Source of the DNA: Pseudoalteromonas rubra
Lineage (GTDB): Bacteria; Pseudomonadota; Gammaproteobacteria; Enterobacterales; Alteromonadaceae
Direction of reading: 5' to 3'
Length of the DNA: 64,000 bases
Assembly (NCBI RefSeq): GCF_005886805.2
Contig: NZ_CP045429.1
Span: 1,706,501 to 1,770,500 of the forward strand
Positions 1 through 64,000 of the stretch are shown here, piece by piece. The notes below the pieces were generated by a model. It worked only from the letters and a program-made list of their open reading frames with translations, did not search any database and had not been told where the DNA came from. The position numbers and the translations under genes were made by a program. The first letter of the stretch is position 1. Each line of letters begins with the position of its first letter.

Positions 1-1356
1 AAAGGGATTAAACAGATTGAAGCGTTACCTGAGCACCGACTGCGTGCGTTGTTGCACAACAACCTTGGTCTGCTGTACGTGCATCTGGAGCAGTGGGACA
101 ACGCGTTAAAATATCTGAGTCAGGCTGAAAAACTCTACAGCCAGTATGCCTATGCTACGTCAGAGTACATGTCGTTAATTTTATTTAACCAATCTTTTGC
201 CCATAACCGTGCAGGTCAGGCCGTTCAGTCCAGAGAAAAATTCGAGCAGGCTCTCAGTTATCTGGATGAGGGGGTGAGTGATTTTTATCGCGTTGTCGCG
301 CTTAAGAATGAGGCCAGACTACTTAATCTGGAAAAAGACTTGAGTGGTGCGACGCGAAAAGCCAGCCAGTGCGTTGATATGACCAGCGCTGAAAAATACC
401 CAATGCAGCATGGGATCTGCTTACTAGAGCTGGGTTTTGCTTACTACGCAAATAGTGATTTAGAGGAAGCACACTTGGCGACGCGCTCTGCGATGGCGGC
501 TTTTAGCAAGCTCAATCATGCACGCTGGCTGATAAAAAGTCGGTTTTTCCTGGCACAAGTGCTGGAGCGCCAGGGGGAGGCGCAAGCGGCACTATCGATA
601 CTTAAAGAAGCCCGGGCAGCAGAAAAAGCCATGATCATGAATGAATTGATTGCACTGGATACCGCGCTTGAGGTGCAACAAATTACTCAGGAGCGCGACT
701 TGTTAAGTGCTCAAAGTCGCTTATCTAACCTTGAACTTTTGCTTGATAAACAGCGCTTCAGATTGCTGGTTTTATGGTTGATCCTTGCATTTACGGGGGC
801 TGGGTGGCTGGCGCTGCGTGCCAGAGCAGTGAGCAAAGAAAATCGTCGCCTGTATGACCTCAGCTTTGTAGACCCGCTCACAAAAGCGTCCAATCGTCGT
901 TTGTATCAGCAGGAAATGGCTAAGCCGGACAGATTGTGTACTGAGGTCCATTACCGACTGGTCGTGATTGACTTGGATCACTTTAAACAGATCAATGATA
1001 CCTATGGTCATGACAAAGGAGACTGGGTTCTGAGCGAAGCGGCAGCCCGACTGCAAAAGTTCGTAGCCGATGATGAGCTATTTGTACGCTGGGGGGGAGA
1101 AGAATTCCTGATGGTAGTAAAAGAGCGTGATGCATTTCGGGCGTTCGTTCAAAACATGGTTGATGCACTGAGGGAAGTGCCTTTTGAACTGGGAGAAACA
1201 GCGCTGCGCGTAACCGCCTCTTTTGGTGTTAGCGATGCAATGAGCGTGCAACAGTTGGGGGCATCTGATGGGGCATTTAAATGCGCCGACCGCTGTTTGT
1301 ATCAGGCTAAAAACAATGGCCGGGATCGAGTGGTTATGCCGGAAGAAGTGCTTTAG
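1..1356 (+). CDS. TPR-containing diguanylate cyclase (GGDEF), 5' end outside window
   Basis: The reading frame is open from base 1, so the N-terminus is missing. The visible part begins with TPR-like helical repeats (for example around ALKYLSQAEKLYSQYAYA), then a hydrophobic segment near FRLLVLWLILAFTGAGWLAL, then a C-terminal GGDEF domain with the active-site motif GGEEF at 1093-1107 and a DxxHFKxxND metal/substrate motif (DLDHFKQINDTYGHD). It should make cyclic di-GMP from two GTP at the inner membrane, with the TPRs as a sensory or protein-binding part. At the position of the inhibitory RxxD site, six residues before GGEEF, the sequence is ADDE, so product inhibition through that site looks absent. 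Domain assignment is firm; the signal sensed is unknown. Confidence 0.9.
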   Translation, partial: KGIKQIEALPEHRLRALLHNNLGLLYVHLEQWDNALKYLSQAEKLYSQYAYATSEYMSLILFNQSFAHNRAGQAVQSREKFEQALSYLDEGVSDFYRVVALKNEARLLNLEKDLSGATRKASQCVDMTSAEKYPMQHGICLLELGFAYYANSDLEEAHLATRSAMAAFSKLNHARWLIKSRFFLAQVLERQGEAQAALSILKEARAAEKAMIMNELIALDTALEVQQITQERDLLSAQSRLSNLELLLDKQRFRLLVLWLILAFTGAGWLALRARAVSKENRRLYDLSFVDPLTKASNRRLYQQEMAKPDRLCTEVHYRLVVIDLDHFKQINDTYGHDKGDWVLSEAAARLQKFVADDELFVRWGGEEFLMVVKERDAFRAFVQNMVDALREVPFELGETALRVTASFGVSDAMSVQQLGASDGAFKCADRCLYQAKNNGRDRVVMPEEVL

Positions 1357-1452
1357 AGAGTTCAAAGTGTGATTGTTGTCAGAATATAAGCATATGAAGA
1401 TTAGAGGGGGCTTGTGGTGTTGTTTCTAAAGAGATGCTCAAGGAGGCGATGT

Positions 1453-1554
1453 ATGCGGCAGATGCTTTTGGATAGCAGCGAAGACAGTGGCCGGAGTGAA
1501 CCGGCCAGCAATCCACTTGCTTTTACTTGTACAGTTCCAGCTCACCTAAACTGA
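1453..1554 (+). CDS. possible 33-aa small ORF with strong Shine-Dalgarno
   Basis: AGGAGG at 1441-1446 stands 6 bases before an ATG that opens 33 codons ending at TGA 1554. The peptide starts MRQMLLDSSEDSGRSEP and resembles no family I know. Its 3' third overlaps the end of the convergent gene at 1523-2359 and it contains the hairpin 1488-1507. The SD is unusually good, but nothing else supports translation. The rest of the space after 1356 holds no other candidate. Confidence 0.25.
   Translation: MRQMLLDSSEDSGRSEPASNPLAFTCTVPAHLN
1488..1507. terminator. GC-rich hairpin between convergent genes
   Basis: TGGCCGG (1488-1494), loop AGTGAA, CCGGCCA (1501-1507). It lies between the ends of the GGDEF gene and the convergent discoidin-like gene. 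There is no clear T-run on either side, so termination is plausible but weakly supported. Confidence 0.4.
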
Positions 1555-2359
1555 GGTAGTTGCCCAGGTCATTGGAGACATCGAGACGATAGTATTGGTA
1601 ATGTGCTTTTGACTCCAGACAGTACTCAGACATTGCCGGGAAGTCGGGCTTGTCGCCAGAGCCAATGGGTGCCCAGACTTGTTTGTCGTTACTGCCATAC
1701 AGTTTCCAGCTGGTGGTCACCCAGGTCGTGGTGTGATTGTAGCCTTGTGCAAGAGCGATTTTAGACACCGCTTGTGCCTGAGGCAAAGTGACATAGATTG
1801 ACTCTTGCTTCTCTTTAGAGAACCAGACGTGGTTATAGCTATAGACAACGACACCATCATTTAGGTGGTTAATGCTGCCATGACTGGTTGTTGCAACCTC
1901 AAAGCCACTGATATCGACTTTTTCGTCAGCCAGTTGGCAAGCTCGGTTAGGCACCGTGCCGTCACCTATGGTCAGCTCAAAATCACCGCTTTGCTCGTTT
2001 CCATCAACCCAATGCCCATACCAGCCATTAAAATCCAGAGACGGAGAACCGTAGTAAGTGGCTTTCACACCTGCCTGATTGATCACATCAAAGGTGATGT
2101 ACTTGGTGCTATCGGCAGCATTTAGCTGAGGCAGGTTACCATGAACCTGGTTACCAGAGATAATACTGCCGTGGCTGTCCGTTGCAATGAAATGCGCGCC
2201 ACGAAAGTCGGGTGTGAATGTGGTTAATTTATCCTGCGTTAGTATATTGTCTCTGACACTGTCCTGCTTCAGGACCAGTTCATCACTCTGCGCGACAGCA
2301 GAGCAGGCAACCAGCGCCAGTGTACTCAAACAAAATTGGGTATTGTTATTGGTTAACAT
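1523..2359 (-). CDS. secreted protein with C-terminal discoidin (F5/8 type C)-like domain
   Basis: A 278-residue protein with a Sec signal peptide (hydrophobic LSTLALVACSAVAQ, probable cleavage after AVAQ). The last 120 or so residues have the look of an F5/8 type C / galactose-binding-like domain: WKLYGSNDKQVWAPIGSG followed by YYRLDVSNDLGNYLSLGE and the closing strand LELYK, which is the usual end of such domains. These domains bind glycans or surfaces. The N-terminal half is not recognised. It is transcribed alone, convergent with the GGDEF gene and divergent from mipA. No catalytic domain is visible, so I infer a secreted or periplasmic carbohydrate-binding role. Confidence 0.65.
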   Translation of the reverse strand: MLTNNNTQFCLSTLALVACSAVAQSDELVLKQDSVRDNILTQDKLTTFTPDFRGAHFIATDSHGSIISGNQVHGNLPQLNAADSTKYITFDVINQAGVKATYYGSPSLDFNGWYGHWVDGNEQSGDFELTIGDGTVPNRACQLADEKVDISGFEVATTSHGSINHLNDGVVVYSYNHVWFSKEKQESIYVTLPQAQAVSKIALAQGYNHTTTWVTTSWKLYGSNDKQVWAPIGSGDKPDFPAMSEYCLESKAHYQYYRLDVSNDLGNYLSLGELELYK

Positions 2360-2548
2360 ATCTATTCCTTAAAATTATCCTTGTTTCCGATTTAGTATTC
2401 TACTGAATTAACTGTGAAAAGAGTATGTTTGAGGTACTTAAATACAGTGAAATGTGTGGCCGTCTCATGACGCTTTGATTAGGAAGTGTACACTGCGAGT
2501 CGCGCTCTCAGGTTTTGTGCATACATCGCACTCATATACATAAATAGG

Positions 2549-2562
2549 TACACTTTGGTACA
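2549..2562 (+). promoter_or_regulatory. RstA-box-like direct repeat upstream of mipA
   Basis: TACACTTTGGTACA differs at two positions from the E. coli RstA consensus TACATNTNGTTACA as I remember it. It is part of two 10-bp direct repeats, TAGGTACACT (2545-2554) and TTGGTACATC (2555-2564), a spacing typical of OmpR/PhoB-type response regulators. A further CTGTACAT lies at 2575-2582. The same pattern occurs before the hydrolase at 4072. An RstA-like regulator is encoded at 42357-43064. Confidence 0.5.
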
Positions 2563-2626
2563 TCTTTTCCGAACCTGTACATTTATCATTGCGCTTTATA
2601 GGCATTACTAATTAGATGGAATAAGT

Positions 2627-3490
2627 ATGAATTCGATATATGCCAGAGCGTGTTTACGCGTTTCACTGGTGTCGTTACTTGTTTTGAGTTCTCAATCAGG
2701 GCTCGCCGCACAAGAAACCATGCAAAGCGCGGACGATGAAGCGCTTGAAGGCGGGTATGTTAAGCTGGGGCTTGGCTACCGGGCCTCAACGCCAAACCGA
2801 GCGCGGGATCATCAAGGAAGTGGGGCTTCAGCATTTATCAATGCTCGTTATCAGTTAGCAAATGGTTTGTTTGCTGAGCTGACTAATTACAGAATGCTCA
2901 ATGATGGCACGCGTGTTGGGTACAATTTTTATAATCCCGACGGCTGGAACTTTGATGTTATCACCCTCAAGGCGCATCAAAGCCTTGATTTCCCGGGCTG
3001 GCATAACAATAAGCCGACCGTACATTATCGTAAATCAACTCAAATGCTGGGCGTACGGGCCACAGGTTTTTTTAACAAAACCACAGTCCAGTTTAGCTGG
3101 GCACCATACTCGTTTAACCGGGAGTATGACGATGGCATGTTTGCCTCTTTGTGGGTTGATCAGTCGTTTCAGTATAAAAACTGGCAGATGTACGCCAATA
3201 CGGGGTTAGTTTATCGCTCTGAGGAAATCATCAATTACTATTTTGGTGTGCCTGAGGAGATAGCGTCGTATATGTTTCCTGCCTATTCCACTTCCTCCGG
3301 AACAGAGGTTAGCGCAGAAGTTGGGGCGCTGTATCCTATCTCACAGCACTGGATGTTTGAAACCTATTTTAAATACAGCCATATGCCTCGCAGTATTAAT
3401 AACAGTCCGTGGGTCGCTATGTTCAACAAAGCTGAAAATCGTGATGGCCATGTATCTGAGTTGGGGATTTTAGTGAGCTTTGTGTTCTGA
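2627..3490 (+). CDS. MipA/OmpV family outer-membrane protein
   Basis: A 287-residue precursor with a signal peptide (LVSLLVLSSQSGLAAQ) and alternating beta-strand pattern ending in ...ILVSFVF, with the terminal phenylalanine of outer-membrane barrels. The stretch EIINYYFGVPEEIASYMFPAY matches the NYYxGVxxxE signature of MipA/OmpV proteins. E. coli MipA scaffolds murein synthases and hydrolases; OmpV-type members are general porin-like barrels, so the exact role here is open. The DUF3019 gene follows within 31 bases, indicating co-transcription. RstA-like boxes lie about 65 bases upstream. Confidence 0.8.
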   Translation: MNSIYARACLRVSLVSLLVLSSQSGLAAQETMQSADDEALEGGYVKLGLGYRASTPNRARDHQGSGASAFINARYQLANGLFAELTNYRMLNDGTRVGYNFYNPDGWNFDVITLKAHQSLDFPGWHNNKPTVHYRKSTQMLGVRATGFFNKTTVQFSWAPYSFNREYDDGMFASLWVDQSFQYKNWQMYANTGLVYRSEEIINYYFGVPEEIASYMFPAYSTSSGTEVSAEVGALYPISQHWMFETYFKYSHMPRSINNSPWVAMFNKAENRDGHVSELGILVSFVF

Positions 3491-3521
3491 CCTGGTTGAA
3501 AGTATCTACTGTTATAGCGTT

Positions 3522-3947
3522 ATGAAAAGAATTAAAAAGAACCGAGCAGGTTTGCTCATTATCCTGGGTTTTACATGTCAGGGGTTGTTATTGGGTGGCC
3601 ATCTTCAGGCACAGCCTGACCCTGAGCTGAACAGAACCCGCCTGGAAATATCTCCGACTCAGTGTGTGTCGGTTACACAAGGAGATAAGTGTCATGTCGA
3701 CGTAAAAGTGCAATGGCAGACACAAGCAGGAGGGACGTATTGTCTAAAATCCTCCCATTCTCCGGAGGCCTTAAAGTGTTGGACGGGAGCACAAAGTGGC
3801 TATATTGAACAAACTATCGTGACCACAAAGCCCGTTGTATTTACGCTTTACAAAGAAGATGGCGCGGAGCTTGCTAAACGTGAGCTCAAGCTGATGTGGG
3901 TATATAAGCGTTCGGGCCGTTCACCTGCGTCATGGCGGATGTTTTAA
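3522..3947 (+). CDS. DUF3019 family periplasmic protein
   Basis: The ATG at 3522 is chosen because it is followed directly by a signal peptide (KRIKKNRAGLLIILGFTCQG...LQAQ); an upstream in-frame extension to 3480 would overlap mipA and spoil the signal. The mature part of about 110 residues has four Cys (QCVS, DKCHVDV, YCLKS, KCW) in two likely disulfides and ends ...RSGRSPASWRMF. This is the DUF3019 pattern, a family often found next to MipA/OmpV genes and a two-component system. Molecular function is unknown. It forms an operon with the preceding mipA-like gene. Confidence 0.7.
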   Translation: MKRIKKNRAGLLIILGFTCQGLLLGGHLQAQPDPELNRTRLEISPTQCVSVTQGDKCHVDVKVQWQTQAGGTYCLKSSHSPEALKCWTGAQSGYIEQTIVTTKPVVFTLYKEDGAELAKRELKLMWVYKRSGRSPASWRMF

Positions 3948-3971
3948 TCCTGAGTTTGAACACAGCGTATC

Positions 3972-4011
3972 TTGGTACGTTTTGATACACATTGGTAGGC
4001 CTTGGTACACC
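3972..4011 (+). promoter_or_regulatory. four 10-bp direct repeats, RstA-box-like
   Basis: The sequence reads as four contiguous 10-mers: TTGGTACGTT, TTGATACACA, TTGGTAGGCC, TTGGTACACC. Neighbouring pairs form RstA-like 14-mers, for example TACGTTTTGATACA at 3976-3989. Helical-phase direct repeats are the usual target of OmpR-type response regulators. They lie 60 bases before the start of the hydrolase gene and share the TTGGTACA core with the sites before mipA, so both units are probably controlled by the same regulator. Confidence 0.55.
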
Positions 4012-4071
4012 TTTGCATGCTGACGTCTTTTAGGATGGTTTCACTTAAGCAAACCACCTAAAGGATATGCA

Positions 4072-5271
4072 ATGCAATTTACAACAACGATAAAACACAG
4101 TGTGCTGATGGCGTCGATGTGTCTAGGTCTGGGCGCTTGTGGCGGGTCAGATAAGCATACACCGGCAAGTCAACCAGAGCCGGTAAAAAAAGCCGAAGTA
4201 GTGCAGCCTGAGAGCAACACCCTGGATTACCAGGCACTGATAGATCAGCTAGTGTCGGACGAAGTGCCAGGAATACTGTTGTATGTGAGGACCCCCGAGC
4301 ATGAATTCACAGGAGCCGCGGGGATCGCTGACCTTGAGCAGCATTCCCCGATGGATGTTAACAGCAGCTTTCATATCGCCAGTTCTGGCAAAATTTTTAC
4401 CGCGCTGCTGGCCTCTATGCTACATGAAGACGGTATGCTGGATCTGGACAACACACTTGATACCTGGTTGCCAGACACTTTGCTGGAGCAAATTCAATAC
4501 AGCGACCAGATCACACTAAGGCAACTGCTTAATCACAGCAGTGGTATTTACAACTACTCAGATAAAAACACCTATGTAGAAGACAAACTCGCTAATCCGG
4601 CATTGCCTGTCACCAACGAAAGCCTGACACAGTATGCACTGAATAATCCCGGTTATTTTAAGCCCGGTGCCAGCGTTCACTATTCTAATACCAATTATAC
4701 GCTTGCAGGCATGATACTGGATAAAGTGCTGGGATATCATAACGCCATTGAGATACGAAACCGCATTATCACGCCTTTATCACTGGATGCGACATTTGCC
4801 ATCGGTTACGAACAAGACCAGGGTGAATTAACACCGGGCTATGATTATATCGACGGCGAATTCATGAATGTCGGCCCGCTGTTTAGCACGATCTGGTCAA
4901 ATGCAACGCCGGTGGCCTCTTCGGTTGCGGATCTGGCATTATTCACCCGTAGTCTGTTTAAAAATTCAGACTTTGCGAGTGAGTCATTACAAGGGTTATT
5001 GCGCGGCAATGACAGCCTTGTTCGTGAAGATGACAACACCCAATACGCGCTGGGCATGATGAAACATACTTATTCTAATGCCATAGTATATGAACATAGC
5101 GGCGGCAATCATGGTTACTCCACTCAGAATGCCTATATTGAAAGCCACGATACCAGCATTGTCCTGTTTCTGAATTGTGGGTTTAGTAGTGAGGAATGCG
5201 TCAATGCAGAATATGGACTATTTGAGTTACTGCTTACGGAACTGACAAAAGCCCCGGCTGTTGAGTCGTAG
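4072..5271 (+). CDS. serine hydrolase lipoprotein, class C beta-lactamase / DD-peptidase fold
   Basis: 399 residues. N-terminal lipobox LGAC (Cys23) after a hydrophobic segment, so a lipoprotein. Catalytic motifs of the PF00144 fold are in place: SxxK as S104-S-G-K107, YxN as Y204-S-N206, and HSGG near residue 341 in place of KTG. Likely substrates are peptidoglycan peptides, D-amino-acid peptides or small esters; real beta-lactamase activity cannot be inferred. RBS is AAAGGA, 7 bases before the ATG. Preceded by four regulatory repeats and followed by a hairpin terminator, so it is its own transcription unit. Confidence 0.85.
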   Translation: MQFTTTIKHSVLMASMCLGLGACGGSDKHTPASQPEPVKKAEVVQPESNTLDYQALIDQLVSDEVPGILLYVRTPEHEFTGAAGIADLEQHSPMDVNSSFHIASSGKIFTALLASMLHEDGMLDLDNTLDTWLPDTLLEQIQYSDQITLRQLLNHSSGIYNYSDKNTYVEDKLANPALPVTNESLTQYALNNPGYFKPGASVHYSNTNYTLAGMILDKVLGYHNAIEIRNRIITPLSLDATFAIGYEQDQGELTPGYDYIDGEFMNVGPLFSTIWSNATPVASSVADLALFTRSLFKNSDFASESLQGLLRGNDSLVREDDNTQYALGMMKHTYSNAIVYEHSGGNHGYSTQNAYIESHDTSIVLFLNCGFSSEECVNAEYGLFELLLTELTKAPAVES

Positions 5272-5279
5272 ATGAAGGA

Positions 5280-5303
5280 GGGGGGCTTTATGTACTGCCC
5301 CCC
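5280..5303 (+). terminator. terminator of the serine hydrolase gene
   Basis: GGGGGGC (5280-5286) pairs with GCCCCCC (5297-5303), followed by a short GTTT. It begins 8 bases after the stop codon. Confidence 0.6.
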
Positions 5304-5489
5304 GTTTAACTGTTACGCCCAAATATTATTGGACTGATGGGAGGCGGACCAGGTCACATTACATCCGGCAAAATCTGACTTTTAAGCAATTGAAAGTCTG
5401 ACAGGCGGCATAGTTTAAGGATGGTACTTTGCTTCTGTACTGAGTGTGCTGATATAGTGTGGCGGATTGATTTTTACTGGGGTAGCACA

Positions 5490-5807
5490 TTGATTATAAG
5501 AAAAGAGATTGATTATTCGACATATTCACTTAGCGAGCTAGAGGAAGCCTGGCTCAGCGTAGATGATTACGCCTACCCCGAAAGAGCTATTGAGATTTAC
5601 ACGCGACTAAAAAGTATGGAAAAAGAAGAAGAGGGAGACGACGCTCAAAGCCCAAACGAATTTGTGAATCTACTATCTCGCTTTTTCCGGCCGCATACCT
5701 TCGTGGATACCACCTTCAGCGATGAACTGCTTGAACAGAGCAATGCCGAAATGAAAGAAATACGAGTGCAGGCTATGATTGAATCGCGCGGAAAAGTGGG
5801 TAGTTAA
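5490..5807 (+). CDS. small hypothetical protein
   Basis: The frame is open from an ATG at 5421, but that start has AAGG directly against it and gives a Cys/Trp-rich N-terminus. The TTG at 5490 has GGGG about 7 bases upstream and gives a sensible protein of 105 residues beginning IIRKEIDYSTYSLSELEEAW. The YSxxEL...DxxxYPERA pattern at the N-terminus is common in short bacterial proteins with no assigned function. No signal peptide or membrane segment is present. Before the island came in this gene would have been the immediate downstream neighbour of ssrA. Confidence 0.55.
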   Translation: MIIRKEIDYSTYSLSELEEAWLSVDDYAYPERAIEIYTRLKSMEKEEEGDDAQSPNEFVNLLSRFFRPHTFVDTTFSDELLEQSNAEMKEIRVQAMIESRGKVGS

Positions 5808-5841
5808 AAACGTGCTTGAGGATGGACAATCCCATAAAAAA

Positions 5842-5865
5842 AAGCCCCCGCAAATGCGGGGGCTT
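5842..5865. terminator. bidirectional terminator, probably the original ssrA terminator
   Basis: AAGCCCCCGC (5842-5851), loop AAAT, GCGGGGGCTT (5856-5865), with an A-run to the left (a T-run on the minus strand) and TTTATT to the right. On the minus strand it follows the duplicated tmRNA end (CCACCA) by six bases, exactly as a native ssrA terminator would. It now serves the small gene at 5490-5807. Confidence 0.7.
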
Positions 5866-5871
5866 ATTTAT

Positions 5872-5881
5872 TGGTGGAGCT
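5872..5881. repeat. attL-like copy of the tmRNA 3' end
   Basis: TGGTGGAGCT, identical to 15007-15016 (complement of tmRNA ...AGCTCCACCA). After this core the two sites diverge. Short cores of this kind are known for elements that use ssrA as attachment site. Confidence 0.7.
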
Positions 5882-6011
5882 TACGGAAAATGAGTTAAAC
5901 CAATTGTTCGATGAAATGGCGAGAATCGAAGACATTTTTCAGGACACTTCACTTGGTCATAAGAAGCGTAGATTTGAGCCTAAGACCAGCAGGTATAGGG
6001 TAGAAACATAG
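5874..6011 (+). CDS. possible 45-aa ORF starting in the att core
   Basis: GTG at 5874 (or TTG at 5871, ATG at 5916) opens a frame to TAG 6011, with a charged product containing ENELNQLFDEMARIEDIF and ending TSRYRVET. It reads away from the attachment site, so it is not the C-terminal stump of an integrase. No good RBS; no family recognised. It could be a relic of a gene trimmed when the island lost its integrase. Confidence 0.25.
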   Translation: MELTENELNQLFDEMARIEDIFQDTSLGHKKRRFEPKTSRYRVET

Positions 6012-6053
6012 TTTTTGGTTTAGCTGTACTTGCTCAGATTAAGTACATTATAA

Positions 6054-7967
6054 TTATATCTTTATCTTTTTATAATATATTGAATCTAAGTCTTCATTAT
6101 TAATGACCAGGATTTCTTTTTCACTTTTTAATTTGTATGTTTTTTCTATTTCCTGATTTGGCCTTTTTATAAGTATGGAACAACTTGGTGCTGACGGTGA
6201 GGTTGTAATGTGCCACTTAGGAATTGCAGGATGGGAGGTGATATTTATCATTGAATGTGATGTTATTTTAAGGCCTGTTATATCTAATTCGTATACGTCG
6301 CTTTTAGCTATTGTGAGTCTGTTTTGTACTCCTGTAACTTTGCAGCTTGTTAAACATGAATTTGATATATAGCAAAGGTGTATTTCGCTTTTATTGAACA
6401 TGTATTCACAATGAGTTAAACTACATGATGAAAAGTTAGTTGGTTTTTTTGGTAGTATTTTAGCACCTTCCAAATCACATTCTATGAATTCACCATTGGA
6501 TATTTTTATTTCTTCTACTTCTAGTGTTATATTTGGTGCTGGCTTTATTTTGCATTTGTAATATATGTTGTTTTCATTTGTGAATCCCGCCTTTCGAAAC
6601 TCAATGTTTGAATATAGGAAGTTTTTATTTTCTTGGCTTTCTGTGTATATTTCCCCTGAGATTGTTGTTTTTAAATCTGATTTTAAAATGAAGCTAAGTG
6701 TTTTTTTACTTACCTTTCTTTTTCTTTCTCTAGTTTTTAATTGTCCGCCTTTTAAACCTAATGAGAACAAAAACTCCCTTATAGTCAAGTGAGAGAACCT
6801 GAACTCACCATCGGAGTTTTTGTTGAGAAGGGAATTGCTACTAATATCTAGTTTAGAGATTCCTTTTATTATGTTTTCTCTATGTGAAACTAATAGCTCA
6901 ATCGCACTAGGTGCGTGGACAAAGCTACCAATTTTTTCTATAGAAATTGTATTAGTATCGTTATCTGTCAGGTATTCAGCTATCCAAATACAAACTTGTA
7001 GTAAATCTTGTGCCGAAACTTCTATTTTCTTTTTTCTGAGCCTATTTACTTCACGGTTTAGCCATGTCTCTACAAGGCTCTGGTATATGTAGAACTCATT
7101 GTCACCATTTCTCACAGCTTGCATTACGTCTTCTATGTGTGCGAGTAAAAATGGCCTAAATTGTAAAGAGTCCATACACTTTGTGGCTGTGTTGGCTTCC
7201 TGCTCTTTTTTACAAGGAATTTTGTATATTCTCTTTTGAAAAAAGTTACCAAACCTTTTTCTCAGGTAACCCTTTACTTGATGTTCGTCAAACAGAGATA
7301 GGTAATGTAAAGGACATCTATATGAGGATATTCCTATTTGGCCTAGCAAACTGAACGCAGCTTCTTTTGATGGAGGAAAAAACTGCGTACGACAAGTAAT
7401 AATAACCCGATAGAAATTACTGGTACTATCTAAGAGTTCTGTGATTCTTTTTTCTGCATTTTCTCCATTTGCGGTAGGGTCTTCGTCCAGTGAATCGAGA
7501 AGCAGTATTGTATTTGAAGGATCCTGAATCTTTCCTATATCTTCGAGGGAGCTTTTACCCAGTTTTAATAATTTACAATCCCACTTTTGAGGCATGAACG
7601 AAGTGAGGTGCATTAGCTTTATCATTAGTAGCAGTGATGTTTTTCCCATTCCTGCATCAGCTAGAATAAATAGTTGGTTACTTCCGTCTTTTGGCAGAAA
7701 TCCACGATTGAAGAAGGTATTCATTGCTTCGAAGGTGTTTTCACGAACTACGCTAATTGCATTATCTTCGAGAGCATTGGCTGGGTTGATTTGCTGACAT
7801 TTCGGCTCGACATAGAACTTAGCTAAGCGTCTTGGATCTTCAAAGGTATTGCTAAGTTCAATAAGCTCTTTTCCTCGGTCCTTCCTTATTTTTACGAATG
7901 CTTTGGATAGCACACCTGTCACTTTAGAAAGCTGTTTCGCGCTAACAAACTGTGTAATGGGATCCAT
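6054..7967 (-). CDS. NACHT-domain NTPase, probable NLR-like anti-phage defence protein
   Basis: 637 residues from ATG 7967, chosen because AGGA stands 7 bases upstream; a 29-residue extension has no RBS. Walker A ADAGMGKT (103-110), Walker B ILLLDSLDED (154-163) with the D-x-x-D-E form typical of NACHT, and sensor-like VIITCRTQF around 189-197. The middle is helical. The last 200 residues contain short strands with an F/L-x-x-C/N-x-L pattern (GEFIECDLEGAKI), like a pentapeptide or beta-helix repeat sensor. Bacterial NACHT proteins of this size are established single-gene anti-phage systems that recognise a phage product and trigger abortive infection. There is no large N-terminal effector domain. 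It lies at the island edge, divergent from the phage genes and A+T-rich. Defence is inferred. Confidence 0.8.
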   Translation of the reverse strand: MDPITQFVSAKQLSKVTGVLSKAFVKIRKDRGKELIELSNTFEDPRRLAKFYVEPKCQQINPANALEDNAISVVRENTFEAMNTFFNRGFLPKDGSNQLFILADAGMGKTSLLLMIKLMHLTSFMPQKWDCKLLKLGKSSLEDIGKIQDPSNTILLLDSLDEDPTANGENAEKRITELLDSTSNFYRVIITCRTQFFPPSKEAAFSLLGQIGISSYRCPLHYLSLFDEHQVKGYLRKRFGNFFQKRIYKIPCKKEQEANTATKCMDSLQFRPFLLAHIEDVMQAVRNGDNEFYIYQSLVETWLNREVNRLRKKKIEVSAQDLLQVCIWIAEYLTDNDTNTISIEKIGSFVHAPSAIELLVSHRENIIKGISKLDISSNSLLNKNSDGEFRFSHLTIREFLFSLGLKGGQLKTRERKRKVSKKTLSFILKSDLKTTISGEIYTESQENKNFLYSNIEFRKAGFTNENNIYYKCKIKPAPNITLEVEEIKISNGEFIECDLEGAKILPKKPTNFSSCSLTHCEYMFNKSEIHLCYISNSCLTSCKVTGVQNRLTIAKSDVYELDITGLKITSHSMINITSHPAIPKWHITTSPSAPSCSILIKRPNQEIEKTYKLKSEKEILVINNEDLDSIYYKKIKI

Positions 7968-8162
7968 GCTTTGTCCTTGCAACTCAAAGTTTGCATAGAT
8001 ATTAAACGCAACAGAGTAGCAAGGGCAACTTTGACCTTTGTAAAAGCTACTCAAATAGGCATGGTAAGCGCCACTCTATCTGTCACGACACCTCTTGTCG
8101 AATTAGATCTATTCATTGGCTGTAAAATTGCTTTATCTACCACCGAACGAGTCCGCAAACTG

Positions 8163-8570
8163 ATGGTAAAAATAGTTTTGACTGTGACTAATACAGAGTA
8201 TCTATTACTACAAACCTGCAAGGCGGTAAGAGAATTACTATGCACTGGTAAACAGGTGGTAATCGAGTTTAAAGAGTTCAAGGCAAAGCGGTCATTGGCA
8301 CAAAACAGACTCTTATGGAAATGGAACCAGGAGATTGCCAATCACCTGCAAGAACGCTACGGGCAGGAAAATAGCGCTGAGGGTGTTCACGAGGTCCTAG
8401 TACGCAAGAGGTATGGTGTGAGGGTCATTCAGACAGATATTGAAGAACCCATATTAGTAAGAAAGCGCACTCGCAAATTATTAACTAAAGAGTTTACCGA
8501 GTACTTGAGTTGGCTTGAAATGTACTGTGCAGAGTATCTGAAATTAATACTAACTAGGCTTGAAGAATAG
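8163..8570 (+). CDS. ninB: NinB-like phage recombination protein
   Basis: 135 residues. Aligned by eye with lambda NinB (Orf region) from the first residue: a beta-rich start, then KRSLAQNRLLWKW matching the RSLDQNRKLW motif of NinB. The frame is open 64 codons further upstream, but the family length and alignment fix the start at 8163; RBS is weak. NinB binds single-stranded DNA and helps phage recombination with the Red/RecF-type pathways. The second half is divergent from lambda. First of four tightly spaced genes in early-phage order (ninB, ybcO, HTH, Q-like). Confidence 0.7.
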   Translation: MVKIVLTVTNTEYLLLQTCKAVRELLCTGKQVVIEFKEFKAKRSLAQNRLLWKWNQEIANHLQERYGQENSAEGVHEVLVRKRYGVRVIQTDIEEPILVRKRTRKLLTKEFTEYLSWLEMYCAEYLKLILTRLEE

Positions 8571-8599
8571 TATGTGATTGCTATGCATGGGGAGTCTAG

Positions 8600-8899
8600 A
8601 TGTCGTTAGTGAGACAGAAATTAAGAGAAAGCAAAAAGGGTCAGGAGTGTCAGTTCAGACTGCCTGAGATTTGCAATTGGAACCCTGAAACAACAGTATT
8701 GGCCCATGTTGCAAAAGGTTCTGGCATGGGCCAAAAGAGCGATGATATTCATGCAACCTTCGCGTGTATCGCATGCCATGCGGAAATGGATAGAGTTACA
8801 CGAATCTTGGAGAAAGATTTTGTAGATCAGTGCGCTTATGAAGGGATGGTTAGAACACAAACATACAGGCTGTCTCAAGATCTGATTAAGGTGGATTGA
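8600..8899 (+). CDS. YbcO/DUF1364 family putative nuclease
   Basis: 99 residues, closely like YbcO of the E. coli DLP12 prophage: CQFRLPEICNWNPETTVLAH and later FACIACHAEMDRVTR, with Cys/His ligands for a zinc-bound HNH-like fold. GGGG stands upstream of the ATG. In lambdoid phages the gene lies in the nin region between recombination genes and Q, the same position as here. Enzymatic activity is inferred from the fold only. Its stop codon overlaps the next start (TGATG). Confidence 0.8.
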   Translation: MSLVRQKLRESKKGQECQFRLPEICNWNPETTVLAHVAKGSGMGQKSDDIHATFACIACHAEMDRVTRILEKDFVDQCAYEGMVRTQTYRLSQDLIKVD

Positions 8900-9114
8900 T
8901 GACTGGTGGTGAGATCCTCAAAGCTGCGCGAAGTCTTCGTGGCATGACTCAGGACGAAGTCGTCGCTATGTACGGCGGTATAAGCAGAAATATATATCAA
9001 CGGTGGGAAGGCGGGCGTACTGCGGCTCCATATGATGACGTTAAAGCAATCGTTGAACAGGTTTACAAATTAAACCTGGCTAACCTTCTGGCAATGGTGG
9101 AAAGCAATGGATAA
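8899..9114 (+). CDS. small helix-turn-helix protein (Cro/CI-like)
   Basis: 71 residues almost entirely made of one HTH domain: GGEILKAARSLRGMTQDEVVA, recognition helix region ISRNIYQRWEGGR. Start ATG overlaps the ybcO stop by one base and is preceded by AAGGTGG, so translation is probably coupled. It ends eight bases inside the next gene. It lacks a CI-type cleavage or dimerisation domain. In the nin position such proteins are small regulators of unclear target. Confidence 0.65.
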   Translation: MTGGEILKAARSLRGMTQDEVVAMYGGISRNIYQRWEGGRTAAPYDDVKAIVEQVYKLNLANLLAMVESNG

Positions 9115-9397
9115 CTTAAAGAACCTTAGAAAAGAGCTACGCGCCTGGGGTCGTTATTGGGCATCAAAAGAAACCGTTGGCGGGTATGCGAGTAAGTCTA
9201 ATGTTGAGCGTTTACGAGAGTGCTGCGAGCTTGGTGGTGTATTTAGCTCAGATGCTCATCTGTTCAGTCACGGTTCGCAGGGAATCAAAGTCCCCGAGCA
9301 CATTGAAGATATGACTAAAAAGGTGAACCAGCTCAGTGATAACTATAGAAAAGTCATTACTGGCCGGTATGTGAAGGGTTTTGTTGGCAAGAGTTAA
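9107..9397 (+). CDS. antitermination-Q-like protein, C-terminally shortened
   Basis: 96 residues. LRAWGRYWASKETVGGYASKS resembles the WGRW...GYPS opening of phage antiterminator Q (PF06530 type), and DMTKKVNQLSDNYRKVITGRYVKG resembles the later 'p...r.vl...Yv.G' segment. Known members go on for 25-30 residues with an HTH of the SxxxIA type; here the frame ends right after RYVKGF with VGKS. No frame after the stop restores that helix, so the tail was probably lost when the KAP gene was inserted. Antitermination function is doubtful. Confidence 0.5.
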   Translation: MDNLKNLRKELRAWGRYWASKETVGGYASKSNVERLRECCELGGVFSSDAHLFSHGSQGIKVPEHIEDMTKKVNQLSDNYRKVITGRYVKGFVGKS

Positions 9398-9463
9398 GAG
9401 TTTGGGCTGGTTTGCCAGAGATGAGAAGTGTTGAATTTTGGCTCTTGCGGGCTGAATCTTCTC

Positions 9464-11020
9464 TTATTTTGAAATAGGAAGTAGCCTACCTGCAGTTTCA
9501 ATCATTTTTGGGTATTCGTGAATATCTATCAAGCCTAGATGATTACTTAAGTCATGCTTGTATGAATCTGATATTCTTTGGTTATCTCTGTGGGTTATAT
9601 AGTGGCTACGGCCTTTGTTGGAGGCGCTTAGTATTTCCATGACTTCACCAAATGTATTTTGCTCAGGACCTCGACCATTCCAAGTGGGAATCATCATGTT
9701 GTCATTGTTGAGAGTTTCTTTTATTCGCTCCATTTTTGGAGAGGGGGACTCTGTGTGATAGTTAGCATTAAAATGACTTAAAAGCTCCCCATATTCATCT
9801 GGCTTGGTAATTTTTAGAAGGGCCAAAAACGCAAGAGGAACAAAAGTAAGTTCAGCAGCCCTGGTCCGATTTGCTAATGTTACAGACTCAATCAGCGAAA
9901 AGGCTTGCTCCATATCTCTCAAGCCGGCCCCTAGCCCTTTCGCTGTCTGAGCGAATAAATATGCTTTTGTTTTAACGGAGCCAATATCGTTTTCTTTTGG
10001 GTAAAGGGTTCTTGTGCCATTGACCGGTGTCTCTTCTTTGGTTAGTAGGTAGTACGCAAAGTCTGATAGATTTGGCTCGATAAAAGTATATGTTTGGGTA
10101 AAAAAGCGGCTCAAATACCTTTTCGCATTAAACCCACTGCCATAAACCGCCTTGATTGATTCGCTTAGCTGGTCTGAGGCGGTTGTAACAACAAAATAAA
10201 CTCCCCTCGCTGAAAATAAGTGCTTGATTACTTCAAGTAGCTCTATTGCATATTGAGGTCTGCACCGGTCTAGCTCGTCAACAAATATAAATAAAGGTAC
10301 ATTTTCTGATTTGTTTTCTCTTGGCTTTTTTTCATTTTTTGGCTCTTGAATAGCCTTTTTTTGAGTATCAAAACTTGAACTAGCCTCTTTTGCTAAATTC
10401 TCAATATTTCTCACAAAGTCTTTAATGCAACTTTCTACTTTCTTTTGTTCTGCAATTAAATTTTGTGCAAGTTTGTTGGTTACCGACTCAGCTGTTTTTG
10501 ACACTAGCTCACTATTACTTTTTTTATCATTCCCATCATTTTCTGCATTGGTTGTATTATGTGGGTTTTGCTTAGAATCTATCTCTTCATCTTGCTTTTC
10601 AGGGTCCTCATAAATGACCTCTGTTAGTTGGTCATAAGTCAAGCCAGTTAGCTTTTTCACAACAGAGGCGCAGGTAATCGCTCCAACATTATAAAGGGTA
10701 TCACGCCACGAGCTTGATATTTCTCCGCCAGGCATTCTAATAAGATCACTTAGCTGACCTTCTACCGCGGCTATGAAACTAATTAACGGATTTTTAGAAA
10801 AGTCACTTTCCCAAGCATTTACATAGACCACTCTACATCGGCTCTCTGCTTCAAGTTGTTTCTTCCAATTAGTGAGGAAGTAAGTCTTCCCAAATCCCCA
10901 TTCTGCATCAATATTCAATACAAATGAGTCCTTCTTGGTGGCGTAACGATTAATCAAAAAATCGGTTAAGAACTTAGCCTCATCTTTCCTGTTTAGTTTA
11001 TCATCCTGCCAAGCAGCCAT
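9464..11020 (-). CDS. KAP-family P-loop NTPase, probable defence gene
   Basis: 518 residues. Walker A AEWGFGKT (39-46), then the KAP signature VYVNAWESDFSKNPL (65-79), a long polar Lys/Glu/Asn-rich insert between residues 140 and 240, and Walker B PLFIFVDELDRCRP (242-255). KAP NTPases are named after Kidins220/ARMS and PifA, the F-plasmid protein that excludes phage T7. Prophage-borne KAP NTPases are suspected exclusion factors. Usual KAP inserts carry transmembrane helices; here only a weak hydrophobic stretch (112-120) is seen, so a soluble form is possible. AAGGA lies 7 bases before ATG 11020. It opposes the phage genes and sits between the Q-like gene and the late region. Confidence 0.75.
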   Translation of the reverse strand: MAAWQDDKLNRKDEAKFLTDFLINRYATKKDSFVLNIDAEWGFGKTYFLTNWKKQLEAESRCRVVYVNAWESDFSKNPLISFIAAVEGQLSDLIRMPGGEISSSWRDTLYNVGAITCASVVKKLTGLTYDQLTEVIYEDPEKQDEEIDSKQNPHNTTNAENDGNDKKSNSELVSKTAESVTNKLAQNLIAEQKKVESCIKDFVRNIENLAKEASSSFDTQKKAIQEPKNEKKPRENKSENVPLFIFVDELDRCRPQYAIELLEVIKHLFSARGVYFVVTTASDQLSESIKAVYGSGFNAKRYLSRFFTQTYTFIEPNLSDFAYYLLTKEETPVNGTRTLYPKENDIGSVKTKAYLFAQTAKGLGAGLRDMEQAFSLIESVTLANRTRAAELTFVPLAFLALLKITKPDEYGELLSHFNANYHTESPSPKMERIKETLNNDNMMIPTWNGRGPEQNTFGEVMEILSASNKGRSHYITHRDNQRISDSYKHDLSNHLGLIDIHEYPKMIETAGRLLPISK

Positions 11021-11305
11021 AATGAAATCCTTCTAGTTCTTATTTATTAGAATGGTAAGTTATCACCACTAATTATTGTGATCAATCAGGAAGGTTGAAG
11101 GCACTGTTTTGTCCATAATCTGAGGGTTTTTAGGCTTAGCTGGTAAGCAAGTGAGTGTAAACATCATATTTGCGCTAGAATGCACCATATTTGTGGTATC
11201 CATTCGGGCTAAATAAGGCACAATATATATAGGCTCGCGAGAGTCATATACAAAATCCTTCTAAAACTAACCCCACCATCGAGTGGGGTTTTTTATTGGT
11301 GATTT
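11021..11305. other. late-region leader of the prophage remnant
   Basis: No gene is visible. It holds the upstream region of the KAP gene, two imperfect copies of CA(T/C)CATATTTG (around 11163 and 11187), an A+T-rich segment with ATATATATAGG, and the terminator described next. In lambdoid phages the Q gene is followed by a late promoter and an early terminator that Q overrides; the order here fits that, with the KAP gene pushed in between. Confidence 0.35.
11271..11294 (+). terminator. terminator upstream of com
   Basis: ACCCCAC pairs with GTGGGGT across a short loop and is followed by TTTTTT. It precedes the com start by a dozen bases, a place where a terminator makes sense only if it is overridden, as in Q-controlled late operons. 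Confidence 0.7.
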
Positions 11306-11458
11306 ATGCAAGATATACGTTGTGCTTGCGGAAAACTACTGTGCCCTTTAGAGGGCAAAGTAGAGATCAAATGCCCCCGCTGTAAAGCAATAAACAACAT
11401 AGAACGCCGAGAGCGTCACGATAAAAAGGTGACGCATGACAGAACTAACGCTAGTTAA
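11306..11458 (+). CDS. com: Com-like zinc-finger translational regulator
   Basis: 50 residues: IRCACGKLL near the start and EIKCPRCKAINNI in the middle give four Cys in the arrangement of the Mu Com family (PF10122). Mu Com binds the mom mRNA and opens its translation start; homologues often precede a DNA methylase. Here the com frame overlaps the methylase start (11436) by 23 bases, which fits such translational control. It is below the usual size cut-off of gene finders. Confidence 0.7.
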   Translation: MQDIRCACGKLLCPLEGKVEIKCPRCKAINNIERRERHDKKVTHDRTNAS

Positions 11459-12099
11459 CGGCGACTGTGTAGAAGAAAGCAAAAACATTCCAGACAATTC
11501 GGTTGATCTGGTCCTAACAGATCCGCCTTACCTGATTGGTGCAAGCAGTATTGGTAAACCGTCAAAGGCCGGGTCGTGGGCCGACTGGATGAACGTAGCC
11601 CATTTTTTATAAGTCCTGGTTCGAACAAGCAAAGCGTGTGTTGAAGGATACTGGTTACCTGGTGTCATTCTGTAACTGGCGCTCTATGCCTGTGATAACC
11701 AAGGCACTTGCTGATTTAGGTCTATCCATTACCTCAGTACTGGTATGGGATAAGCAGTGTTTAGGCACTGGCCCTAAGAAGGCGTTGCGGCCACGTTACG
11801 AGCTAGTGGTATTCGTAGGCATGAAAGGTGCTGAGATACCCAACCGTTCGCTTTCTGACATATGGGAATGCAAGAAGGTGGCACCCCAGAACAGGGTGAC
11901 TGGCCATCCAGCAGAGAATCCCGTCGAACTATTCCAAAAGCTGATATGTGAAACCACCCGAGAGGGTAGTCTCGTTGTTGATTTCTTTACAGGTAGCGGC
12001 GCCGCCGGTGTAGCTTGCCAAAACACAGGGCGTAACTTTATCGGCTACGAACTGGATCCGCATTGGTACGCAGAAGCGGCGAAACGGCTAAACACGTAA
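11436..12099 (+). pseudogene. phage DNA methyltransferase (N4/N6 type), +1 frameshift in a T6 run
   Basis: From ATG 11436 the frame reads MTELTLVNGDCVEESKNIP then VDLVLTDPPYLIG (catalytic DPPY motif) and stops at 11610 just after the T6 run at 11603-11608. With one T fewer it would continue without a break as NVAHFYKSWFEQAKRV into the long downstream frame, which carries SFCNWR, the SAM-binding DFFTGSGAAG and the closing YELDPHWYAEAAKRL. All parts are conserved, so the break is recent, a phase-variable state or a sequencing error. Intact protein would be about 221 residues, a D12/N4-N6 MTase that protects phage DNA. Without the shift only a fragment lacking the SAM site is made. Confidence 0.75.
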
Positions 12100-12210
12100 G
12101 AGCCAGTCAGTACAGTTAAAACCATTGGGTAGAGGGGACGTACGGATGCGGCCCGCATATCGTTATTAATATATACATATAGGTACATTTACGCCACCTG
12201 TATAAGGTTT

Positions 12211-13962
12211 TTGTCAGTTGATAAATTAAGATATGATAATTTTCATCAAAAGCAAAGGAGATGGGTGGGTTGTACTTTGAAAGCATTTTTTAATTTCATT
12301 TTAATGGTTGCGGTGGGCCTGGTAATTGCTTGGGGCACTAGGTTTTGGTTCAGTGATCGAGCGGATGTAGTTGTCGAGTCATCGTTACTTGTGGAGGTTG
12401 CATTTGCTGCGCCGGACGTGAAGGGGTATCAGCGTTCATATACTATTCGAAATGCAGGTGATGTTGCTGCTCAAAACATCATTGTAAAGCATGCTCCCCA
12501 AGTGAAGGAATACAAAATCACAAAAGCTTCAGACAATGACGAGGTTGCTGATAGTAACAGCGAAGGTGTTATAGACCTCAATTACAAGAACCTTAATCCT
12601 GGCTCAGCGTTTACTTTATTTGTTCTATATGAAGAGCCCACAGAAAATAGTTTGATAGTTAGTCATGCTGGTGGGGTGGTTCGTAGCAGTAGCGATTCTG
12701 AGAAGAAGCAGGATGGTTCTTTCTACTTTTTAATTATGATAGTTATAGGTTCTTTAACTTACTTGTTATTTTCATCAAGAATGTTTGCACTGTCTCGGCT
12801 CTATATTTATCCAAGCAAGGCCGATTTAAAGCGCAAAAGAAGATGGTATGTAACTGAAAAGGAGCATGAGGAAATAGTAAGTCAAAGTATTGCTGTGTTG
12901 CTTGTTCCTGAGTTTTCTTATAGCAAGAGTATAGAAGAATGGAGTTCTATGAAGTTCCTTTTGGATGATGAAATAAGTCAACTTGAACTGACGTCTGAGA
13001 TGAAAGAGTACCTAGTCAAAGGCTTGAATGACATGTTTCTTGCCGAATCTGAGTATTACATTCCAAAAATGGATAGTTTGATGGAGGTTGAGCGGTTATT
13101 TCAAAAGACAAAGCCCGAGCTTATTACAGACACAACATGGAGCGAATTCAAAGAGAGCCTGGTTGAACAATTAGAGTCTTTGGCCAATAGTTGCCGCTAT
13201 GAGTTTGGCCGCATCAATAGGGTTGACCTGATTGCGTCACTGAGTAAGGGTCACGTTGGCGGGATGGAGCGCGATCAGTTCGATCGTTATAAAAAGGAGC
13301 TGCAAAGCTCTCTTTTAAATACTTACATCTCTGAGATTGCTCGAACAGTTCAAATTGGAAACCCACGCTTGGATCTTAACAACCCTGAGGGGTTAGATCT
13401 TTTAAGCGAATATGACAAAGATAAACTTGCATCTCTATTATATGAAATGAATTTTACTCACTTGTTTTACTATCGGCATAGATTCTCTTATAGCGAGGAA
13501 GCTATTAGAGATAGGTTGTCTTCTAGGCCTCAGTGGGTAAATAAGGAGCACTGGGAGCGGGTTGAAGAAGTGGATAAAAGAGCGTTACGTTCATATGCTA
13601 TTGAAAGGTTATTTGAGCGTTTTCAGGATGAGTGCTGGTCTCGACTCAACATATCAGTTAAAGGAACAGAAGCGGAGGCGCTTTTCGATTACCTTGTCGG
13701 GTTGCAAAATCTGAAGCTTGATCTAACTCAAAAGAAGCGGGATTTAGAGGTCAAGCAATTGGATATAGTCAACAGTGAAAAGTCTTGGGATAGCAAGGTT
13801 ACAAGATTACAAAAACAATTAGACATATTGGATGACTTATTAACGGGGCGTCTGACGCTTGGTCGTTTGGAATACCCTGAAGCTATTTTCTCAGAAAAGA
13901 ACTTGGAGAACCTTCGCAAGATAGAAGCTCTCCATCGGCAGCCGGAGGCTGTGTCAGAATAA
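12211..13962 (+). CDS. unrecognised two-TM membrane protein with large cytoplasmic coiled-coil part
   Basis: 583 residues from TTG 12211 (TAAGG 6 bases upstream; no ATG until codon 32). Basic N-terminus, TM1 about 24-44, an external domain of about 125 residues with a sheet-like YTIRNAGDVAAQNIIVKHAP segment, TM2 about 171-189, then 390 cytoplasmic residues, mostly charged helices, with a likely coiled coil at 500-540. I recognise no family. It has its own A+T-rich upstream region and its own terminator, and sits between the methylase and the lysozyme, the arrangement of a phage moron. A membrane-anchored sensor/effector acting in superinfection exclusion is a reasonable guess and nothing more. 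Confidence 0.6.
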   Translation: MSVDKLRYDNFHQKQRRWVGCTLKAFFNFILMVAVGLVIAWGTRFWFSDRADVVVESSLLVEVAFAAPDVKGYQRSYTIRNAGDVAAQNIIVKHAPQVKEYKITKASDNDEVADSNSEGVIDLNYKNLNPGSAFTLFVLYEEPTENSLIVSHAGGVVRSSSDSEKKQDGSFYFLIMIVIGSLTYLLFSSRMFALSRLYIYPSKADLKRKRRWYVTEKEHEEIVSQSIAVLLVPEFSYSKSIEEWSSMKFLLDDEISQLELTSEMKEYLVKGLNDMFLAESEYYIPKMDSLMEVERLFQKTKPELITDTTWSEFKESLVEQLESLANSCRYEFGRINRVDLIASLSKGHVGGMERDQFDRYKKELQSSLLNTYISEIARTVQIGNPRLDLNNPEGLDLLSEYDKDKLASLLYEMNFTHLFYYRHRFSYSEEAIRDRLSSRPQWVNKEHWERVEEVDKRALRSYAIERLFERFQDECWSRLNISVKGTEAEALFDYLVGLQNLKLDLTQKKRDLEVKQLDIVNSEKSWDSKVTRLQKQLDILDDLLTGRLTLGRLEYPEAIFSEKNLENLRKIEALHRQPEAVSE

Positions 13963-13986
13963 TTTGGAAATTTCCAACATCTTGAG

Positions 13987-14011
13987 AAGCCCGCATCACG
14001 CGGGTTTTTTT
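13987..14011 (+). terminator. terminator of the two-TM protein gene
   Basis: AAGCCCGC, loop ATCAC, GCGGGTTTTTTT. It separates the membrane protein gene from the lysozyme gene. Confidence 0.8.
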
Positions 14012-14033
14012 ATGCCTAAACAAAGGTAACAAC

Positions 14034-14423
14034 ATGACAATGAACGCTATAGAGCAGATAAAAAAACATGAGTGCTTCAGAGATAAGCCTTATCTCTGCA
14101 CGGAAGGCTGGTTAACTATTGGTTTTGGCCTGAATTTAGACGCCGGCATAACAGAGGAAGAAGCTGAGGTGATCTTGTTCATGAGAGTTGAAGGTATCCG
14201 TAAGCGCCTAGCTAACGCAATTCCTTGGTATGTAAATCTCAATGTAAACATGGCATATAACCTGGGTGTTACCGGACTAATGGGGTTTGCCAAAACACTA
14301 ACGCATATTCGGACGGGCGACTACATAAAAGCATCAGAAGAAATGCTTGAGAGTCGGTGGGCTAAGCAAGTACCAAATAGAGTGCAAGAACTAGCAATTC
14401 AAATGCAGCAAGATGGGTTGTGA
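14034..14423 (+). CDS. phage lysozyme (GH24 endolysin)
   Basis: 129 residues. Catalytic Glu13 (KKHECFRDKPY), Cys22 and Thr28 (LCTEGWLTIGFGLN) keep the E-8x-C/D-5x-T spacing of T4-type lysozymes; Cys instead of Asp is a known variant. Later NMAYNLGVTGLMGF and ESRWAKQVPNR are typical. It cleaves the MurNAc-GlcNAc bond of peptidoglycan. There is no N-terminal anchor or signal, so release needs a holin; the small TM protein downstream may be that. RBS AAAGG before ATG. Confidence 0.9.
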   Translation: MTMNAIEQIKKHECFRDKPYLCTEGWLTIGFGLNLDAGITEEEAEVILFMRVEGIRKRLANAIPWYVNLNVNMAYNLGVTGLMGFAKTLTHIRTGDYIKASEEMLESRWAKQVPNRVQELAIQMQQDGL

Positions 14424-14507
14424 TTGGGGTTATAAAGCAGCTTATACCCTTGAATTAAAGTTCCAATACATTGCGATCTGTTAGCATCATTTAAAAAGAA
14501 GCACGGA

Positions 14508-14538
14508 AACCGTCATTCCGGTTGCATCTTTTAGATGC
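14508..14538 (+). other. two abutting hairpins between lysozyme and holin-like gene
   Basis: AACCG (14508-14512)/CGGTT (14519-14523) is followed directly by GCATC (14524-14528)/GATGC (14534-14538). A third, CCCGCC/GGCGGG, lies near 14598-14613. The stretch 14424-14675 codes for nothing I can see. It could be structured leader RNA or terminator relics. Confidence 0.35.
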
Positions 14539-14675
14539 GGTGACTCATTGAATAGGCTGGGAAGCATAGAAGAAAGGCTACTAATAAAACAAATCCCGCC
14601 AAGTGGCGGGTCATAAGTCTCTTGCGATGTTGACGGATCCAAGAGGTGACAGTAATTAATTAGGATAATTAATGC

Positions 14676-14864
14676 ATGGGAAACGAAACAAAAACTAACG
14701 TAGATTTGACAGCCAAAGCAGAGGCTAAAGTGAATATATTACCTAGCAAAGATGGTTCAGATGTTTTCTTAAAACGAATAGGTTTCGGGATCGCGGCTTT
14801 GTGTTTACTGGGTGGGGTTGCAGGGGTAATCACTGCGGCATTTCCCAACGGAGTCTTTGGTTGA
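14676..14864 (+). CDS. small single-TM protein, holin-like
   Basis: 62 residues: polar N-terminal half with TAKAEAKVNILPSKDGS, then one hydrophobic segment IGFGIAALCLLGGVAGVITA (about 36-55) and a short tail FPNGVFG. TTAGGA lies upstream. Position next to a lysozyme that lacks a secretion signal suggests a class III-like holin or other lysis helper, but the sequence itself shows only a membrane segment. Confidence 0.5.
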   Translation: MGNETKTNVDLTAKAEAKVNILPSKDGSDVFLKRIGFGIAALCLLGGVAGVITAAFPNGVFG

Positions 14865-14956
14865 TTAGGTAGGAGGCGTTCAGTGTTGGGACAATGGTAC
14901 ATGAAGAAGCCTAAAAAACTGGATGGAAACTGGACACTTTCCATCAGACACAAAAA

Positions 14957-14987
14957 AGCCAGTTAAAGATTATCTCTCTAACTGGCT
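14957..14987. terminator. present ssrA terminator (brought by the island)
   Basis: AGCCAGTTA (14957-14965) pairs with TAACTGGCT (14979-14987). On the minus strand it ends in a T6 run, and it begins 20 bases past the tmRNA 3' end, so it terminates ssrA. It also ends the phage late unit on the plus strand (GTTTTAT). Confidence 0.8.
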
Positions 14988-15006
14988 GTTTTATAACACT
15001 TTAAAG

Positions 15007-15016
15007 TGGTGGAGCT
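15007..15016. repeat. attR-like site within the ssrA 3' end
   Basis: TGGTGGAGCT, the second copy of the 10-bp direct repeat found at 5872-5881. It forms the last bases of tmRNA, which are therefore unchanged by the integration. Confidence 0.7.
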
Positions 15017-15363
15017 GGGGGGATTTGAACCCCCGTCCAGAAAGCGTCGACCTTCGGTCCTACATGTTTAGTATCGTCTTTTGGTTAACCTTTAAGTCTC
15101 GGACGAACACGATAAGTAAAGGCGAGGCCGCTTAAATTTAGCCCTTCAACCCCGGCCAGGGTTTCCGTAGCGATCTTGTGTAGGGTGACACTCATAATCC
15201 AGATCCACAAGCATATCTTGGCAGAGTGCTAGCGGGCTATTATGCCGCTAGAGCGTAGTTATCGTCGTTTGCGATTACTTTAAATGCGGCTTTTTTACGA
15301 GGCCAACCGCCCCTCGACATGCACCTCAGGCTTCATGAATCCTGTCGAATCCTAATCAGCCCC
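15007..15363 (-). ncRNA. ssrA: transfer-messenger RNA (tmRNA)
   Basis: 5' end GGGGCTGATTAGGATTCGAC and 3' end ...CAGCTCCACCA; GGGGCUG and CAGCUCC form the acceptor stem. The T-arm is GGGGGTTCAAATCCCCC. The tag frame at 15240-15272 (complement) reads ANDDNYALAA followed by TAA, so the tag with the tRNA-borne Ala is AANDDNYALAA, a variant of the usual ANDENYALAA. It rescues stalled ribosomes together with SmpB, encoded at 22920-23399. The 3' end is the attachment site of the island. Confidence 0.97.
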
Positions 15364-15390
15364 TGAAATCTCTTTCAGTCAGTAATTGTG

Positions 15391-15420
15391 ATTATACCCA
15401 ATAAAATCCCTAAAGCTCAA
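15391..15420 (-). promoter_or_regulatory. ssrA promoter
   Basis: On the minus strand TTGAGC (15415-15420), 18-base spacer, TATAAT (15391-15396). Transcription would begin about 20 bases before the mature tmRNA 5' end, leaving a leader for RNase P. The rest of 15364-15950 shows no convincing gene or site. Confidence 0.75.
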
Positions 15421-15950
15421 GCGAAGTTTGCCGATAAGTACAGTGATAAGAACTACTTGGCGGTTTTATACTCAAGTCTCATTTACAATCGTTTATATTT
15501 TGTCTAGCTGAGCGGCTGGTCGGGCTTAACAATTAGGGAAGGTTATGCTCAAATAAGGCAAGGCAATGGTTGTTTTTATGTATCGTTGTTTAGTCTGATT
15601 GGCAGGCTTGTACTTGTTTTAGCTAAATTTGAAATTTGGCCGCATCTTAGATTATGGGAAATATAGCACTTTGGTTGTAATTTTTCCACGTGATTTTTGT
15701 TGTTTGTCAAAATTCGCTTGCATGATTGGGTACAAGTGTAAAATGATGGGACTAGATATCAATGCTATTAGAAGCGTGAGCGCTTTTTTGGCGGTGGTAT
15801 CGCAGGCTGTTTTCTGTATAAGCTCTTCACAGATTGTCAGCATGGATGCAATACACAATAAGAGGTTACACAGCGGCCGAGCCCTATGTATAGACCTGGT
15901 AGTGCATAATAAATTTAATAACATCGTGCATATTTTTCGGGAAGTAAGTG

Positions 15951-17585
15951 ATGTCTTTGTTTCATTTTGATGAGGAGTCAGGGTACGTTTCAATGAACGA
16001 ACACCCTGCAAATACCGGATTTCCGGCCAGTTCCGCGCAGCTTGTTGAAGCGCTGGAAAGCTCTCCTTATGCCGACTTTGATATCATACATGCCAATATC
16101 GGGCAGTTGTTTTCGCCGTCGGATGACAGGGAGAAGGATTCTTTAATTGTTGCGCAGGCGGTTGATGCCGAGTTGTCTATTCGGGTTGACGAAAATAACA
16201 TGATGGCTGAAGCACGCCTGACAACGGCACGCGGCGGTAAAATGGTCACCATGGATCAAGCCCGTGAAGCTCTTAAATCAGCAGGGGTTAAGCGTGGTAT
16301 CAGTAAGCAGGCCTTGGACACCTTTTTAGGTCAGCAATTTGAGCAGTCTCCGGGCAGTGTTTACAGTGGTATCGTTGCCCATGGTCAACGCGCTAAAGAT
16401 GGCACCGACGCCCGATTTGTCCGTTTGTGCATGACAGCGCAAGACAGAGTGCTGAGTCCGCAACAAAAAGATGGCGGCAAAGTTGATATGCGTGACCTGG
16501 GTGCCATCATTACGGTGAGTCCGGGCAGTCCTCTTATGAAGCGCATCCCGCCTACACCGGGTGAAGAGGGCTACTCTGTGTTTGGTGATGTGCTTGAGCC
16601 CAAGCCTGGCAAAGACTTTGCGCTGGAAGTACCCGAAGGTACTAAAATCTCGCCAGATGATCCTAATCTGCTTATTGCGGACGCCAAAGGTGTACCTGTT
16701 GCTATTCCGCGTGGGATCCGCGTTGACGATGTGTTGTGTTACGATCAGGTTGATGTCACCACAGGTCATATTGAATTTGACGGCAGTGTGATCGTCAGCG
16801 GTGATGTTAAAGATGGTATGAAAATCAAAGCGTCCGGAGATATTACCGTGATTGGGTTTGTTGAGTCTGCCCAACTTGAAAGCAATGGTGCTGTTACCGT
16901 GATGCTGGGTGTGATTGGTCGTAAGCGTGATGAAGGCGAAGATTTCAGTTGTTGTCTCAAGGCAAAGCGTACGGTTTCTATCGGTTATGCTCAATATTGT
17001 CATATAGAATCTGAACAGGATCTGCTGATTGAGCGCCAGGTTTTACATTGTGACCTCAGAGCCAAGCGAATGATCCGGGTAGGAAAAGGCGATACGCCGC
17101 GAGGTAAGTTGATCGGTGGCACAGTTTATGATGCTATGCGTATAGAAGCAGGCGAAGTAGGAGCTCCGTCGGGGACACGAACGCGGATTGCGCTGGCCCA
17201 GGACTGGCATATGCTAAAGCAAAAACAACAAGAATTTAAAGACCTCGAAAAACGCCTCACAGATAAAACCCTTGCCCTGAAACGTGCACAGATCAAAGCC
17301 CAAAAGGCGCCTGCCTCTAATAAACGCGATGCTTATCTCAGTAAGCTGGCTCAGAATGAACAACAGCTCAGTAAACATTACGCACGTAATCAAAGAAATA
17401 TGAAGCTGGTACAGCAAAAGCTGGCGCGACTATTAAAGCTTAGCCGGATTAAGGTCAATGAATTGATGCATCCGGGAATAGAGTTGACCATTGCCAGAGA
17501 CAGTAAATCGTTTTCACGGATCTATCCGCCTCACTCGGTCCTGCTGGACGAGGGTAAAATCACCCAGGAATTCGCCACTCAGTAA
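15951..17585 (+). CDS. DUF342 / FapA-family protein
   Basis: 544 residues from ATG 15951 (GGGAAG upstream). N-terminal DUF342-N region, then a beta-helix-like polymer-forming segment (for example DGSVIVSGDVKDGMKIKASG and DITVIGFVESAQLESNGAVT), then a coiled coil (about residues 420-510, rich in K/Q/E). In Vibrio, FapA of this family links flagellar assembly to the glucose PTS; in Bacillus a homologue acts in sporulation. MotY is encoded nearby, which is compatible with a motility link. Likely cytoplasmic; monocistronic. Family call is firm, role is inferred. Confidence 0.8.
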   Translation: MSLFHFDEESGYVSMNEHPANTGFPASSAQLVEALESSPYADFDIIHANIGQLFSPSDDREKDSLIVAQAVDAELSIRVDENNMMAEARLTTARGGKMVTMDQAREALKSAGVKRGISKQALDTFLGQQFEQSPGSVYSGIVAHGQRAKDGTDARFVRLCMTAQDRVLSPQQKDGGKVDMRDLGAIITVSPGSPLMKRIPPTPGEEGYSVFGDVLEPKPGKDFALEVPEGTKISPDDPNLLIADAKGVPVAIPRGIRVDDVLCYDQVDVTTGHIEFDGSVIVSGDVKDGMKIKASGDITVIGFVESAQLESNGAVTVMLGVIGRKRDEGEDFSCCLKAKRTVSIGYAQYCHIESEQDLLIERQVLHCDLRAKRMIRVGKGDTPRGKLIGGTVYDAMRIEAGEVGAPSGTRTRIALAQDWHMLKQKQQEFKDLEKRLTDKTLALKRAQIKAQKAPASNKRDAYLSKLAQNEQQLSKHYARNQRNMKLVQQKLARLLKLSRIKVNELMHPGIELTIARDSKSFSRIYPPHSVLLDEGKITQEFATQ

Positions 17586-17591
17586 CTGCGT

Positions 17592-17618
17592 CGCGATACC
17601 TCAATGTGCGGTATCGCG
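17592..17618. terminator. hairpin between convergent DUF342 gene and rnt
   Basis: CGCGATACC (17592-17600) pairs with GGTATCGCG (17610-17618) in the 50-base gap between the two gene ends. No T-run follows, so bidirectional termination is only probable. Confidence 0.5.
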
Positions 17619-17635
17619 TATCCAAGAGTAGCGAG

Positions 17636-18298
17636 CTACTCTGACCCTTCGTCGCTCTCATCTTCAACGTCTGGCAGAGGCCAGCCGCCCAAAGCCTGCC
17701 ATTTATTAACGATATGGCAGAATAGCTCAGCGGTGCGTTCGGTATCATACAGGGCTGAATGTGCCTGACTGTTGTCAAACTCAATCCCCGCAGTGCGACA
17801 GGCTTTAGCCAGTACGGTCTGACCCAGTGCCAGTCCGGCCAGTGAGGTGGTATCAAAGCTCACAAATGGGTGGAACGGGGTACGCTTGATTTTACAACGT
17901 TCAATGGCTGCGTTTAAAAAGCCATGGTCAAACGCCGCATTGTGCGCGACCACCACAGAGCGCTGGCATCCAGCGGCTTTTTGGGCTTTACGTACCGCTT
18001 TACAGATCTCTTTGATGGCTTCTTCCTCATCAACCGCGCCTCGGAGCGCACTGAAGGGATCAATGCCATTAAACTCAATCGCCGACTGCTCGATATTGGC
18101 ACCTTCAAATGGCGCCACATGAAAGTGTACCGTGTGGTCTAGGCTGAGCAGGCCCTGTTCATCCATCTTGAGCATGCTGACAGCAATTTCCAGCAGTGCG
18201 TCGGTGTCTTTATTAAAGCCTGCGGTTTCTACGTCAATGACGACTGGAAAGAAGCCGCGGAAGCGCTTTGCGAATAGGGTTTGCTCTTGTTCTGCCAT
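17636..18298 (-). CDS. rnt: ribonuclease T
   Basis: 220 residues, nearly collinear with E. coli RNase [19 protein letters not shown] holds the first Asp/Glu of the DEDDh site, [12 protein letters not shown] the second Asp, and [15 protein letters not shown] the catalytic His and last Asp. It is a dimeric 3'-5' exonuclease that finishes tRNA and 5S/23S rRNA 3' ends. It ends in an acidic tail ([11 protein letters not shown]) longer than in E. coli. Divergent from motY. Confidence 0.95.
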
Positions 18299-18551
18299 AA
18301 TCTGCTTGGTTTACTAAATTGAGCGGCCTATTATACTGATCAGAGATAAAGATGCGAATTTAGTGGCGTGCTTCCTGCACACAGAGCAAGGTAGATGTGA
18401 AGAGATGCAGGCGTCAGAACTTTGCCGTCAAAATCCGCTTTTAAAGGCATGATTATTGCTTTAACTATCGGTGAGGCGTTACCTGATGATTACGATGGCC
18501 AATCAATCAGTTCGTCCAGTTCGATATTTTTGTTTAAAGCGGAGTAAGAGC

Positions 18552-19427
18552 GTGAAGTTTAAAGCGAACCTGATTATTGCTACCACACTGAGTATCCTGA
18601 CACTTCAGGCGCACGGTGCAATGCGGCAATACTCTGCCACAGCAGACAGCTCCCAATGGTTTGTTGACAGGACAACGCGGTTGTCTTGTGCCTTGTCACA
18701 TGAAGTCCCTTATTATGGTGAAGCGATATTCCTGGCTACGGCGAGTAAAAACAAAGATCTTACCTTTAATCTGGATATGGTGGTCAGGCCCGAGAGTTAC
18801 GATTTTGCAGGTCTGGAGTCGGTGCCACCGGCGTGGCGAGCCGGAATGCCAGCCAGAGTCATGGGCCAGATGAAGCTGTTGAAGAAATTTGATGGGGAAC
18901 TCACCAATGCCATTAGCTGGGAGATGCTGACTGAGTTAGAGAAGGGCTATTATCCTACTTTTTATTATCAGGACTGGCAAAACCAGCATGATCAGATCTC
19001 TGTAGCACTTTCGTCAGTGAACTTTAAAAATGCCTATTGGGAATTTTTGCAGTGTCGCGATAATTTGCTGCCCTACAGCTTTGAAGACATCGCATTTACG
19101 GTGATGAACTACAAGTTCAACAGCAGTGAGCTGACCAAGTCATCACGAAAACGTTTGGATATGATCGGAGAATATCTGAATAACGACCCGCAAATTGAAT
19201 CCATTTACATTTCGGCGTACACGGATAGCTATGGTGGCCGCTCGGTTAATATGGCTATGTCGAAAAAACGGGCTGAGGCGATAAAAACTTACATGGCGTC
19301 AAAAGGCATACCCGAAGATAAAATTGTCACTGATGGATTTGGCGAAAAGCGTCACGTTGCACCAAACGACACGCCGATTGGTCGGGATAAAAACCGTCGG
19401 GTCATTATTCAGATCTCGAAACCGTAA
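18552..19427 (+). CDS. motY: MotY, sodium-driven flagellar motor T-ring protein
   Basis: GTG 18552 is preferred over the longer frame from 18471: GGAG lies 7 bases upstream and a signal peptide follows at once (KFKANLIIATTLSILTLQAHG). The 291-residue protein matches Vibrio MotY through ELEKGYYPTFYYQDWQ and YSFEDIAFTVMNY, and has a C-terminal OmpA-like peptidoglycan-binding domain ending PIGRDKNRRVII. MotY joins MotX in the T ring that holds PomA/PomB stators of Na+-driven polar flagella. It supports a marine, polar-flagellated host. Confidence 0.93.
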   Translation: MKFKANLIIATTLSILTLQAHGAMRQYSATADSSQWFVDRTTRLSCALSHEVPYYGEAIFLATASKNKDLTFNLDMVVRPESYDFAGLESVPPAWRAGMPARVMGQMKLLKKFDGELTNAISWEMLTELEKGYYPTFYYQDWQNQHDQISVALSSVNFKNAYWEFLQCRDNLLPYSFEDIAFTVMNYKFNSSELTKSSRKRLDMIGEYLNNDPQIESIYISAYTDSYGGRSVNMAMSKKRAEAIKTYMASKGIPEDKIVTDGFGEKRHVAPNDTPIGRDKNRRVIIQISKP

Positions 19428-19476
19428 CAGCCAGGCGCGCTTTTCAGGCGCGCCGCTGCAAAGTGGCAGTTTCGGG

Positions 19477-21462
19477 TTAGATCTTATTCCTGATTAAGTC
19501 CCGGACCACAAAGCGGGCAGGGTGCAATGCCTGATTGATCCGCTCGCTAAACGGGCGGGGCTCGTCACACAGCGTCGCAACCAGGTGCTCTGTCACTAAA
19601 GGGGCGCTGCATAGTCCTCTGGCACCAAACCCGGTCACCACATGTAATCCCTCATGAGGCTCAGTTAACGGCTCAAAGTCATCGTGTTTGCCCCGGCGCA
19701 GGTTTGCAAACGCACTGCACAGGCTGTCAGGATCCGGCACCTGGCCTACCATCGGAAAGTGGTCGTTAAAACAGCAACGTACAGCTGCTTTTGCACCTGT
19801 GATTTCCCCAAGGCTTTGATCAAACTCAGTATCTGCATAAAAGCCCTGTAACTGAGCGCGGTTGGTCAGGTTATCCTGCTCGGTCACTTCTCGGCCTTTA
19901 CTGTATTTTTCAAAGGTCGCACCCATGCAATGTTCACCCGCTATACTGGGCGTAAAGTACCCTTTATGGCATAACACGGTAGTGAGTTTGGAGGAGGCTT
20001 CCCCAGCCTGGATATGTGAAACCTGGCCGCGCACACCGTGCAGCCCTAAGTGCTGAGTTTGTGCGAACATATCACTGTGTTCACCACCACAGACGAAGAC
20101 ATCTGAAAACGGGCCTTGCCACTGCTTGTTGATTTGTAAATACCAGCCATCCTCACGCTTTTCTAGCGCGCTGACATCTGTATTAAAGTGTTGCTGGCTT
20201 TGACACTTGGACTGGGCTGCATTAAAAACTGCTGCTGTGAGCTGAGGTGGACTTACCCAGCCTGCCTGTTCAATAAAGAGTCCCTCGAACGGAGTATCAA
20301 TATTAGCCAGCGCTTGCGCTTCTGCCACAGAGACCGGACGTATCAGAGATTTGGGAAATAAGTCACTGGCGGCGATTTTTTGATGCTGTGTGCGCTTACC
20401 ATCCGTCACACTTTGCAAGAGTACGCCACACCAGTCGTGGTCATAGTCAAAACCCAATGCTTCAATGTGTTGATAAAAGCGGCGCGCGTATAAAAAGCTC
20501 AACCCATACAACTCGCTGGTGGTGCTGTACTGGGCTTGCAGGTTGGGGTACACGGCACCCTGACGATTATGCGATGCGCCGCTGGCCAGCGTATCATCTT
20601 TGCAGAATAAAGTTGTGTTGATATCACGTTTGGCAAGATGGTAGCTCAAACAGGCTGAGCTTATGCCGCCGCCTATGATAGCAACTTTGTGTAGTGTACG
20701 CGGTGAATGACGGTAATATTGTGGGTTAGTTGCTTGCGTGTTGGCTGCCTCAAACTGACCAATTACCATTTCCCGCTTACGACCGTAGCCTTTCACTTTT
20801 TGGCAGTTGAAGCCTGCCTGCTGTAAGCCTCTGCGGACAAAACCCGCTGCGGTGAAAGTGGCAAATGTGGCGTTGTCTCGGCTCAGAGCCGCCATGGCAT
20901 CAAACAGGGATTGTTGCCACATGTCCGGGTTTTTACTCGGAGCAAAGCCGTCCAGGTACCAGGCATCAACCAGGCCCTGTGGCCCATAAGAAAGTTTCGG
21001 CAAGGAATCGTGCACATCGCCAAACCACAGATCCAGGATCACCTGCCCATCATCAAATTCAAGACGATGACAGCCTTCAACGGCATCTGGGTATTGGGCG
21101 CAGAGTTGTTCGGCTTGTTCTGACAGATCCGGCCATGCTTTTAAGGCTTGTCTTAAATCTTCAATCTTAATCGGGTATTTTTCGAATGAAATAAAATAAA
21201 GACGCTGAACGTTACGCTGTGTTTTTAGTCGTTGAAATTGAGCCCAGGTATTAAGAAAATTCAGGCCGGTGCCAAATCCGGTTTCTGCAACCACAAAGTG
21301 GCTGCGGTCATGGCTCAGTAAACGGGTATTGAGCTTATTTTGCGAATAAAAAACATAGTCGGACTCAGCCTGGCCATCATCATTTGAAAAGTAGACATCG
21401 TCAAAGCTGTCTGCGACTGGTGTTCCTGCGTCGTTAAAGTGTATCTGGGCGTTGCGTATCAT
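19477..21462 (-). CDS. mnmC: MnmC, bifunctional tRNA mnm5s2U34 biosynthesis enzyme
   Basis: 661 residues, two domains. N-terminal SAM methyltransferase (about 1-240) with FVVAETGFGTGLNFLNTW and YLDGFAPSKNPDMW; C-terminal FAD oxidoreductase beginning at the Rossmann motif VAIIGGGISSACLSYHLA near residue 262. The FAD part turns cmnm5(s2)U34 into nm5(s2)U and the MTase part methylates it to mnm5(s2)U in wobble position 34 of tRNAs for Lys, Glu and Gln. Divergent from fabB, as in E. coli. Confidence 0.95.
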   Translation of the reverse strand: MIRNAQIHFNDAGTPVADSFDDVYFSNDDGQAESDYVFYSQNKLNTRLLSHDRSHFVVAETGFGTGLNFLNTWAQFQRLKTQRNVQRLYFISFEKYPIKIEDLRQALKAWPDLSEQAEQLCAQYPDAVEGCHRLEFDDGQVILDLWFGDVHDSLPKLSYGPQGLVDAWYLDGFAPSKNPDMWQQSLFDAMAALSRDNATFATFTAAGFVRRGLQQAGFNCQKVKGYGRKREMVIGQFEAANTQATNPQYYRHSPRTLHKVAIIGGGISSACLSYHLAKRDINTTLFCKDDTLASGASHNRQGAVYPNLQAQYSTTSELYGLSFLYARRFYQHIEALGFDYDHDWCGVLLQSVTDGKRTQHQKIAASDLFPKSLIRPVSVAEAQALANIDTPFEGLFIEQAGWVSPPQLTAAVFNAAQSKCQSQQHFNTDVSALEKREDGWYLQINKQWQGPFSDVFVCGGEHSDMFAQTQHLGLHGVRGQVSHIQAGEASSKLTTVLCHKGYFTPSIAGEHCMGATFEKYSKGREVTEQDNLTNRAQLQGFYADTEFDQSLGEITGAKAAVRCCFNDHFPMVGQVPDPDSLCSAFANLRRGKHDDFEPLTEPHEGLHVVTGFGARGLCSAPLVTEHLVATLCDEPRPFSERINQALHPARFVVRDLIRNKI

Positions 21463-21550
21463 AGTGTGTATAAAAGTTCGCTACTAAATTGGTGTCTATT
21501 TTACGGATTTTATTTGCGTTCGTCCGTTGCATTTTAACAAATATCAGTTC

Positions 21551-21568
21551 AGAGTACGTGTGTACGCT
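21551..21568 (+). promoter_or_regulatory. FabR-like operator upstream of fabB
   Basis: AGAGTAC-GTGT-GTACGCT is an imperfect palindrome close to the E. coli FabR site (AGCGTACACGTGTTCGCT as I recall it; 14 of 18 positions agree). It stands about 75 bases before the fabB start, with a possible -10 (TAGAAT) at 21602-21607. FabR represses unsaturated fatty acid synthesis genes. Confidence 0.5.
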
Positions 21569-21642
21569 GGAAAGCTGACCACTTGGTGCCTGGTTTCAGC
21601 GTAGAATACGCGTAAATTTAAAAAGTCCTAAGGGAATTACCC

Positions 21643-22857
21643 ATGAGAAGAGCCGTTATTACGGGTATCGGTGTAGTGTCAAGCATCGGTAACAACAAGC
21701 AAGAAGTACTAGAGTCTTTGAAAGCGGGTAAAAGTGGTATCGCTTTTAACCAAGAGTTCGCAGACGTAAATCTGCGCAGCCAGGTATCAGGCAAGCTGGA
21801 TATTGACGTGAAGTCTCTGGTTGACCGTAAAGCACATCGCTTTATGGGCGACGCAGCTGCATTTTCTTATATTTCAATGGCACAGGCGATTGAAGATTCA
21901 GGTTTGGCACCTGAGCAAGTTTCACATGAGCGTACTGGTCTGATCGTTGGTTCAGGTGGTGGTTCATCTAAATATCAGGTTGAAGCCGCGGACATTCTGC
22001 GTGAGAAAGGCGTAAAGCGTGTAGGTCCTTACATGGTACCGCGCACGATGGCAAGTACAGCTTCAGCTTGTCTGGCAACACCTTTTAAAATCAAAGGTGT
22101 AAACTATTCAATTAGTTCTGCCTGTGCGACTTCCGCACATTGTATCGGCAACGCTGTTGAGCAGATCCAACTGGGCAAGCAGGACGTGATCTTTGCTGGT
22201 GGTGGTGAGGAGCTACACTGGACTCTGGCAATGGAATTCGACGCTATGGGTGCCTTGTCAACCAAGTACAATGAAGCGCCAGAAACGGCTTCTCGTACAT
22301 ATGATGCAAACCGTGATGGTTTCGTTATCTCTGGCGGTGGCGGTATTGTGGTCGTTGAAGAGCTTGAGCATGCACTGGCACGTGGCGCACACATCTATGC
22401 AGAGATTGTAGGATACGGTGCGACGTCTGATGGTTATGACATGGTTGCGCCGTCTGGTGAAGGTGCTGTGAGATGTATGAAGCAGGCGATGCAAGATCTC
22501 GACGGCCCAATCGATTACCTGAACACACATGGTACGTCTACACCAGTTGGTGATGTGAAAGAGCTGGGTGCTATTCAGGAATTATTTGGTGATAATTCCC
22601 CTGCGATTAGTGCAACTAAAGCAATGACAGGTCACGCATTGGGTGCTGCAGGCGTTCACGAAGCTATCTACTCATTGCTGATGCTGGAAAACAACTTCAT
22701 CGCACCGTCTATCAACATTGACGAGCTGGATGAGCAGGCACAAGGTCTGGATATTGTCACTGAAATGCGTGAGCAAGAACTGAATACTGTGATGTCGAAC
22801 AGTTTTGGTTTTGGTGGTACTAACGCGACCTTGGTTATGCAAAAGTATAAAGCTTAA
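21643..22857 (+). CDS. fabB: 3-oxoacyl-ACP synthase I
   Basis: 404 residues, typical KAS I. Catalytic Cys161 in [10 protein letters not shown], His in [13 protein letters not shown] (about 297) and TGHALGAAG (about 332). It condenses malonyl-ACP with acyl-ACP, and is needed for elongation of the unsaturated chain at C10. Codon use is that of a highly expressed gene. AAGGGA precedes the ATG. Ends in a strong bidirectional terminator. Confidence 0.96.
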
Positions 22858-22883
22858 TGGCCTTTGCCATTGAGGAATAAAAA

Positions 22884-22901
22884 AACCGCCGAAAGGCGGT
22901 T
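22884..22901. terminator. bidirectional terminator fabB/smpB
   Basis: AACCGCC-GAAA-GGCGGTT with A-run before and T7 after; serves fabB (plus) and smpB (minus). Confidence 0.9.
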
Positions 22902-22919
22902 TTTTTATGTGTCTTGATA

Positions 22920-23399
22920 TTAGGCTTTATGTTTCATCAGGCGTTCTTTATCACGAGACCAGTCTCTGTCTTTGATGTCGGCTCGTTTATCATGCATTTT
23001 CTTACCTTTGGCAAGGTGGAACTCAAGTTTCACCCAGCACTTCTTCCAGTACATGGCAGTGGCGACTAATGAGAAGCCATCACGCTCGGTTGCACCGATC
23101 AGCCGGTCTATTTCGCGCTTTTTAAGTAGCAACTTACGGTAGCGCATTGGATCGCATATAACATGTGTGGATGCGCTATTAAGTGGTTGGATCTGACTGG
23201 CAAGCAGGTAGGCTTCGCCGTCTTTCAGGTGAATATAAGTATCTGTGATATTGACCTTGCCAGAGCGAATGCTTTTAACTTCCCACCCCTGAAGCTCAAT
23301 ACCCGCTTCGAACTTGTCGTGTAAAAAATACTCATGACGCGCCTTTTTATTTAGCGCTATGGTATTGCTATTTGATTTGTTTGGTTTTTTCTTTGCCAT
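22920..23399 (-). CDS. smpB: SsrA-binding protein SmpB
   Basis: 159 residues with the SmpB signature: [25 protein letters not shown], then [13 protein letters not shown], and the basic C-terminal tail [15 protein letters not shown] that enters the empty mRNA channel. It binds tmRNA (15007-15363 in this window) and delivers it to stalled ribosomes. Convergent with fabB, divergent from ratA. Confidence 0.97.
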
Positions 23400-23528
23400 A
23401 ATGGCTTAGTCTACCTTGTATATCGGCGCGGATCAAAAATTGTGGCTATTTTCGCGCAGTCGCCTGTCACAAACAAGATAAATCTTGAAAACCTTGGTAA
23501 AATCGCCTTGTTAGAGTTTGGAGAGCGT

Positions 23529-23966
23529 ATGCCACAAGTAGAAAAAAGTGCGTTAGTGATGTACAGCACACAAGAGATGTTTAACTTGGTCAATGATGTT
23601 GACGCTTATCCCGCTTTTTTGCCGCATTGTTCCGGGGCGCGGGTGATAGATACTTCAGATCAGGGTATGACTGCAAGCCTTGAAATCTCTAAGGCTGGTT
23701 TGACAAAATGGTTTACGACTAAGAATCAGTACGAAGGTAACCGGGTTAGAATGCAGCTCGTTGATGGTCCGTTTAAATCATTGCACGGATATTGGGAGTT
23801 TGTCGAATTGGATGAGCAGGCGTGTAAAGTCTGTTTAAAGCTAGAGTTTGAATTTGCTAATAAGCTAGTTGAGCTGGCATTTGGCCGTATCTTTAATGAA
23901 GTGGCAAAGAACATGGTCTCTGCCTTTACACAGCGAGCCAAAATTGTATACGGAGTACGCTCATGA
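23529..23966 (+). CDS. ratA: RatA/Coq10-like START-domain protein
   Basis: 145 residues from ATG 23529, chosen for GGAG 8 bases upstream and the family start (MPQVEKSALV); the frame is open to 23442. START-like ubiquinone-binding fold: MYSTQEMFNLVNDVDAYPAFLP and GPFKSLHGYWEF. In E. coli RatA was reported to inhibit 70S assembly; homologues act as quinone chaperones. Overlaps the next gene by 4 bases (ATGA). Confidence 0.88.
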   Translation: MPQVEKSALVMYSTQEMFNLVNDVDAYPAFLPHCSGARVIDTSDQGMTASLEISKAGLTKWFTTKNQYEGNRVRMQLVDGPFKSLHGYWEFVELDEQACKVCLKLEFEFANKLVELAFGRIFNEVAKNMVSAFTQRAKIVYGVRS

Positions 23967-24286
23967 TCCAGGTTGAAGTGGTATTTGCGTTGCCCGATAA
24001 GGCCACTACGCTCAGTGTCGACGTTGCAGAGGGAACCTCGGTGGAACAAGTGGTTTTACAAAGTGGTATTTTGGAACGATGCCCTGAAATTGACCCGACG
24101 AACCTGAGCCTGGGTGTGTGGAACAGAACGGTTAAGCTGAATCATGTGGTACGAGCTGGCGATCGGATTGAGGTATATCGCCCACTTATCGCCGATCCAA
24201 AAGAAGCGCGCCGTCGTCGGGCTGAAAAAGCCAAAGAAGAAGGGCGTGCCAATAAAATCACTGGTGGACGCCCATTATCTAATTAG
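23963..24286 (+). CDS. rnfH: RnfH family ubiquitin-like protein
   Basis: 107 residues. N-terminal two thirds is a ubiquitin-like beta-grasp domain (MIQVEVVFALPDKATTLSVDV... GDRIEVYRPLIADPKEARR), followed by a basic tail KEARRRRAEKAKEEGR. Translationally coupled to ratA, the classical pair (formerly ratB). Its molecular job is not well established. Confidence 0.9.
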   Translation: MIQVEVVFALPDKATTLSVDVAEGTSVEQVVLQSGILERCPEIDPTNLSLGVWNRTVKLNHVVRAGDRIEVYRPLIADPKEARRRRAEKAKEEGRANKITGGRPLSN

Positions 24287-24332
24287 CAGTTAAAGTTCAG
24301 GCCGCTGTGCTGACGCGCATGGCCTGATTGCG

Positions 24333-24785
24333 TTACTTGTCTTCGTCCTTAGGGCTATCTTGCTCGTAAGCCGCTTTCTCATCTGCTAAATCTTGTTTTA
24401 GCTTACGGATCTTCAACCCCAGCTCCTGACCTCGGTGTCTAGCGTAATAGGTACAGCCAATAAACATACAGGTGGCAAAAAAGAGCTCAAGTAAAATCAG
24501 CAGCATTTCCTGCGGAGACACCCAAAGTAGCGTCAGTCCATGTGTGAAGTAGATCAACACAATGAAGTTGGCCCAGGCATAGGTATACGGCTTATCCTGA
24601 ATAATGCCTTTAAGTGGCAACAACAGGGGTAAAATATATACCGCAAACACGAAACCTGTGCTGTAGCCCTCACGGGGTGCCAACACAAATAACCATAAAG
24701 GCATAAGAATTAACAAGCCCACGTAGCCAATAAGGGCTGAGGCCTGAAAGCGTTTTGTGACGGTTTTTTTAGGGATCTGACTCAT
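24333..24785 (-). CDS. DUF2069 inner-membrane protein
   Basis: 150 residues with four hydrophobic segments (roughly 17-35, 43-58, 70-87, 93-112) and a charged C-terminal tail (KIRKLKQDLADEKAAYE). Matches DUF2069, whose genes usually follow wrbA in gammaproteobacteria, as here: its ATG overlaps the wrbA stop. Function unknown. Confidence 0.8.
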   Translation of the reverse strand: MSQIPKKTVTKRFQASALIGYVGLLILMPLWLFVLAPREGYSTGFVFAVYILPLLLPLKGIIQDKPYTYAWANFIVLIYFTHGLTLLWVSPQEMLLILLELFFATCMFIGCTYYARHRGQELGLKIRKLKQDLADEKAAYEQDSPKDEDK

Positions 24786-25333
24786 GATAATTTATTGCTA
24801 ATGGTATACAGTCGCTTTGCAAGTGCACGGCAGATTTTTATCTCTGTATCGCTTAACTCACAGCTGTTGTCCATGCCTGCCACATGGGTTGCGCCATAAG
24901 GTGTACCACCACTGGTGGTAGAGAGTAGTTCAGGTACATCATAGGGTACACCCATCAGCAGCATACCGTGGTGTAACAGCGGCAAAGACAGATTAAGCAG
25001 GGTCGCTTCGTTGCCCCCATGCATACTGCTGGACGAGGAGAAAACACATGCCGGTTTGTCGATAAGCTGGCCTTTGAGCCAAATATCACTGGTCGTTTCC
25101 CAGAATGTTTTGGCTTGCGACGCCATCATGCCAAAGCGTGTGGGCGTGCCAAATGCGAGCGCATCGCAGTCAATGAGATCTTGCTTTGATACCACAATGT
25201 CATGGGCTTCTCTCGCAACAAAGGTACGAAGTCTGACTTGGGCGCCGTGAAACTCCAGTGTTTCTGCAATTTCATGTGCCATTGCTGCAACCGAGCCATG
25301 GCTTGAATGATATAAAACTAAGATCTCAGGCAT
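24782..25333 (-). CDS. wrbA: WrbA-like NAD(P)H:quinone oxidoreductase / flavodoxin
   Basis: 183 residues from ATG 25333, which begins the flavodoxin fold at once (PEILVLYHSSHGSVAAMAHEIA, the FMN phosphate loop). FGTPTRFGMMASQAKTFWE and FSSSSSMHGGNEATL are typical of the WrbA family. It reduces quinones by two electrons. Second gene of an arsC-wrbA-DUF2069 operon, starting 4 bases past the arsC stop. Confidence 0.85.
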   Translation of the reverse strand: MPEILVLYHSSHGSVAAMAHEIAETLEFHGAQVRLRTFVAREAHDIVVSKQDLIDCDALAFGTPTRFGMMASQAKTFWETTSDIWLKGQLIDKPACVFSSSSSMHGGNEATLLNLSLPLLHHGMLLMGVPYDVPELLSTTSGGTPYGATHVAGMDNSCELSDTEIKICRALAKRLYTISNKLS

Positions 25334-25337
25334 AGGT

Positions 25338-25685
25338 TTACAGGATATCCAGTACTGATTCAGGTGGGCGGCCAATGGCGGCTTTATCACCTTTAACTAC
25401 GATAGGTCTCTCGATGAGCTTTGGGTTTTCCAGCATTGCCTGACGCAAATGCGCTTCGTCGCTGTCTTTGCTCAGGTTCAGTTCTTTGTAGAGTGTTTCT
25501 TTGCTGCGCACCAGTTGGTGAGCAGAGGTAAAACCCAACTTTTGTAATAGTGCACTTAGCGTGTCCGAATCGATGGGGGTTTTCAGGTATTCGACGACGT
25601 CAGGCTGAATATCACGAGATTCCAGCAGAGCCAGCGTTTCGCGAGATTTTGAACAACGAGGGTTGTGATAAATCGTAACAGACAT
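25338..25685 (-). CDS. ArsC-family (glutaredoxin-dependent type) reductase
   Basis: 115 residues: IYHNPRCSKSRETLALLE holds the active Cys11 and ENPKLIERPIVVKGDKAAIGRPPE the arsenate-binding Arg motif. Family members reduce arsenate with glutaredoxin, or, as YfgD, have no proven role. Neighbour of bepA as in E. coli (bepA-yfgD), hence more likely a YfgD orthologue than part of an arsenic operon; no arsB or arsR is nearby. Confidence 0.85.
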   Translation of the reverse strand: MSVTIYHNPRCSKSRETLALLESRDIQPDVVEYLKTPIDSDTLSALLQKLGFTSAHQLVRSKETLYKELNLSKDSDEAHLRQAMLENPKLIERPIVVKGDKAAIGRPPESVLDIL

Positions 25686-25879
25686 ACAAGATCCTTTACG
25701 GTAATGGTACTTATCTAATTTGGCGCAAATTGTATCGTATCCTGTAAGCCCTGCCTATGTTTTTCCGGCTAAGTAGCGGCGTATACCCGGCGGCGCGGCA
25801 GGAAGTTTAGGAGGGTAGACAGATAGCCGCACCATGAACGCCCGAGCAAAACGACAGTGTTCATGGTACAGCAGGTAAA

Positions 25880-27331
25880 TTAAAGCTTGGCGAGTTCTTT
25901 TTGCATATCACGATATTGCGTCAGTAGTGCTTTTAAGCGCAGGCGACGTATGGTTTCTTCCTTTTCCACGTGGTTGAGCGCTTTTTGAATTTCGTCCGCA
26001 GCGCGCATAAAGGCCCCGTAATGGCTGAGCAAACTGGCCTGACTTTCATGGTAGTCGGCTTTGGCATCCATCTTTTTGTAGGTGTCTGTGAGCAGTTGTC
26101 TTGCCAAAACATGATCTGGCTTTTCCAGCAAAAAGACCTTCAGTAGTTGCTCAGCCAGATCATATTGCTCACCTTTTATTGCTGCATTGGCATAGTTTAG
26201 CGTGATCACCTGGTTATTCGGTCTGAGTTGATGTTTTTCACCCAGTAACTTAGTGATCCCTGCGTAATCTTTCTTCGCCAGTAACAGATCGGTGTACACG
26301 TCCAGATAAAACAAGTTATTGGGGTCAGCACGCAGTAATTTGTCCATTACCGTTTGGGCTTTATCCAGTTTTTCCTGATCCAGGAAAGTAATAGCCAGGC
26401 CATATTCCAGGGCGCTTTTGTCCAGTTCTGATGAACGCTTCAGTGCCTGCTCAAAGTACGCCTGTGCTGATTCGCTATCGAGTTGGTATCTGGCAATAAC
26501 CCGGCTCTTGGCCAACTGGAATTGAGGACTTCTGGGTACATAGCGTTGTTCGTATTGTTGAGCACGCAAACGGACGTCTGATACCCGAGAGTCAGGTAGT
26601 GGGTGAGACATTAAAAACACCGGTGCTTTATTTTTAAAACGCACCTGGGCTGCCAGTTTACTCAGGAACTCGCTGGATGCATGTGGATCGAACCCTGCGC
26701 TGTACAAGGTCTGCATACCGAAGCGGTCGGCTTCCTGTTCGGCTTTACGGCTGTGAGTAAGCTGACTCAGTGCTGATTGCGTTGAACTGGCCGACAGGAT
26801 AGCCATGCCTGCATCCGGGGCGATTACAGTTGCCAGAATACCTGTGATCATACCCGCAATGGTCAGAGCACTATTGTCTTTGGCTTGCTGGATCCTGCGC
26901 GCCAAATGACGCTGGGTTACGTGGGCAATTTCGTGGCCCAGTACAGATGCAAACTGACTTTCGTTATCGGCCTGTGCCATCAAGCCCGTGTGTACGCCAA
27001 CGTGACCGCCATAAAAGGCAAACGCGTTAATGTCTTTGTTATCAATCCAAAAGAAGGAAAAAGGAAAGCGTACATCGTTAGCATTGGCAACTAACTTATT
27101 GCCGAGTGTTGATAAATACTCATCGAGCACCGGATCCTGTACCAATTTAGATCCTGAGCGGATCTGCATCATCATAATTTCGCCGATGGCTTGTTCTTTG
27201 TCTATGGGCAACACTTGGACTGCGGATGTGCCCAAGTCGGGCAGTTTAAGTGTTGACTGAGCCTGGCCCGGGATTGACATACTCAAAGCCAGGGCACATA
27301 GAGATGCCTGAAACAGCTTTTTTAACTGCAT
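25880..27331 (-). CDS. bepA: BepA, periplasmic M48 metalloprotease with TPRs
   Basis: 483 residues. Signal peptide (LCALALSMSIPGQAQS), M48 zinc motif GHEIAHVTQRH, third ligand region SRKAEQEADRFG, and TPR repeats from about residue 300. BepA assists LptD maturation and degrades misassembled outer-membrane proteins with the BAM complex. It starts 1 base after the end of the unknown gene upstream, so both are co-transcribed. Confidence 0.93.
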   Translation of the reverse strand: MQLKKLFQASLCALALSMSIPGQAQSTLKLPDLGTSAVQVLPIDKEQAIGEIMMMQIRSGSKLVQDPVLDEYLSTLGNKLVANANDVRFPFSFFWIDNKDINAFAFYGGHVGVHTGLMAQADNESQFASVLGHEIAHVTQRHLARRIQQAKDNSALTIAGMITGILATVIAPDAGMAILSASSTQSALSQLTHSRKAEQEADRFGMQTLYSAGFDPHASSEFLSKLAAQVRFKNKAPVFLMSHPLPDSRVSDVRLRAQQYEQRYVPRSPQFQLAKSRVIARYQLDSESAQAYFEQALKRSSELDKSALEYGLAITFLDQEKLDKAQTVMDKLLRADPNNLFYLDVYTDLLLAKKDYAGITKLLGEKHQLRPNNQVITLNYANAAIKGEQYDLAEQLLKVFLLEKPDHVLARQLLTDTYKKMDAKADYHESQASLLSHYGAFMRAADEIQKALNHVEKEETIRRLRLKALLTQYRDMQKELAKL

Positions 27332-27332
27332 T

Positions 27333-28043
27333 CTAGTCCTTATTCATTTCGTCACCCAGCATGATCTTGGCGATGTCTATTTCATCGCTACATGCACGGG
27401 CATCTTTTTCGCACAACATATAAAAATCTTTAATTGAGACCCCATCAACCTTGATAACGTTCAATTCTCTTTGCAGCATGTTTAATGTTTTATAGACCAC
27501 TTTGTGTGCATGCAAAATCAGGGCTTTGTCTGCGGTGTCACCTCTGTCGAAATAAAATGCGATAAATTTATGGAGTTGGTTAAACCGCAGCAGTACTTTC
27601 ATGGTATGCGGGTCCCAGACGTTAAACTCAAGATATTTATTGTCTTTCAGATAACGATCTACTTTAACGCCCTTGGCGATGGGGTAAGCCCATAACTCAA
27701 AACCACGATCAGTAAACACTTGATGAAGCGCTAAGGCCGGTGCCTTCTCGCAGTGGATGATACCGTTGCTGTCCTCATATCCGCCAAGCAGAGATAAATT
27801 CCAGTTGCGCTTGTCGAGCAGGCGCTTAACGGCGTGATCAAATCCATGTTGAAAAATACCTTCGCCTTCACTAACTGAAGAGGCGACAAGGTGATAAAAT
27901 GGTGGCAACTCACCCCAGTTAATTTGTTTTTTAAACCAGTTTATTTCTTTTAAGGTTGGGTTGTCAGGCAAACGCGCCTTGTTGTTTACACCAGGCATGT
28001 GAAAATCCGAAAAATCACTATCTCTTTTATAAGGATAACGCAT
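27333..28043 (-). CDS. hypothetical protein upstream of bepA
   Basis: 236 residues, no signal peptide or TM segment, no family that I recognise. The sequence is rich in aromatic residues (INWFKKQINWGELPPFYHLV, FNVWDPHTMKVLLRF) and basic in charge. It has two Cys close to the C-terminus (LCEKDARACSDEID). It is nearly contiguous with bepA (one base between), so expression is linked. Possibly a cytoplasmic enzyme or adaptor restricted to marine gammaproteobacteria. Confidence 0.6.
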   Translation of the reverse strand: MRYPYKRDSDFSDFHMPGVNNKARLPDNPTLKEINWFKKQINWGELPPFYHLVASSVSEGEGIFQHGFDHAVKRLLDKRNWNLSLLGGYEDSNGIIHCEKAPALALHQVFTDRGFELWAYPIAKGVKVDRYLKDNKYLEFNVWDPHTMKVLLRFNQLHKFIAFYFDRGDTADKALILHAHKVVYKTLNMLQRELNVIKVDGVSIKDFYMLCEKDARACSDEIDIAKIMLGDEMNKD

Positions 28044-28122
28044 TGACCGGGTTCAGGCTATACGGTTTGCCCACAGAGTAAACCTGAGCCGTGTTCTGGT
28101 ATAGGCTAAGAGTTGTAACAGG

Positions 28123-28380
28123 TTGAAAGTAGAATTAAATAAGGCTCAAAACAGCGTGATTGAATGTGATTTGCGACCGTTTCAGTGTCCACAGCTTTTT
28201 GTCCAGTTTAAGTGGCAGCTTAAACAAGCGAAAACCAAAACAAAAGCGGTGCGCTTTTTTTATACAAGAGAACAAGACTTGCGAGATGTAATGCGCTATT
28301 TAAACAATCAAGATATGGTATTTCAGCATAATCAACAGTCAGAACCATTTTTTATACAAGTGGAGTGTATAGATGATTGA
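28123..28380 (+). CDS. TusA-like small protein
   Basis: 85 residues. ECDLRPFQCPQLFVQFKWQLKQ follows the TusA pattern (D-L-R-G-x-x-C-P-x-P), but the second Pro is replaced by L/F, and the usual Gly after DLR by Pro. TusA relays persulfide sulfur from IscS to the 2-thiouridine system. The Cys is kept, so sulfur carriage is possible. TTG start with poor RBS; overlaps perM by 8 bases. A cysteine desulfurase fusion lies just beyond perM, which fits a sulfur-transfer role. Confidence 0.65.
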   Translation: MKVELNKAQNSVIECDLRPFQCPQLFVQFKWQLKQAKTKTKAVRFFYTREQDLRDVMRYLNNQDMVFQHNQQSEPFFIQVECIDD

Positions 28381-29449
28381 ACTCATTAAATCCTGGTATC
28401 GGGCCAAGTTCTCAGATCCCAACTCTGTGACCTTACTGCTGATGCTGCTGGCGATGGCTGCACTGTTATACTTTTTTGGGACATTCATTATTCCCGTATT
28501 AGTTGCCATAGTTATAGCCTATTTGCTGGATTGGCCCGTAACGCACCTGCAACGGGTGGTGCCCAGCCGGCAGATGGCTACTAATATCGTGATGCTGGTC
28601 TTTGTGAGTGTCATGCTGGCACTGATGTTTGGTATTTTGCCCGTGCTGTGGGCGCAAACCAGCAACTTGGTGCAAGAAGCCCCGACCATGATTGAAGAAG
28701 GCAAATATTATCTGCTTCATTTACCAGACAATTACCCGAATCTGATATCGACAGAGCAGGTTCAAAACCTGGTGGGAGCAGTGGAAACCAAGTTGTTTGA
28801 TTTTGGCCAACAGGTGGTCTCTGCCTCTCTGACATCTATAAAAGATGTGGTCGCCTGGCTTATCTACTTAGTTCTGGTGCCTTTGTTAGTGTTTTTCATG
28901 TTGAAAGATAAAACCCAACTCACAGCGGGGTTGTTGCAGCTGGTGCCAAAAGAAAGACGCCTGATCAATCAGGTGTGGGAAGAAATGGACCATCAGATCA
29001 TGAACTACATTCGGGGTAAAGTAATTGAAATTGTGATTGTCGGGTTATCCAGTTTTATTGCCTTCACGGTGTTGGATTTACGTTATGCCGCCTTACTTGG
29101 CACCTTGGTGGGCTTCTCGGTGTTGATCCCCTTCATTGGTGCTGCAGTGGTGACTTTGCCTGTGGCTGCCGTGGCGTTATTTCAGTTTGGTGTTGCGCCA
29201 GAGTTCTGGACGGTATTGGTGGTTTATGGCGTGATCCAGGCTTTGGATGGCAACGTGTTGGTGCCCTTGCTGTTTTCTGAAGCAGTAGACCTGAACCCGG
29301 TGTACATTATCGTCGCAGTCCTGTTTTTTGGCGGTTTGTGGGGGTTCTGGGGGGTCTTTTTTGCAATTCCGCTGGCCTCTTTAGTCAAAGCTTTGCTCAA
29401 TGCCTGGTCAACACAGCAACAGGAATACCTCGCATCTGAGGCTAAATAA
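28373..29449 (+). CDS. perM: PerM / AI-2E family inner-membrane transporter
   Basis: 358 residues, about eight TM segments: starts with LLLMLLAMAALLYFFGTFII, and ends in the typical NPVYIIVAVLFFGGLWGFWG and FFAIPLASLVKALLNAW. PF01594 family (former UPF0118), whose members include the AI-2 exporter TqsA and Na+/H+ antiporters; substrate cannot be told from sequence. Overlaps the TusA-like gene. Confidence 0.85.
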   Translation: MIELIKSWYRAKFSDPNSVTLLLMLLAMAALLYFFGTFIIPVLVAIVIAYLLDWPVTHLQRVVPSRQMATNIVMLVFVSVMLALMFGILPVLWAQTSNLVQEAPTMIEEGKYYLLHLPDNYPNLISTEQVQNLVGAVETKLFDFGQQVVSASLTSIKDVVAWLIYLVLVPLLVFFMLKDKTQLTAGLLQLVPKERRLINQVWEEMDHQIMNYIRGKVIEIVIVGLSSFIAFTVLDLRYAALLGTLVGFSVLIPFIGAAVVTLPVAAVALFQFGVAPEFWTVLVVYGVIQALDGNVLVPLLFSEAVDLNPVYIIVAVLFFGGLWGFWGVFFAIPLASLVKALLNAWSTQQQEYLASEAK

Positions 29450-29542
29450 TCTATAACAGGTGGCGTGCCTGCGTCACCTCGTTCTTTCATGTCTGCCCCA
29501 ATGTTATCTTGTACCATTTTGGAATAACGATCTTCATTTATA

Positions 29543-29567
29543 CAGCAAATGATTATTATGCTTGCTG
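29543..29567. promoter_or_regulatory. inverted repeat upstream of the cysteine desulfurase fusion
   Basis: CAGCAA (29543-29548) and TTGCTG (29562-29567) flank an A+T centre; a second one, TAGAAT/ATTCTA, lies at 29579-29600. Either could be an operator. The first shares 12 of 19 bases with a Fur box, which is not enough to call it one. Confidence 0.3.
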
Positions 29568-29622
29568 TGCCTTTTGTGTAGAATGGAATAAGATATTCTA
29601 TATTGTTATAAAGGAGCGCCGT

Positions 29623-31866
29623 GTGATCCAGTCTGAACAAGACCAATTAATCTACCTCGATGCCAATGCCACTACGCCGGTATTACCCGAGATTGCAAAA
29701 GTCGTGGTGCATACCATGCAAGTGTGTTTTGGTAACCCTTCGAGTGCGCACATTACGGGCGTGCAGGCCAAGCACTTGATGGAAGAGGCCCGGAATAAAG
29801 GTCGAGAGGTGATTGGGGCGACTAGTGGAGAGCTGCTTTTTACCTCGGGTGCAACAGAAGGGATCCAAACGGCCATCGTTTCAGCTCTGAGTGATTATGT
29901 TCAGCGTGCCGAAGAGGTTTACGAAAAACCAGTTCTTATGTACGGCGCAACGGAACATAAAGCGGTGCCGAATACCTTAAAGCACTGGAATCGATTACTG
30001 GGTCTGGATGCACAAATCCTGGAAATACCCGTAGACTCGAAAGGGATACTGGATCTGGACTTTATTGCAGAGCATGTTGAACAGGCAGTGATGGTCTGCA
30101 CTATGGCAGCTAACAATGAAACAGGTATTAAGCAAGACTTACTCAGGCTTGAGCAAGTGATCCGTGAAGGCAATGCGAAAACGGCCTGGATGGTCGACTG
30201 TGTTCAGGCCTTGGGTAAGTTGCCGCTGCAATTGTCACAAACCACAATAGATTATGCGCCGTTTTCCGGCCACAAGCTTTATGCACCAAAAGGCATCGGC
30301 TTTTTGTATATTCGCAGTGGCAGTCCATACACGCCCTTTATTGCGGGCGGCGGTCAGGAATCGGGGATGCGTTCAGGCACGGAAAATATTCCAGGTATTG
30401 CCGCACTCAGTACGCTCTTCGATATGCTGCTGGATAAAGAAAACTCTCCTTTTAATCCGGTTGAACAGCTTGAAAAACACCGCAGCATGTTAGCTGAAGC
30501 CATTGAAACGACTTTTAAGCAGGTCACTTTTCATCATGATTTTGCGCTGTCTGTACCAACAACGCTTAACTTCTCGGTGGATCACCTGACTAATAAAGAA
30601 GTCATTGATCTGCTGGATGCTGCGGGGATCCGTGTCAGCGGAGGATCTGCCTGTAGTTCAGGCTCAAGTCGCAGCTTTGTACTTGATGCAATGAATGTCC
30701 CGGACTGGCAAAGTGAAAATGCCATTCGTCTGTCGTTTGGACCGGCCGATAGTGAAGCACAGATCCGCAAGGCATGTGAAGCATTGACAAGTCTTCAGCC
30801 GATCCTGGAAAACAACTGTTTGGTGGTGTCAGACAGCACGGCACCGGAGCAGGAAGCTTGCGCAGTTGGCTTAACTCAGCTACGTCATCAGGGAGCCTGC
30901 TGTTGGCTGTACGTGACGGCCGATAAACAGGCTATCATTGTGGACCCTGTACCTGAGCTAGTTCCTCGTTTACAACGCTTGCTGGATAAGCAGGGGCTGG
31001 GCTGCAGGGCACTATTGAAAACGCATCTGAGTGAACCGGCAAGCGATGCGGTGAATTTGTTATCTCATAACCTGATTGATAATAAAGTAGTCGATGACTT
31101 TGGCTGGCCTGTGGACGGCACACATGGTTTATTGCAAGAGTCGCTGATTCAACTGCCGGGCGCTGAGAAAGAGTCGGAAAATCGTTGTTATTTATTGATG
31201 CAGGGCGATGATGTGTCTGCCTGTTTTGCCGGAAAGCTGTTACTGCCCCAGGGGCTTGGTGATAGCCAGGGAGAGACAGCATGTGCAGCTTCTATGGCTG
31301 AAACGCTATTACGCCTCAATGAAATACTGGATGACAATAGTTTGATCTGTAGTGCACTGGACTATCAACAGTGCTTTGCAATTAACTGGCATGCACAAGT
31401 ACAGGTTAGCCCGTTACTGGGTCGCCTGCTTAATGGTGCCTGTTCAACCGATGAGTTTATTGAGCAAAAAGCCAGTATGGACAGCGACTCTAGCACATTC
31501 AGAGAGCGATTCCTGGGAGCGTTGATGGACTCGGCTGTGCCCGCGGTGAAAGCGCTAAACAGATCTGCCGCAGAAGAGTGGTTGCAATGTCATGAGGGAA
31601 TGATCATTGATTGCCGGGAACCGTATGAGTCCGATGTATCACGTCGGGGGATCACTGAGTTGTTTGGCAATCTGGCGGTTGGTCGGGTGCTGAATATTCC
31701 TCTAAGCAGAATGACGGATGTATTGCGTAATGGGGCACTCGACTCATCGCAGCATTATCTGTTGGTGTGTCGCACCGGCAATCGTTCGATGCAGGCTGGT
31801 AATACACTGGCAATGTTGGGGTTTGATCGGGTCGCGAACCTGGCAGGTGGATTGGCGTTAAATTAG
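29623..31866 (+). CDS. cysteine desulfurase - degenerate MBL - rhodanese fusion
   Basis: 747 residues from GTG 29623 (AAGGAG 6 bases upstream). Domain 1 (1-400) is a NifS/IscS-type PLP enzyme: YLDANATTPV, PLP Lys in FSGHKLYAPKG, active Cys in VSGGSACSSGSSRS. Domain 2 (about 410-610) looks like the ETHE1 persulfide-dioxygenase metallo-beta-lactamase fold (AIIVDPVPELVPRLQRLL then LLKTHLSEPASD), but HxHxDH is lost. Domain 3 (about 640-747) is rhodanese with catalytic Cys716 in VCRTGNRS. Sulfur from cysteine could pass to the rhodanese Cys within one chain; the middle domain is probably structural or binds persulfide. No transmembrane part. Confidence 0.85.
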   Translation: MIQSEQDQLIYLDANATTPVLPEIAKVVVHTMQVCFGNPSSAHITGVQAKHLMEEARNKGREVIGATSGELLFTSGATEGIQTAIVSALSDYVQRAEEVYEKPVLMYGATEHKAVPNTLKHWNRLLGLDAQILEIPVDSKGILDLDFIAEHVEQAVMVCTMAANNETGIKQDLLRLEQVIREGNAKTAWMVDCVQALGKLPLQLSQTTIDYAPFSGHKLYAPKGIGFLYIRSGSPYTPFIAGGGQESGMRSGTENIPGIAALSTLFDMLLDKENSPFNPVEQLEKHRSMLAEAIETTFKQVTFHHDFALSVPTTLNFSVDHLTNKEVIDLLDAAGIRVSGGSACSSGSSRSFVLDAMNVPDWQSENAIRLSFGPADSEAQIRKACEALTSLQPILENNCLVVSDSTAPEQEACAVGLTQLRHQGACCWLYVTADKQAIIVDPVPELVPRLQRLLDKQGLGCRALLKTHLSEPASDAVNLLSHNLIDNKVVDDFGWPVDGTHGLLQESLIQLPGAEKESENRCYLLMQGDDVSACFAGKLLLPQGLGDSQGETACAASMAETLLRLNEILDDNSLICSALDYQQCFAINWHAQVQVSPLLGRLLNGACSTDEFIEQKASMDSDSSTFRERFLGALMDSAVPAVKALNRSAAEEWLQCHEGMIIDCREPYESDVSRRGITELFGNLAVGRVLNIPLSRMTDVLRNGALDSSQHYLLVCRTGNRSMQAGNTLAMLGFDRVANLAGGLALN

Positions 31867-31874
31867 CGCGCTGA

Positions 31875-31895
31875 AGCCCCGGTCATGCCGGGGCT
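31875..31895. terminator. hairpin between convergent desulfurase fusion and LacI-type gene
   Basis: AGCCCCGG-TCATG-CCGGGGCT, placed midway in the 35-base gap; T-rich on the plus side (GTTTATT). Confidence 0.7.
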
Positions 31896-31901
31896 AAGTG
31901 T

Positions 31902-32939
31902 TTATTGTGGCGCCGGACCTGTACTTTCCCGTACTACCATATTAGGCGTAAAAGTGGTGGTGATGTCTTTGTCCTGATTTCGACTGCCACGAGTTTTAGA
32001 GAAAAGTAGCCTTGCTGCATGTTCGGAAATCACATCATTAGCCTGATGTGCCGTGGTAAGCTTTGGCCAGGTCTGACGCGAGAACGGGGAGTCCTCGAAC
32101 CCGGAGATAGAAAGTTGCGCCGGGATCTCAATGTTCATTAGGCGAGCTGCAAATAACGCACCAGCTGCCACCTCATCGTTACCGCCTAAGATTGCGGTGA
32201 TCTTATTCGGATTACCATCTTCAAGTAGCGCTTTAGCACCCTTAACACCGGATTCGAATGAGTAAGTGCCCTTGTGTATGAAGTCTTCATTAAAGGCGAT
32301 TTGATGATCTGCCAGCGCTTGCTTATAGCCTGCCAGGCGCTCTGTGGTTGATTTGTGTTCTTCATCACCGCAGACAAACGCAATGTGTTTGTGTCCGAGC
32401 GAAAGCAGGTGCTCTGTAATTTCATAAGCGGCTGCAAAATCGTCTACATAGATACAGTTTTTCGATTTTTCTTCTGCGTCTTCATTATGGCCCGACAAGA
32501 GTCGTACATAGCTGACCCCGAGCTCATCCAGCATATCAATAATGGGTTGTTGCTCAGATAGTGGGGGAGTCAGAACCAGGCCTGCAAGTCGAGAGCGTTT
32601 AATCATTGTTGCGATTTCAGCCTGCATATCTTTTTGCTGTGCATTGCAAGGGTGGATCACTAGCTCATAGCCTTCCTCTTTACAGCGCGAAAGTACCCCG
32701 TTTTGCATATCTATGATGTAGTAGGCGTTTGGGTTGTCATAAACCAATCCTATGGCAAACGATGACGTGCCTGCCAGGTTACGTGCGGCAGTATTGGGTT
32801 GATAATTGAGCTCTTTTACGGCTTGCATTACCTGATCATAGGTTTTTTTGCGTACCGATGGTTCCTTGTTAATCACGCGCGATACGGTTTTCATCGACAC
32901 GCCTGCATGTTTTGCTACATCGTTGATGGTTACTTTCAT
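31902..32939 (-). CDS. LacI-family transcriptional regulator
   Basis: 345 residues. N-terminal LacI HTH and hinge: TINDVAKHAGVSMKTVSRVI and NYQPNTAARNLAG; then a periplasmic-binding-like sugar domain with FVCGDEEHKSTTERLAGY and ILGGNDEVAAGAL. Divergent from pgi, with two LacI-type palindromes between them, so a regulator of glucose/hexose metabolism that also controls itself is likely. The ligand is unknown; GntR/MalR/NagR-like roles in Alteromonadales are all possible. Confidence 0.85.
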   Translation of the reverse strand: MKVTINDVAKHAGVSMKTVSRVINKEPSVRKKTYDQVMQAVKELNYQPNTAARNLAGTSSFAIGLVYDNPNAYYIIDMQNGVLSRCKEEGYELVIHPCNAQQKDMQAEIATMIKRSRLAGLVLTPPLSEQQPIIDMLDELGVSYVRLLSGHNEDAEEKSKNCIYVDDFAAAYEITEHLLSLGHKHIAFVCGDEEHKSTTERLAGYKQALADHQIAFNEDFIHKGTYSFESGVKGAKALLEDGNPNKITAILGGNDEVAAGALFAARLMNIEIPAQLSISGFEDSPFSRQTWPKLTTAHQANDVISEHAARLLFSKTRGSRNQDKDITTTFTPNMVVRESTGPAPQ

Positions 32940-33154
32940 CTTGTTTTTCTTCTGTGAGAGAAGGTGGTACTATATTGTGTACAAGTGCTTAACCATGCAC
33001 TTTATAGCGCGATCATTGCGCATTCCTGATGACTAGCACTCAGGTTTTCACTCGGTATAGTCCGTGCCTTGATTTCATAAAATGATCATTTGTTGTTTCT
33101 AGTCTATCCAATTTGCTCTTAAATTAGCAGCAAAAATTCTACCAAATAAATTAA

Positions 33155-33168
33155 TGATACCGGTGTCA
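33155..33168. promoter_or_regulatory. LacI-type operator 1
   Basis: TGATACCGGTGTCA: 14-bp palindrome with a central CG and one mismatch, the usual symmetry of LacI-family sites. Lies in the 389-bp space between the LacI-type gene and pgi. Confidence 0.5.
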
Positions 33169-33220
33169 AAAAGTCAAAATTGGGGTATTATGCGCAATGT
33201 AAAATTGAGAATTAGCTATT

Positions 33221-33234
33221 TGACAGCGTTGTCA
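33221..33234. promoter_or_regulatory. LacI-type operator 2
   Basis: TGACAGCGTTGTCA, again a 14-bp palindrome with central CG and one mismatch, 66 bp from the first. It lies about 95 bp before the pgi start. The rest of 32940-33328 is A+T-rich with no gene. Confidence 0.55.
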
Positions 33235-33328
33235 TTTTAACTTATGTTTAACGCAATACACCGTTTAACACTTGTGATAAATACAATTTTTATTGTTTTG
33301 AAAACGCATCGTCACTAGGGGAATTAAT

Positions 33329-34969
33329 ATGAGTTGCCGTACACAACTATCGAGTTGGCAGGCTTTAACAACAGCATCAGAACAACTGAAGACACAACAT
33401 TTAAAATCTTTGTTTGAGCAAGATGCAACGAGATTTGACCTGTTTTCTCGTCAGATCCCGGGTTTGTTGTTTGACTTTTCTAAGCAACTCATCGACAAAG
33501 ACACATTCGCACAGCTGATTAACCTCGCTGAACAATGTGATTTGGCTCAGTGGCGCGACAAGTTGTTTGCTGGTGAAAAAATCAATATCACCGAAGACCG
33601 AGCGGTGTTACATGTCGCTTTGCGTAACCGTGGTAATACACCGATTTATGTAGATGGCGAAAACGTCATGGACCAGGTTAATGCAGAGCTTGAAAAGCTT
33701 AAAGTATTCAGTCACAAAGTGCGCAGTGGCGACTGGCTGGGTTATACAGGCAAAGCAGTGAAAGATGTTGTCGCCATCGGCGTGGGGGGGTCTAACCTGG
33801 GCCCGCAGATGGTAACAGAAGCACTGAGCTCCTATGCAGACGACACCCTCAACGTACATTATGTTTCTAATGTTGATGGTGTTCAGCTTGCACATGTATT
33901 AGATAAGGTCTCTCCGGAAACCACCTTGTTTGTGATCTCATCGAAAACGTTTACCACCTCAGAGACCATGACAAACGCACGTTCGTCTGTCGCCTGGTTC
34001 CTCGAGTCTGCTCAAAACGAAGCCGAAATCGCTAAACACTTTGTTGCTGTAAGTACTAATCTTGAGAAAACGCGTGCTTTTGGTATCGCAGATGAAAATG
34101 TATTTACCATGTGGGACTGGGTAGGCGGACGCTTCTCTTTGTGGAGCGCAATTGGTTTACCTATTGCCCTATATTTGGGTTACGACAAGTTTGAAGCCAT
34201 TTTAGAAGGCGCTTACGAAATTGATGAGCACTTTAAAAATGCTTCATTTGAGCAGAATATTCCATTAATCATGGCGCTGCTGAGCGTTTGGAATACCAGT
34301 TTCCTGGGTTATCAGTCGCAAGCCATTTTGCCTTATGACCAGGCACTTCATATGCTTCCTGCTTACTTGCAACAAGGTGAAATGGAAAGTAACGGTAAGC
34401 ACGTTACCTTTGCAGGTCAAACAGTCCCTTACACCACTGTACCGCTTATCTGGGGCATGACAGGCATCAATGGTCAGCATGCATTTTATCAGTGCCTGCA
34501 TCAAGGGAATGTCATTGTACCTGCCGATTTTATTGCGTCTGTTAAACCACAGCGCGATGTGGCCAAACATCACGACATTTTGTTGTCTAACTTTTTCGCC
34601 CAAACTGAAGCCCTGATGGCTGGGGTGAATGAGCAGCAGGTACGCAGCGATTTAGCTGCGAAAGGCAAATCAGAAGCAGAAATTGAACGTCTGTTGCCAC
34701 ATAAAATTCATGAAGGAAACAGGCCTACAACGTCAATGATTTTGGACGAAGTTGATGCCAAAGCGGTTGGTCGTCTCATTGCGCTGTATGAGCACAAAAT
34801 ATTCTGCCAGGGTATCATCCTTGAAGTTTGCTCATTTGATCAATGGGGTGTTGAGCTAGGCAAAGGGCTGGCAAGCGCCATTGAAGCAGAACTGACGCAG
34901 GATGATGTTGAACATCCACACGATAGCTCGACAGCCGGGTTAATCGCGTATTACAAACAAAACAGATAA
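33329..34969 (+). CDS. pgi: glucose-6-phosphate isomerase
   Basis: 546 residues. Family signatures: VGGSNLGPQMVTEAL, SKTFTTSETMTNA, DWVGGRFSLWSAIGLP and the catalytic GMTGINGQHAFYQCLHQG. It interconverts glucose-6-P and fructose-6-P. GGGGAATTAAT precedes the ATG. First of pgi-zwf-pgl, but a 468-bp gap suggests zwf has its own promoter. Confidence 0.96.
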   Translation: MSCRTQLSSWQALTTASEQLKTQHLKSLFEQDATRFDLFSRQIPGLLFDFSKQLIDKDTFAQLINLAEQCDLAQWRDKLFAGEKINITEDRAVLHVALRNRGNTPIYVDGENVMDQVNAELEKLKVFSHKVRSGDWLGYTGKAVKDVVAIGVGGSNLGPQMVTEALSSYADDTLNVHYVSNVDGVQLAHVLDKVSPETTLFVISSKTFTTSETMTNARSSVAWFLESAQNEAEIAKHFVAVSTNLEKTRAFGIADENVFTMWDWVGGRFSLWSAIGLPIALYLGYDKFEAILEGAYEIDEHFKNASFEQNIPLIMALLSVWNTSFLGYQSQAILPYDQALHMLPAYLQQGEMESNGKHVTFAGQTVPYTTVPLIWGMTGINGQHAFYQCLHQGNVIVPADFIASVKPQRDVAKHHDILLSNFFAQTEALMAGVNEQQVRSDLAAKGKSEAEIERLLPHKIHEGNRPTTSMILDEVDAKAVGRLIALYEHKIFCQGIILEVCSFDQWGVELGKGLASAIEAELTQDDVEHPHDSSTAGLIAYYKQNR

Positions 34970-35437
34970 TTGCCGATGAGCAAATTGCTTGTCGGGTGCC
35001 CGGTTGCAACCTGGCACAGATGAAAAGAATACCTTTGAACGGGTAGCGCTGGAGTGCTTAGGGCCTGTATTTTTGTGAGAGGAATTACAGTGCCCCTAAG
35101 GCTCATTTTTTCAAATTTATTTGCCTTGTCATAACCTGTAAGTGGCAGGTGAGTAAACTGGCTTAACAGAGCCAACAAGCAGTGACGGAACAGACTCTTA
35201 CTGGGGATGTATGGCGTAGTCGTCACGACGAAGTACATACATAAATCAGACGGGCTAGCCATCACCATCCCTTACCGCACTGCGGCACAACACCATGGTA
35301 TCATTGTGTGGTGCAAACGAATTCAATTCCAGCAAGAAAGCAGAGTTTGCTAGTCTGAGCGCAGACTGGAAACAGTTTTAACTAACGAGCGTGTGATGCA
35401 CTCAGCTGCGACGCGCCTAACCTTGTGAGACATAATT
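34970..35437 (+). other. pgi-zwf intergenic region
   Basis: Noncoding as far as I can see. Contains a near-palindrome GATGAGCAA/TTGCTTGTC just past pgi that may be part of a terminator, a GTCTG-AGCG-CAGAC hairpin near 35355, and presumably the zwf promoter. No HexR-type TGTAATTAAATTACA site is recognisable. Confidence 0.4.
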
Positions 35438-36910
35438 ATGCTTAATCCTTTTGATATCGTAATTTTTGGTGGAGGCGGCGACTTAGCGTTACGAAAGTTA
35501 CTACCTGCAATGTATCGTGCGTATCAAGAAGGTAATTTACCTGAAGGCTCACGCGTACTCCCTACCGTCCGGGCGCAAGAACAAAGAGAACAATACATCG
35601 CCACGGCAGAGCAAGCACTTAAATCGCACCTTAGCGAAGGTGAGTTTAACACAAAAGACTGGCAGGCCTTTGCCCAGTTCTTAGTGCCGGTGGTGGTGAA
35701 TGTGACCGAGGCCGATGACAACTGGGACGTACTGAAAGACATTCTTGATGCTGATGGGGAAGAAAAATCACGCGTCTTTTATTTGTCTTTGCCGCCTGCG
35801 GTGTATGGGACCTGTTGTGAGTTATTGTCACAAAAGAACCTGATCACGGATAATTCTCGTGTGGTTGTTGAAAAACCGATTGGCTATTGCGGTAAATCGG
35901 CTGAGGAAATTAACGGGAAAATTGCGCAATTCTTCGAAGAAGATCAAATATTCCGTATTGACCACTATTTAGGTAAAGAAACTGTTCAGAATCTGATGGC
36001 ACTGCGTTTTGCGAACGCCTTGTTTGAAAATCTGTGGGATGCGAAGTCAATCGACAATATCCAAATCAGTATCTCTGAGACGGTAGGCCTTGAAAGTCGT
36101 GCTGGCTTTTATGATAAGGCCGGTGCACTGCGTGATATGGTTCAGAACCACTTGTTGCAGCTGCTATGTCTGGTGGCGATGGAATCCCCGTCAAAACTTA
36201 ATGCCAATAGCATTCGTGCCGAAAAGCTTAAAGTGCTTGAAGCCTTACGCCCCCTGGTTGGCGAGGATGTGGATGACAACGTCGTTCGTGGCCAGTATGT
36301 GCCAGGCGATCTGAACGGTAAACTGGTTCCAGGTTACCTGGAGGAGCTTGGTGAGGGGTCAAGTAAGACAGAAACGTTTGTGGCTATTAAAGCACATATC
36401 GATAACTGGCGCTGGGCTGGTGTGCCATTTTACCTGAGAACGGGTAAACGAATGAAAAAGCGCTGTGCTGAAATCGTGGTTGAATATAAGCCGGTTTCTC
36501 ATAACGTGTACGATCCAAGCGTTGGGCCAATTCAGCCAAACCGCCTTGAGATCCGTTTACAACCAGAAGAAAGCATTCAGTTAACGCTGATGTCTAAACG
36601 CCTTGATAATCTGGAAATGCAGTTGCAGCCAGTGACATTGAACATTGAGTTGAGTCAACAGTACAGCAAAGGTTTCCACTCAGATGCATACAAGCGTCTG
36701 ATGCTGGATGCCGCGGCGAATAACCCGGCATTGTTTATCCATCGTGATGAAGTAAGACAAGCGTGGAAGTGGATCGACCCGATTGTTGCACGCTGGCAGG
36801 AAAAAGGCACTCCTTCGCTTTACCGCGCGGGATCATGGGGTCCAGAGGCTGCCGATGAGCTGCTGGAAGAAAATAATCACGCCTGGTTTAACGTAGGAGA
36901 AAAAGCATAA
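35438..36910 (+). CDS. zwf: glucose-6-phosphate 1-dehydrogenase
   Basis: 490 residues. NADP-binding start IFGGGGDLALRKLLPAMY (GGGGDLA where most have GATGDLA), the active-site signature RIDHYLGKETVQNL, and FYLRTGKRMKKR for substrate. Entry to the oxidative pentose phosphate and Entner-Doudoroff pathways. Its stop codon overlaps the pgl start by one base (TAATG). Confidence 0.96.
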   Translation: MLNPFDIVIFGGGGDLALRKLLPAMYRAYQEGNLPEGSRVLPTVRAQEQREQYIATAEQALKSHLSEGEFNTKDWQAFAQFLVPVVVNVTEADDNWDVLKDILDADGEEKSRVFYLSLPPAVYGTCCELLSQKNLITDNSRVVVEKPIGYCGKSAEEINGKIAQFFEEDQIFRIDHYLGKETVQNLMALRFANALFENLWDAKSIDNIQISISETVGLESRAGFYDKAGALRDMVQNHLLQLLCLVAMESPSKLNANSIRAEKLKVLEALRPLVGEDVDDNVVRGQYVPGDLNGKLVPGYLEELGEGSSKTETFVAIKAHIDNWRWAGVPFYLRTGKRMKKRCAEIVVEYKPVSHNVYDPSVGPIQPNRLEIRLQPEESIQLTLMSKRLDNLEMQLQPVTLNIELSQQYSKGFHSDAYKRLMLDAAANNPALFIHRDEVRQAWKWIDPIVARWQEKGTPSLYRAGSWGPEAADELLEENNHAWFNVGEKA

Positions 36911-37620
36911 TGGCACAACTGACCGAAGCGTTTTTTGATAGCAAAGAAGCGATGACAGCAAAGCTGGCTGAGCTGTTGAGCAGTACCTTAAGTCAGGCGA
37001 TTGAAGTGGATGGTCGTGCCTCTATGCTGGTATCTGGCGGCTCGTCACCCGCACCTGCCTACAAGCATCTGTCTAATTTATCTTTACCCTGGGAGAAAGT
37101 AACGGTCGCCATGGTTGATGAGCGTTGGGTTGACGCAGACCATGAAAAGTCCAATGAAGCTTTCATAAACTCAACACTGTTGCAAAACGAAGCGAGTAAA
37201 GCGGCATTTGTGACGATGAAGAATGCTGAGGCAACGGCCATTGCAGGTCAGGCGCAGTGTGAAGGCGCCTATGCTGAATTAAAAGCGCCATTCGATATCA
37301 CCATTTTGGGTATGGGTCCCGACGGGCACACCGCCTCTTTGTTCCCACATGCAGAGGGGCTAGAGCAAGCATTGCAAACCTCAGAGTTGGTGTGTGCAAT
37401 CAATGCTAAGCAAAGTGAAGTAACGGGTAGCATTACAGAGCGTATGAGCCTGACTTTGGCTGGCATTGCCAATACTAATCACGCGGTATTGTTGATCAGT
37501 GGGGATGCAAAGCGCGCTGTTTATGAAGAAGCTAAGCAGCCAGGCTCCGAGCTCGATATTCCGCTGCGCGCGGTGTTAAATCACCCAGACCTGAAGCTCA
37601 GCGTGTTTTGGTGCCCTTAA
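36910..37620 (+). CDS. pgl: 6-phosphogluconolactonase (DevB type)
   Basis: 236 residues: SMLVSGGSSPAPAYKHL near the start, MVDERWVDADHEKSNE and ILGMGPDGHTASLFPHA. Hydrolyses the zwf product to 6-phosphogluconate. Coupled to zwf. The gene itself is intact, but an IS element sits in its terminator hairpin 35 bases after the stop; edd, a frequent next gene, is not found in this window. Confidence 0.95.
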   Translation: MAQLTEAFFDSKEAMTAKLAELLSSTLSQAIEVDGRASMLVSGGSSPAPAYKHLSNLSLPWEKVTVAMVDERWVDADHEKSNEAFINSTLLQNEASKAAFVTMKNAEATAIAGQAQCEGAYAELKAPFDITILGMGPDGHTASLFPHAEGLEQALQTSELVCAINAKQSEVTGSITERMSLTLAGIANTNHAVLLISGDAKRAVYEEAKQPGSELDIPLRAVLNHPDLKLSVFWCP

Positions 37621-37640
37621 TTGACGGTATCCAGTAACAG

Positions 37641-37666
37641 GTATTAAAAAAGCACGCCCTCGAGCG
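37641..37666 (+). terminator. left half of the IS-split pgl terminator
   Basis: GTATTAAAAAAGCACGC at 37641-37657 is the left arm; its partner GCGTGCTTTTTTAATAC lies 1.4 kb away at 39104-39120. Joined without the IS and one 11-bp duplicate they make a long perfect hairpin with a CCTCGA loop and T6 tail. Confidence 0.75.
37656..37666. repeat. IS target site duplication, left
   Basis: GCCCTCGAGCG, repeated exactly at 39096-39106 on the other side of the element. Confidence 0.9.
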
Positions 37667-37724
37667 TAATGCCGATCAGTTAAGAATTAAATAGATCAGT
37701 TGACCGATCTTTTAAAGGCTTCAA

Positions 37725-37757
37725 AATCCAATATCATTTCTGATATTGGATTTTTTT
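37725..37757 (+). terminator. hairpin directly before the transposase start
   Basis: AATCCAATATCA pairs with TGATATTGGATT (loop TTTC), followed by TTTTT and the ATG of the transposase at 37758. It can stop transcription entering from pgl and covers the place where a ribosome would bind, a known way for IS elements to limit transposase made from outside promoters. Confidence 0.7.
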
Positions 37758-39086
37758 ATGTCTTTAGAACAAGCCTTTTGCAGTGCGTTTGAGCAACTGC
37801 CCGAAAGTGTTACCTTTGAAAAACTTAATCACTTTCTGGATGCCGAAATACTGGAGCAAGCCTTTCAACGCGCTGGCGTTGCAACTATCAGAAAACGCAG
37901 GCTTCCACTCGAGGCTGTGATGTGGACTGTGATTGGTATGAGCTTCTTTCGTCAACAGTCGGTTTGGGATTTAGCTTCCCACATGGAAATTGCTCTGCCT
38001 GGAGATAGCAAATTAATCGCCCCAAGCGCCCTTGTTCAGGGAAGGCGAAGACTCGGTAAAGACAGTGTCAAAAATGCCTTTGAAATGATGGCTGCGCATT
38101 ATTATCAGCAAGCAAACTTTGAAACTTGGTGCGGGTTAAACCTCCTGGCCGTCGACGGTGTTACTTGGCGAGCTCAAGACACGCCTGAAAATCGTGAATG
38201 TTTTGGCTCCCCCAGCAATCAGCATGGCGAAACCGCTTTTCCACAAATTCGAATGGTGTGTCATATGGAGCTGACCAGCCATCAACTTATCAGCAGTGCT
38301 TTCAGCGGATATAAAACCAATGAAATGAAGCTGGCAGACAAATTAGTTGCCACCACGCCAGACCACAGCCTCACGATGTTCGATAAAGGGTTCTACTCAT
38401 TAAACCTACTCCACCAATGGCAAACACATGGCACCGAGAGGCACTGGTTAATACCGGTGAAGAAAGGGCTTCAGTTTGAAGTGATTAAATCTAATGGTCG
38501 TTTAGATAAATTGGTGCGCTTAAAAACAACTCCACAATCTCATAAGCAATCGCCTGATTTACCTGCGTATGTAGAAGCCCGACTTGTGACGAAAAAAATT
38601 AAAAACAAGGAATATCAAATACTCACATCGATGATAGATGTGCAGAGGTTTCCTGGCGAAGAAATAGTTGAGCTTTACAGCCACCGCTGGGAAATAGAAT
38701 TGGGTTATAGAGAAATCAAGCAGACACTTTTAAACAATGAATATACGCTAAGAAGCAAAAAATCAGATATGGTTGAGCAAGAGCTGTGGGGCTTACTCCT
38801 GGGGTACAACTTGCTGCGTCAGGTGATGACTCAAGCGGCATCTCGTAAAGGAATATGGGCCAACCAATTAAGCTTTAGTAATTGCGCCAACGCGATATTA
38901 AGTTACTTAGGGCGACTCCCCCTCGCCAGCCCGGGAAACATCCCAAAACACTATGAGATGTTAATACAAACATTGGGTCACTTTGAGCTGCCGACACGAC
39001 GAGAAGATCGGGTCTATCCTCGAGCCATAAAACCAAAGCCAAGTAAGTACCCAGCTAGAAAAAACAATGCCAGTCAGCTTAACTGA
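37758..39086 (+). CDS. IS4-family transposase
   Basis: 442 residues from ATG 37758. DDE catalytic residues in [13 protein letters not shown] (first Asp), TMFDKGFYS (second Asp) and the IS4 signature Y-2x-R-3x-E-6x-K exactly present in [15 protein letters not shown]. No SD is visible; the start is inside the foot of a hairpin. The stop codon lies within the right inverted repeat. Frame complete, so probably functional. Confidence 0.95.
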
Positions 39087-39095
39087 CTGGCATTA

Positions 39096-39106
39096 GCCCT
39101 CGAGCG
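39096..39106. repeat. IS target site duplication, right
   Basis: GCCCTCGAGCG, second copy of the 11-bp duplication (see 37656-37666). Confidence 0.9.
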
Positions 39107-39363
39107 TGCTTTTTTAATACCTGGATAATCCTTATCGACTAATACTGATTTCACTTAATACTTGCTCTATTTGAAGGAGCAAATATGACGCTAACGGCGT
39201 TAAATATTCTCATTTAGAACCTTATACCTCAGACATAGGCTCGCAAATTTTTTGCCTGGTTATCGATCCTATCTTCTCGCCTCAAAATAGAAGGCTTAAT
39301 TAAGCAACTTGGTATAAATTATCTAAAACTGGTGTGCCAGTAGAGGTTATAGTGGATATGAAA
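39107..39363. other. gene-free stretch right of the IS
   Basis: Begins with the right arm of the split pgl terminator (to about 39120). Near 39175 AAGGAG precedes an ATG, but the frame ends after ten codons (MTLTALNILI). The TTAATTAAGCAACTTGGTATAA end at about 39298 has the look of an old repeat or IS end, which I cannot confirm. Confidence 0.3.
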
Positions 39364-39385
39364 AGAGAGGCGGTGTTGCCTCTCT
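39364..39385 (-). terminator. terminator of the NSS transporter gene
   Basis: AGAGAGGC/GCCTCTCT with a 6-base loop; on the minus strand followed by TTTC. It lies 27 bases past the stop codon. Confidence 0.65.
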
Positions 39386-39411
39386 GTAGTGAATTTGAGT
39401 TTGTCTTTTTA

Positions 39412-40758
39412 TTACAGGGAATTGATGAACACCAGAGCGATGGCCAGCGGACAAACAAACTTGATATACCAGGGCCAAATGCGCCAGAACAGCGATGAAG
39501 CAACTTCTGGGTGGCCAGTCTGGATTTCCTTGAGTAGCTTCTGACGGTGCCAGATCCAGCCTACAAAGATGCAGCACAGCATGCCAAGCAAGGGTTGGCC
39601 AAACTGTGTGGTTAGCTGCACAACCAGACCAAACAGGGTCGAGAAGTTGAGAATAATCGTCACGCTCACTGTCGCGATAATTCCACCAATGATCCAGGTT
39701 GCCTGCGTTCTGGCCAGGGCGAATTTTTCAACCGCGTAGGACACCGGTGCTTCGAGCATTGAAATGGAGCTGGTTAGTGCAGCGATGCTCATCAGTGCAA
39801 AGAAGGCAAAACCGACGAAGACGCCAACGCCACCCATGCCTTCAAATAAGGCCGGCAAGACTTGGAAAACAAGCGTGTCTTCTGACAATAATTGCCCGGT
39901 TGATGAAAAGATCTCGACGCCCTGAGCCTGTGCCACATACATAGCAGGGATGATTAGCAGGCCAGCAACAAAGGCAATGAACACATCGATTAAGGTGACA
40001 TATGCACCCAGTGATACGAGATTTTCTTGTTTGCTGATGTAAGAGCCATAAATGATCATCACACTGGTACCCAGCGACAAAGAGAAGAAAGCCTGGCCGA
40101 GCGCGCTTACTAGCAGTGCCGGATCCAGCAATGAGGAAAAGTCAGGGACCAGATAGGCTTTTAAGCCAGTTGTAGCACCATCCTGAGTCAGTACATAAGC
40201 AATTAATGAGAACAGAATGAGCAGCAACGCAGGCATAAGACGCTTGGACCACTTTTCTATGCCATTTTCGACGCCTTTACTGATGATTGAGATAGTCAGG
40301 GCGACAAAGGCAAGCGTAAAGCTGAGATCTCTCAGCAGAGATTGCTCTGAAAGCCACTGTGCTGCGCCTGTTGCACCGACCGTGCTGGCAACGGGCTCAA
40401 AGGTTGCACTTAACATCCAGCCTGCCACAATGGCGTAGAAACTTAAAATCAGCCCGGCACAAATGATGCCACCAAAACCAACGAAAAACGCAAACTTCTT
40501 TTGCATCGGGTTGTTACCGAGCTTTTGCAGTGAAGACACGGCATTGGCCTGACCATGGCGACCGATCACTAGCTCAGCCATCAGTGCGGGATAAGCCAGA
40601 CAGAACGCCAGGATCAAATACATCAATACAAAAGCGGCACCACCATTACTGGCGGTTTGAGTGGGGAAACCCCAAATGTTCCCCAGGCCTACAGCAGATC
40701 CCGCTGCAGCCATAATGAATCCGAAGCGAGAGCTGAACTCTCCGCGCACACTGCTCAT
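39412..40758 (-). CDS. neurotransmitter:sodium symporter (NSS/SNF) family transporter
   Basis: 448 residues with about eleven TM segments. The N-terminal GFIMAAAGSAVGLGNIWGFP (the Na+ and substrate site of TM1, as in LeuT/Tyt1) is diagnostic. Imports an amino acid or related solute with sodium; substrate unknown. Monocistronic. Confidence 0.92.
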   Translation of the reverse strand: MSSVRGEFSSRFGFIMAAAGSAVGLGNIWGFPTQTASNGGAAFVLMYLILAFCLAYPALMAELVIGRHGQANAVSSLQKLGNNPMQKKFAFFVGFGGIICAGLILSFYAIVAGWMLSATFEPVASTVGATGAAQWLSEQSLLRDLSFTLAFVALTISIISKGVENGIEKWSKRLMPALLLILFSLIAYVLTQDGATTGLKAYLVPDFSSLLDPALLVSALGQAFFSLSLGTSVMIIYGSYISKQENLVSLGAYVTLIDVFIAFVAGLLIIPAMYVAQAQGVEIFSSTGQLLSEDTLVFQVLPALFEGMGGVGVFVGFAFFALMSIAALTSSISMLEAPVSYAVEKFALARTQATWIIGGIIATVSVTIILNFSTLFGLVVQLTTQFGQPLLGMLCCIFVGWIWHRQKLLKEIQTGHPEVASSLFWRIWPWYIKFVCPLAIALVFINSL

Positions 40759-40946
40759 ATTCTTATACTTCTCTTTTTTAAAGACGGCGGCAACAATCTA
40801 CTGTAATTAAAAGGAAATAAAAAGGCCTAAATTGCTTTGATCTAACACAAGTTTTTGCTTAAATCCTGAGCGTAATCCGAAAAATCCAGTAGTGTATCCA
40901 TCAGTGGTTAGTATCTAGCTGATTTATAGCACAAATCTAACGCTTG

Positions 40947-42257
40947 TCAGTCAGTCTTGACAGTATTTCTCGGGGCTTTACAGGAAAATGTTAGCGTGAA
41001 TTTTGCGCCGCCGAGCAGGTCAGATCTGCTGACACTGGCTTGACCGTGGTGCCAGTCGACTACTTTTGCAACAATGGCCAGCCCCAGGCCGTAGCTTTTT
41101 CCTGCCCGGTTACGATGTCCCTGTTCCTGGAAAAAGGGGTCAAACACTTTGGCCCAGTTTTCTTCTTCGATGCCTGGGCCATCATCTTCGACGCGAATTT
41201 CAATTTGATGATCCAGTTGCTGAGCACTGACAATAATCTGTTTGTTGGCGAAATCGCAGGCATTGCTGAGTAAATTGGAGATGGCTCTGGCCAGCCAGTG
41301 AGGATCGGCAGCCAATTCCAGGTTTGCCGGGACCGATACGCTGGCATTGATTTGCTTCTTGGACAGTTTAGGTGCCATCTGTTCAACCACATGACTAATA
41401 TAGGTGTCCAGTTGGGTGGGAGCAAACTTGAGGAGGTGTGACTTTTGTTCCAAGGTGGCAAAAGACAGATAACTGGCCAGCATATCTTCCATCTGATCAA
41501 GGTCTTTCTCCATCCGATGCATCAGGGCATGTACTTGCTCAATATCGTCTTCTTCAAAGGCGGCATCAAAACCGAACCGTAAACAGGCCACCGGGGTACG
41601 AATGTCGTGAGATAAGCTGGACGCCATCAACTTATTTTCGGCCAGTAGTTTTTCTATCTGGTTAGCCATGCGGTTAAAGGTCAGCTCCAGATCTTTGATA
41701 TAGGTAAAATGATTCACCTCGATGCGAGCGCTTAAATCACCGCTGGCAAATTGTTTCGCTGCGCTGACCAGGACAGCAAGTCGCCTGGCTAGGGGCGCCA
41801 AAATTACCCACATGAAAGTGCAAATCCCGGCATAAAAGGCCAGGGTTAAGAACACATCAGAATCATATTGTTCGGGTGGTTTTTCGAGTCTCAGTTCAAG
41901 ATAATCGGGTGCCAGTGAGGGGGCCGACTTGAGTAAATAGTAGCCAATGTCATCCTCCAGCAGCAAGCCTTCTGGCTGCATCATCTGATTTTTTAATTCG
42001 ACTGGTAAAGCTAATGAATCTCCGGAGCTATAAGTGATGGGCAAGTCAAAATCTTTACTTACTTGTTCCATATAAGCCGTTCGTAGTGTCTCTGGTATGG
42101 AGGCGCTTTGATTGGTCACACCGTAAAGTAGTTTAGCCTGCCAGGCAAAGGCGTCTTCTGCAGGTTCAGCTTGCTGGCTCAGGGTATCAAGCAGCCAGCC
42201 CAGTACTACGATTGAGATTAGAGCGCTCGCTAATAAATACAGGTAGAGCTTTCTCAT
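40947..42257 (-). CDS. RstB-like sensor histidine kinase
   Basis: 436 residues: TM1 (LYLLASALISIVVLGWLL), periplasmic domain of about 110 residues, TM2 (TLAFYAGICTFMWVILAPLA), HAMP (AKQFASGDLSARI), H-box SSLSHDIRTPVACLRF with the phospho-His, N-box ISNLLSNACDFA, and ATP-lid VEDDGPGIEEENW and GLGLAIVAKVV. Phosphorylates the response regulator encoded upstream. Similar in layout to RstB. The periplasmic ligand is unknown. A hairpin lies between the two genes. Confidence 0.9.
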   Translation of the reverse strand: MRKLYLYLLASALISIVVLGWLLDTLSQQAEPAEDAFAWQAKLLYGVTNQSASIPETLRTAYMEQVSKDFDLPITYSSGDSLALPVELKNQMMQPEGLLLEDDIGYYLLKSAPSLAPDYLELRLEKPPEQYDSDVFLTLAFYAGICTFMWVILAPLARRLAVLVSAAKQFASGDLSARIEVNHFTYIKDLELTFNRMANQIEKLLAENKLMASSLSHDIRTPVACLRFGFDAAFEEDDIEQVHALMHRMEKDLDQMEDMLASYLSFATLEQKSHLLKFAPTQLDTYISHVVEQMAPKLSKKQINASVSVPANLELAADPHWLARAISNLLSNACDFANKQIIVSAQQLDHQIEIRVEDDGPGIEEENWAKVFDPFFQEQGHRNRAGKSYGLGLAIVAKVVDWHHGQASVSRSDLLGGAKFTLTFSCKAPRNTVKTD

Positions 42258-42310
42258 CCTTTACTCCAAAGATAAATCCCGTTACATAAGGTAGGCAAGG
42301 GAAAGGCTGG

Positions 42311-42334
42311 GGTCCGCGTAGTCAAAAGCGGACC
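42311..42334 (-). other. hairpin between response regulator and kinase genes
   Basis: GGTCCGC/GCGGACC in the 99-base gap, without a T-run. It may be an mRNA processing or stability element setting kinase level below that of the regulator. Confidence 0.45.
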
Positions 42335-42356
42335 TATAAATAGATTAAAGTCTGGC

Positions 42357-43064
42357 TTACCACGCTGAAGGTACCAGCAGATAGCCTTTCCCCCAGATTG
42401 TTTTAATTTTTTCAGGGTTTTGGGGGTCGTCACCAAACTTCTTACGCAGCGCAGAAATGAGTACGTCAACACTGCGGTCCAGACCATCGTATTCACGGCC
42501 TTTGGTGGCTTTGAACACCGCATCCCGGGACACCACTTCACCGGCGTTGCTGGCGAGGAAATGCAGCAATAGGTATTCAGCACTGGAGACATTCACTTCC
42601 TGGTCTGCGACGATGACCTTGCGTGCCTGAGTGTCTATGCGGAGATTACCGACATTGAGCATCACTGCGCTGCTATCTGTGCTGGCGTCATTGTCCTGGG
42701 CAACGCGCATGTTGGCTTTGATACGCGCGAGTAACGCTCTAGGCCGCACGGGTTTTATCACATAATCGCTGGCACCTACCTCCAGTCCAATCACTTCGTC
42801 CATTTCTTCATCTTTTGCTGTCAGCATGATGATGGGCTTGTTGTAAAACTGGCGCAATTCGCGACATACGCTGATACCATCCTGACCCGGTAACATGATG
42901 TCCAGTAAAACCAAATCCGGTTCGTGTTGTTTGACCATACTGACAACCTGATCGCCGCGATAACAACACTCAGTAGTGTAGCCTTGATTATTCAGGTAAT
43001 CAGCAACCCACTGTGCGAGTGATTCGTCATCTTCAACCAACAAAATCGTGCCGTATTGCTCCAT
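42357..43064 (-). CDS. RstA-like response regulator (OmpR/PhoB family)
   Basis: 235 residues. Receiver domain: acidic pocket VEDDES (11-15), phospho-acceptor Asp55 in LVLLDIMLPGQDG, Thr/Lys in IIMLTAKDEE. C-terminal winged helix: SSAEYLLLHFLASNAGEVVSRD and DRSVDVLISALRKKFGDD. With the downstream kinase it forms a two-component system of the RstAB type. Candidate targets by site resemblance: mipA-DUF3019 (2549-2562) and the serine hydrolase (3972-4011). Confidence 0.9.
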   Translation of the reverse strand: MEQYGTILLVEDDESLAQWVADYLNNQGYTTECCYRGDQVVSMVKQHEPDLVLLDIMLPGQDGISVCRELRQFYNKPIIMLTAKDEEMDEVIGLEVGASDYVIKPVRPRALLARIKANMRVAQDNDASTDSSAVMLNVGNLRIDTQARKVIVADQEVNVSSAEYLLLHFLASNAGEVVSRDAVFKATKGREYDGLDRSVDVLISALRKKFGDDPQNPEKIKTIWGKGYLLVPSAW

Positions 43065-43208
43065 TTGACTTCTCCTTTATTGCGCTTGCCAGGATTCAGC
43101 TGGACAAAGCGTTATTTATTTTGTTTGAATTATGTTCTTGCCTGCAATTATAAGTATGAATCACGTAAAAAGTGTAATTAAGTGTGTGTTCTTGTGTGAG
43201 AACTCCAG

Positions 43209-44015
43209 TTAAAGCAATACATTAAGCTTTTCTATCAGACCTCGACTCAAATGATGCATCATGTCGCTGGTCAGTGCGCTCACTTCTGTTTGATTACATG
43301 CGCCAGCCGTTTTTACCAAAGGCGAAATCTGTGTTTCCACCTGATAGGGCGGGATGTCGACAGCCTGATTGTATCTGGCTCGGCGTGCTTCTTCTTGGTT
43401 TTGTTCAACAATGAAGGAGATCACCGCGTGTTCGTTTGCGACCTTTTCTGTTTCTGTGAAGGTATATTGTAGCGGAATGCCCTGATATCCAGCACTGTTA
43501 ATCGATGATTTGGCAAACCAAATGACATCGGAGGATGACTTGTGCGTCAGCCGCATGCTTAAAGACGCAATGATATTACTACACTGCTTACTTGGGATCG
43601 TTTGGGCGAGTTGCGCAATGTAAGGGTGGGGATCTTCAGGTTTATTGAGTACATAAACCTTGTCCTTGCCAAATGATAGATCCATTTGCTGCACAACCAG
43701 GTGGTAGTCACTGCTTTTTTGTGCGACGACTGTCAAGCCTTTGTCTTTTAGTAGTTGGATAATCTGCTTACGCAATGTGTCTGTGACGCTTACTTTACTG
43801 GTATCTATGTAAACTGTATTACCACTCTTAACTGGGTGAGCGGGCAGTTGCACAGATTTGATCCGGGCAGATTCGAGTTCAGTGCTATATGACAGCTGGT
43901 AAACGGATTTAGTTAATAGCGGCTTTTTTGGCACATCCAGTTTGGGGGCCATTGGCGGTGTTGCAATACACCCTGTGAGTCCGGCCAAGGCAATAATTGA
44001 AAGCAAACAGCGCAT
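43209..44015 (-). CDS. hypothetical lipoprotein
   Basis: 268 residues with signal and lipobox LTGC (Cys16). The mature part has an alpha/beta pattern typical of ABC-type transport auxiliary or LPS-assembly lipoproteins (VYIDTSKVSVTDTLRKQIIQLLKDKG) but I cannot assign a family. Three further Cys are found after the lipid-modified one. Upstream of the RR/HK genes in the same orientation with a gap of 144 bases; may be co-regulated. Confidence 0.65.
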   Translation of the reverse strand: MRCLLSIIALAGLTGCIATPPMAPKLDVPKKPLLTKSVYQLSYSTELESARIKSVQLPAHPVKSGNTVYIDTSKVSVTDTLRKQIIQLLKDKGLTVVAQKSSDYHLVVQQMDLSFGKDKVYVLNKPEDPHPYIAQLAQTIPSKQCSNIIASLSMRLTHKSSSDVIWFAKSSINSAGYQGIPLQYTFTETEKVANEHAVISFIVEQNQEEARRARYNQAVDIPPYQVETQISPLVKTAGACNQTEVSALTSDMMHHLSRGLIEKLNVLL

Positions 44016-44195
44016 GACTTATACCTCTAAACTTAGTTTTATACATCAGCACTTAGCTGCATTAAAACACGACAAATTATTTGGCACTATCCCTCGGTCT
44101 GCATTGAAGAATTTCTATGACCAACAAGGATTGTCCGCGTGAGCAGCGCCAAACTTCATGATATTATGTGCAGCGTGTTAATGAATCGGATCATT

Positions 44196-45368
44196 ATGAA
44201 GTCACTGCATCATCTTATTATTATTGCTTTCGCACTGTCGACTTGGGTCGCTCAGGCTAACCCAGACAGCGAACAGCTGCGCTGGGAGCAATTTGTGAAC
44301 GCATATTCTAAGCAACTCAAACAAAAACTAAAAGAAAAATCGATACCGGGTGCTGCTTTGAGTATTGTTCATCAGCAGCATGGTGATCATATCGTAGGCA
44401 TAGGGCAAACCAAAGTTAAAAAAGGGCGCAACGTCACGGTCAATACGCGCTTTCGGTTAGCCTCGGTATCCAAGACCTTTGCCGGCTCCCTGACTGCCAA
44501 GTTGGCAGCTCAAGGGGTTCTTAATCTCGAAGATACCGTTGCGGAGCACCTGCCTATTTTCAGTGAGAGCGCTTACGGTAAGGCCAAGTTATATCACTTA
44601 CTGAGTCACTCTAGCGGTCTGGTACCCAACGCCTATGACAACCTGATAGAGTCACGTATGACGTATGACAAAATTTATCCGCGCCTGGTTGATGTTAAGC
44701 ATCTTTGTAGGCCGGGTATTTGTTATGGCTATCAGAATGTTATGTTTAGTTTGATCGGCAATGTGATTGCGCAAACGACGCAACTTAGCTACGAATCCTG
44801 GCTCGAGCACTTCTTTTTTGCTCCTTTGGGTATGAAAGATGCGGGCTTAGGTCATGCGCACATGACCAGAGATGATAATTTTGCGGCGCCTCATGTGCGA
44901 GGGACTAAACGTTGGCACACTGCCAGGCTGAAGCCACACTACTATAAAGTGGCGCCAGCAGCGGGTGTGAATGCCAGTGCCGCAGATATGGCACAATGGC
45001 TAAAGGCACAACTGGGCATATACCCGTCGGTCTTGTCGCTGGATGCGCTTACCATACAGTCACGCCCGTATACGCGCACAAAGCGCGAATTGCGCAGGCG
45101 TGTGTGGCGTAATTATGTTGAACAAGCACATTATGGCCTTGGCTGGCGTATTTATAGTTTTTCAGGTGAATTAATGTATTACCACAGTGGCTGGGTGCAA
45201 GGTTATAGAACGGATGTGGCAGTGTTACCAGAGTTGGGGATTGGTTTTAGTTTGCTGCTGAATGCAGAAAGTGGGGTCATCAATGGCCTGAGTACAGAAT
45301 TCATTCGTCAGGCCATTGAATTTAGCAGAGCTGCCAGGGCACAAGCTGATGCTCAGGCAGCCAGCTAG
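44196..45368 (+). CDS. serine hydrolase, class C beta-lactamase / DD-peptidase fold
   Basis: 390 residues from ATG 44196, where a signal peptide begins (KSLHHLIIIAFALSTWVAQA). Motifs: SxxK S90-V-S-K93, YxN Y179-Q-N181, and HSGW in place of KTG. Periplasmic, not lipidated. Differs from the hydrolase at 4072 enough to be a separate member of the family, not a recent copy. Substrate unknown. Confidence 0.85.
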   Translation: MKSLHHLIIIAFALSTWVAQANPDSEQLRWEQFVNAYSKQLKQKLKEKSIPGAALSIVHQQHGDHIVGIGQTKVKKGRNVTVNTRFRLASVSKTFAGSLTAKLAAQGVLNLEDTVAEHLPIFSESAYGKAKLYHLLSHSSGLVPNAYDNLIESRMTYDKIYPRLVDVKHLCRPGICYGYQNVMFSLIGNVIAQTTQLSYESWLEHFFFAPLGMKDAGLGHAHMTRDDNFAAPHVRGTKRWHTARLKPHYYKVAPAAGVNASAADMAQWLKAQLGIYPSVLSLDALTIQSRPYTRTKRELRRRVWRNYVEQAHYGLGWRIYSFSGELMYYHSGWVQGYRTDVAVLPELGIGFSLLLNAESGVINGLSTEFIRQAIEFSRAARAQADAQAAS

Positions 45369-45371
45369 ATG

Positions 45372-45668
45372 CTACTGGCGAGGTAACTGGATTTTTTTAT
45401 CTTCACTTTGGCGATACAAAACGACGATATGGCCGATTGTCTGAACCTTGTGGGCACCTGTTTCACGAATAATGGCTTCAAAGATAAGCTGTTTGGTTTC
45501 ACGATCATTGGTCGGTACTTTGACCTTGATGAGTTCGTGGATGTCTAAACATTGCTCAATCTCTAACAGAACTCCTTCTGTCAGCCCGTTACCACCGAGC
45601 AAAACAACGGGTTTTAGGTCATGTGCTAACCCTTTTAGGTACTGCTTCTGTTTATTTGATAATGTCAT
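45372..45668 (-). CDS. yhbY: YhbY, ribosome assembly RNA-binding protein
   Basis: 98 residues, single CRM domain: KQKQYLKGLAHDLKPVVLLGGNGLTEGVL with the GxxG-type RNA loop, and HELIKVKVPTNDRETK. Associates with pre-50S particles. Divergent from rlmE as in E. coli. Confidence 0.95.
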   Translation of the reverse strand: MTLSNKQKQYLKGLAHDLKPVVLLGGNGLTEGVLLEIEQCLDIHELIKVKVPTNDRETKQLIFEAIIRETGAHKVQTIGHIVVLYRQSEDKKIQLPRQ

Positions 45669-45751
45669 ATTGATACAATTTACTAATTAAGGCTTGAATT
45701 ACCGCTATTCTAACGCCATCTAAAGAATATTACTAATGAGTTGCAGTTAAT

Positions 45752-46381
45752 ATGGCAAATAAAAAGCACTCAGCGAGCTCCAAACGCTGGTTAAAAGAAC
45801 ATGTTGAAGATCCTTATGTTCATGAGGCACAAAAGCGAGGCTATCGCTCACGTGCTGTGTTTAAGTTGGAAGAGATCCAACAAAAAGACAAATTGTTTAG
45901 ACCAGGTATGCATGTTGTCGACCTGGGCGCAGCGCCAGGAAGCTGGTCTCAGTATTTGGCCGAACAGGTCGGTGAGAAGGGCGAAGTGATCGCATGTGAT
46001 ATTTTGCCAATGGACTCTCTGCCGGGTGTCGCCTTTTTGCAAGGTGACTTTCGCGAAGAAGCCGTACTCAATGCCTTAATGGAGCGAATTGGTGGCAAAA
46101 ATATTGATGTGGTATGTTCGGATATGGCACCCAATATGAGTGGCAACAATGTGATAGATCAGGCTGGTAGCATGTACTTGGTCGAGTTGGCATTTGATAT
46201 GTGCCATCAGGTTCTCAAACCGAATGGGGCGTTTGCCGTGAAGGTGTTTCAAGGCGAAGGCTTTGATCAGTTTGTGCAGGACGTGCGTAATGCCTTTAAA
46301 GTGGTTAAGATCCGCAAACCAAAAGCATCTCGTCCACGATCTCGTGAAGTATATATAGTGGCGACGGGCTACAAACTGTAG
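45752..46381 (+). CDS. rlmE: 23S rRNA 2'-O-ribose U2552 methyltransferase
   Basis: 209 residues. [21 protein letters not shown] motif [31 protein letters not shown] with catalytic Asp, and the catalytic Lys in [14 protein letters not shown]. Methylates U2552 in the 50S A-loop. Upstream of ftsH, the classic ftsJ-ftsH pair. Confidence 0.96.
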
Positions 46382-46440
46382 TACAGTTGAGACGCTTTTA
46401 AGACGAATTTGAATTATTTTAGATACAAGAGGTTAACCCC

Positions 46441-48384
46441 TTGAGCGATATGGCGAAGAATTTAATACTCTGGTTGGTGATAGCAGTCGTGCTAATGACC
46501 GTGTTTCAGAGCTTCAATGGTGGCGAACAAGCAGATCGCCAAACTAGTTACACTCAGTTTGTGAACGAAGTGCGTAGTGGTGTAGTCCGCGATGTTAACA
46601 TCGACCGCACAGCTGGTACGATCACAGGGATCAAAAATAATGGTGAACGTTTTCAAACCATTATGCCGTTGTATGATGACGACCTGATCAATGACTTACT
46701 TAAAAACGACGTAAACGTTAAAGGGGTTGCGCCGGAAGAGCAGTCTTTCCTGGCTAATATCTTCATTTCCTGGTTCCCTATGCTGTTGTTAATTGGTGTG
46801 TGGATCTTCTTCATGCGTCAGATGCAAGGTGGTGGTGGTAAAGGCGCCATGTCATTTGGTAAGAGCAAAGCTCGCCTGATGGGGGAAGACCAGGTTAAAA
46901 CTACATTTGCCGACGTTGCAGGGTGCGACGAAGCAAAAGAAGACGTGACCGAATTGGTCGACTTCTTGCGTGACCCGTCTAAATTCCAAAAGCTTGGCGG
47001 TAACATTCCTAAAGGTGTGTTGATGGTCGGTCCTCCTGGAACTGGTAAAACTTTGCTTGCCAAAGCGGTCGCTGGTGAGGCTAAAGTACCATTTTTTACC
47101 ATTTCAGGTTCTGACTTCGTAGAAATGTTTGTTGGTGTTGGTGCGTCACGCGTACGAGACATGTTCGATCAGGCAAAGAAAGCTGCGCCGTGTATTATCT
47201 TTATCGATGAGATAGACGCCGTAGGCCGCAAACGTGGTGCTGGTATGGGTGGTGGTCACGATGAGCGTGAGCAAACTCTGAACCAGATGCTGGTTGAAAT
47301 GGATGGTTTCGAAGGCAATGAAGGTATTATCGTTATTGCTGCGACGAACCGTCCCGATGTACTTGACCCGGCATTGCTGCGTCCTGGCCGTTTTGACCGT
47401 CAGGTTGTTGTAGGCTTGCCAGACGTACGTGGTCGTGAGCAAATCCTGAATGTACATATGCGCAAAGTGCCGCTTGATGAAAACGTTGAGGCATCGGTTA
47501 TTGCCCGTGGTACACCTGGTTTCTCAGGTGCTGACCTGGCTAACCTGGTTAATGAAGCTGCACTATTTGCTGCCCGTGGTAACAAACGTAAAGTGAGCAT
47601 GGCTGAATTTGACGCAGCCAAAGACAAGATCATGATGGGCGCAGAGCGTAAATCTATGGTGATGTCTGAGAAAGAAAAAGAAATGACAGCATACCACGAG
47701 GCAGGTCACGCGATTGTAGGTCGATTGGTGCCAGAGCATGATCCTGTCTACAAAGTGTCTATTATTCCGCGTGGTCGCGCATTGGGTGTAACTATGTATT
47801 TGCCTGAGCAAGACAGAGTTAGTCACTCAAAAGAGCATTTGGAGTCTATGCTATCCAGCCTGTATGGTGGTCGAATCGCAGAGGCCATTATATATGGAGA
47901 TGACAAAGTAACGACGGGTGCCAGCAATGACATTGAGCGAGCCACTGATATTGCCCGTAAAATGGTTACGCAATGGGGTCTTAGTCCAAAGCTGGGTCCT
48001 CAGATGTACATGGAAGAGCAGGGCGAAATGTTTATGGGTGGCGGGTCGTCACGCATGGCTGGTGTGTCTGATGAGACTGCTAAGCTCATTGATGCTGAAA
48101 TTAAGGACTTTGTAACCCGCAACTATGGCAGGGCGGAACAAATTCTGAAAGACAATATGGATATCCTTCATGCCATGAAGGATGCATTGATGAAGTATGA
48201 AACAATTGATGCAGGCCAGATTGACGACTTAATGGAAAGAAAAGAGGTGCGTCCTCCAAGAGACGCGCATGACCGTAAGCCAACCGATAATGGGAATACG
48301 GGTACTTCTGCTGGCACCGATACTGACGCTGAAAAGAGCGAAAGTGCGCCAGTATCGGGTTCTGAGCTTGATGACAAGTTATAA
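46441..48384 (+). CDS. ftsH: ATP-dependent zinc metalloprotease FtsH
   Basis: 647 residues from TTG 46441, preferred because AAGAGG stands 8 bases upstream; the next ATG is 9 bases on and would be too far. Two TM segments ([37 protein letters not shown]), AAA+ module with [17 protein letters not shown] and the second region of homology, then zinc motif HEAGH and acidic tail. Degrades LpxC, sigma-32 and SsrA-tagged and misassembled membrane proteins. Confidence 0.97.
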
Positions 48385-48410
48385 TCTAAGTTAGAATTCA
48401 ATAATTGATA

Positions 48411-48432
48411 AACCCCGGCATTAGCCGGGGTT
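48411..48432 (+). terminator. ftsH terminator
   Basis: AACCCCGGC-ATTA-GCCGGGGTT followed by T5. Confidence 0.9.
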
Positions 48433-48437
48433 TTTTT

Positions 48438-48778
48438 ATATTTTAAGGATGACTTCTTTACCAATTCGTCTGGCTAACAGATTTTACTGGCTGAGACTTA
48501 TCTTATCTCACGTTTAGCCAACGAATACTTAGAGCATAGGGAAAATGAAAGTCCGCCTAGATAATTATCAGGACTAGAACACTGTATATATGTATACAGA
48601 TGGATGCTGTGAATTGGCATCTTCCAGGCCTCCTAAAGAGCCGAAATTCGACGAATTGGATTAAGTAAGCAGCCATTCATGTGGTGTCAGGTATGCTCTT
48701 CACAGCGAGCACTCACTATCTTAATGTGGCAGTTTTTTATAAAATATGCTTATATAAAAGCAATTCAACAGGCGTATT
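48438..48778. other. ftsH-folP intergenic region
   Basis: No gene seen. TGGCTAA near 48470 can pair with TTAGCCA near 48515, and the 18-bp palindrome CTGTATATATGTATACAG lies at 48582-48599. The folP promoter is presumably close to TATAAAATATGCTTATATAA (about 48735). An sRNA cannot be excluded. Confidence 0.35.
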
Positions 48779-49624
48779 ATGCTTAAGCTTAAACTTCCTC
48801 GTGGTCGTACACTTGACCTGTCTACACCCCAGATAATGGGAATTGTTAACGTAACTCCTGATTCCTTTTCAGATGGCGGCAAGTATTGTCAGTCTGACAG
48901 CGCTGTCAGTCATGGTTTGACCCTTCTTCAGCAAGGCGCAAGTGTGCTCGATATTGGGGGGGAGTCAACACGTCCTGGCGCACCTGATGTCGCATTGGAA
49001 CAAGAGCTTGAGCGTGTTATCCCCGTGATTGAAGGAATACGGGCTCAGTCTGACTGTGTTATTTCAGTTGACACCAGTAAAGCTGAGGTTATGTCAGCTG
49101 CGATTGAAGCGGGTGCTGATATGATCAACGATGTGCGTGCGTTGCAGGAGCCTGGTGCACTTGACGTGGCTGCACATTACGATGATGTTGCAGTGTGCCT
49201 GATGCACATGCAGGGGCAACCCAGAACGATGCAGCTCAATCCCTGCTATGAGGACCTGTTTAGAGATATCAGCGCATTTTTCGAGTCACGTATGGCTTGC
49301 TGTGTTGAAGCAGGCATAGCACGTGAACGCCTCATTATTGATCCAGGGTTTGGCTTTGGAAAAACGCTGGAACATAACTTTTCACTGTTAGGACAATTAT
49401 CTTACTTTGCTGAACTACAACGTCCTATTCTTGCCGGGTTATCCCGCAAATCTATGTTTGGCAAATTACTTAATCGGGATACAGATGAACGCTTGGCTGC
49501 GAGCCTTAGTGGAGCATTGTTATGTGCTCAACAGGGCGCGCAGATTATACGTGTTCATGATGTTAAAGAAACCAATGATGTGCTGCGGGTTTGGCGCGCA
49601 GCAACGCATGGAGTAAATGAATGA
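48779..49624 (+). CDS. folP: dihydropteroate synthase
   Basis: 281 residues: [31 protein letters not shown] (pABA/sulfonamide loop), [25 protein letters not shown] and GLSRKSMFG. Makes dihydropteroate from pABA and DHPPP in folate synthesis. Overlaps glmM by 4 bases (ATGA), the gene order of E. coli (ftsH-folP-glmM). Confidence 0.96.
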
Positions 49625-50961
49625 CAACAAGAAAATATTTTGGTACCGATGGTGTGCGGGGTATGGTTGGAGAGTTTCCGATCACACCTGAATTTGCACT
49701 TAAATTAGGCTGGGCGGCAGGTAAAGTGCTGTCAAAGTCTGGCACCAAAAAAGTAATCATAGGCAAAGATACGCGCATTTCAGGCTATTTGCTGGAAACG
49801 TCTTTGGAAGCAGGGTTAATCGCTGCAGGGATTAATGTCGTGCTGCTTGGGCCAATGCCCACACCTGCCGTTGCTTACTTGACGCAAACATTTCGGGCCG
49901 AAGCGGGCATTGTGATCAGTGCGTCGCACAACCCATACCATGACAACGGGATAAAATTCTTCGGTGGTGATGGTAAGAAATTACCAGACCAGGTTGAGCT
50001 TGAAATTGAAGCTATGCTCGATGAGCCAATGACCTGTGTGGCTTCAGATAAGCTTGGTAAGGCACGACGTCTGGAAAACGCAGATGGTCGTTATATCGAA
50101 TTCTGTAAAGGGCAATTCCCCAACGAACTATCACTCGAGGGGCTCAAAATCGTCTTGGATTGCGCAAACGGTGCGACTTACCACATTGCGCCGGCAGTTA
50201 TGCGTGAATTAGGCGCGGAAGTGATCTGCACGGCTTGTGAGCCAAATGGAGTTAATATCAATGAAAAGTGCGGTGCAACGCACGTAGATGCTTTAAAACG
50301 CCATGTACTTGAGCATCAGGCCGATGTGGGGATCGCTTATGATGGCGATGGCGACCGCGTCATGATGGTAGATCATAACGGCCGTGTGTTTGATGGGGAC
50401 GACATTGTATATATCATCGCTGCGCAAGCTCAGCGTAGTGGACACCTAAAAGGCGGTGTGGTTGGCACTGTGATGTCCAATATGGGGTTGGAAAATGCGC
50501 TGAAAGAGAGAGACATTCCGTTTGAACGCAGTAAGGTGGGCGACCGTTATGTGCTGAGTAAGCTTCAGGAGCATGGCTGGACGATTGGCGGTGAAAGCTC
50601 AGGTCACGTCTTGAATCTTGAGCTCATCCCAACAGGCGACGGTATTGTATCAAGCTTACAGGTACTGGCTGCAATGGTTGCTCAAAACCAGACGCTGAAA
50701 GATTTAGGCGCCGGATTTGTCAAATATCCGATGAAAATGATCAATGTGCGTTATGTCAAAGGTACAGATCCCGTATCAACGGATGTGGTTCAACAAGCCG
50801 TGAAAGAGGTTGAAGCCGAGTTGGGTGATAAAGGTCGGGTCTTGTTAAGAAAGTCAGGCACTGAGCCTGTTGTTCGCGTTATGGTTGAAGCTGAACAGGA
50901 AAAGCAAGTTATTGACTTTGCCACCAAAATTGCTCAAGTCGTTGAATCTGTGAGCAACTAA
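49621..50961 (+). CDS. glmM: phosphoglucosamine mutase
   Basis: 446 residues: [17 protein letters not shown], catalytic Ser in [17 protein letters not shown], Mg2+ loop [13 protein letters not shown], substrate loop GGESSGHV, phosphate loop [12 protein letters not shown]. Converts GlcN-6-P to GlcN-1-P for peptidoglycan and LPS precursors. Confidence 0.97.
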
Positions 50962-51040
50962 ACCAAAATCCACAATTTTTTCTTGTAACTTAGGGTGAGT
51001 GACGTTAGTATCTCACCCGCTTTCTGATGCGGAGTAATAC

Positions 51041-51784
51041 ATGGGACAGAGAAAGCCAATCGTCGCAGGCAACTGGAAAATGAACGGCTCACTAGAGCTG
51101 ATAAAAGAAATTGCAGCGGTGAGTGCGCAAGTCGCAGAGCAACAGTGTGAGGTATTAGTTTTTCCTCCTGCGGTGTTACTGTCTGAGGCAATATCAGCAG
51201 GTCTAAAATGTGGCACACAGACTGTGTCAGAATTTGATGCTGGTGCCTACACAGGTGAAATACAAGCTTCTTTAGTTAAAGCCCTTGGTGCAAATTACAC
51301 CTTAGTTGGCCACTCTGAAAGACGTAGTATTTACGGCGAATCTAATGAAGATGTCGCAAACAAATTTGCTCAAGCGCAGCAAAATGGTTTGACACCTATT
51401 CTGTGTATTGGTGAAACCCAAGAACAAAGAACAGATGGCAAGACAGAAGAAGTTGTTAAACAACAGCTTGAATCTGTCATTGAAAAATTAGGCATAGCAT
51501 CACTGGTAAATTCTGTGATAGCATACGAGCCTGTTTGGGCCATCGGTACTGGTTTAACAGCCACACCAGAGCAAGCTCAGGCAACGCACAAGTATATTCG
51601 CGATTTGTTACGTAGTTATGATGAACAGGTTGCAGATGCACTGCGCATATTATATGGCGGCAGTGTTAATGAAAGTAATAGTGAATTATTGTTCGCACAA
51701 GCAGATATTGACGGCGGCCTGATAGGCGGAGCGAGTCTCAAACCTGAAAGCTTTAGTGCTATCTGTGAAAGTGCAAAGGGATAA
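51041..51784 (+). CDS. tpiA: triose-phosphate isomerase
   Basis: 247 residues: GNWKMNGS, electrophile His in VGHSERRSIYGES, catalytic Glu in IAYEPVWAIGTG, and phosphate-binding YGGSVNESNS and GGLIGGASL. Placed between glmM and secG, a frequent order in gammaproteobacteria outside the enterics. Confidence 0.97.
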   Translation: MGQRKPIVAGNWKMNGSLELIKEIAAVSAQVAEQQCEVLVFPPAVLLSEAISAGLKCGTQTVSEFDAGAYTGEIQASLVKALGANYTLVGHSERRSIYGESNEDVANKFAQAQQNGLTPILCIGETQEQRTDGKTEEVVKQQLESVIEKLGIASLVNSVIAYEPVWAIGTGLTATPEQAQATHKYIRDLLRSYDEQVADALRILYGGSVNESNSELLFAQADIDGGLIGGASLKPESFSAICESAKG

Positions 51785-51788
51785 GTAA

Positions 51789-52136
51789 ATGTACGAGATT
51801 CTTTTGGTTATTTATTTGGTGGTCTCGCTGGCTTTGATCGGCATGATCTTAATTCAGCAAGGCAAAGGCGCCGACATGGGGTCATCTTTCGGTGCTGGAG
51901 CTTCAGCAACCGTGTTTGGTTCATCAGGTGCTGGTAACTTTATGACCAAAACAACAACAGTTCTTGCGACGGTATTTTTTGTCCTGAGTATTGTTCTGGG
52001 TAGTCTGACTGCCAGCCAAATTAAACAGGCAGATCAGTGGGAAAACCTTGAAGCACCAGCTTCTACAGTAGTGCCTGCTAGTCAAGATGTACCAGCGTCA
52101 GAAGAGTCTCAAAACAACTCAGACGTCCCAAACTAA
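51789..52136 (+). CDS. secG: SecG, translocase subunit
   Basis: 115 residues with two TM segments (ILLVIYLVVSLALIGMILIQQ and TTVLATVFFVLSIVLGSLTA) joined by the Gly/Ala-rich KGADMGSSFGAGASATVFGS loop typical of SecG. Starts 4 bases after tpiA. The Ser/Pro/Glu-rich tail is long. Stimulates SecYEG export. Confidence 0.95.
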   Translation: MYEILLVIYLVVSLALIGMILIQQGKGADMGSSFGAGASATVFGSSGAGNFMTKTTTVLATVFFVLSIVLGSLTASQIKQADQWENLEAPASTVVPASQDVPASEESQNNSDVPN

Positions 52137-52146
52137 AAACTTCTTA

Positions 52147-52232
52147 GCGAACGTGGTGGAATTGGTAGACACGCCATCTTGAGGGGGTGGTGAGCATAGC
52201 TCGTGGGGGTTCAAGTCCCCCCGTTCGCACCA
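52147..52232 (+). tRNA. tRNA-Leu (GAG)
   Basis: 86 nt with encoded CCA. Acceptor GCGAACG/CGTTCGC; D-arm TGGTGGAATTGGTAGACA; anticodon stem CCATC/GGTGG with GAG at 52181-52183; long variable arm GAGCATAGCTC; T-arm GGGGGTTCAAGTCCCCC. Directly after secG, the place of leuU in E. coli. Confidence 0.96.
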
Positions 52233-52237
52233 AGCTC

Positions 52238-52260
52238 AGAGCCAGCGATGCACTGGCTCT
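52238..52260 (+). terminator. hairpin after the first tRNA-Leu
   Basis: AGAGCCAG/CTGGCTCT with a 7-base loop, followed by CTCATC; no T-run, so it may be a processing or partial termination element between the two tRNAs. Confidence 0.4.
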
Positions 52261-52313
52261 CTCATCAGATATGAGATAAGTCGTAACTAAGCGACAATGC
52301 ATTACACCGAATT

Positions 52314-52399
52314 GCGAATGTGGTGGAATTGGTAGACACGCCATCTTGAGGGGGTGGTGAGCATAGCTCGTGGGGGTTCAAGTCCCCCCATTCGCACCA
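52314..52399 (+). tRNA. tRNA-Leu (GAG), second copy
   Basis: 86 nt, identical to the copy at 52147 except in the last acceptor pair, where C-G is replaced by T-A on both sides (GCGAATG/CATTCGC). The pairing is kept, so both genes look functional. Anticodon GAG at 52348-52350. Confidence 0.96.
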
Positions 52400-52501
52400 A
52401 TCGGTTATCTAGACTCCTTCCTTACTTTCAAAAACGCCCGAATTTAAACTACTTAAGTGCGTTATTCCACTTACATAGGTTACAATAAAAGAAATTAGTT
52501 T

Positions 52502-54493
52502 GTGTTTCTTTTTATGCATTTTCCTGCTCATTTTATTTCCAAAGTTTTCCATGGCGTTAGATCAATCGACGTATGCCCACAAGGAATAAGGGTACTTAAG
52601 GCGGACGGTGAAAAGCTGATTACCTGGGCACAGCAACATCAGCCTCCTGCCATTTCGGTGGATTGGTTAGGCGCACGCCTACTGTGTCATGAGCAGGATC
52701 AGGTGCTGGCTATTCGGGTAAAACATCAACCCGACCCACACTTACAATCTCAGCTTGAAACCTTCTGGTTAAACACGCATAAAGCACGCCTGCTTTCGTC
52801 GGTTGCGGCTGTGGAGCGGCTACTGCAGCATCGATATTTGTCTGTACGTTATTGGGCTACAACTCGTTCTGTGATCACTGAGTTGGCAAAGTACTGGAGT
52901 GGCTGGCAAAGTCGGCCAGACATGGATGCGGTTCTGCGACAGGCACAATACACGGTAGCTGAGTTGCATTGCTGGCATGACGAAGACCTGGCTCAATTCA
53001 GAGAAGCCTTTATTCAGGCGCAGTTACGTCGTTATGAGGGCTTTTTCGATACGGTGTGTGAGCACCCCTTGACTCAGGCACAACGTCGGGCGTGTGTGGT
53101 ACAGGATGAGCGTCAGCTATTACTTGCAGGGGCAGGAACCGGAAAAACCAGTGTCATGGTGGCCAAAGCAGCCTATCTGCTTCATTCGCAACAGGCTCAG
53201 ATTGAGCAAATACTGATGCTCGCATACGGAAAGGAAGCGGCTGTTGAGATGCAGCAACGGCTGGCTCACAGTAAAGTGGCGGTGGAGTGCGCTACATTTC
53301 ATAGCCTTGGATTGGAGATCATCGCTCAGGTCGAAGGTAATAAACCGACCTTGTCTGCGTTGTGTCAGAGTGACGCAGCCAGAGAGCAGTTTATTGCCGA
53401 AACGCTGGCATCTTTGTGTCAGGAGCCCCATTATCAGCGTGATTTACAGGCGTTGCTGAAAAGTCAGTTTTCAGCAACTGAAAACAGCCAAAAACTCGAA
53501 CTGACCTCCCGAGCGGCAACGAAATTGATTCGGCAATTTTCGGAGGCGCTGAGCTTTTACAAGCAGGCCTTGTTTTTGGGCAAAACGCAGTCATTGAGTC
53601 ATGAGTTTTCCCTCTGGACGAACTGCTTCCGGCCTGTTCTTACTGACTATCAGCTCTATTTGCAAAAAGAGCAATGTATTGACTTTGATGACATGATCAC
53701 GCGTGCCATCGAATATGTGCGTAGTGGCAAGTTTCACAGTCCCTGGCATTACATTCTGGTTGATGAATTTCAGGATATTTCTCCGCTTCGGGCCGAGTTG
53801 CTCAAAGCGCTGCTGGTGCGCAACAGTAAGAGCGATTTGTTTGCCGTCGGGGACGACTGGCAGGCGATATATCGTTTTAGTGGTGGAGATATCTCTATGA
53901 CGACCCACTTTTCGGAGCACTTTGGAGAGGCAACGATCCAACAGCTCGATATGACATTTCGTTATCCGCAACAGCTACTGGACATTGCCAGCGAATTTGT
54001 ATGTCAAAACCCTGGTCAATTGATTAAACGGGTTAATTCGAGCCAAGTGGCCAGTTGCCCCGTGTTGATTACGTACCCGGAGGAGGAGGATGCGCTAAGC
54101 AAAGCAATCGATGGGTTTATGAGCCTGACGGCTGAGCCTTGCTCAGTCTTGTTACTGGCACGCAATCACAAATATTTGCCATCAGCAGAAGTGTTGGCCA
54201 AACTTGCTCAGCGATTTCCTCGCGCGCGTATTACCGCGCTGACTTTTCACGGCGCTAAGGGTAAAGAGGCTGATTTTAGCATTTTATTGGGTTTGCATAG
54301 CAACAGCGTGCCCGCCAGGCAGCAAAGTGCGGCGATCATAGAGGCGTTATTACCTGCGCGGGAGTCGTATCCAGATGCGGAGGAGCGGCGATTGTTCTAT
54401 GTTGCGCTTACCCGTGCCCGTCGGCAAGTTTGTTTGTTGGTACCTGACGAACCCAGCCCGTTTATCGAGCAGACCCTGGCACTAGTGAACTGA
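52502..54493 (+). CDS. helD: DNA helicase IV (UvrD/Rep superfamily 1)
   Basis: 663 residues from GTG 52502 (ATG 52514 is equally possible; neither has a clear RBS). N-terminal helicase-IV domain, then SF1A motifs: LTQAQRRACVV (Q-motif), Walker A LLLAGAGTGKTSVM, IDFDDMITRAIEYV, Walker B HYILVDEFQDISP, FAVGDDWQAIYRFSGG, and RRLFYVALTRARR. Closely follows E. coli HelD in order and length (684 residues there). 3'-5' helicase with minor roles in recombination. Confidence 0.9.
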   Translation: MFLFMHFPAHFISKVFHGVRSIDVCPQGIRVLKADGEKLITWAQQHQPPAISVDWLGARLLCHEQDQVLAIRVKHQPDPHLQSQLETFWLNTHKARLLSSVAAVERLLQHRYLSVRYWATTRSVITELAKYWSGWQSRPDMDAVLRQAQYTVAELHCWHDEDLAQFREAFIQAQLRRYEGFFDTVCEHPLTQAQRRACVVQDERQLLLAGAGTGKTSVMVAKAAYLLHSQQAQIEQILMLAYGKEAAVEMQQRLAHSKVAVECATFHSLGLEIIAQVEGNKPTLSALCQSDAAREQFIAETLASLCQEPHYQRDLQALLKSQFSATENSQKLELTSRAATKLIRQFSEALSFYKQALFLGKTQSLSHEFSLWTNCFRPVLTDYQLYLQKEQCIDFDDMITRAIEYVRSGKFHSPWHYILVDEFQDISPLRAELLKALLVRNSKSDLFAVGDDWQAIYRFSGGDISMTTHFSEHFGEATIQQLDMTFRYPQQLLDIASEFVCQNPGQLIKRVNSSQVASCPVLITYPEEEDALSKAIDGFMSLTAEPCSVLLLARNHKYLPSAEVLAKLAQRFPRARITALTFHGAKGKEADFSILLGLHSNSVPARQQSAAIIEALLPARESYPDAEERRLFYVALTRARRQVCLLVPDEPSPFIEQTLALVN

Positions 54494-54604
54494 CCCTTTA
54501 ACTGGTAATTCTTTTATCCTGACGACAAATAAATTTTGTTGTACTTTGGGGCCATAGCTTTTCATAATCCGCGCTTTGAATTTCAAGCGAGCACAGAGCA
54601 CCCA

Positions 54605-55576
54605 ATGCGTGGATGGATTATATACAAAGACTCGGCAAACCTTTTAAAGCCAGAAACATACGAAATTAAACGCCTACTGGAAGTTGCCCAGGAGGAGAAC
54701 ATAGATCTGCAGGTGTTTTCTCCTGATCAGTTTGACTTGCTGGTATCTCGTGAAGACGATCAAAGTGTTTTGATCGATGGCGAGCCGGTATCGCTGCCCG
54801 ATTTTGTGTTACCTCGTATGGGAGCTGGAACAACGTATTTTGCACTGGCGATTATTCGTCACCTTGAGCGGCTCGGCGTGCATTGTTTTAACAGCTCAGA
54901 AGCAACTGAAACAGTAAAAGACAAATTGTTTGCACAGCAGATCCTGGCACAGCAAAATTTACCCACGCCAAAAACCATGCTGGTGAAGTTTCCGGTTAAT
55001 ATTGATCTGGTTGAAAAGCAAATTGGATTCCCGGTGGTGGTAAAAACGCTGTCCGGCTCACAGGGCAGTGGGGTCTTTTTGTCAAAAACGCGCAGTGAGT
55101 TTGACGACTTAATGCAGTTAATTGAAGCGACCAGCCCGAAAGCAAACATTATTCTGCAAAAGTTCATTAAGTCGAGTCACGGTAGGGATTTACGTGTATT
55201 GACGATTGGTGGGCGTGTGGTTGCTTGTATGGAGCGAAATTCAGGCGGCGCAAACTTCAAAGCGAATGTGAGTGCGGGCGCGAAAGGCCTGTCGCATCCA
55301 ATCACCCCCGAGATAGAATGGCTAGCAACGCAAACGGCGAATATTCTTAATCTGGATATGGCGGGGATCGATCTGTTGTTTGATGAAGAACACTTTAAGA
55401 TCTGCGAAGCGAATTCGAGTCCAGGTTTCGAAGGCTTAGAAGCTGCGGTTGATGTTGATGTGGCGCGGGAGATACTGCACTTTATCCGAATTCGTTTGGG
55501 GATATTCGACAAGAAAAAGCCAAAGGTCTCAGAAGCCAAAAAGCAGGTGGCTAAGCCACACCTTACCAGCGCTTAA
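54605..55576 (+). CDS. RimK-type ATP-grasp glutamate ligase
   Basis: 323 residues from ATG 54605 (family start MRGWIIYKD; the frame is open to 54536). ATP-grasp: PTPKTMLVKFP, IGFPVVVKTLSGSQGSGV, IILQKFIKSSHGRDLRVLTI, GIDLLFDEEHFKICEANSSPGFEGLE. E. coli RimK adds Glu to ribosomal protein S6; related enzymes make other peptide bonds. N-terminal region differs from E. coli RimK and the C-terminal tail is Lys-rich, so it may not be RimK itself. Confidence 0.8.
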   Translation: MRGWIIYKDSANLLKPETYEIKRLLEVAQEENIDLQVFSPDQFDLLVSREDDQSVLIDGEPVSLPDFVLPRMGAGTTYFALAIIRHLERLGVHCFNSSEATETVKDKLFAQQILAQQNLPTPKTMLVKFPVNIDLVEKQIGFPVVVKTLSGSQGSGVFLSKTRSEFDDLMQLIEATSPKANIILQKFIKSSHGRDLRVLTIGGRVVACMERNSGGANFKANVSAGAKGLSHPITPEIEWLATQTANILNLDMAGIDLLFDEEHFKICEANSSPGFEGLEAAVDVDVAREILHFIRIRLGIFDKKKPKVSEAKKQVAKPHLTSA

Positions 55577-55632
55577 CTTGTCAGCACGGCTTAGAGCCCA
55601 AGTGAGATACCAGCAGCCATTGCTGGCTGGTA

Positions 55633-55863
55633 TCATAGCTTATTGATTTCTTTAGCAACCTGATAGCCATCATCGGTGATGATCTGCTCAAGCGTTGCTA
55701 CACGGGCTTTGAGTTGCTGAATTTCATCCTGCATTGCCTGTTTTTCGGCTTGACTCATTCCGTCGAGCTTTTTCATTTCGAGGCGCTTAGCAAAGATATC
55801 GCGGATAACGCCAAAACCCACTGCCACTAAGACAATTAAAAAAACCATAGTTGTGCCGGACAT
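55633..55863 (-). CDS. PspB-like small membrane protein
   Basis: 76 residues from ATG 55863 (GGGAGT upstream). One TM segment (TMVFLIVLVAVGFGVIRDIF) and an amphipathic coiled coil ending RVATLEQIITDDGYQVAKEI, the layout of phage shock protein B. No pspA or pspC is next to it. A role in envelope stress is a guess by shape. Confidence 0.6.
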   Translation of the reverse strand: MSGTTMVFLIVLVAVGFGVIRDIFAKRLEMKKLDGMSQAEKQAMQDEIQQLKARVATLEQIITDDGYQVAKEINKL

Positions 55864-55994
55864 ATCTGTGACTCCCTTTCTCACTTTGATAGTCCTAGGT
55901 TAGCAAATTATCGAACAGAGGTCTTGATTGGATCTGTTTCAAGATGTGATTTAGCCAGTGGGCGTAGCTTTGCCCACTGAGCAAATGATGGACG

Positions 55995-56651
55995 TTATTC
56001 GTAAGACAGTGGGTCACTGGCCTGATTTAATGTAAAGGCTTCCAGGCGCTCCTGACAGGCTCCACACTTACCACAGGCCTTCTCACGACCATTGTAGCAG
56101 GTCCAGGTTTTACTGTAGTCGAGCCCCATTTTCAGGCCGTCTGTGAGGATCTCAATCTTGCTGTTGTTCAGGTATGGGCAAACAATTTCAATTTCTTCAT
56201 AATTTGCGATGCGGCAGACGTCGTCCATTTTTTTCACAAACTCAGGGCGACAGTCCGGATAGATTGCATGGTCGCCTGAATGGGCACCGTAAAAGACTTT
56301 ACTGGCCTTGAGCGAAACGGCATAGCCAACCGCCAGAGACAGCAAGATCATGTTGCGGTTTGGCACCACAGTGCTTTTCATGCTTTCTTCTTCGTAATGG
56401 CCTTCAGGTACTTCAATGTCATCAGTTAGTGATGAACCACCGATCAGCTGATTGATAGCGGAAATGTCGACGATTTTATGAGCCACACCGAGTTCGTCGC
56501 AGGCTTGACGTGCAACTTCGAGCTCTTTTACATGACGCTGGCCATAATTAAAAGACAGTGCATAGACCTCATAGCCTGATTTAAGTGCCTTGTTCAGGAC
56601 TGTATATGAATCCATGCCACCGGAATAAATAACAACGACTTTTTCGCTCAT
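55995..56651 (-). CDS. queC: 7-cyano-7-deazaguanine synthase
   Basis: 218 residues from ATG 56651. PP-loop [40 protein letters not shown], and the zinc-binding [18 protein letters not shown]. Makes preQ0 from carboxydeazaguanine in queuosine synthesis. Divergent from queE. No preQ1 riboswitch recognisable in 56652-56881. Confidence 0.96.
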
Positions 56652-56881
56652 AGGTTTGCCTCGTTTGTGTGCTCGAATACTCACTGACATTGCTCGCGAT
56701 TTTAATAGAGGTTTATGTCAGGGCGCGATATACTACACGGCCGCTGAAAAAATGACAATCCGACGGGTCAGATAATGCCTGTTTTTCAGCGTTATGGTTT
56801 TTGCCAGAGTAAAATGTAAACGTTATTAAGTCGTCATGTGTCCGGTTTGAATCCGGTATGTAAAGTGAGTTCGGAGCTGTT

Positions 56882-57547
56882 TTGTACAAGATAAATGAAG
56901 TGTTTGAAACCATCCAGGGTGAAGCCAGCCACACTGGTGTGCCTTCCATTTTTGTGCGCTTACAGGGATGCCCTGTAGGTTGCGCCTGGTGTGATACCAA
57001 GCAGACCTGGGAGGTTGACCCCGTTTATCTTGTAAGCTTGGATCAAACGGTAGAGAAAAAAGCGGATTCAGACTTTTGGGCCAATGCCACACCTGAGCAA
57101 CTACTGGCTTTGTTTGAAGCGCGCGGCTATACCGCAAAACATGTAGTGATCACCGGGGGCGAGCCTTGTATGTATGATCTCAACCCGTTGTGCGACAAGC
57201 TTCATGCTAAGGGATATCAAACTCAGGTAGAAACCAGCGGTACTTTTGAAATTCTGGTGCCTGCGCAAACCTGGGTAACGGTATCTCCGAAAATCAATAT
57301 GCGCGGCGGTTACAAAGTCCTGGCAAGTGCGATGCAAAGAGCGGATGAGATTAAACACCCGGTCGCAATGGAGAAGCACGTAGAAGAGCTCGAAGCCTTG
57401 TTCGAAGAGACCGGGGTTCAGCCTAAGCTGGTATACCTGCAACCTATCAGTCAAAAGGCGAAGGCGACTAAGCTGGCCATTGATACATGTAAACGGAAAA
57501 ACTGGCGCTTGTCTGTGCAGGTCCATAAATATATTGGCATCAGTTAA
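56882..57547 (+). CDS. queE: 7-carboxy-7-deazaguanine synthase (radical SAM)
   Basis: 221 residues from TTG 56882, supported by GGAG 6 bases upstream and the family N-terminus (MYKINEVFETIQGEA). [4Fe-4S] motif CPVGCAWC (Cx3CxxC), VITGGEPCMYDL. Turns carboxy-tetrahydropterin into CDG, the step before QueC. Convergent with the AraC-type gene, whose stop overlaps its end. Confidence 0.94.
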   Translation: MYKINEVFETIQGEASHTGVPSIFVRLQGCPVGCAWCDTKQTWEVDPVYLVSLDQTVEKKADSDFWANATPEQLLALFEARGYTAKHVVITGGEPCMYDLNPLCDKLHAKGYQTQVETSGTFEILVPAQTWVTVSPKINMRGGYKVLASAMQRADEIKHPVAMEKHVEELEALFEETGVQPKLVYLQPISQKAKATKLAIDTCKRKNWRLSVQVHKYIGIS

Positions 57548-58524
57548 TCGGGGGTCGTGTTAGCCAGCGGTTTGACTTTTAACCAGATCTCCAGCGCAAT
57601 CATACGTTTTGCAGGGTCTTTGTTATGGTCGTTATCAACTGGCTGGTCGTAATGCTCAATGAGCGGGGCATCGTCCGGCTCAAACCCGCTGTTCGGTAAC
57701 CAGGCTGCGTAGAGGGCCAGCTGAAAAGGCAGCAGGTTACTCACTAAGTCATGGTAGCGAAAAACCGCATACTGACCCGCAGCTAACGCACTTAGTCTGA
57801 AAGGGCTTTTAACTTTGTCTTTTAATCCCGAGGGGATCACCAACGCACCGTCATATCTGGCTTTATCCAGCGGGGTAAAGAGGGGGTTGTCATGACCAAA
57901 TCCGAACTTAGTAATGCTGTGTGAGTCAAGACCATGCACTTGGGCCCATTGATTTAGTTGCTCCCAGCATTGCCAGATCCCATCAAGGTGATAGCCTTGC
58001 GGTGCTCTGAGGGTGCATAAGTCCATTGCATCAATCTTCATGATCCGGCTGGCCGTGGGTGATATGTCAGGCTGCTTCGCAGACATCTTTTCGGCTTGCA
58101 GTCGCATCAGTAATTCAACGTTCATCTTTTGAACTTCAAGGCGCTCTGCCAGTTGCTTTTTCAGGCGCTCTGTTTTTCTAATGCTGATTGGTGTAATGCC
58201 ATAGTGTTCTTTGAAAGAGCGCGTGAAGTTGGCGCTACTTGAATAGCCGCAGTCCAGTGCAATGTCAGTTACGCTTTTTTCGGGGTGAAAGAACAGTAAA
58301 GAAGCGGCGCGCTCCAGCCTTACCCGATTACTGTATTGGGTCAGGGATTCACCCATCAGGGCAGAAAAAATGCGTTGTAAATGGCACTTAGAAAAGTGGC
58401 TGAGTCGCGCGGCTTTTTCCAGACTAACAGGCTGATCCGGGTGGCTGTGAATATAAGCAACCACAGGTTTCAAGCGCTGATAATATAAGTCCCGATGCTT
58501 TTCCTGCCGGTCAGTTTTTTGCAC
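57544..58524 (-). CDS. AraC-family regulator with GyrI-like effector domain
   Basis: 326 residues. N-terminal double HTH of AraC (SLEKAARLSHFSKCHLQRIF and SVTDIALDCGYSSSANFTRSF) and C-terminal GyrI/BmrR-type small-molecule binding domain from about 160 (LRAPQGYHLDGIW ... AGQYAVFRYHD). Such regulators respond to amphipathic drugs. Its start lies inside the end of the MATE gene (14-base overlap), so it probably controls that exporter. Confidence 0.88.
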   Translation of the reverse strand: MQKTDRQEKHRDLYYQRLKPVVAYIHSHPDQPVSLEKAARLSHFSKCHLQRIFSALMGESLTQYSNRVRLERAASLLFFHPEKSVTDIALDCGYSSSANFTRSFKEHYGITPISIRKTERLKKQLAERLEVQKMNVELLMRLQAEKMSAKQPDISPTASRIMKIDAMDLCTLRAPQGYHLDGIWQCWEQLNQWAQVHGLDSHSITKFGFGHDNPLFTPLDKARYDGALVIPSGLKDKVKSPFRLSALAAGQYAVFRYHDLVSNLLPFQLALYAAWLPNSGFEPDDAPLIEHYDQPVDNDHNKDPAKRMIALEIWLKVKPLANTTPD

Positions 58525-59890
58525 TGATAATCTCCAGTTTGTTTGAGGTTGCTTGTTTGTAGTGAAACCAACACAGGCAACAGGTCGCCAGCGCGGTGAT
58601 GATATCGGCGCTGACTATCGCGATAAAGATCCCGTTCAGGTCAAACCACAGTGGCAGTACAAAAAGCAACGGCGTAAACACAAATATGATCCTGAATGCA
58701 CTATAAAAACTAGCTCGGCGAGGGTCGCCAATAGACTGATAAAAGCCGCTGGCAACCAACATCAAGGCGACAAGTGGCAGCCCCCACAGTGCGGAGTGTA
58801 TCATTTCCTGACCCTGATATATCAGTAATGACTGGTTGGTAAACCAGGCCATGACATTTGAGGCAAACAAAGCAAGCTGGATTGTCACGAGTGTGGCATA
58901 CAGCATCATTGAAAGGAGCGCGATTTCAATTGATTTACGCACCCGTTCTGCTTTTTGTGCTGCAAGGTTAAAGGCACATAAGGTTTGAAAGGTGACCAGC
59001 ATGGCAACCATGGGCAGAGTAGCAAAGGTCAGCACCCGACTTAGCATACCATAAGTGATAACCCAGGTTTCTCCTGCGGTTTGCATGAGCTGAAGATTCA
59101 TGATGGCCGTTTGCCAGCCCAGACAGAGGTGTGTGATCAACACAGGTGCCCCTGTCGACAAAATAGGGAGCCAGGCTTTATGATCAATTGCAAAATAAAT
59201 GGGGGTAAACCTGCCGGGTCTCGATAGCAGGTATAAGGCCAATAGCAAGGCGGTAGCCTGTGATATCACTGTGGCCAAAGCCGCGCCGGTAACACCCCAT
59301 TCAAATACTGCAATAAACACGTAATCCAGCACAATATTGAGTCCGGAAGCCGTTAACATGATCAGCATGAGCTTGTGCGGTTGTCCTTCAGCACGAAAAA
59401 TATCTCCCAGTACAGGCAAAATTATCGCAACAAAACTACATAGCATAATGGGATAAAGATAAGCGAAAGCGTCGGCTTTGAATACCGGATCGACGCTGAG
59501 CCAGTTTAGTATCTCAAGTGGATAGAGCCAGCCTAATACCAGGAGGATTGCGCTGAGTAGCATTGCTATCTGCATGGTATGGCCAATTATCAATCCGGCT
59601 TTTGCTCGTTGTCTGGCGCCCAGCAGACGGGTAACCATAGTTGACATGCCGGCAGAGAGCATAGCAGCCAGCGCTGCAATCCCCATTTGAACAGGGAATA
59701 CCATGGCAACTGCGCCCAACGCCTGCTCCCCCACAAAGTGGCTGATAAACAGACCATCTATCAGGTTGTACAGGCCGATAACCAGCATACCGATGCATAT
59801 TGGAAAAAAGTGTTTCAAAAACAAGATGGCGACCGGCTCGGTCGCGAGGTGCTCTGAGTTACTGGAAGAGCGATTTGGATCAACAGACAT
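58511..59890 (-). CDS. MATE-family multidrug/Na+ antiporter
   Basis: 459 residues, twelve hydrophobic segments in two similar halves. IGLYNLIDGLFISHFVGEQALGAVA is the MATE family start, GAALATVISQATA typical of TM5-6. Exports cationic drugs or metabolites in exchange for Na+ or H+. Operon with the AraC-GyrI regulator. Confidence 0.9.
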   Translation of the reverse strand: MSVDPNRSSSNSEHLATEPVAILFLKHFFPICIGMLVIGLYNLIDGLFISHFVGEQALGAVAMVFPVQMGIAALAAMLSAGMSTMVTRLLGARQRAKAGLIIGHTMQIAMLLSAILLVLGWLYPLEILNWLSVDPVFKADAFAYLYPIMLCSFVAIILPVLGDIFRAEGQPHKLMLIMLTASGLNIVLDYVFIAVFEWGVTGAALATVISQATALLLALYLLSRPGRFTPIYFAIDHKAWLPILSTGAPVLITHLCLGWQTAIMNLQLMQTAGETWVITYGMLSRVLTFATLPMVAMLVTFQTLCAFNLAAQKAERVRKSIEIALLSMMLYATLVTIQLALFASNVMAWFTNQSLLIYQGQEMIHSALWGLPLVALMLVASGFYQSIGDPRRASFYSAFRIIFVFTPLLFVLPLWFDLNGIFIAIVSADIITALATCCLCWFHYKQATSNKLEIISAKN

Positions 59891-59992
59891 CCACGATTAC
59901 CTGACATTGATTTAATGTCTGGCTAGTCTATGTCGCTCATTCTATGAAAAATATTCAAATCTTGCGCAATTGAGTAAGCGAAGGCTTATCAG

Positions 59993-60895
59993 TTAATAAC
60001 ACTCTGAGCTGCCCATTTCGATGATGCGATCGGTCTCACCACTGTTTTTAAACAGATAAAGGCCTTTATTGAGGTCATTAAGGACGCCACGCCAGTTGGG
60101 CTTGGCTTTACTGAGTGCAAAATACAGATTGTTGTACCTCAAAGCTGGCTCCACATTTTCCAGCCCCCGCAATAAGGTGACCTTTTCAGATTTAGCCAAA
60201 TCTGAATAACTTACGGTAAAGCGCAGCACTTTGGGATCGCCAATAATCAGGTCAACACGTTTGCCTATCAGCAGCTTAACCAGTTGTAGATCATCGACGG
60301 CTTCGACAATGATGAATTCATTGTTGTCCATCATGGCGTCAAACTCGGGAGTGTTCTGATAGCCCCGCACCACACCTATGGTAGCGCCTTTGAGTGCATT
60401 GAGGTTGCCCTCAAAGCTGTCTGACTCACCGCGACGTTTTAGCAGGGTAATTTCACCACCCGGGTATGCATTAGACAGTGCCAGTAATTCACGGCGTGTT
60501 TTGCCGGGGTAGTTATCAGAGGGGGAGGCATCTTCGATAAAGTACTCAGGAAAGAGAATGTCTGCACGGCCGGACTCAACGGCTTTGACAGCGCGGGCCC
60601 AGGGCAGGAATTCGACATAAACAGGGTAGTCCTGATCCGCCAGTAAGGAGATTGTAAATTGAAACACCCAACCTTTGTTGCACAACTGGTCGCCAATATA
60701 GGGAGGCCAGTCCAGTGTTACCAGATGCAATAGCGGCTTATCACCGCTTTTATTGTACAGGTACCCATTTTTATATTGCTCACCCTGAACCATCAGGTAC
60801 TTGCCTTGTTTAAAGTAACCGACATTTAGGCTCGCAAAGGCAGTCACAGAGAGGCTGCACATTAACAGCAACAATAGCCGGGTGAGTATTTTCAT
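59993..60895 (-). CDS. periplasmic solute-binding protein (family 3 type)
   Basis: 300 residues with signal peptide (LLLLLMCSLSVTAFA). SBP_bac_3-like core: TLDWPPYIGDQ, FLPWARAVKAVESGRADILFPE, LKGATIGVVRGYQNTPEF, VKLLIGKRVDLIIGDPKVL. An N-terminal insert of about 50 residues precedes the core. No permease or ATPase genes are next to it, so it may be an orphan sensor or amino-acid binder, as is common in Pseudoalteromonas relatives. Confidence 0.8.
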   Translation of the reverse strand: MKILTRLLLLLMCSLSVTAFASLNVGYFKQGKYLMVQGEQYKNGYLYNKSGDKPLLHLVTLDWPPYIGDQLCNKGWVFQFTISLLADQDYPVYVEFLPWARAVKAVESGRADILFPEYFIEDASPSDNYPGKTRRELLALSNAYPGGEITLLKRRGESDSFEGNLNALKGATIGVVRGYQNTPEFDAMMDNNEFIIVEAVDDLQLVKLLIGKRVDLIIGDPKVLRFTVSYSDLAKSEKVTLLRGLENVEPALRYNNLYFALSKAKPNWRGVLNDLNKGLYLFKNSGETDRIIEMGSSECY

Positions 60896-61025
60896 AACCT
60901 ATTTCCTGGTGCGCACAATTGAGATAAAAGCGTTTAAAAATAAAACGATGAGTTTGCTTTTAGGCTACATCGATTATCCATTAAGTCTAGACATTATCAC
61001 GCTAAAAGGAAGGACAGAAGACAAT

Positions 61026-61048
61026 AAGGCCAGCATTTAGCTGGCCTT
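61026..61048 (-). terminator. cysK terminator
   Basis: AAGGCCAGC-ATTTA-GCTGGCCTT, followed on the minus strand by ATTGT; 40 bases after the cysK stop. Confidence 0.75.
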
Positions 61049-61087
61049 ATTATAGACAATTAGTCTAACGAGCGTGGTGTATTCAGA

Positions 61088-62056
61088 TTACTGAACCAAC
61101 TCCTGATCGGTGAACTCATCAGCAAATAATGGGCTCGACAAGTAACGCTCTGTTGCACTTGGTAGAATAACGACGATGTTCTTGTCTGCATTTTCAGGCT
61201 TCTCTGCAAGACGCTTAGCAGCAACCACCGCAGCACCAGAAGAAATACCGACTAAGATACCTTCGTCTTTCATTAGCTGATGTGCCATTGCAATCGCATC
61301 TTCGTTTGATACTTGCTCTGTGCCATCAAGCAGCTCAAGATCCAGGTTGCCAGGAATGAAACCAGCGCCGATACCCTGAATTTTGTGCGGACCAGGCTTC
61401 AACTCTTCACCAGCCAGAGCTTGAGAAATAACGGCTGAATCAACAGGCTCTACTGCAATTGACTTAACAGCCAGGCCTTTCTCTTTCTTCAGGTAACGAG
61501 TTACACCAGAAATTGTGCCGCCTGTGCCAACACCGGCTACGAAGTAATCGATTGCACCGTCCATCGCTTCAAAAATTTCAGGACCTGTGGTCTCTTCATG
61601 AATTTTCGGGTTAGCCGGGTTCTCGAACTGTTGTAGCAGTACGTACTTTTCAGGGTCGCCAGCCAGGATTTCATTGGCTTTCTCGATGGCGCCTTTCATA
61701 CCTTTGGCACCTTCAGTTAGTACCAGGTTTGCACCTAGCGCTTTTAGTAGCTTACGGCGCTCAAGACTCATGGTATTTGGCATGGTCAGGGTAAGCTTAT
61801 AACCACGGGATGCGGCAACGAAAGCCAATGCAATACCTGTGTTACCAGAAGTTGGCTCGATCAGCTCTTTGCCTTCGCTTAGCAAACCGGCTTTCTCGGC
61901 TTCCCAAATCATCGAGGCACCAATACGGCACTTTACGCTGAAGCTCGGGTTACGAGATTCAATTTTGGCAAAGACATTGCCACCTGTTACGCGGTTAAGT
62001 TTAACAATCGGGGTGTTGCCAATTGCCAGGCTGTTATCTGCAAAAACGTTCGACAT
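61088..62056 (-). CDS. cysK: cysteine synthase A
   Basis: 322 residues. PLP Lys in [20 protein letters not shown], substrate loop [15 protein letters not shown], phosphate-binding [15 protein letters not shown], and [11 protein letters not shown]. Makes cysteine from O-acetylserine and sulfide. GAAGGG precedes the ATG. The 202 bases to the next gene show no recognised site beyond the promoter area. Confidence 0.96.
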
Positions 62057-62258
62057 AATTTTCCCTTCAATGAGCTAAGGATATTTAATACTAGTCACAC
62101 TTTACTGGGGCTGGAGCAAAACAAAAGGAAAGAATGGCTATAAGATATATTAAAAAGGCTTATGCCCTGATGGAATAAAAAAATAAATATGTATAATAAA
62201 AGAGCAGTTAAGGCCCGCCCAGAGTTGATGTGTCTGATCAGGCCTCAGCGCGTCTGGA

Positions 62259-64000
62259 TCACAGCAGCCAGGCGTAGCTAAACTTGGCAAAAAACGTCTT
62301 GTTGTCTTTGCTGATTTTACTCAAATCGTCATCCTGATATCCATTGTCTGAATAGCCGGCAAAAAACACGGTCTGTGGGTTCAGCTTATAAGCGTAAAGC
62401 AATTGGGTGCTCAGGCGTTTATAGTGACTGTCTACATCATCAATGTAGTTGGCCTGATTACGGCGAATATCCGTTTTAATGAAGGCCAGCCTCAGATAAC
62501 TGTTAATGTTAAACTGATAAGTGAAGCGCACGTCGCTCAGGTTTGCTGTAAACACTTCCATACCTTCAGCGGTGAGCTTTTGATACGTATGACGAAGTCG
62601 GATCTCAAAGTGCTGACCAAGGTAGAAGTCCAGTAAAGGGCGTATGTAACGCTCATCCGCCATACGATTATTGGCTAAATCAACGCGGTTACCTCTGCGC
62701 AGGGTGAGTCCGCTGAAGACGCCGGGTGCGGGCTTACTCTCCAGGTAAATCCATTGCGTGTTTTCGGTAAATAAGTCCGTGTTGCCATCAATGGTCAGGC
62801 TGGTTTCGTCATGGCGTAATCCGGTACGCTTACGATGGTCGAAACCAAAATCAATGATACTTTGCAGTGGTCCGCTGATAGCGATATTGCTCTGGACTTC
62901 TTTTTCCAGTAACTCACCGTTTTCATTGTGGCTAATATCCCAGTCAGTATACCAGCGTGTGCGGTTCCACCAGGTGTTTTCATCACCATACCAACGGTAT
63001 TCAAACCCGGTAATAAACTTATTGAAGTCGACTTGCGACAGGAATCCCATGTCGGCGCGTAGCGCAGCATCATAGTTGCGATAGCTGGCAAAGGCTTTCC
63101 AGTGCTTGCGGTTATGACGATAGTCCAGCATATAACCCAGGCCTTGATTATCATCTTTTAGCTGGGTGCGCAGTACGCTTTCGTCTATTTCACAGTCTTC
63201 CAGTGTTTCGTCATCACAAAGTTCTTTGACCATAGCCGGATCATAGTCTGTTTTTGACGTTAAGAGCTGTGCTTTGAACGTATCGTTCGCAGTGGGCTCG
63301 TATTTACCGTCCACACTGAACAGCTGATTCTTATAATCATTACTTTGCCGGGTTGTGGTTAGTGCGCCCACAGAGAGTGTCTCGTCGGCATCATAGCGGT
63401 AGCGCAGTGCGGCATTTTCACTTTTTTGTTCCAATGAAACGACGCTGGACCCCAGGTTCCCCGGCACCATGACATTGGTAAACTCATCGTTAGTGACAAA
63501 AGCGGCATAGGTGTGGCCTTGCTTGCTACCGGTTAGTTTGGCCCCATAATCCGGCGCGGCAATATTACGGGTGTGCAACAGATTAATATGTGAGGAAAAG
63601 TAGTCTGCATTGTCGAGGAAGAAGGCCCGTTTTTCCGGGAAGAACAAGCTAAAGCTGTTATTAACACTGAGCTGACCATTGTCGGCTTCTACCTGAGAAA
63701 AGTCCGGGTTGAGCGTCGCATTCAGTGTTGTGTCCGGGGTGATTGCCCATTTGACATCTAGCCCGGGTTCATAGTCGGTGTCGTTTTCCCAGTCCGGGAT
63801 CGTGCTGCCATCAATGTCTCTGGTTTGCTGGCGGCTGACAACCATAGAGGGGATCACGGCAAGGTTGCTGCTTTGCTGCGCGCCAGAAAATCCGGTGTAT
63901 GCCGGCATTTGGCAAACCCAGCATTGATTTTCATGGGCGATTTGCATACTGGAAATACGTAGCCTTTCGCTACGTGGGTAAAAGCGCAGGAACTCCATGG
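62259..64000 (-). CDS. DUF5916 outer-membrane barrel protein, 5' end outside window
   Basis: C-terminal 579 or more residues; the frame runs off the window. DATLNATLNPDFSQVEAD-type segment (ATLNPDFSQVEADNGQLSVN) and SLFFPEKRAFFLDNADYF are the DUF5916 hallmarks; the rest is amphipathic strands of a long barrel ending in ...FFAKFSYAWLL. In full proteins a CBM9-like domain precedes the barrel. Outer membrane, function unknown, often linked with polysaccharide or peptide use. Confidence 0.85.
   Translation of the reverse strand, partial: MEFLRFYPRSERLRISSMQIAHENQCWVCQMPAYTGFSGAQQSSNLAVIPSMVVSRQQTRDIDGSTIPDWENDTDYEPGLDVKWAITPDTTLNATLNPDFSQVEADNGQLSVNNSFSLFFPEKRAFFLDNADYFSSHINLLHTRNIAAPDYGAKLTGSKQGHTYAAFVTNDEFTNVMVPGNLGSSVVSLEQKSENAALRYRYDADETLSVGALTTTRQSNDYKNQLFSVDGKYEPTANDTFKAQLLTSKTDYDPAMVKELCDDETLEDCEIDESVLRTQLKDDNQGLGYMLDYRHNRKHWKAFASYRNYDAALRADMGFLSQVDFNKFITGFEYRWYGDENTWWNRTRWYTDWDISHNENGELLEKEVQSNIAISGPLQSIIDFGFDHRKRTGLRHDETSLTIDGNTDLFTENTQWIYLESKPAPGVFSGLTLRRGNRVDLANNRMADERYIRPLLDFYLGQHFEIRLRHTYQKLTAEGMEVFTANLSDVRFTYQFNINSYLRLAFIKTDIRRNQANYIDDVDSHYKRLSTQLLYAYKLNPQTVFFAGYSDNGYQDDDLSKISKDNKTFFAKFSYAWLL

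Follow-up and report, generated by a model that had tools for sequence, protein, structure and literature searches.

In the available text of Rousset et al. 2022 (PMC9122126), exchangeable defence genes are carried at fixed positions in P2-like phages and P4-like satellites. The excerpts on which we draw of two further reports describe mobile elements that carry defence genes and sit at the 3' end of the tmRNA gene, both in E. coli hotspot 9, where they include P4-like satellites (PMC10121019), and in I23, I44 and I55 of Pseudomonas (PMC12595487). The window analysed here, a stretch of 64,000 nucleotides from Pseudoalteromonas rubra, contains an island that resembles these systems in its place at the 3' end of the tmRNA gene ssrA and in having positions at which candidate defence genes are exchanged (Table 1). 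Compared with the tmRNA-site elements as those excerpts present them, the island lies in another genus, has no integrase among the ORFs scanned, and appears to combine two elements. Unlike the P2 and P4 hotspots, as far as the cited excerpt describes them, it involves a siphophage-type family of Pseudoalteromonas, its two slots lie around a Com-methyltransferase block, one at the late promoter and the other within the late operon, and the defence role of its cargo is a prediction.

We consider it probable that the island is the remnant of an ssrA-integrated, lambda-like siphoprophage lying next to part of another ssrA element, and that the phage came from a family with two standing cargo slots holding candidate defence genes. 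The lambda-like siphoprophage arrangement is what the gene order would imply.

Table 1. Features of the ssrA island and its limits, in window coordinates.
Feature	Position	Strand	Remarks
att-core copy, distal, TGGTGGAGCT	5872..5881	.	left island limit; empty site in G153
Left-end segment	5882..5997	.	common to ssrA island of G175; adjoins STAND
STAND NTPase (cargo C)	6054..7967	-	nSTAND3 25.3 bits; Walker A ADAGMGKT, Walker B ILLLDSLDE
NinB/Orf recombination gene	8163..8570	+	PF05772, phrog_72; start assigned by hand
YbcO HNH nuclease	8600..8899	+	PF07102, 100 bits; 89% identity with G205
Small HTH regulator	8896..9114	+	HTH_19; 97% identity with G205
Putative Q-like late regulator	9107..9397	+	phrog_27007 (unknown); 96 aa, 122 aa in G205
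KAP NTPase, PDC-S20 type	9464..11020	-	slot A; Walker A AEWGFGKT, Walker B FIFVDELD
Late-promoter-like leader	11205..11305	+	upstream of Com; kept in 11/11 aligned loci
Com-like zinc ribbon	11306..11458	+	PF10122, 20.6 bits, below 22.9 cut-off
DNA methyltransferase	11436..12099	+	apparent frameshift; PF01555 on C-terminal piece; intact in G205
ORPHAN	12277..13962	+	slot B, before lysozyme; TM, beta-sandwich, TM, helical domain
Terminator closing slot B	13984..14010	+	-15.4 kcal/mol, z -4.5
Phage lysozyme	14034..14423	+	PF00959; 7 residues shorter than G205 copy (alignment)
tmRNA gene ssrA	15007..15363	-	second att-core copy TGGTGGAGCT at 15007-15016

Island limits and gene content

A sister genome (G153) has an empty site in which host DNA corresponding to 5306-5881 and the tmRNA gene at 15007-15363 are contiguous with a 10-bp overlap, so the insert at the ssrA 3' end measures 9,135 bp. 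The initial annotation had described a prophage remnant with non-phage cargo genes in three separate places, and three intact genes were located there: a STAND-type NTPase, a KAP NTPase flanked by the Q-like gene and the late region, and a two-TM protein before the lysozyme, here ORPHAN. In line with the earlier claim that virion and replication genes are gone, the 10 island ORFs scanned with Pfam and PHROGs included no integrase, head, tail, replication, primase, packaging or satellite core gene. The predicted A+T-richness of the cargo is clear for STAND (GC 0.351) and KAP (0.392) and only mild for ORPHAN, which has the same GC as NinB (0.409); phage genes range from 0.409 to 0.495, and the whole window is at 0.462. 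The orientations agree with the annotation, STAND and KAP being antiparallel to the phage genes and ORPHAN co-directional with the lysozyme.

Three phage genes of the remnant are damaged (the Q-like gene, the methyltransferase and the lysozyme), as against none of the three cargo genes. An apparent frameshift within 9380-9400 shortens the Q-like product, to which a Q role is assigned from its position and the leader only, and a terminator scan placed a terminator at 11269-11290 inside that leader. The apparent frameshift of the methyltransferase falls within 11590-11640, in a T run. Selection for the cargo, as proposed earlier, is suggested by this pattern of damage, small as the numbers are; against it, at the longer divergence that separates window and G205, constraint is stronger on the phage genes than on ORPHAN (dN/dS 0.03-0.10 and 0.22, respectively).

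A related prophage with the same gene order

A related species (G205) has a 47-kb prophage at ssrA, which begins at the 3' end of the tmRNA gene and reaches to a second copy, 47 kb further on. It is apparently complete, with genes for integrase, terminase, portal, major head, tail, tape measure, SSB and replication; such PHROGs assignments fell on 8 of the 10 ORFs scanned. Window and G205 have in common the order Q-like gene, KAP (opposed), Com, methyltransferase, ORPHAN, terminator and lysozyme, with identities of 43% for KAP, 97% for the methyltransferase and 73% for ORPHAN. Because homologues stand in these two places in G205 as well, KAP and ORPHAN were phage cargo before the prophage decayed. 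NinB is missing from G205, where a DUF1367 gene stands in its place; the remnant is therefore mosaic and does not descend directly from the G205 phage.

Two cargo slots in a phage family

Eleven loci, the window included, keep the Com-methyltransferase block and were used to survey the slots. Slot A, from the Q-like gene to the late-promoter-like leader, holds a KAP, a pentapeptide-TM or a nuclease-like gene in five of them; slot B, from the methyltransferase to the lysozyme, is occupied in three, and both slots are vacant in five. Slots A and B thus present, across the 11 loci, different cargo at the same position in related phages, the positional mark of a prophage defence hotspot. Among 18 viral loci the methyltransferase block occurs only in L113, and the other 17 have in common NinB and YbcO (16 loci) or YbcO alone (one). 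Identical records were counted once (L131, L188 and L199, one contig of G226; L113 and L198). Loci of G199, G200, G181 and G243 were excluded with NinB and YbcO as their sole common genes, as were L203, a 43% partial match, and L135 (G246), which has neither Com nor methyltransferase. L200 and L201 carry an identical IMG/VR source number.

The KAP assignment made initially is well borne out (PF07693, 108.3 bits against a cut-off of 20; both Walker motifs intact). In PADLOC, the window KAP matches PDC-S20 at E 2.3e-80 (269 bits) and its G205 homologue at E 7.9e-83, matches judged without a tool-given cut-off and to what is a candidate system only. The QatA model reached 35.2 bits, below 600, and the neighbours of KAP are phage genes. 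The window KAP, with its intact Walker motifs, has the KAP P-loop domain in common with the defence proteins named PDC-S20, QatA and PifA in PADLOC and with Tmn, the mechanism of which is described as unexplored (PMC11846954). Tmn has two transmembrane segments, whereas hydropathy gives none in the window KAP (no 19-residue window above 1.6; maximum 1.38). A tree of 23 KAP sequences joins the window and G205 proteins as sisters (support 99/98), though the tree tool flagged the window KAP as a long branch of unsure placement. Window and G205 KAP are 43-48% identical in three alignments, with synonymous sites saturated, and their flanks are 89-97% identical. Because KAP has diverged so far beyond its flanks, the slot-A gene appears to have been exchanged or to evolve very fast, and common descent within the slot is not certain.

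ORPHAN, whose start was taken from a 561-aa protein and the G205 alignment, matches none of the families of Pfam, PHROGs, PADLOC or NCBIfam, in accordance with its first description. Its own terminator, also described initially, was equalled in none of 200 shuffles, and a similar one closes slot B in G205 and L136, that is, with two unrelated cargoes. The slot-B promoter candidate is badly conserved in G205, and promoter-like sites in the island are rarer than expected (9 against 19.9 in shuffles), so promoters lack support there. Lambdoid phages carry morons, extra genes amid phage genes that have their own signals and an odd composition. Of the moron criteria, a terminator was found in the island, and promoter-like sites were not above shuffles; the slots further differ from morons in occupying two defined positions with a shared terminator type.

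The STAND gene and other ssrA islands

An NTPase does stand at the island edge as first annotated, though of STAND type: NACHT (PF05729) reached 14.8 bits, below its cut-off of 26.7. The product has Walker A and B motifs and an nSTAND3 score just under the cut-off of 27.2. Among the best 120 of 462 homologues, several close ones have an nSTAND3 domain and many have pentapeptide repeats in the C-terminal region. STAND resembles STAND/NACHT immune NTPases in its P-loop NTPase core and in having relatives with a repeat-type C-terminal region, and differs from them in missing the nSTAND3 and NACHT cut-offs of Pfam. PADLOC gave no match at E 0.1, and EruA matched at 22 bits against a cut-off of 1000.

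Positions 5872-5997 correspond to 8689-8814 of L053, the ssrA island of G175, with 96% identity over 126 bp. That island contains a CAP12/TIR effector together with an HSP90-like ATPase whose C-terminus is weakly Shedu-like, and was tentatively typed as defence or non-phage from Pfam matches of four ORFs and a reading of the rest. Because the island end adjoining it is common to the G175 island, STAND probably belongs to a second ssrA element, and STAND as a phage gene was rejected. It has no counterpart in the G205 stretches searched. That ssrA of other genomes in the genus also bears defence-type genes is supported by PADLOC matches to AriA, GajA, Old, ThsB and HEC-01A in their ssrA islands. 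The scan covered 76 of 169 ssrA-island ORFs (those of at least 200 aa) at 13 of 21 loci and matched 73 models; the systems named come from the 25 listed of these 73, with one or two ORFs per listed model, counts that show occurrence and not enrichment.

Alternative origins

That three defence genes were inserted separately into an existing prophage remnant, the origin first suggested for the island, now seems improbable. Such a history fits the position of the A+T-richer genes at three separate points, with two of them opposed to the phage genes, and it fits STAND, which has no match in the G205 stretches searched; KAP and ORPHAN homologues in the same slots, between the same flanks, largely refute it for these two genes, which came with the phage. 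We judge it quite unlikely that ORPHAN and slot-B genes generally are late phage proteins such as lysis accessories. ORPHAN adjoins the lysozyme in the same direction in both window and G205, and the product of the slot-B gene of L136, unrelated to ORPHAN, is likewise a membrane protein as judged by hydropathy. Against this, ORPHAN is missing from nine of the 11 loci of the family, a terminator separates it from the lysozyme, and its relatives in G221 and G202 are surrounded by genes of no phage-like appearance; a lysis role was rejected on this evidence. Half of the refutation envisaged initially is thus borne out, in that KAP and ORPHAN have relatives in a phage that looks complete. The other half, a role in the virion or in lysis, is unlikely because the slots are vacant in five of 11 loci and ORPHAN has relatives outside phages.

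That the island is a phage satellite of PICI or P4 type rather than a remnant is highly improbable. Its small size (9.1 kb), its place at ssrA and its mixture of phage-like and defence genes would suit a satellite, and the E. coli tmRNA site holds P4-like ones in the excerpt cited above (PMC10121019), but the ORFs scanned include no integrase, primase or packaging gene, three phage genes are damaged, and the genes follow the order seen in the late-regulation segment of a complete phage. With core genes missing from the 10 scanned ORFs, satellite identity was rejected in favour of a siphoprophage remnant with a piece of a second element.

Proposed function and significance

For such a phage, slot cargo with its own signals would leave the late operon intact, because slot A would precede the late promoter and antiterminated RNA polymerase could pass the terminator of slot B. 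In a lysogen, the cargo would probably be expressed from its own promoters and act against other phages. By analogy with KAP defence proteins, KAP may be a P-loop NTPase that responds to infection by halting growth or phage replication. For ORPHAN we predict a place in the inner membrane, with the beta-sandwich facing the periplasm and the helical domain facing the cytoplasm; it may block entry of related phages (superinfection exclusion) or relay a signal inward. STAND may be an infection-sensing NTPase contributed by the neighbouring element. An antiphage function of the three cargo genes is predicted and likely. More tentatively, and with somewhat less than an even chance of being right, we propose that ORPHAN founds a new membrane-anchored family for phage defence or superinfection exclusion (TM, periplasmic beta-sandwich, TM, cytoplasmic helical domain), exchanged between the phage slot and chromosomal islands, and that the two slots are a general mode of carriage that spares the late operon.

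These results correct the reading of the island as independent insertions into a remnant, and offer an example of a decaying prophage that leaves its cargo genes behind in the chromosome. With them, the defence hotspots known from temperate phages extend to a siphophage-type family in a marine genus, whose two exactly placed slots can serve as a source of candidate defence genes, among them pentapeptide-TM proteins, ORPHAN and a small membrane protein.

The ssrA Island and a Sister Prophage

Comparison with the empty site of G153, a genome of the same genus, Pseudoalteromonas, bounded the island on both sides: there, host DNA matching window 5306-5881 (93%) is continuous with tmRNA (100%), with a 10-bp overlap, TGGTGGAGCT. 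The reading frames of STAND, KAP, and ORPHAN are all open and the Walker A and B motifs are intact in both NTPases, confirming the initial annotation that three cargo genes lie in this ssrA island. Across window 5800-15100, terminator-like hairpins were about three times commoner than in shuffles (20 vs 6.9) and promoter-like sites were rarer (9 vs 19.9). Searches of Pfam, PHROGs, NCBIfam, and the set of loci compared with the island turned up no match for the 62-aa ORF at its right side.

Searching with the island's phage neighbour genes led to G205, a genome whose 47-kb ssrA element has the same gene order and strands as the window remnant. Protein identities were 97% for the HTH and methyltransferase genes, 94% for the Q-like gene, 89% for YbcO, 80% for lysozyme, 73% for ORPHAN, and 43% for KAP, and DNA identity was 83% over 3.2 kb, with ORPHAN inside, and 90% over 0.8 kb. 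Of 10 ORFs scanned, eight could be assigned, to both terminase subunits (large and small), portal, major head protein, tape measure, integrase, SSB, and an O-like replication gene, so the element looks like a complete prophage of siphophage type at ssrA, in the same orientation as the window remnant.

Positions of the island, its genes, and features of related loci
Sequence	Position (strand)	Feature
Window	5872-15006	Island, 9,135 bp
Window	6054-7967 (-)	STAND, STAND-type NTPase
Window	9464-11020 (-)	KAP, KAP NTPase (PDC-S20 type)
Window	12277-13962 (+)	ORPHAN, unclassified two-TM protein
Window	14676-14864	62-aa ORF with hydrophobic stretch, between lysozyme and ssrA
Window	52147-52399	Two tRNA-Leu (gag) genes in tandem
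G205	C2:2868708 to C2:2915870	Prophage, from tmRNA end to second tmRNA 3'-end copy
G205, L038 and L133	1403-4615 and 5843-8039	Extra genes at prophage ends, including a RES-domain gene near ssrA
G205, L133	8878-12474	1,198-aa protein adjoining distal att; by sequence inspection, looks like reverse transcriptase with nitrilase-like C-terminus
L113	10964-12556	Pentapeptide/TM family gene
L131	8063-9370	Pentapeptide/TM family gene
L135	6682-9369	Two pentapeptide/TM family genes
G177, L134	9241-10593	450-aa AAA/STAND-like ATPase between HTH and YbcO, a further cargo position
G175, L053	8689-18660	ssrA island

Two Cargo Slots

We gathered loci sharing the methyltransferase block from the 108 genomes of the genus and from IMG/VR, and counted 11 distinct ones, the window among them, all of which keep the Q-like, Com, methyltransferase, and lysozyme genes. 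Cargo occupied the interval from the Q-like gene to Com (slot A) in 5/11 loci, that from the methyltransferase to lysozyme (slot B) in 3/11, both in two, and neither in five. Slot A holds KAP in the window and G205; in L113 (530 aa) and L131 (435 aa) it holds a pentapeptide-repeat protein whose C-terminal part has two hydrophobic segments, and in L134 a 193-aa protein that matches PDC-S02 weakly. It is empty in L136, L141, L197, L200, L201, and L202. Slot B holds ORPHAN in the window and G205, and in L136 two ORFs of 66 and 291 aa, the longer of which has three hydrophobic stretches; it is empty in the other eight. The methyltransferase is interrupted in two of the 11, the window and L136 (G231), so its loss is not peculiar to the window; in L136 it is broken by an in-frame stop. 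In a twelfth locus, L135, outside the 11, two genes of the pentapeptide/TM kind replace Com and the methyltransferase, just one of them with a pentapeptide score. This family, which fills slot A in three prophages with two copies in one, is marked by a pair of hydrophobic segments in the C-terminal part and by a conserved end, ...FLIGLGLRNRFRI; Pfam finds the repeats in 3/4 of its proteins, and PADLOC matched none.

Slot A lies directly upstream of a leader conserved directly 5' of Com in 11/11 loci. The leader is made up of a CATAAT box (which reads CACAAT in G205 and the window), a GCTTG-GAGAGCT-like stretch, and a G+C hairpin with a T run; the stem of this hairpin differs in sequence among loci yet, by eye, still pairs. 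The leader resembles a late promoter of the Q type that carries an early terminator and, judging from gene order, may be one. A short motif precedes slot-B cargo, common to the window, G205, L134, L136, L141, and L202 and absent from L113, L131, and L197, and the cargo is closed ahead of lysozyme by a CCCGC...GCGGG-T7 terminator. The window, G205, and L136 share one terminator type, despite the different cargo of L136, and the six slot-B-empty loci compared lack it. Inside a late operon such a terminator would do no harm provided that antitermination carried transcription past it.

Divergence of KAP and ORPHAN

KAP is saturated in dS between the window and G205, whereas the flanking phage genes are less diverged (HTH 0.13; methyltransferase and Q-like 0.34-0.35; YbcO 0.84), which suggests that the slot-A gene was either swapped for a related allele or is fast-changing. 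DNA identity drops sharply at both KAP ends, with parts of KAP still aligning at 70-74%. Among the 23 KAP proteins of the genus, those of the window and G205 were sisters (99/98), with G206 next (98/97), on end branches of about one change per site, for which the tool warns that placement is unsure.

ORPHAN (dS 0.74) has a dN/dS of 0.22 against G205, indicating that the protein has been maintained. It has a TM segment near residues 1-25, a beta domain of about 120 residues, a second TM at about 147-167, and then about 390 residues that a low-confidence model makes mostly helical. We found it in 4/108 genomes, all with the two-TM plan: besides the window and G205, G221 (25% identity) has it about 4 kb from what by inspection are two integrase-like ORFs, and G202 (22%) 1 kb downstream of tRNA-Ser amid chromosomal-looking genes. 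Two pieces of it also occur in one genome from a different family. A distribution of this kind marks ORPHAN as cargo rather than a fixed phage part.

Decay of the Remnant

The Q-like gene and methyltransferase of the remnant are frameshifted and its lysozyme is without seven residues present in G205, while all three cargo genes are whole. By manual count, three damaging events fall in about 836 phage codons vs none in about 1,716 cargo codons; the chance of all three falling in the phage part at random is about 0.035, or 0.11 counting the two frameshifts alone. Sequencing error could account for the methyltransferase frameshift, which sits in a T run. This imbalance favours the selection for cargo that the initial annotation had suggested, but the phage genes (dN/dS 0.03-0.10) are more constrained than ORPHAN across all of the divergence from G205, leaving selection after decay as a hint and no more.

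ssrA as an Insertion Site

All 108 genomes have ssrA, and in 18 of them (manual count) the gene is linked to a further, partial copy of its 3' end. A PADLOC scan of 76 island ORFs from 13 loci (E 1e-10 or better), from which no enrichment over other ORFs is claimed, matched AriA, GajA, Old, ThsB, HEC-01A, NsnA/B, and others, with one or two ORFs per model among those listed. The tmRNA gene is described as a defence hotspot in E. coli and Pseudomonas (PMC10121019, PMC12595487), and defence hotspots within prophages are likewise reported (PMC9122126). Titles and abstract openings, with subscription journals thinly covered, yielded no description of slots A and B or of ORPHAN.

STAND had 462 relatives by protein search, the best a P. 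rubra protein (64% over 65% of the query). Pentapeptide repeats are present in many of the best 120 of the 462. Within the genus it matched in 4/108 genomes including the window, strongly only in G234 (49%), where chromosomal-looking genes flank the relative, and the G205 stretches searched gave no match. The G175 ssrA island encodes an HSP90-like ATPase whose C-terminus weakly resembles Shedu, an SF1 helicase, an SMC-like ATPase that scores under the cut-off, and a CAP12/TIR effector, with integrase and IS3-type transposase genes by sequence inspection. Over the 126 bp beside STAND, the left end of the window island matches that of the G175 island at 96% identity, and we infer from this common end that another ssrA element was the probable source of the window island's left part.
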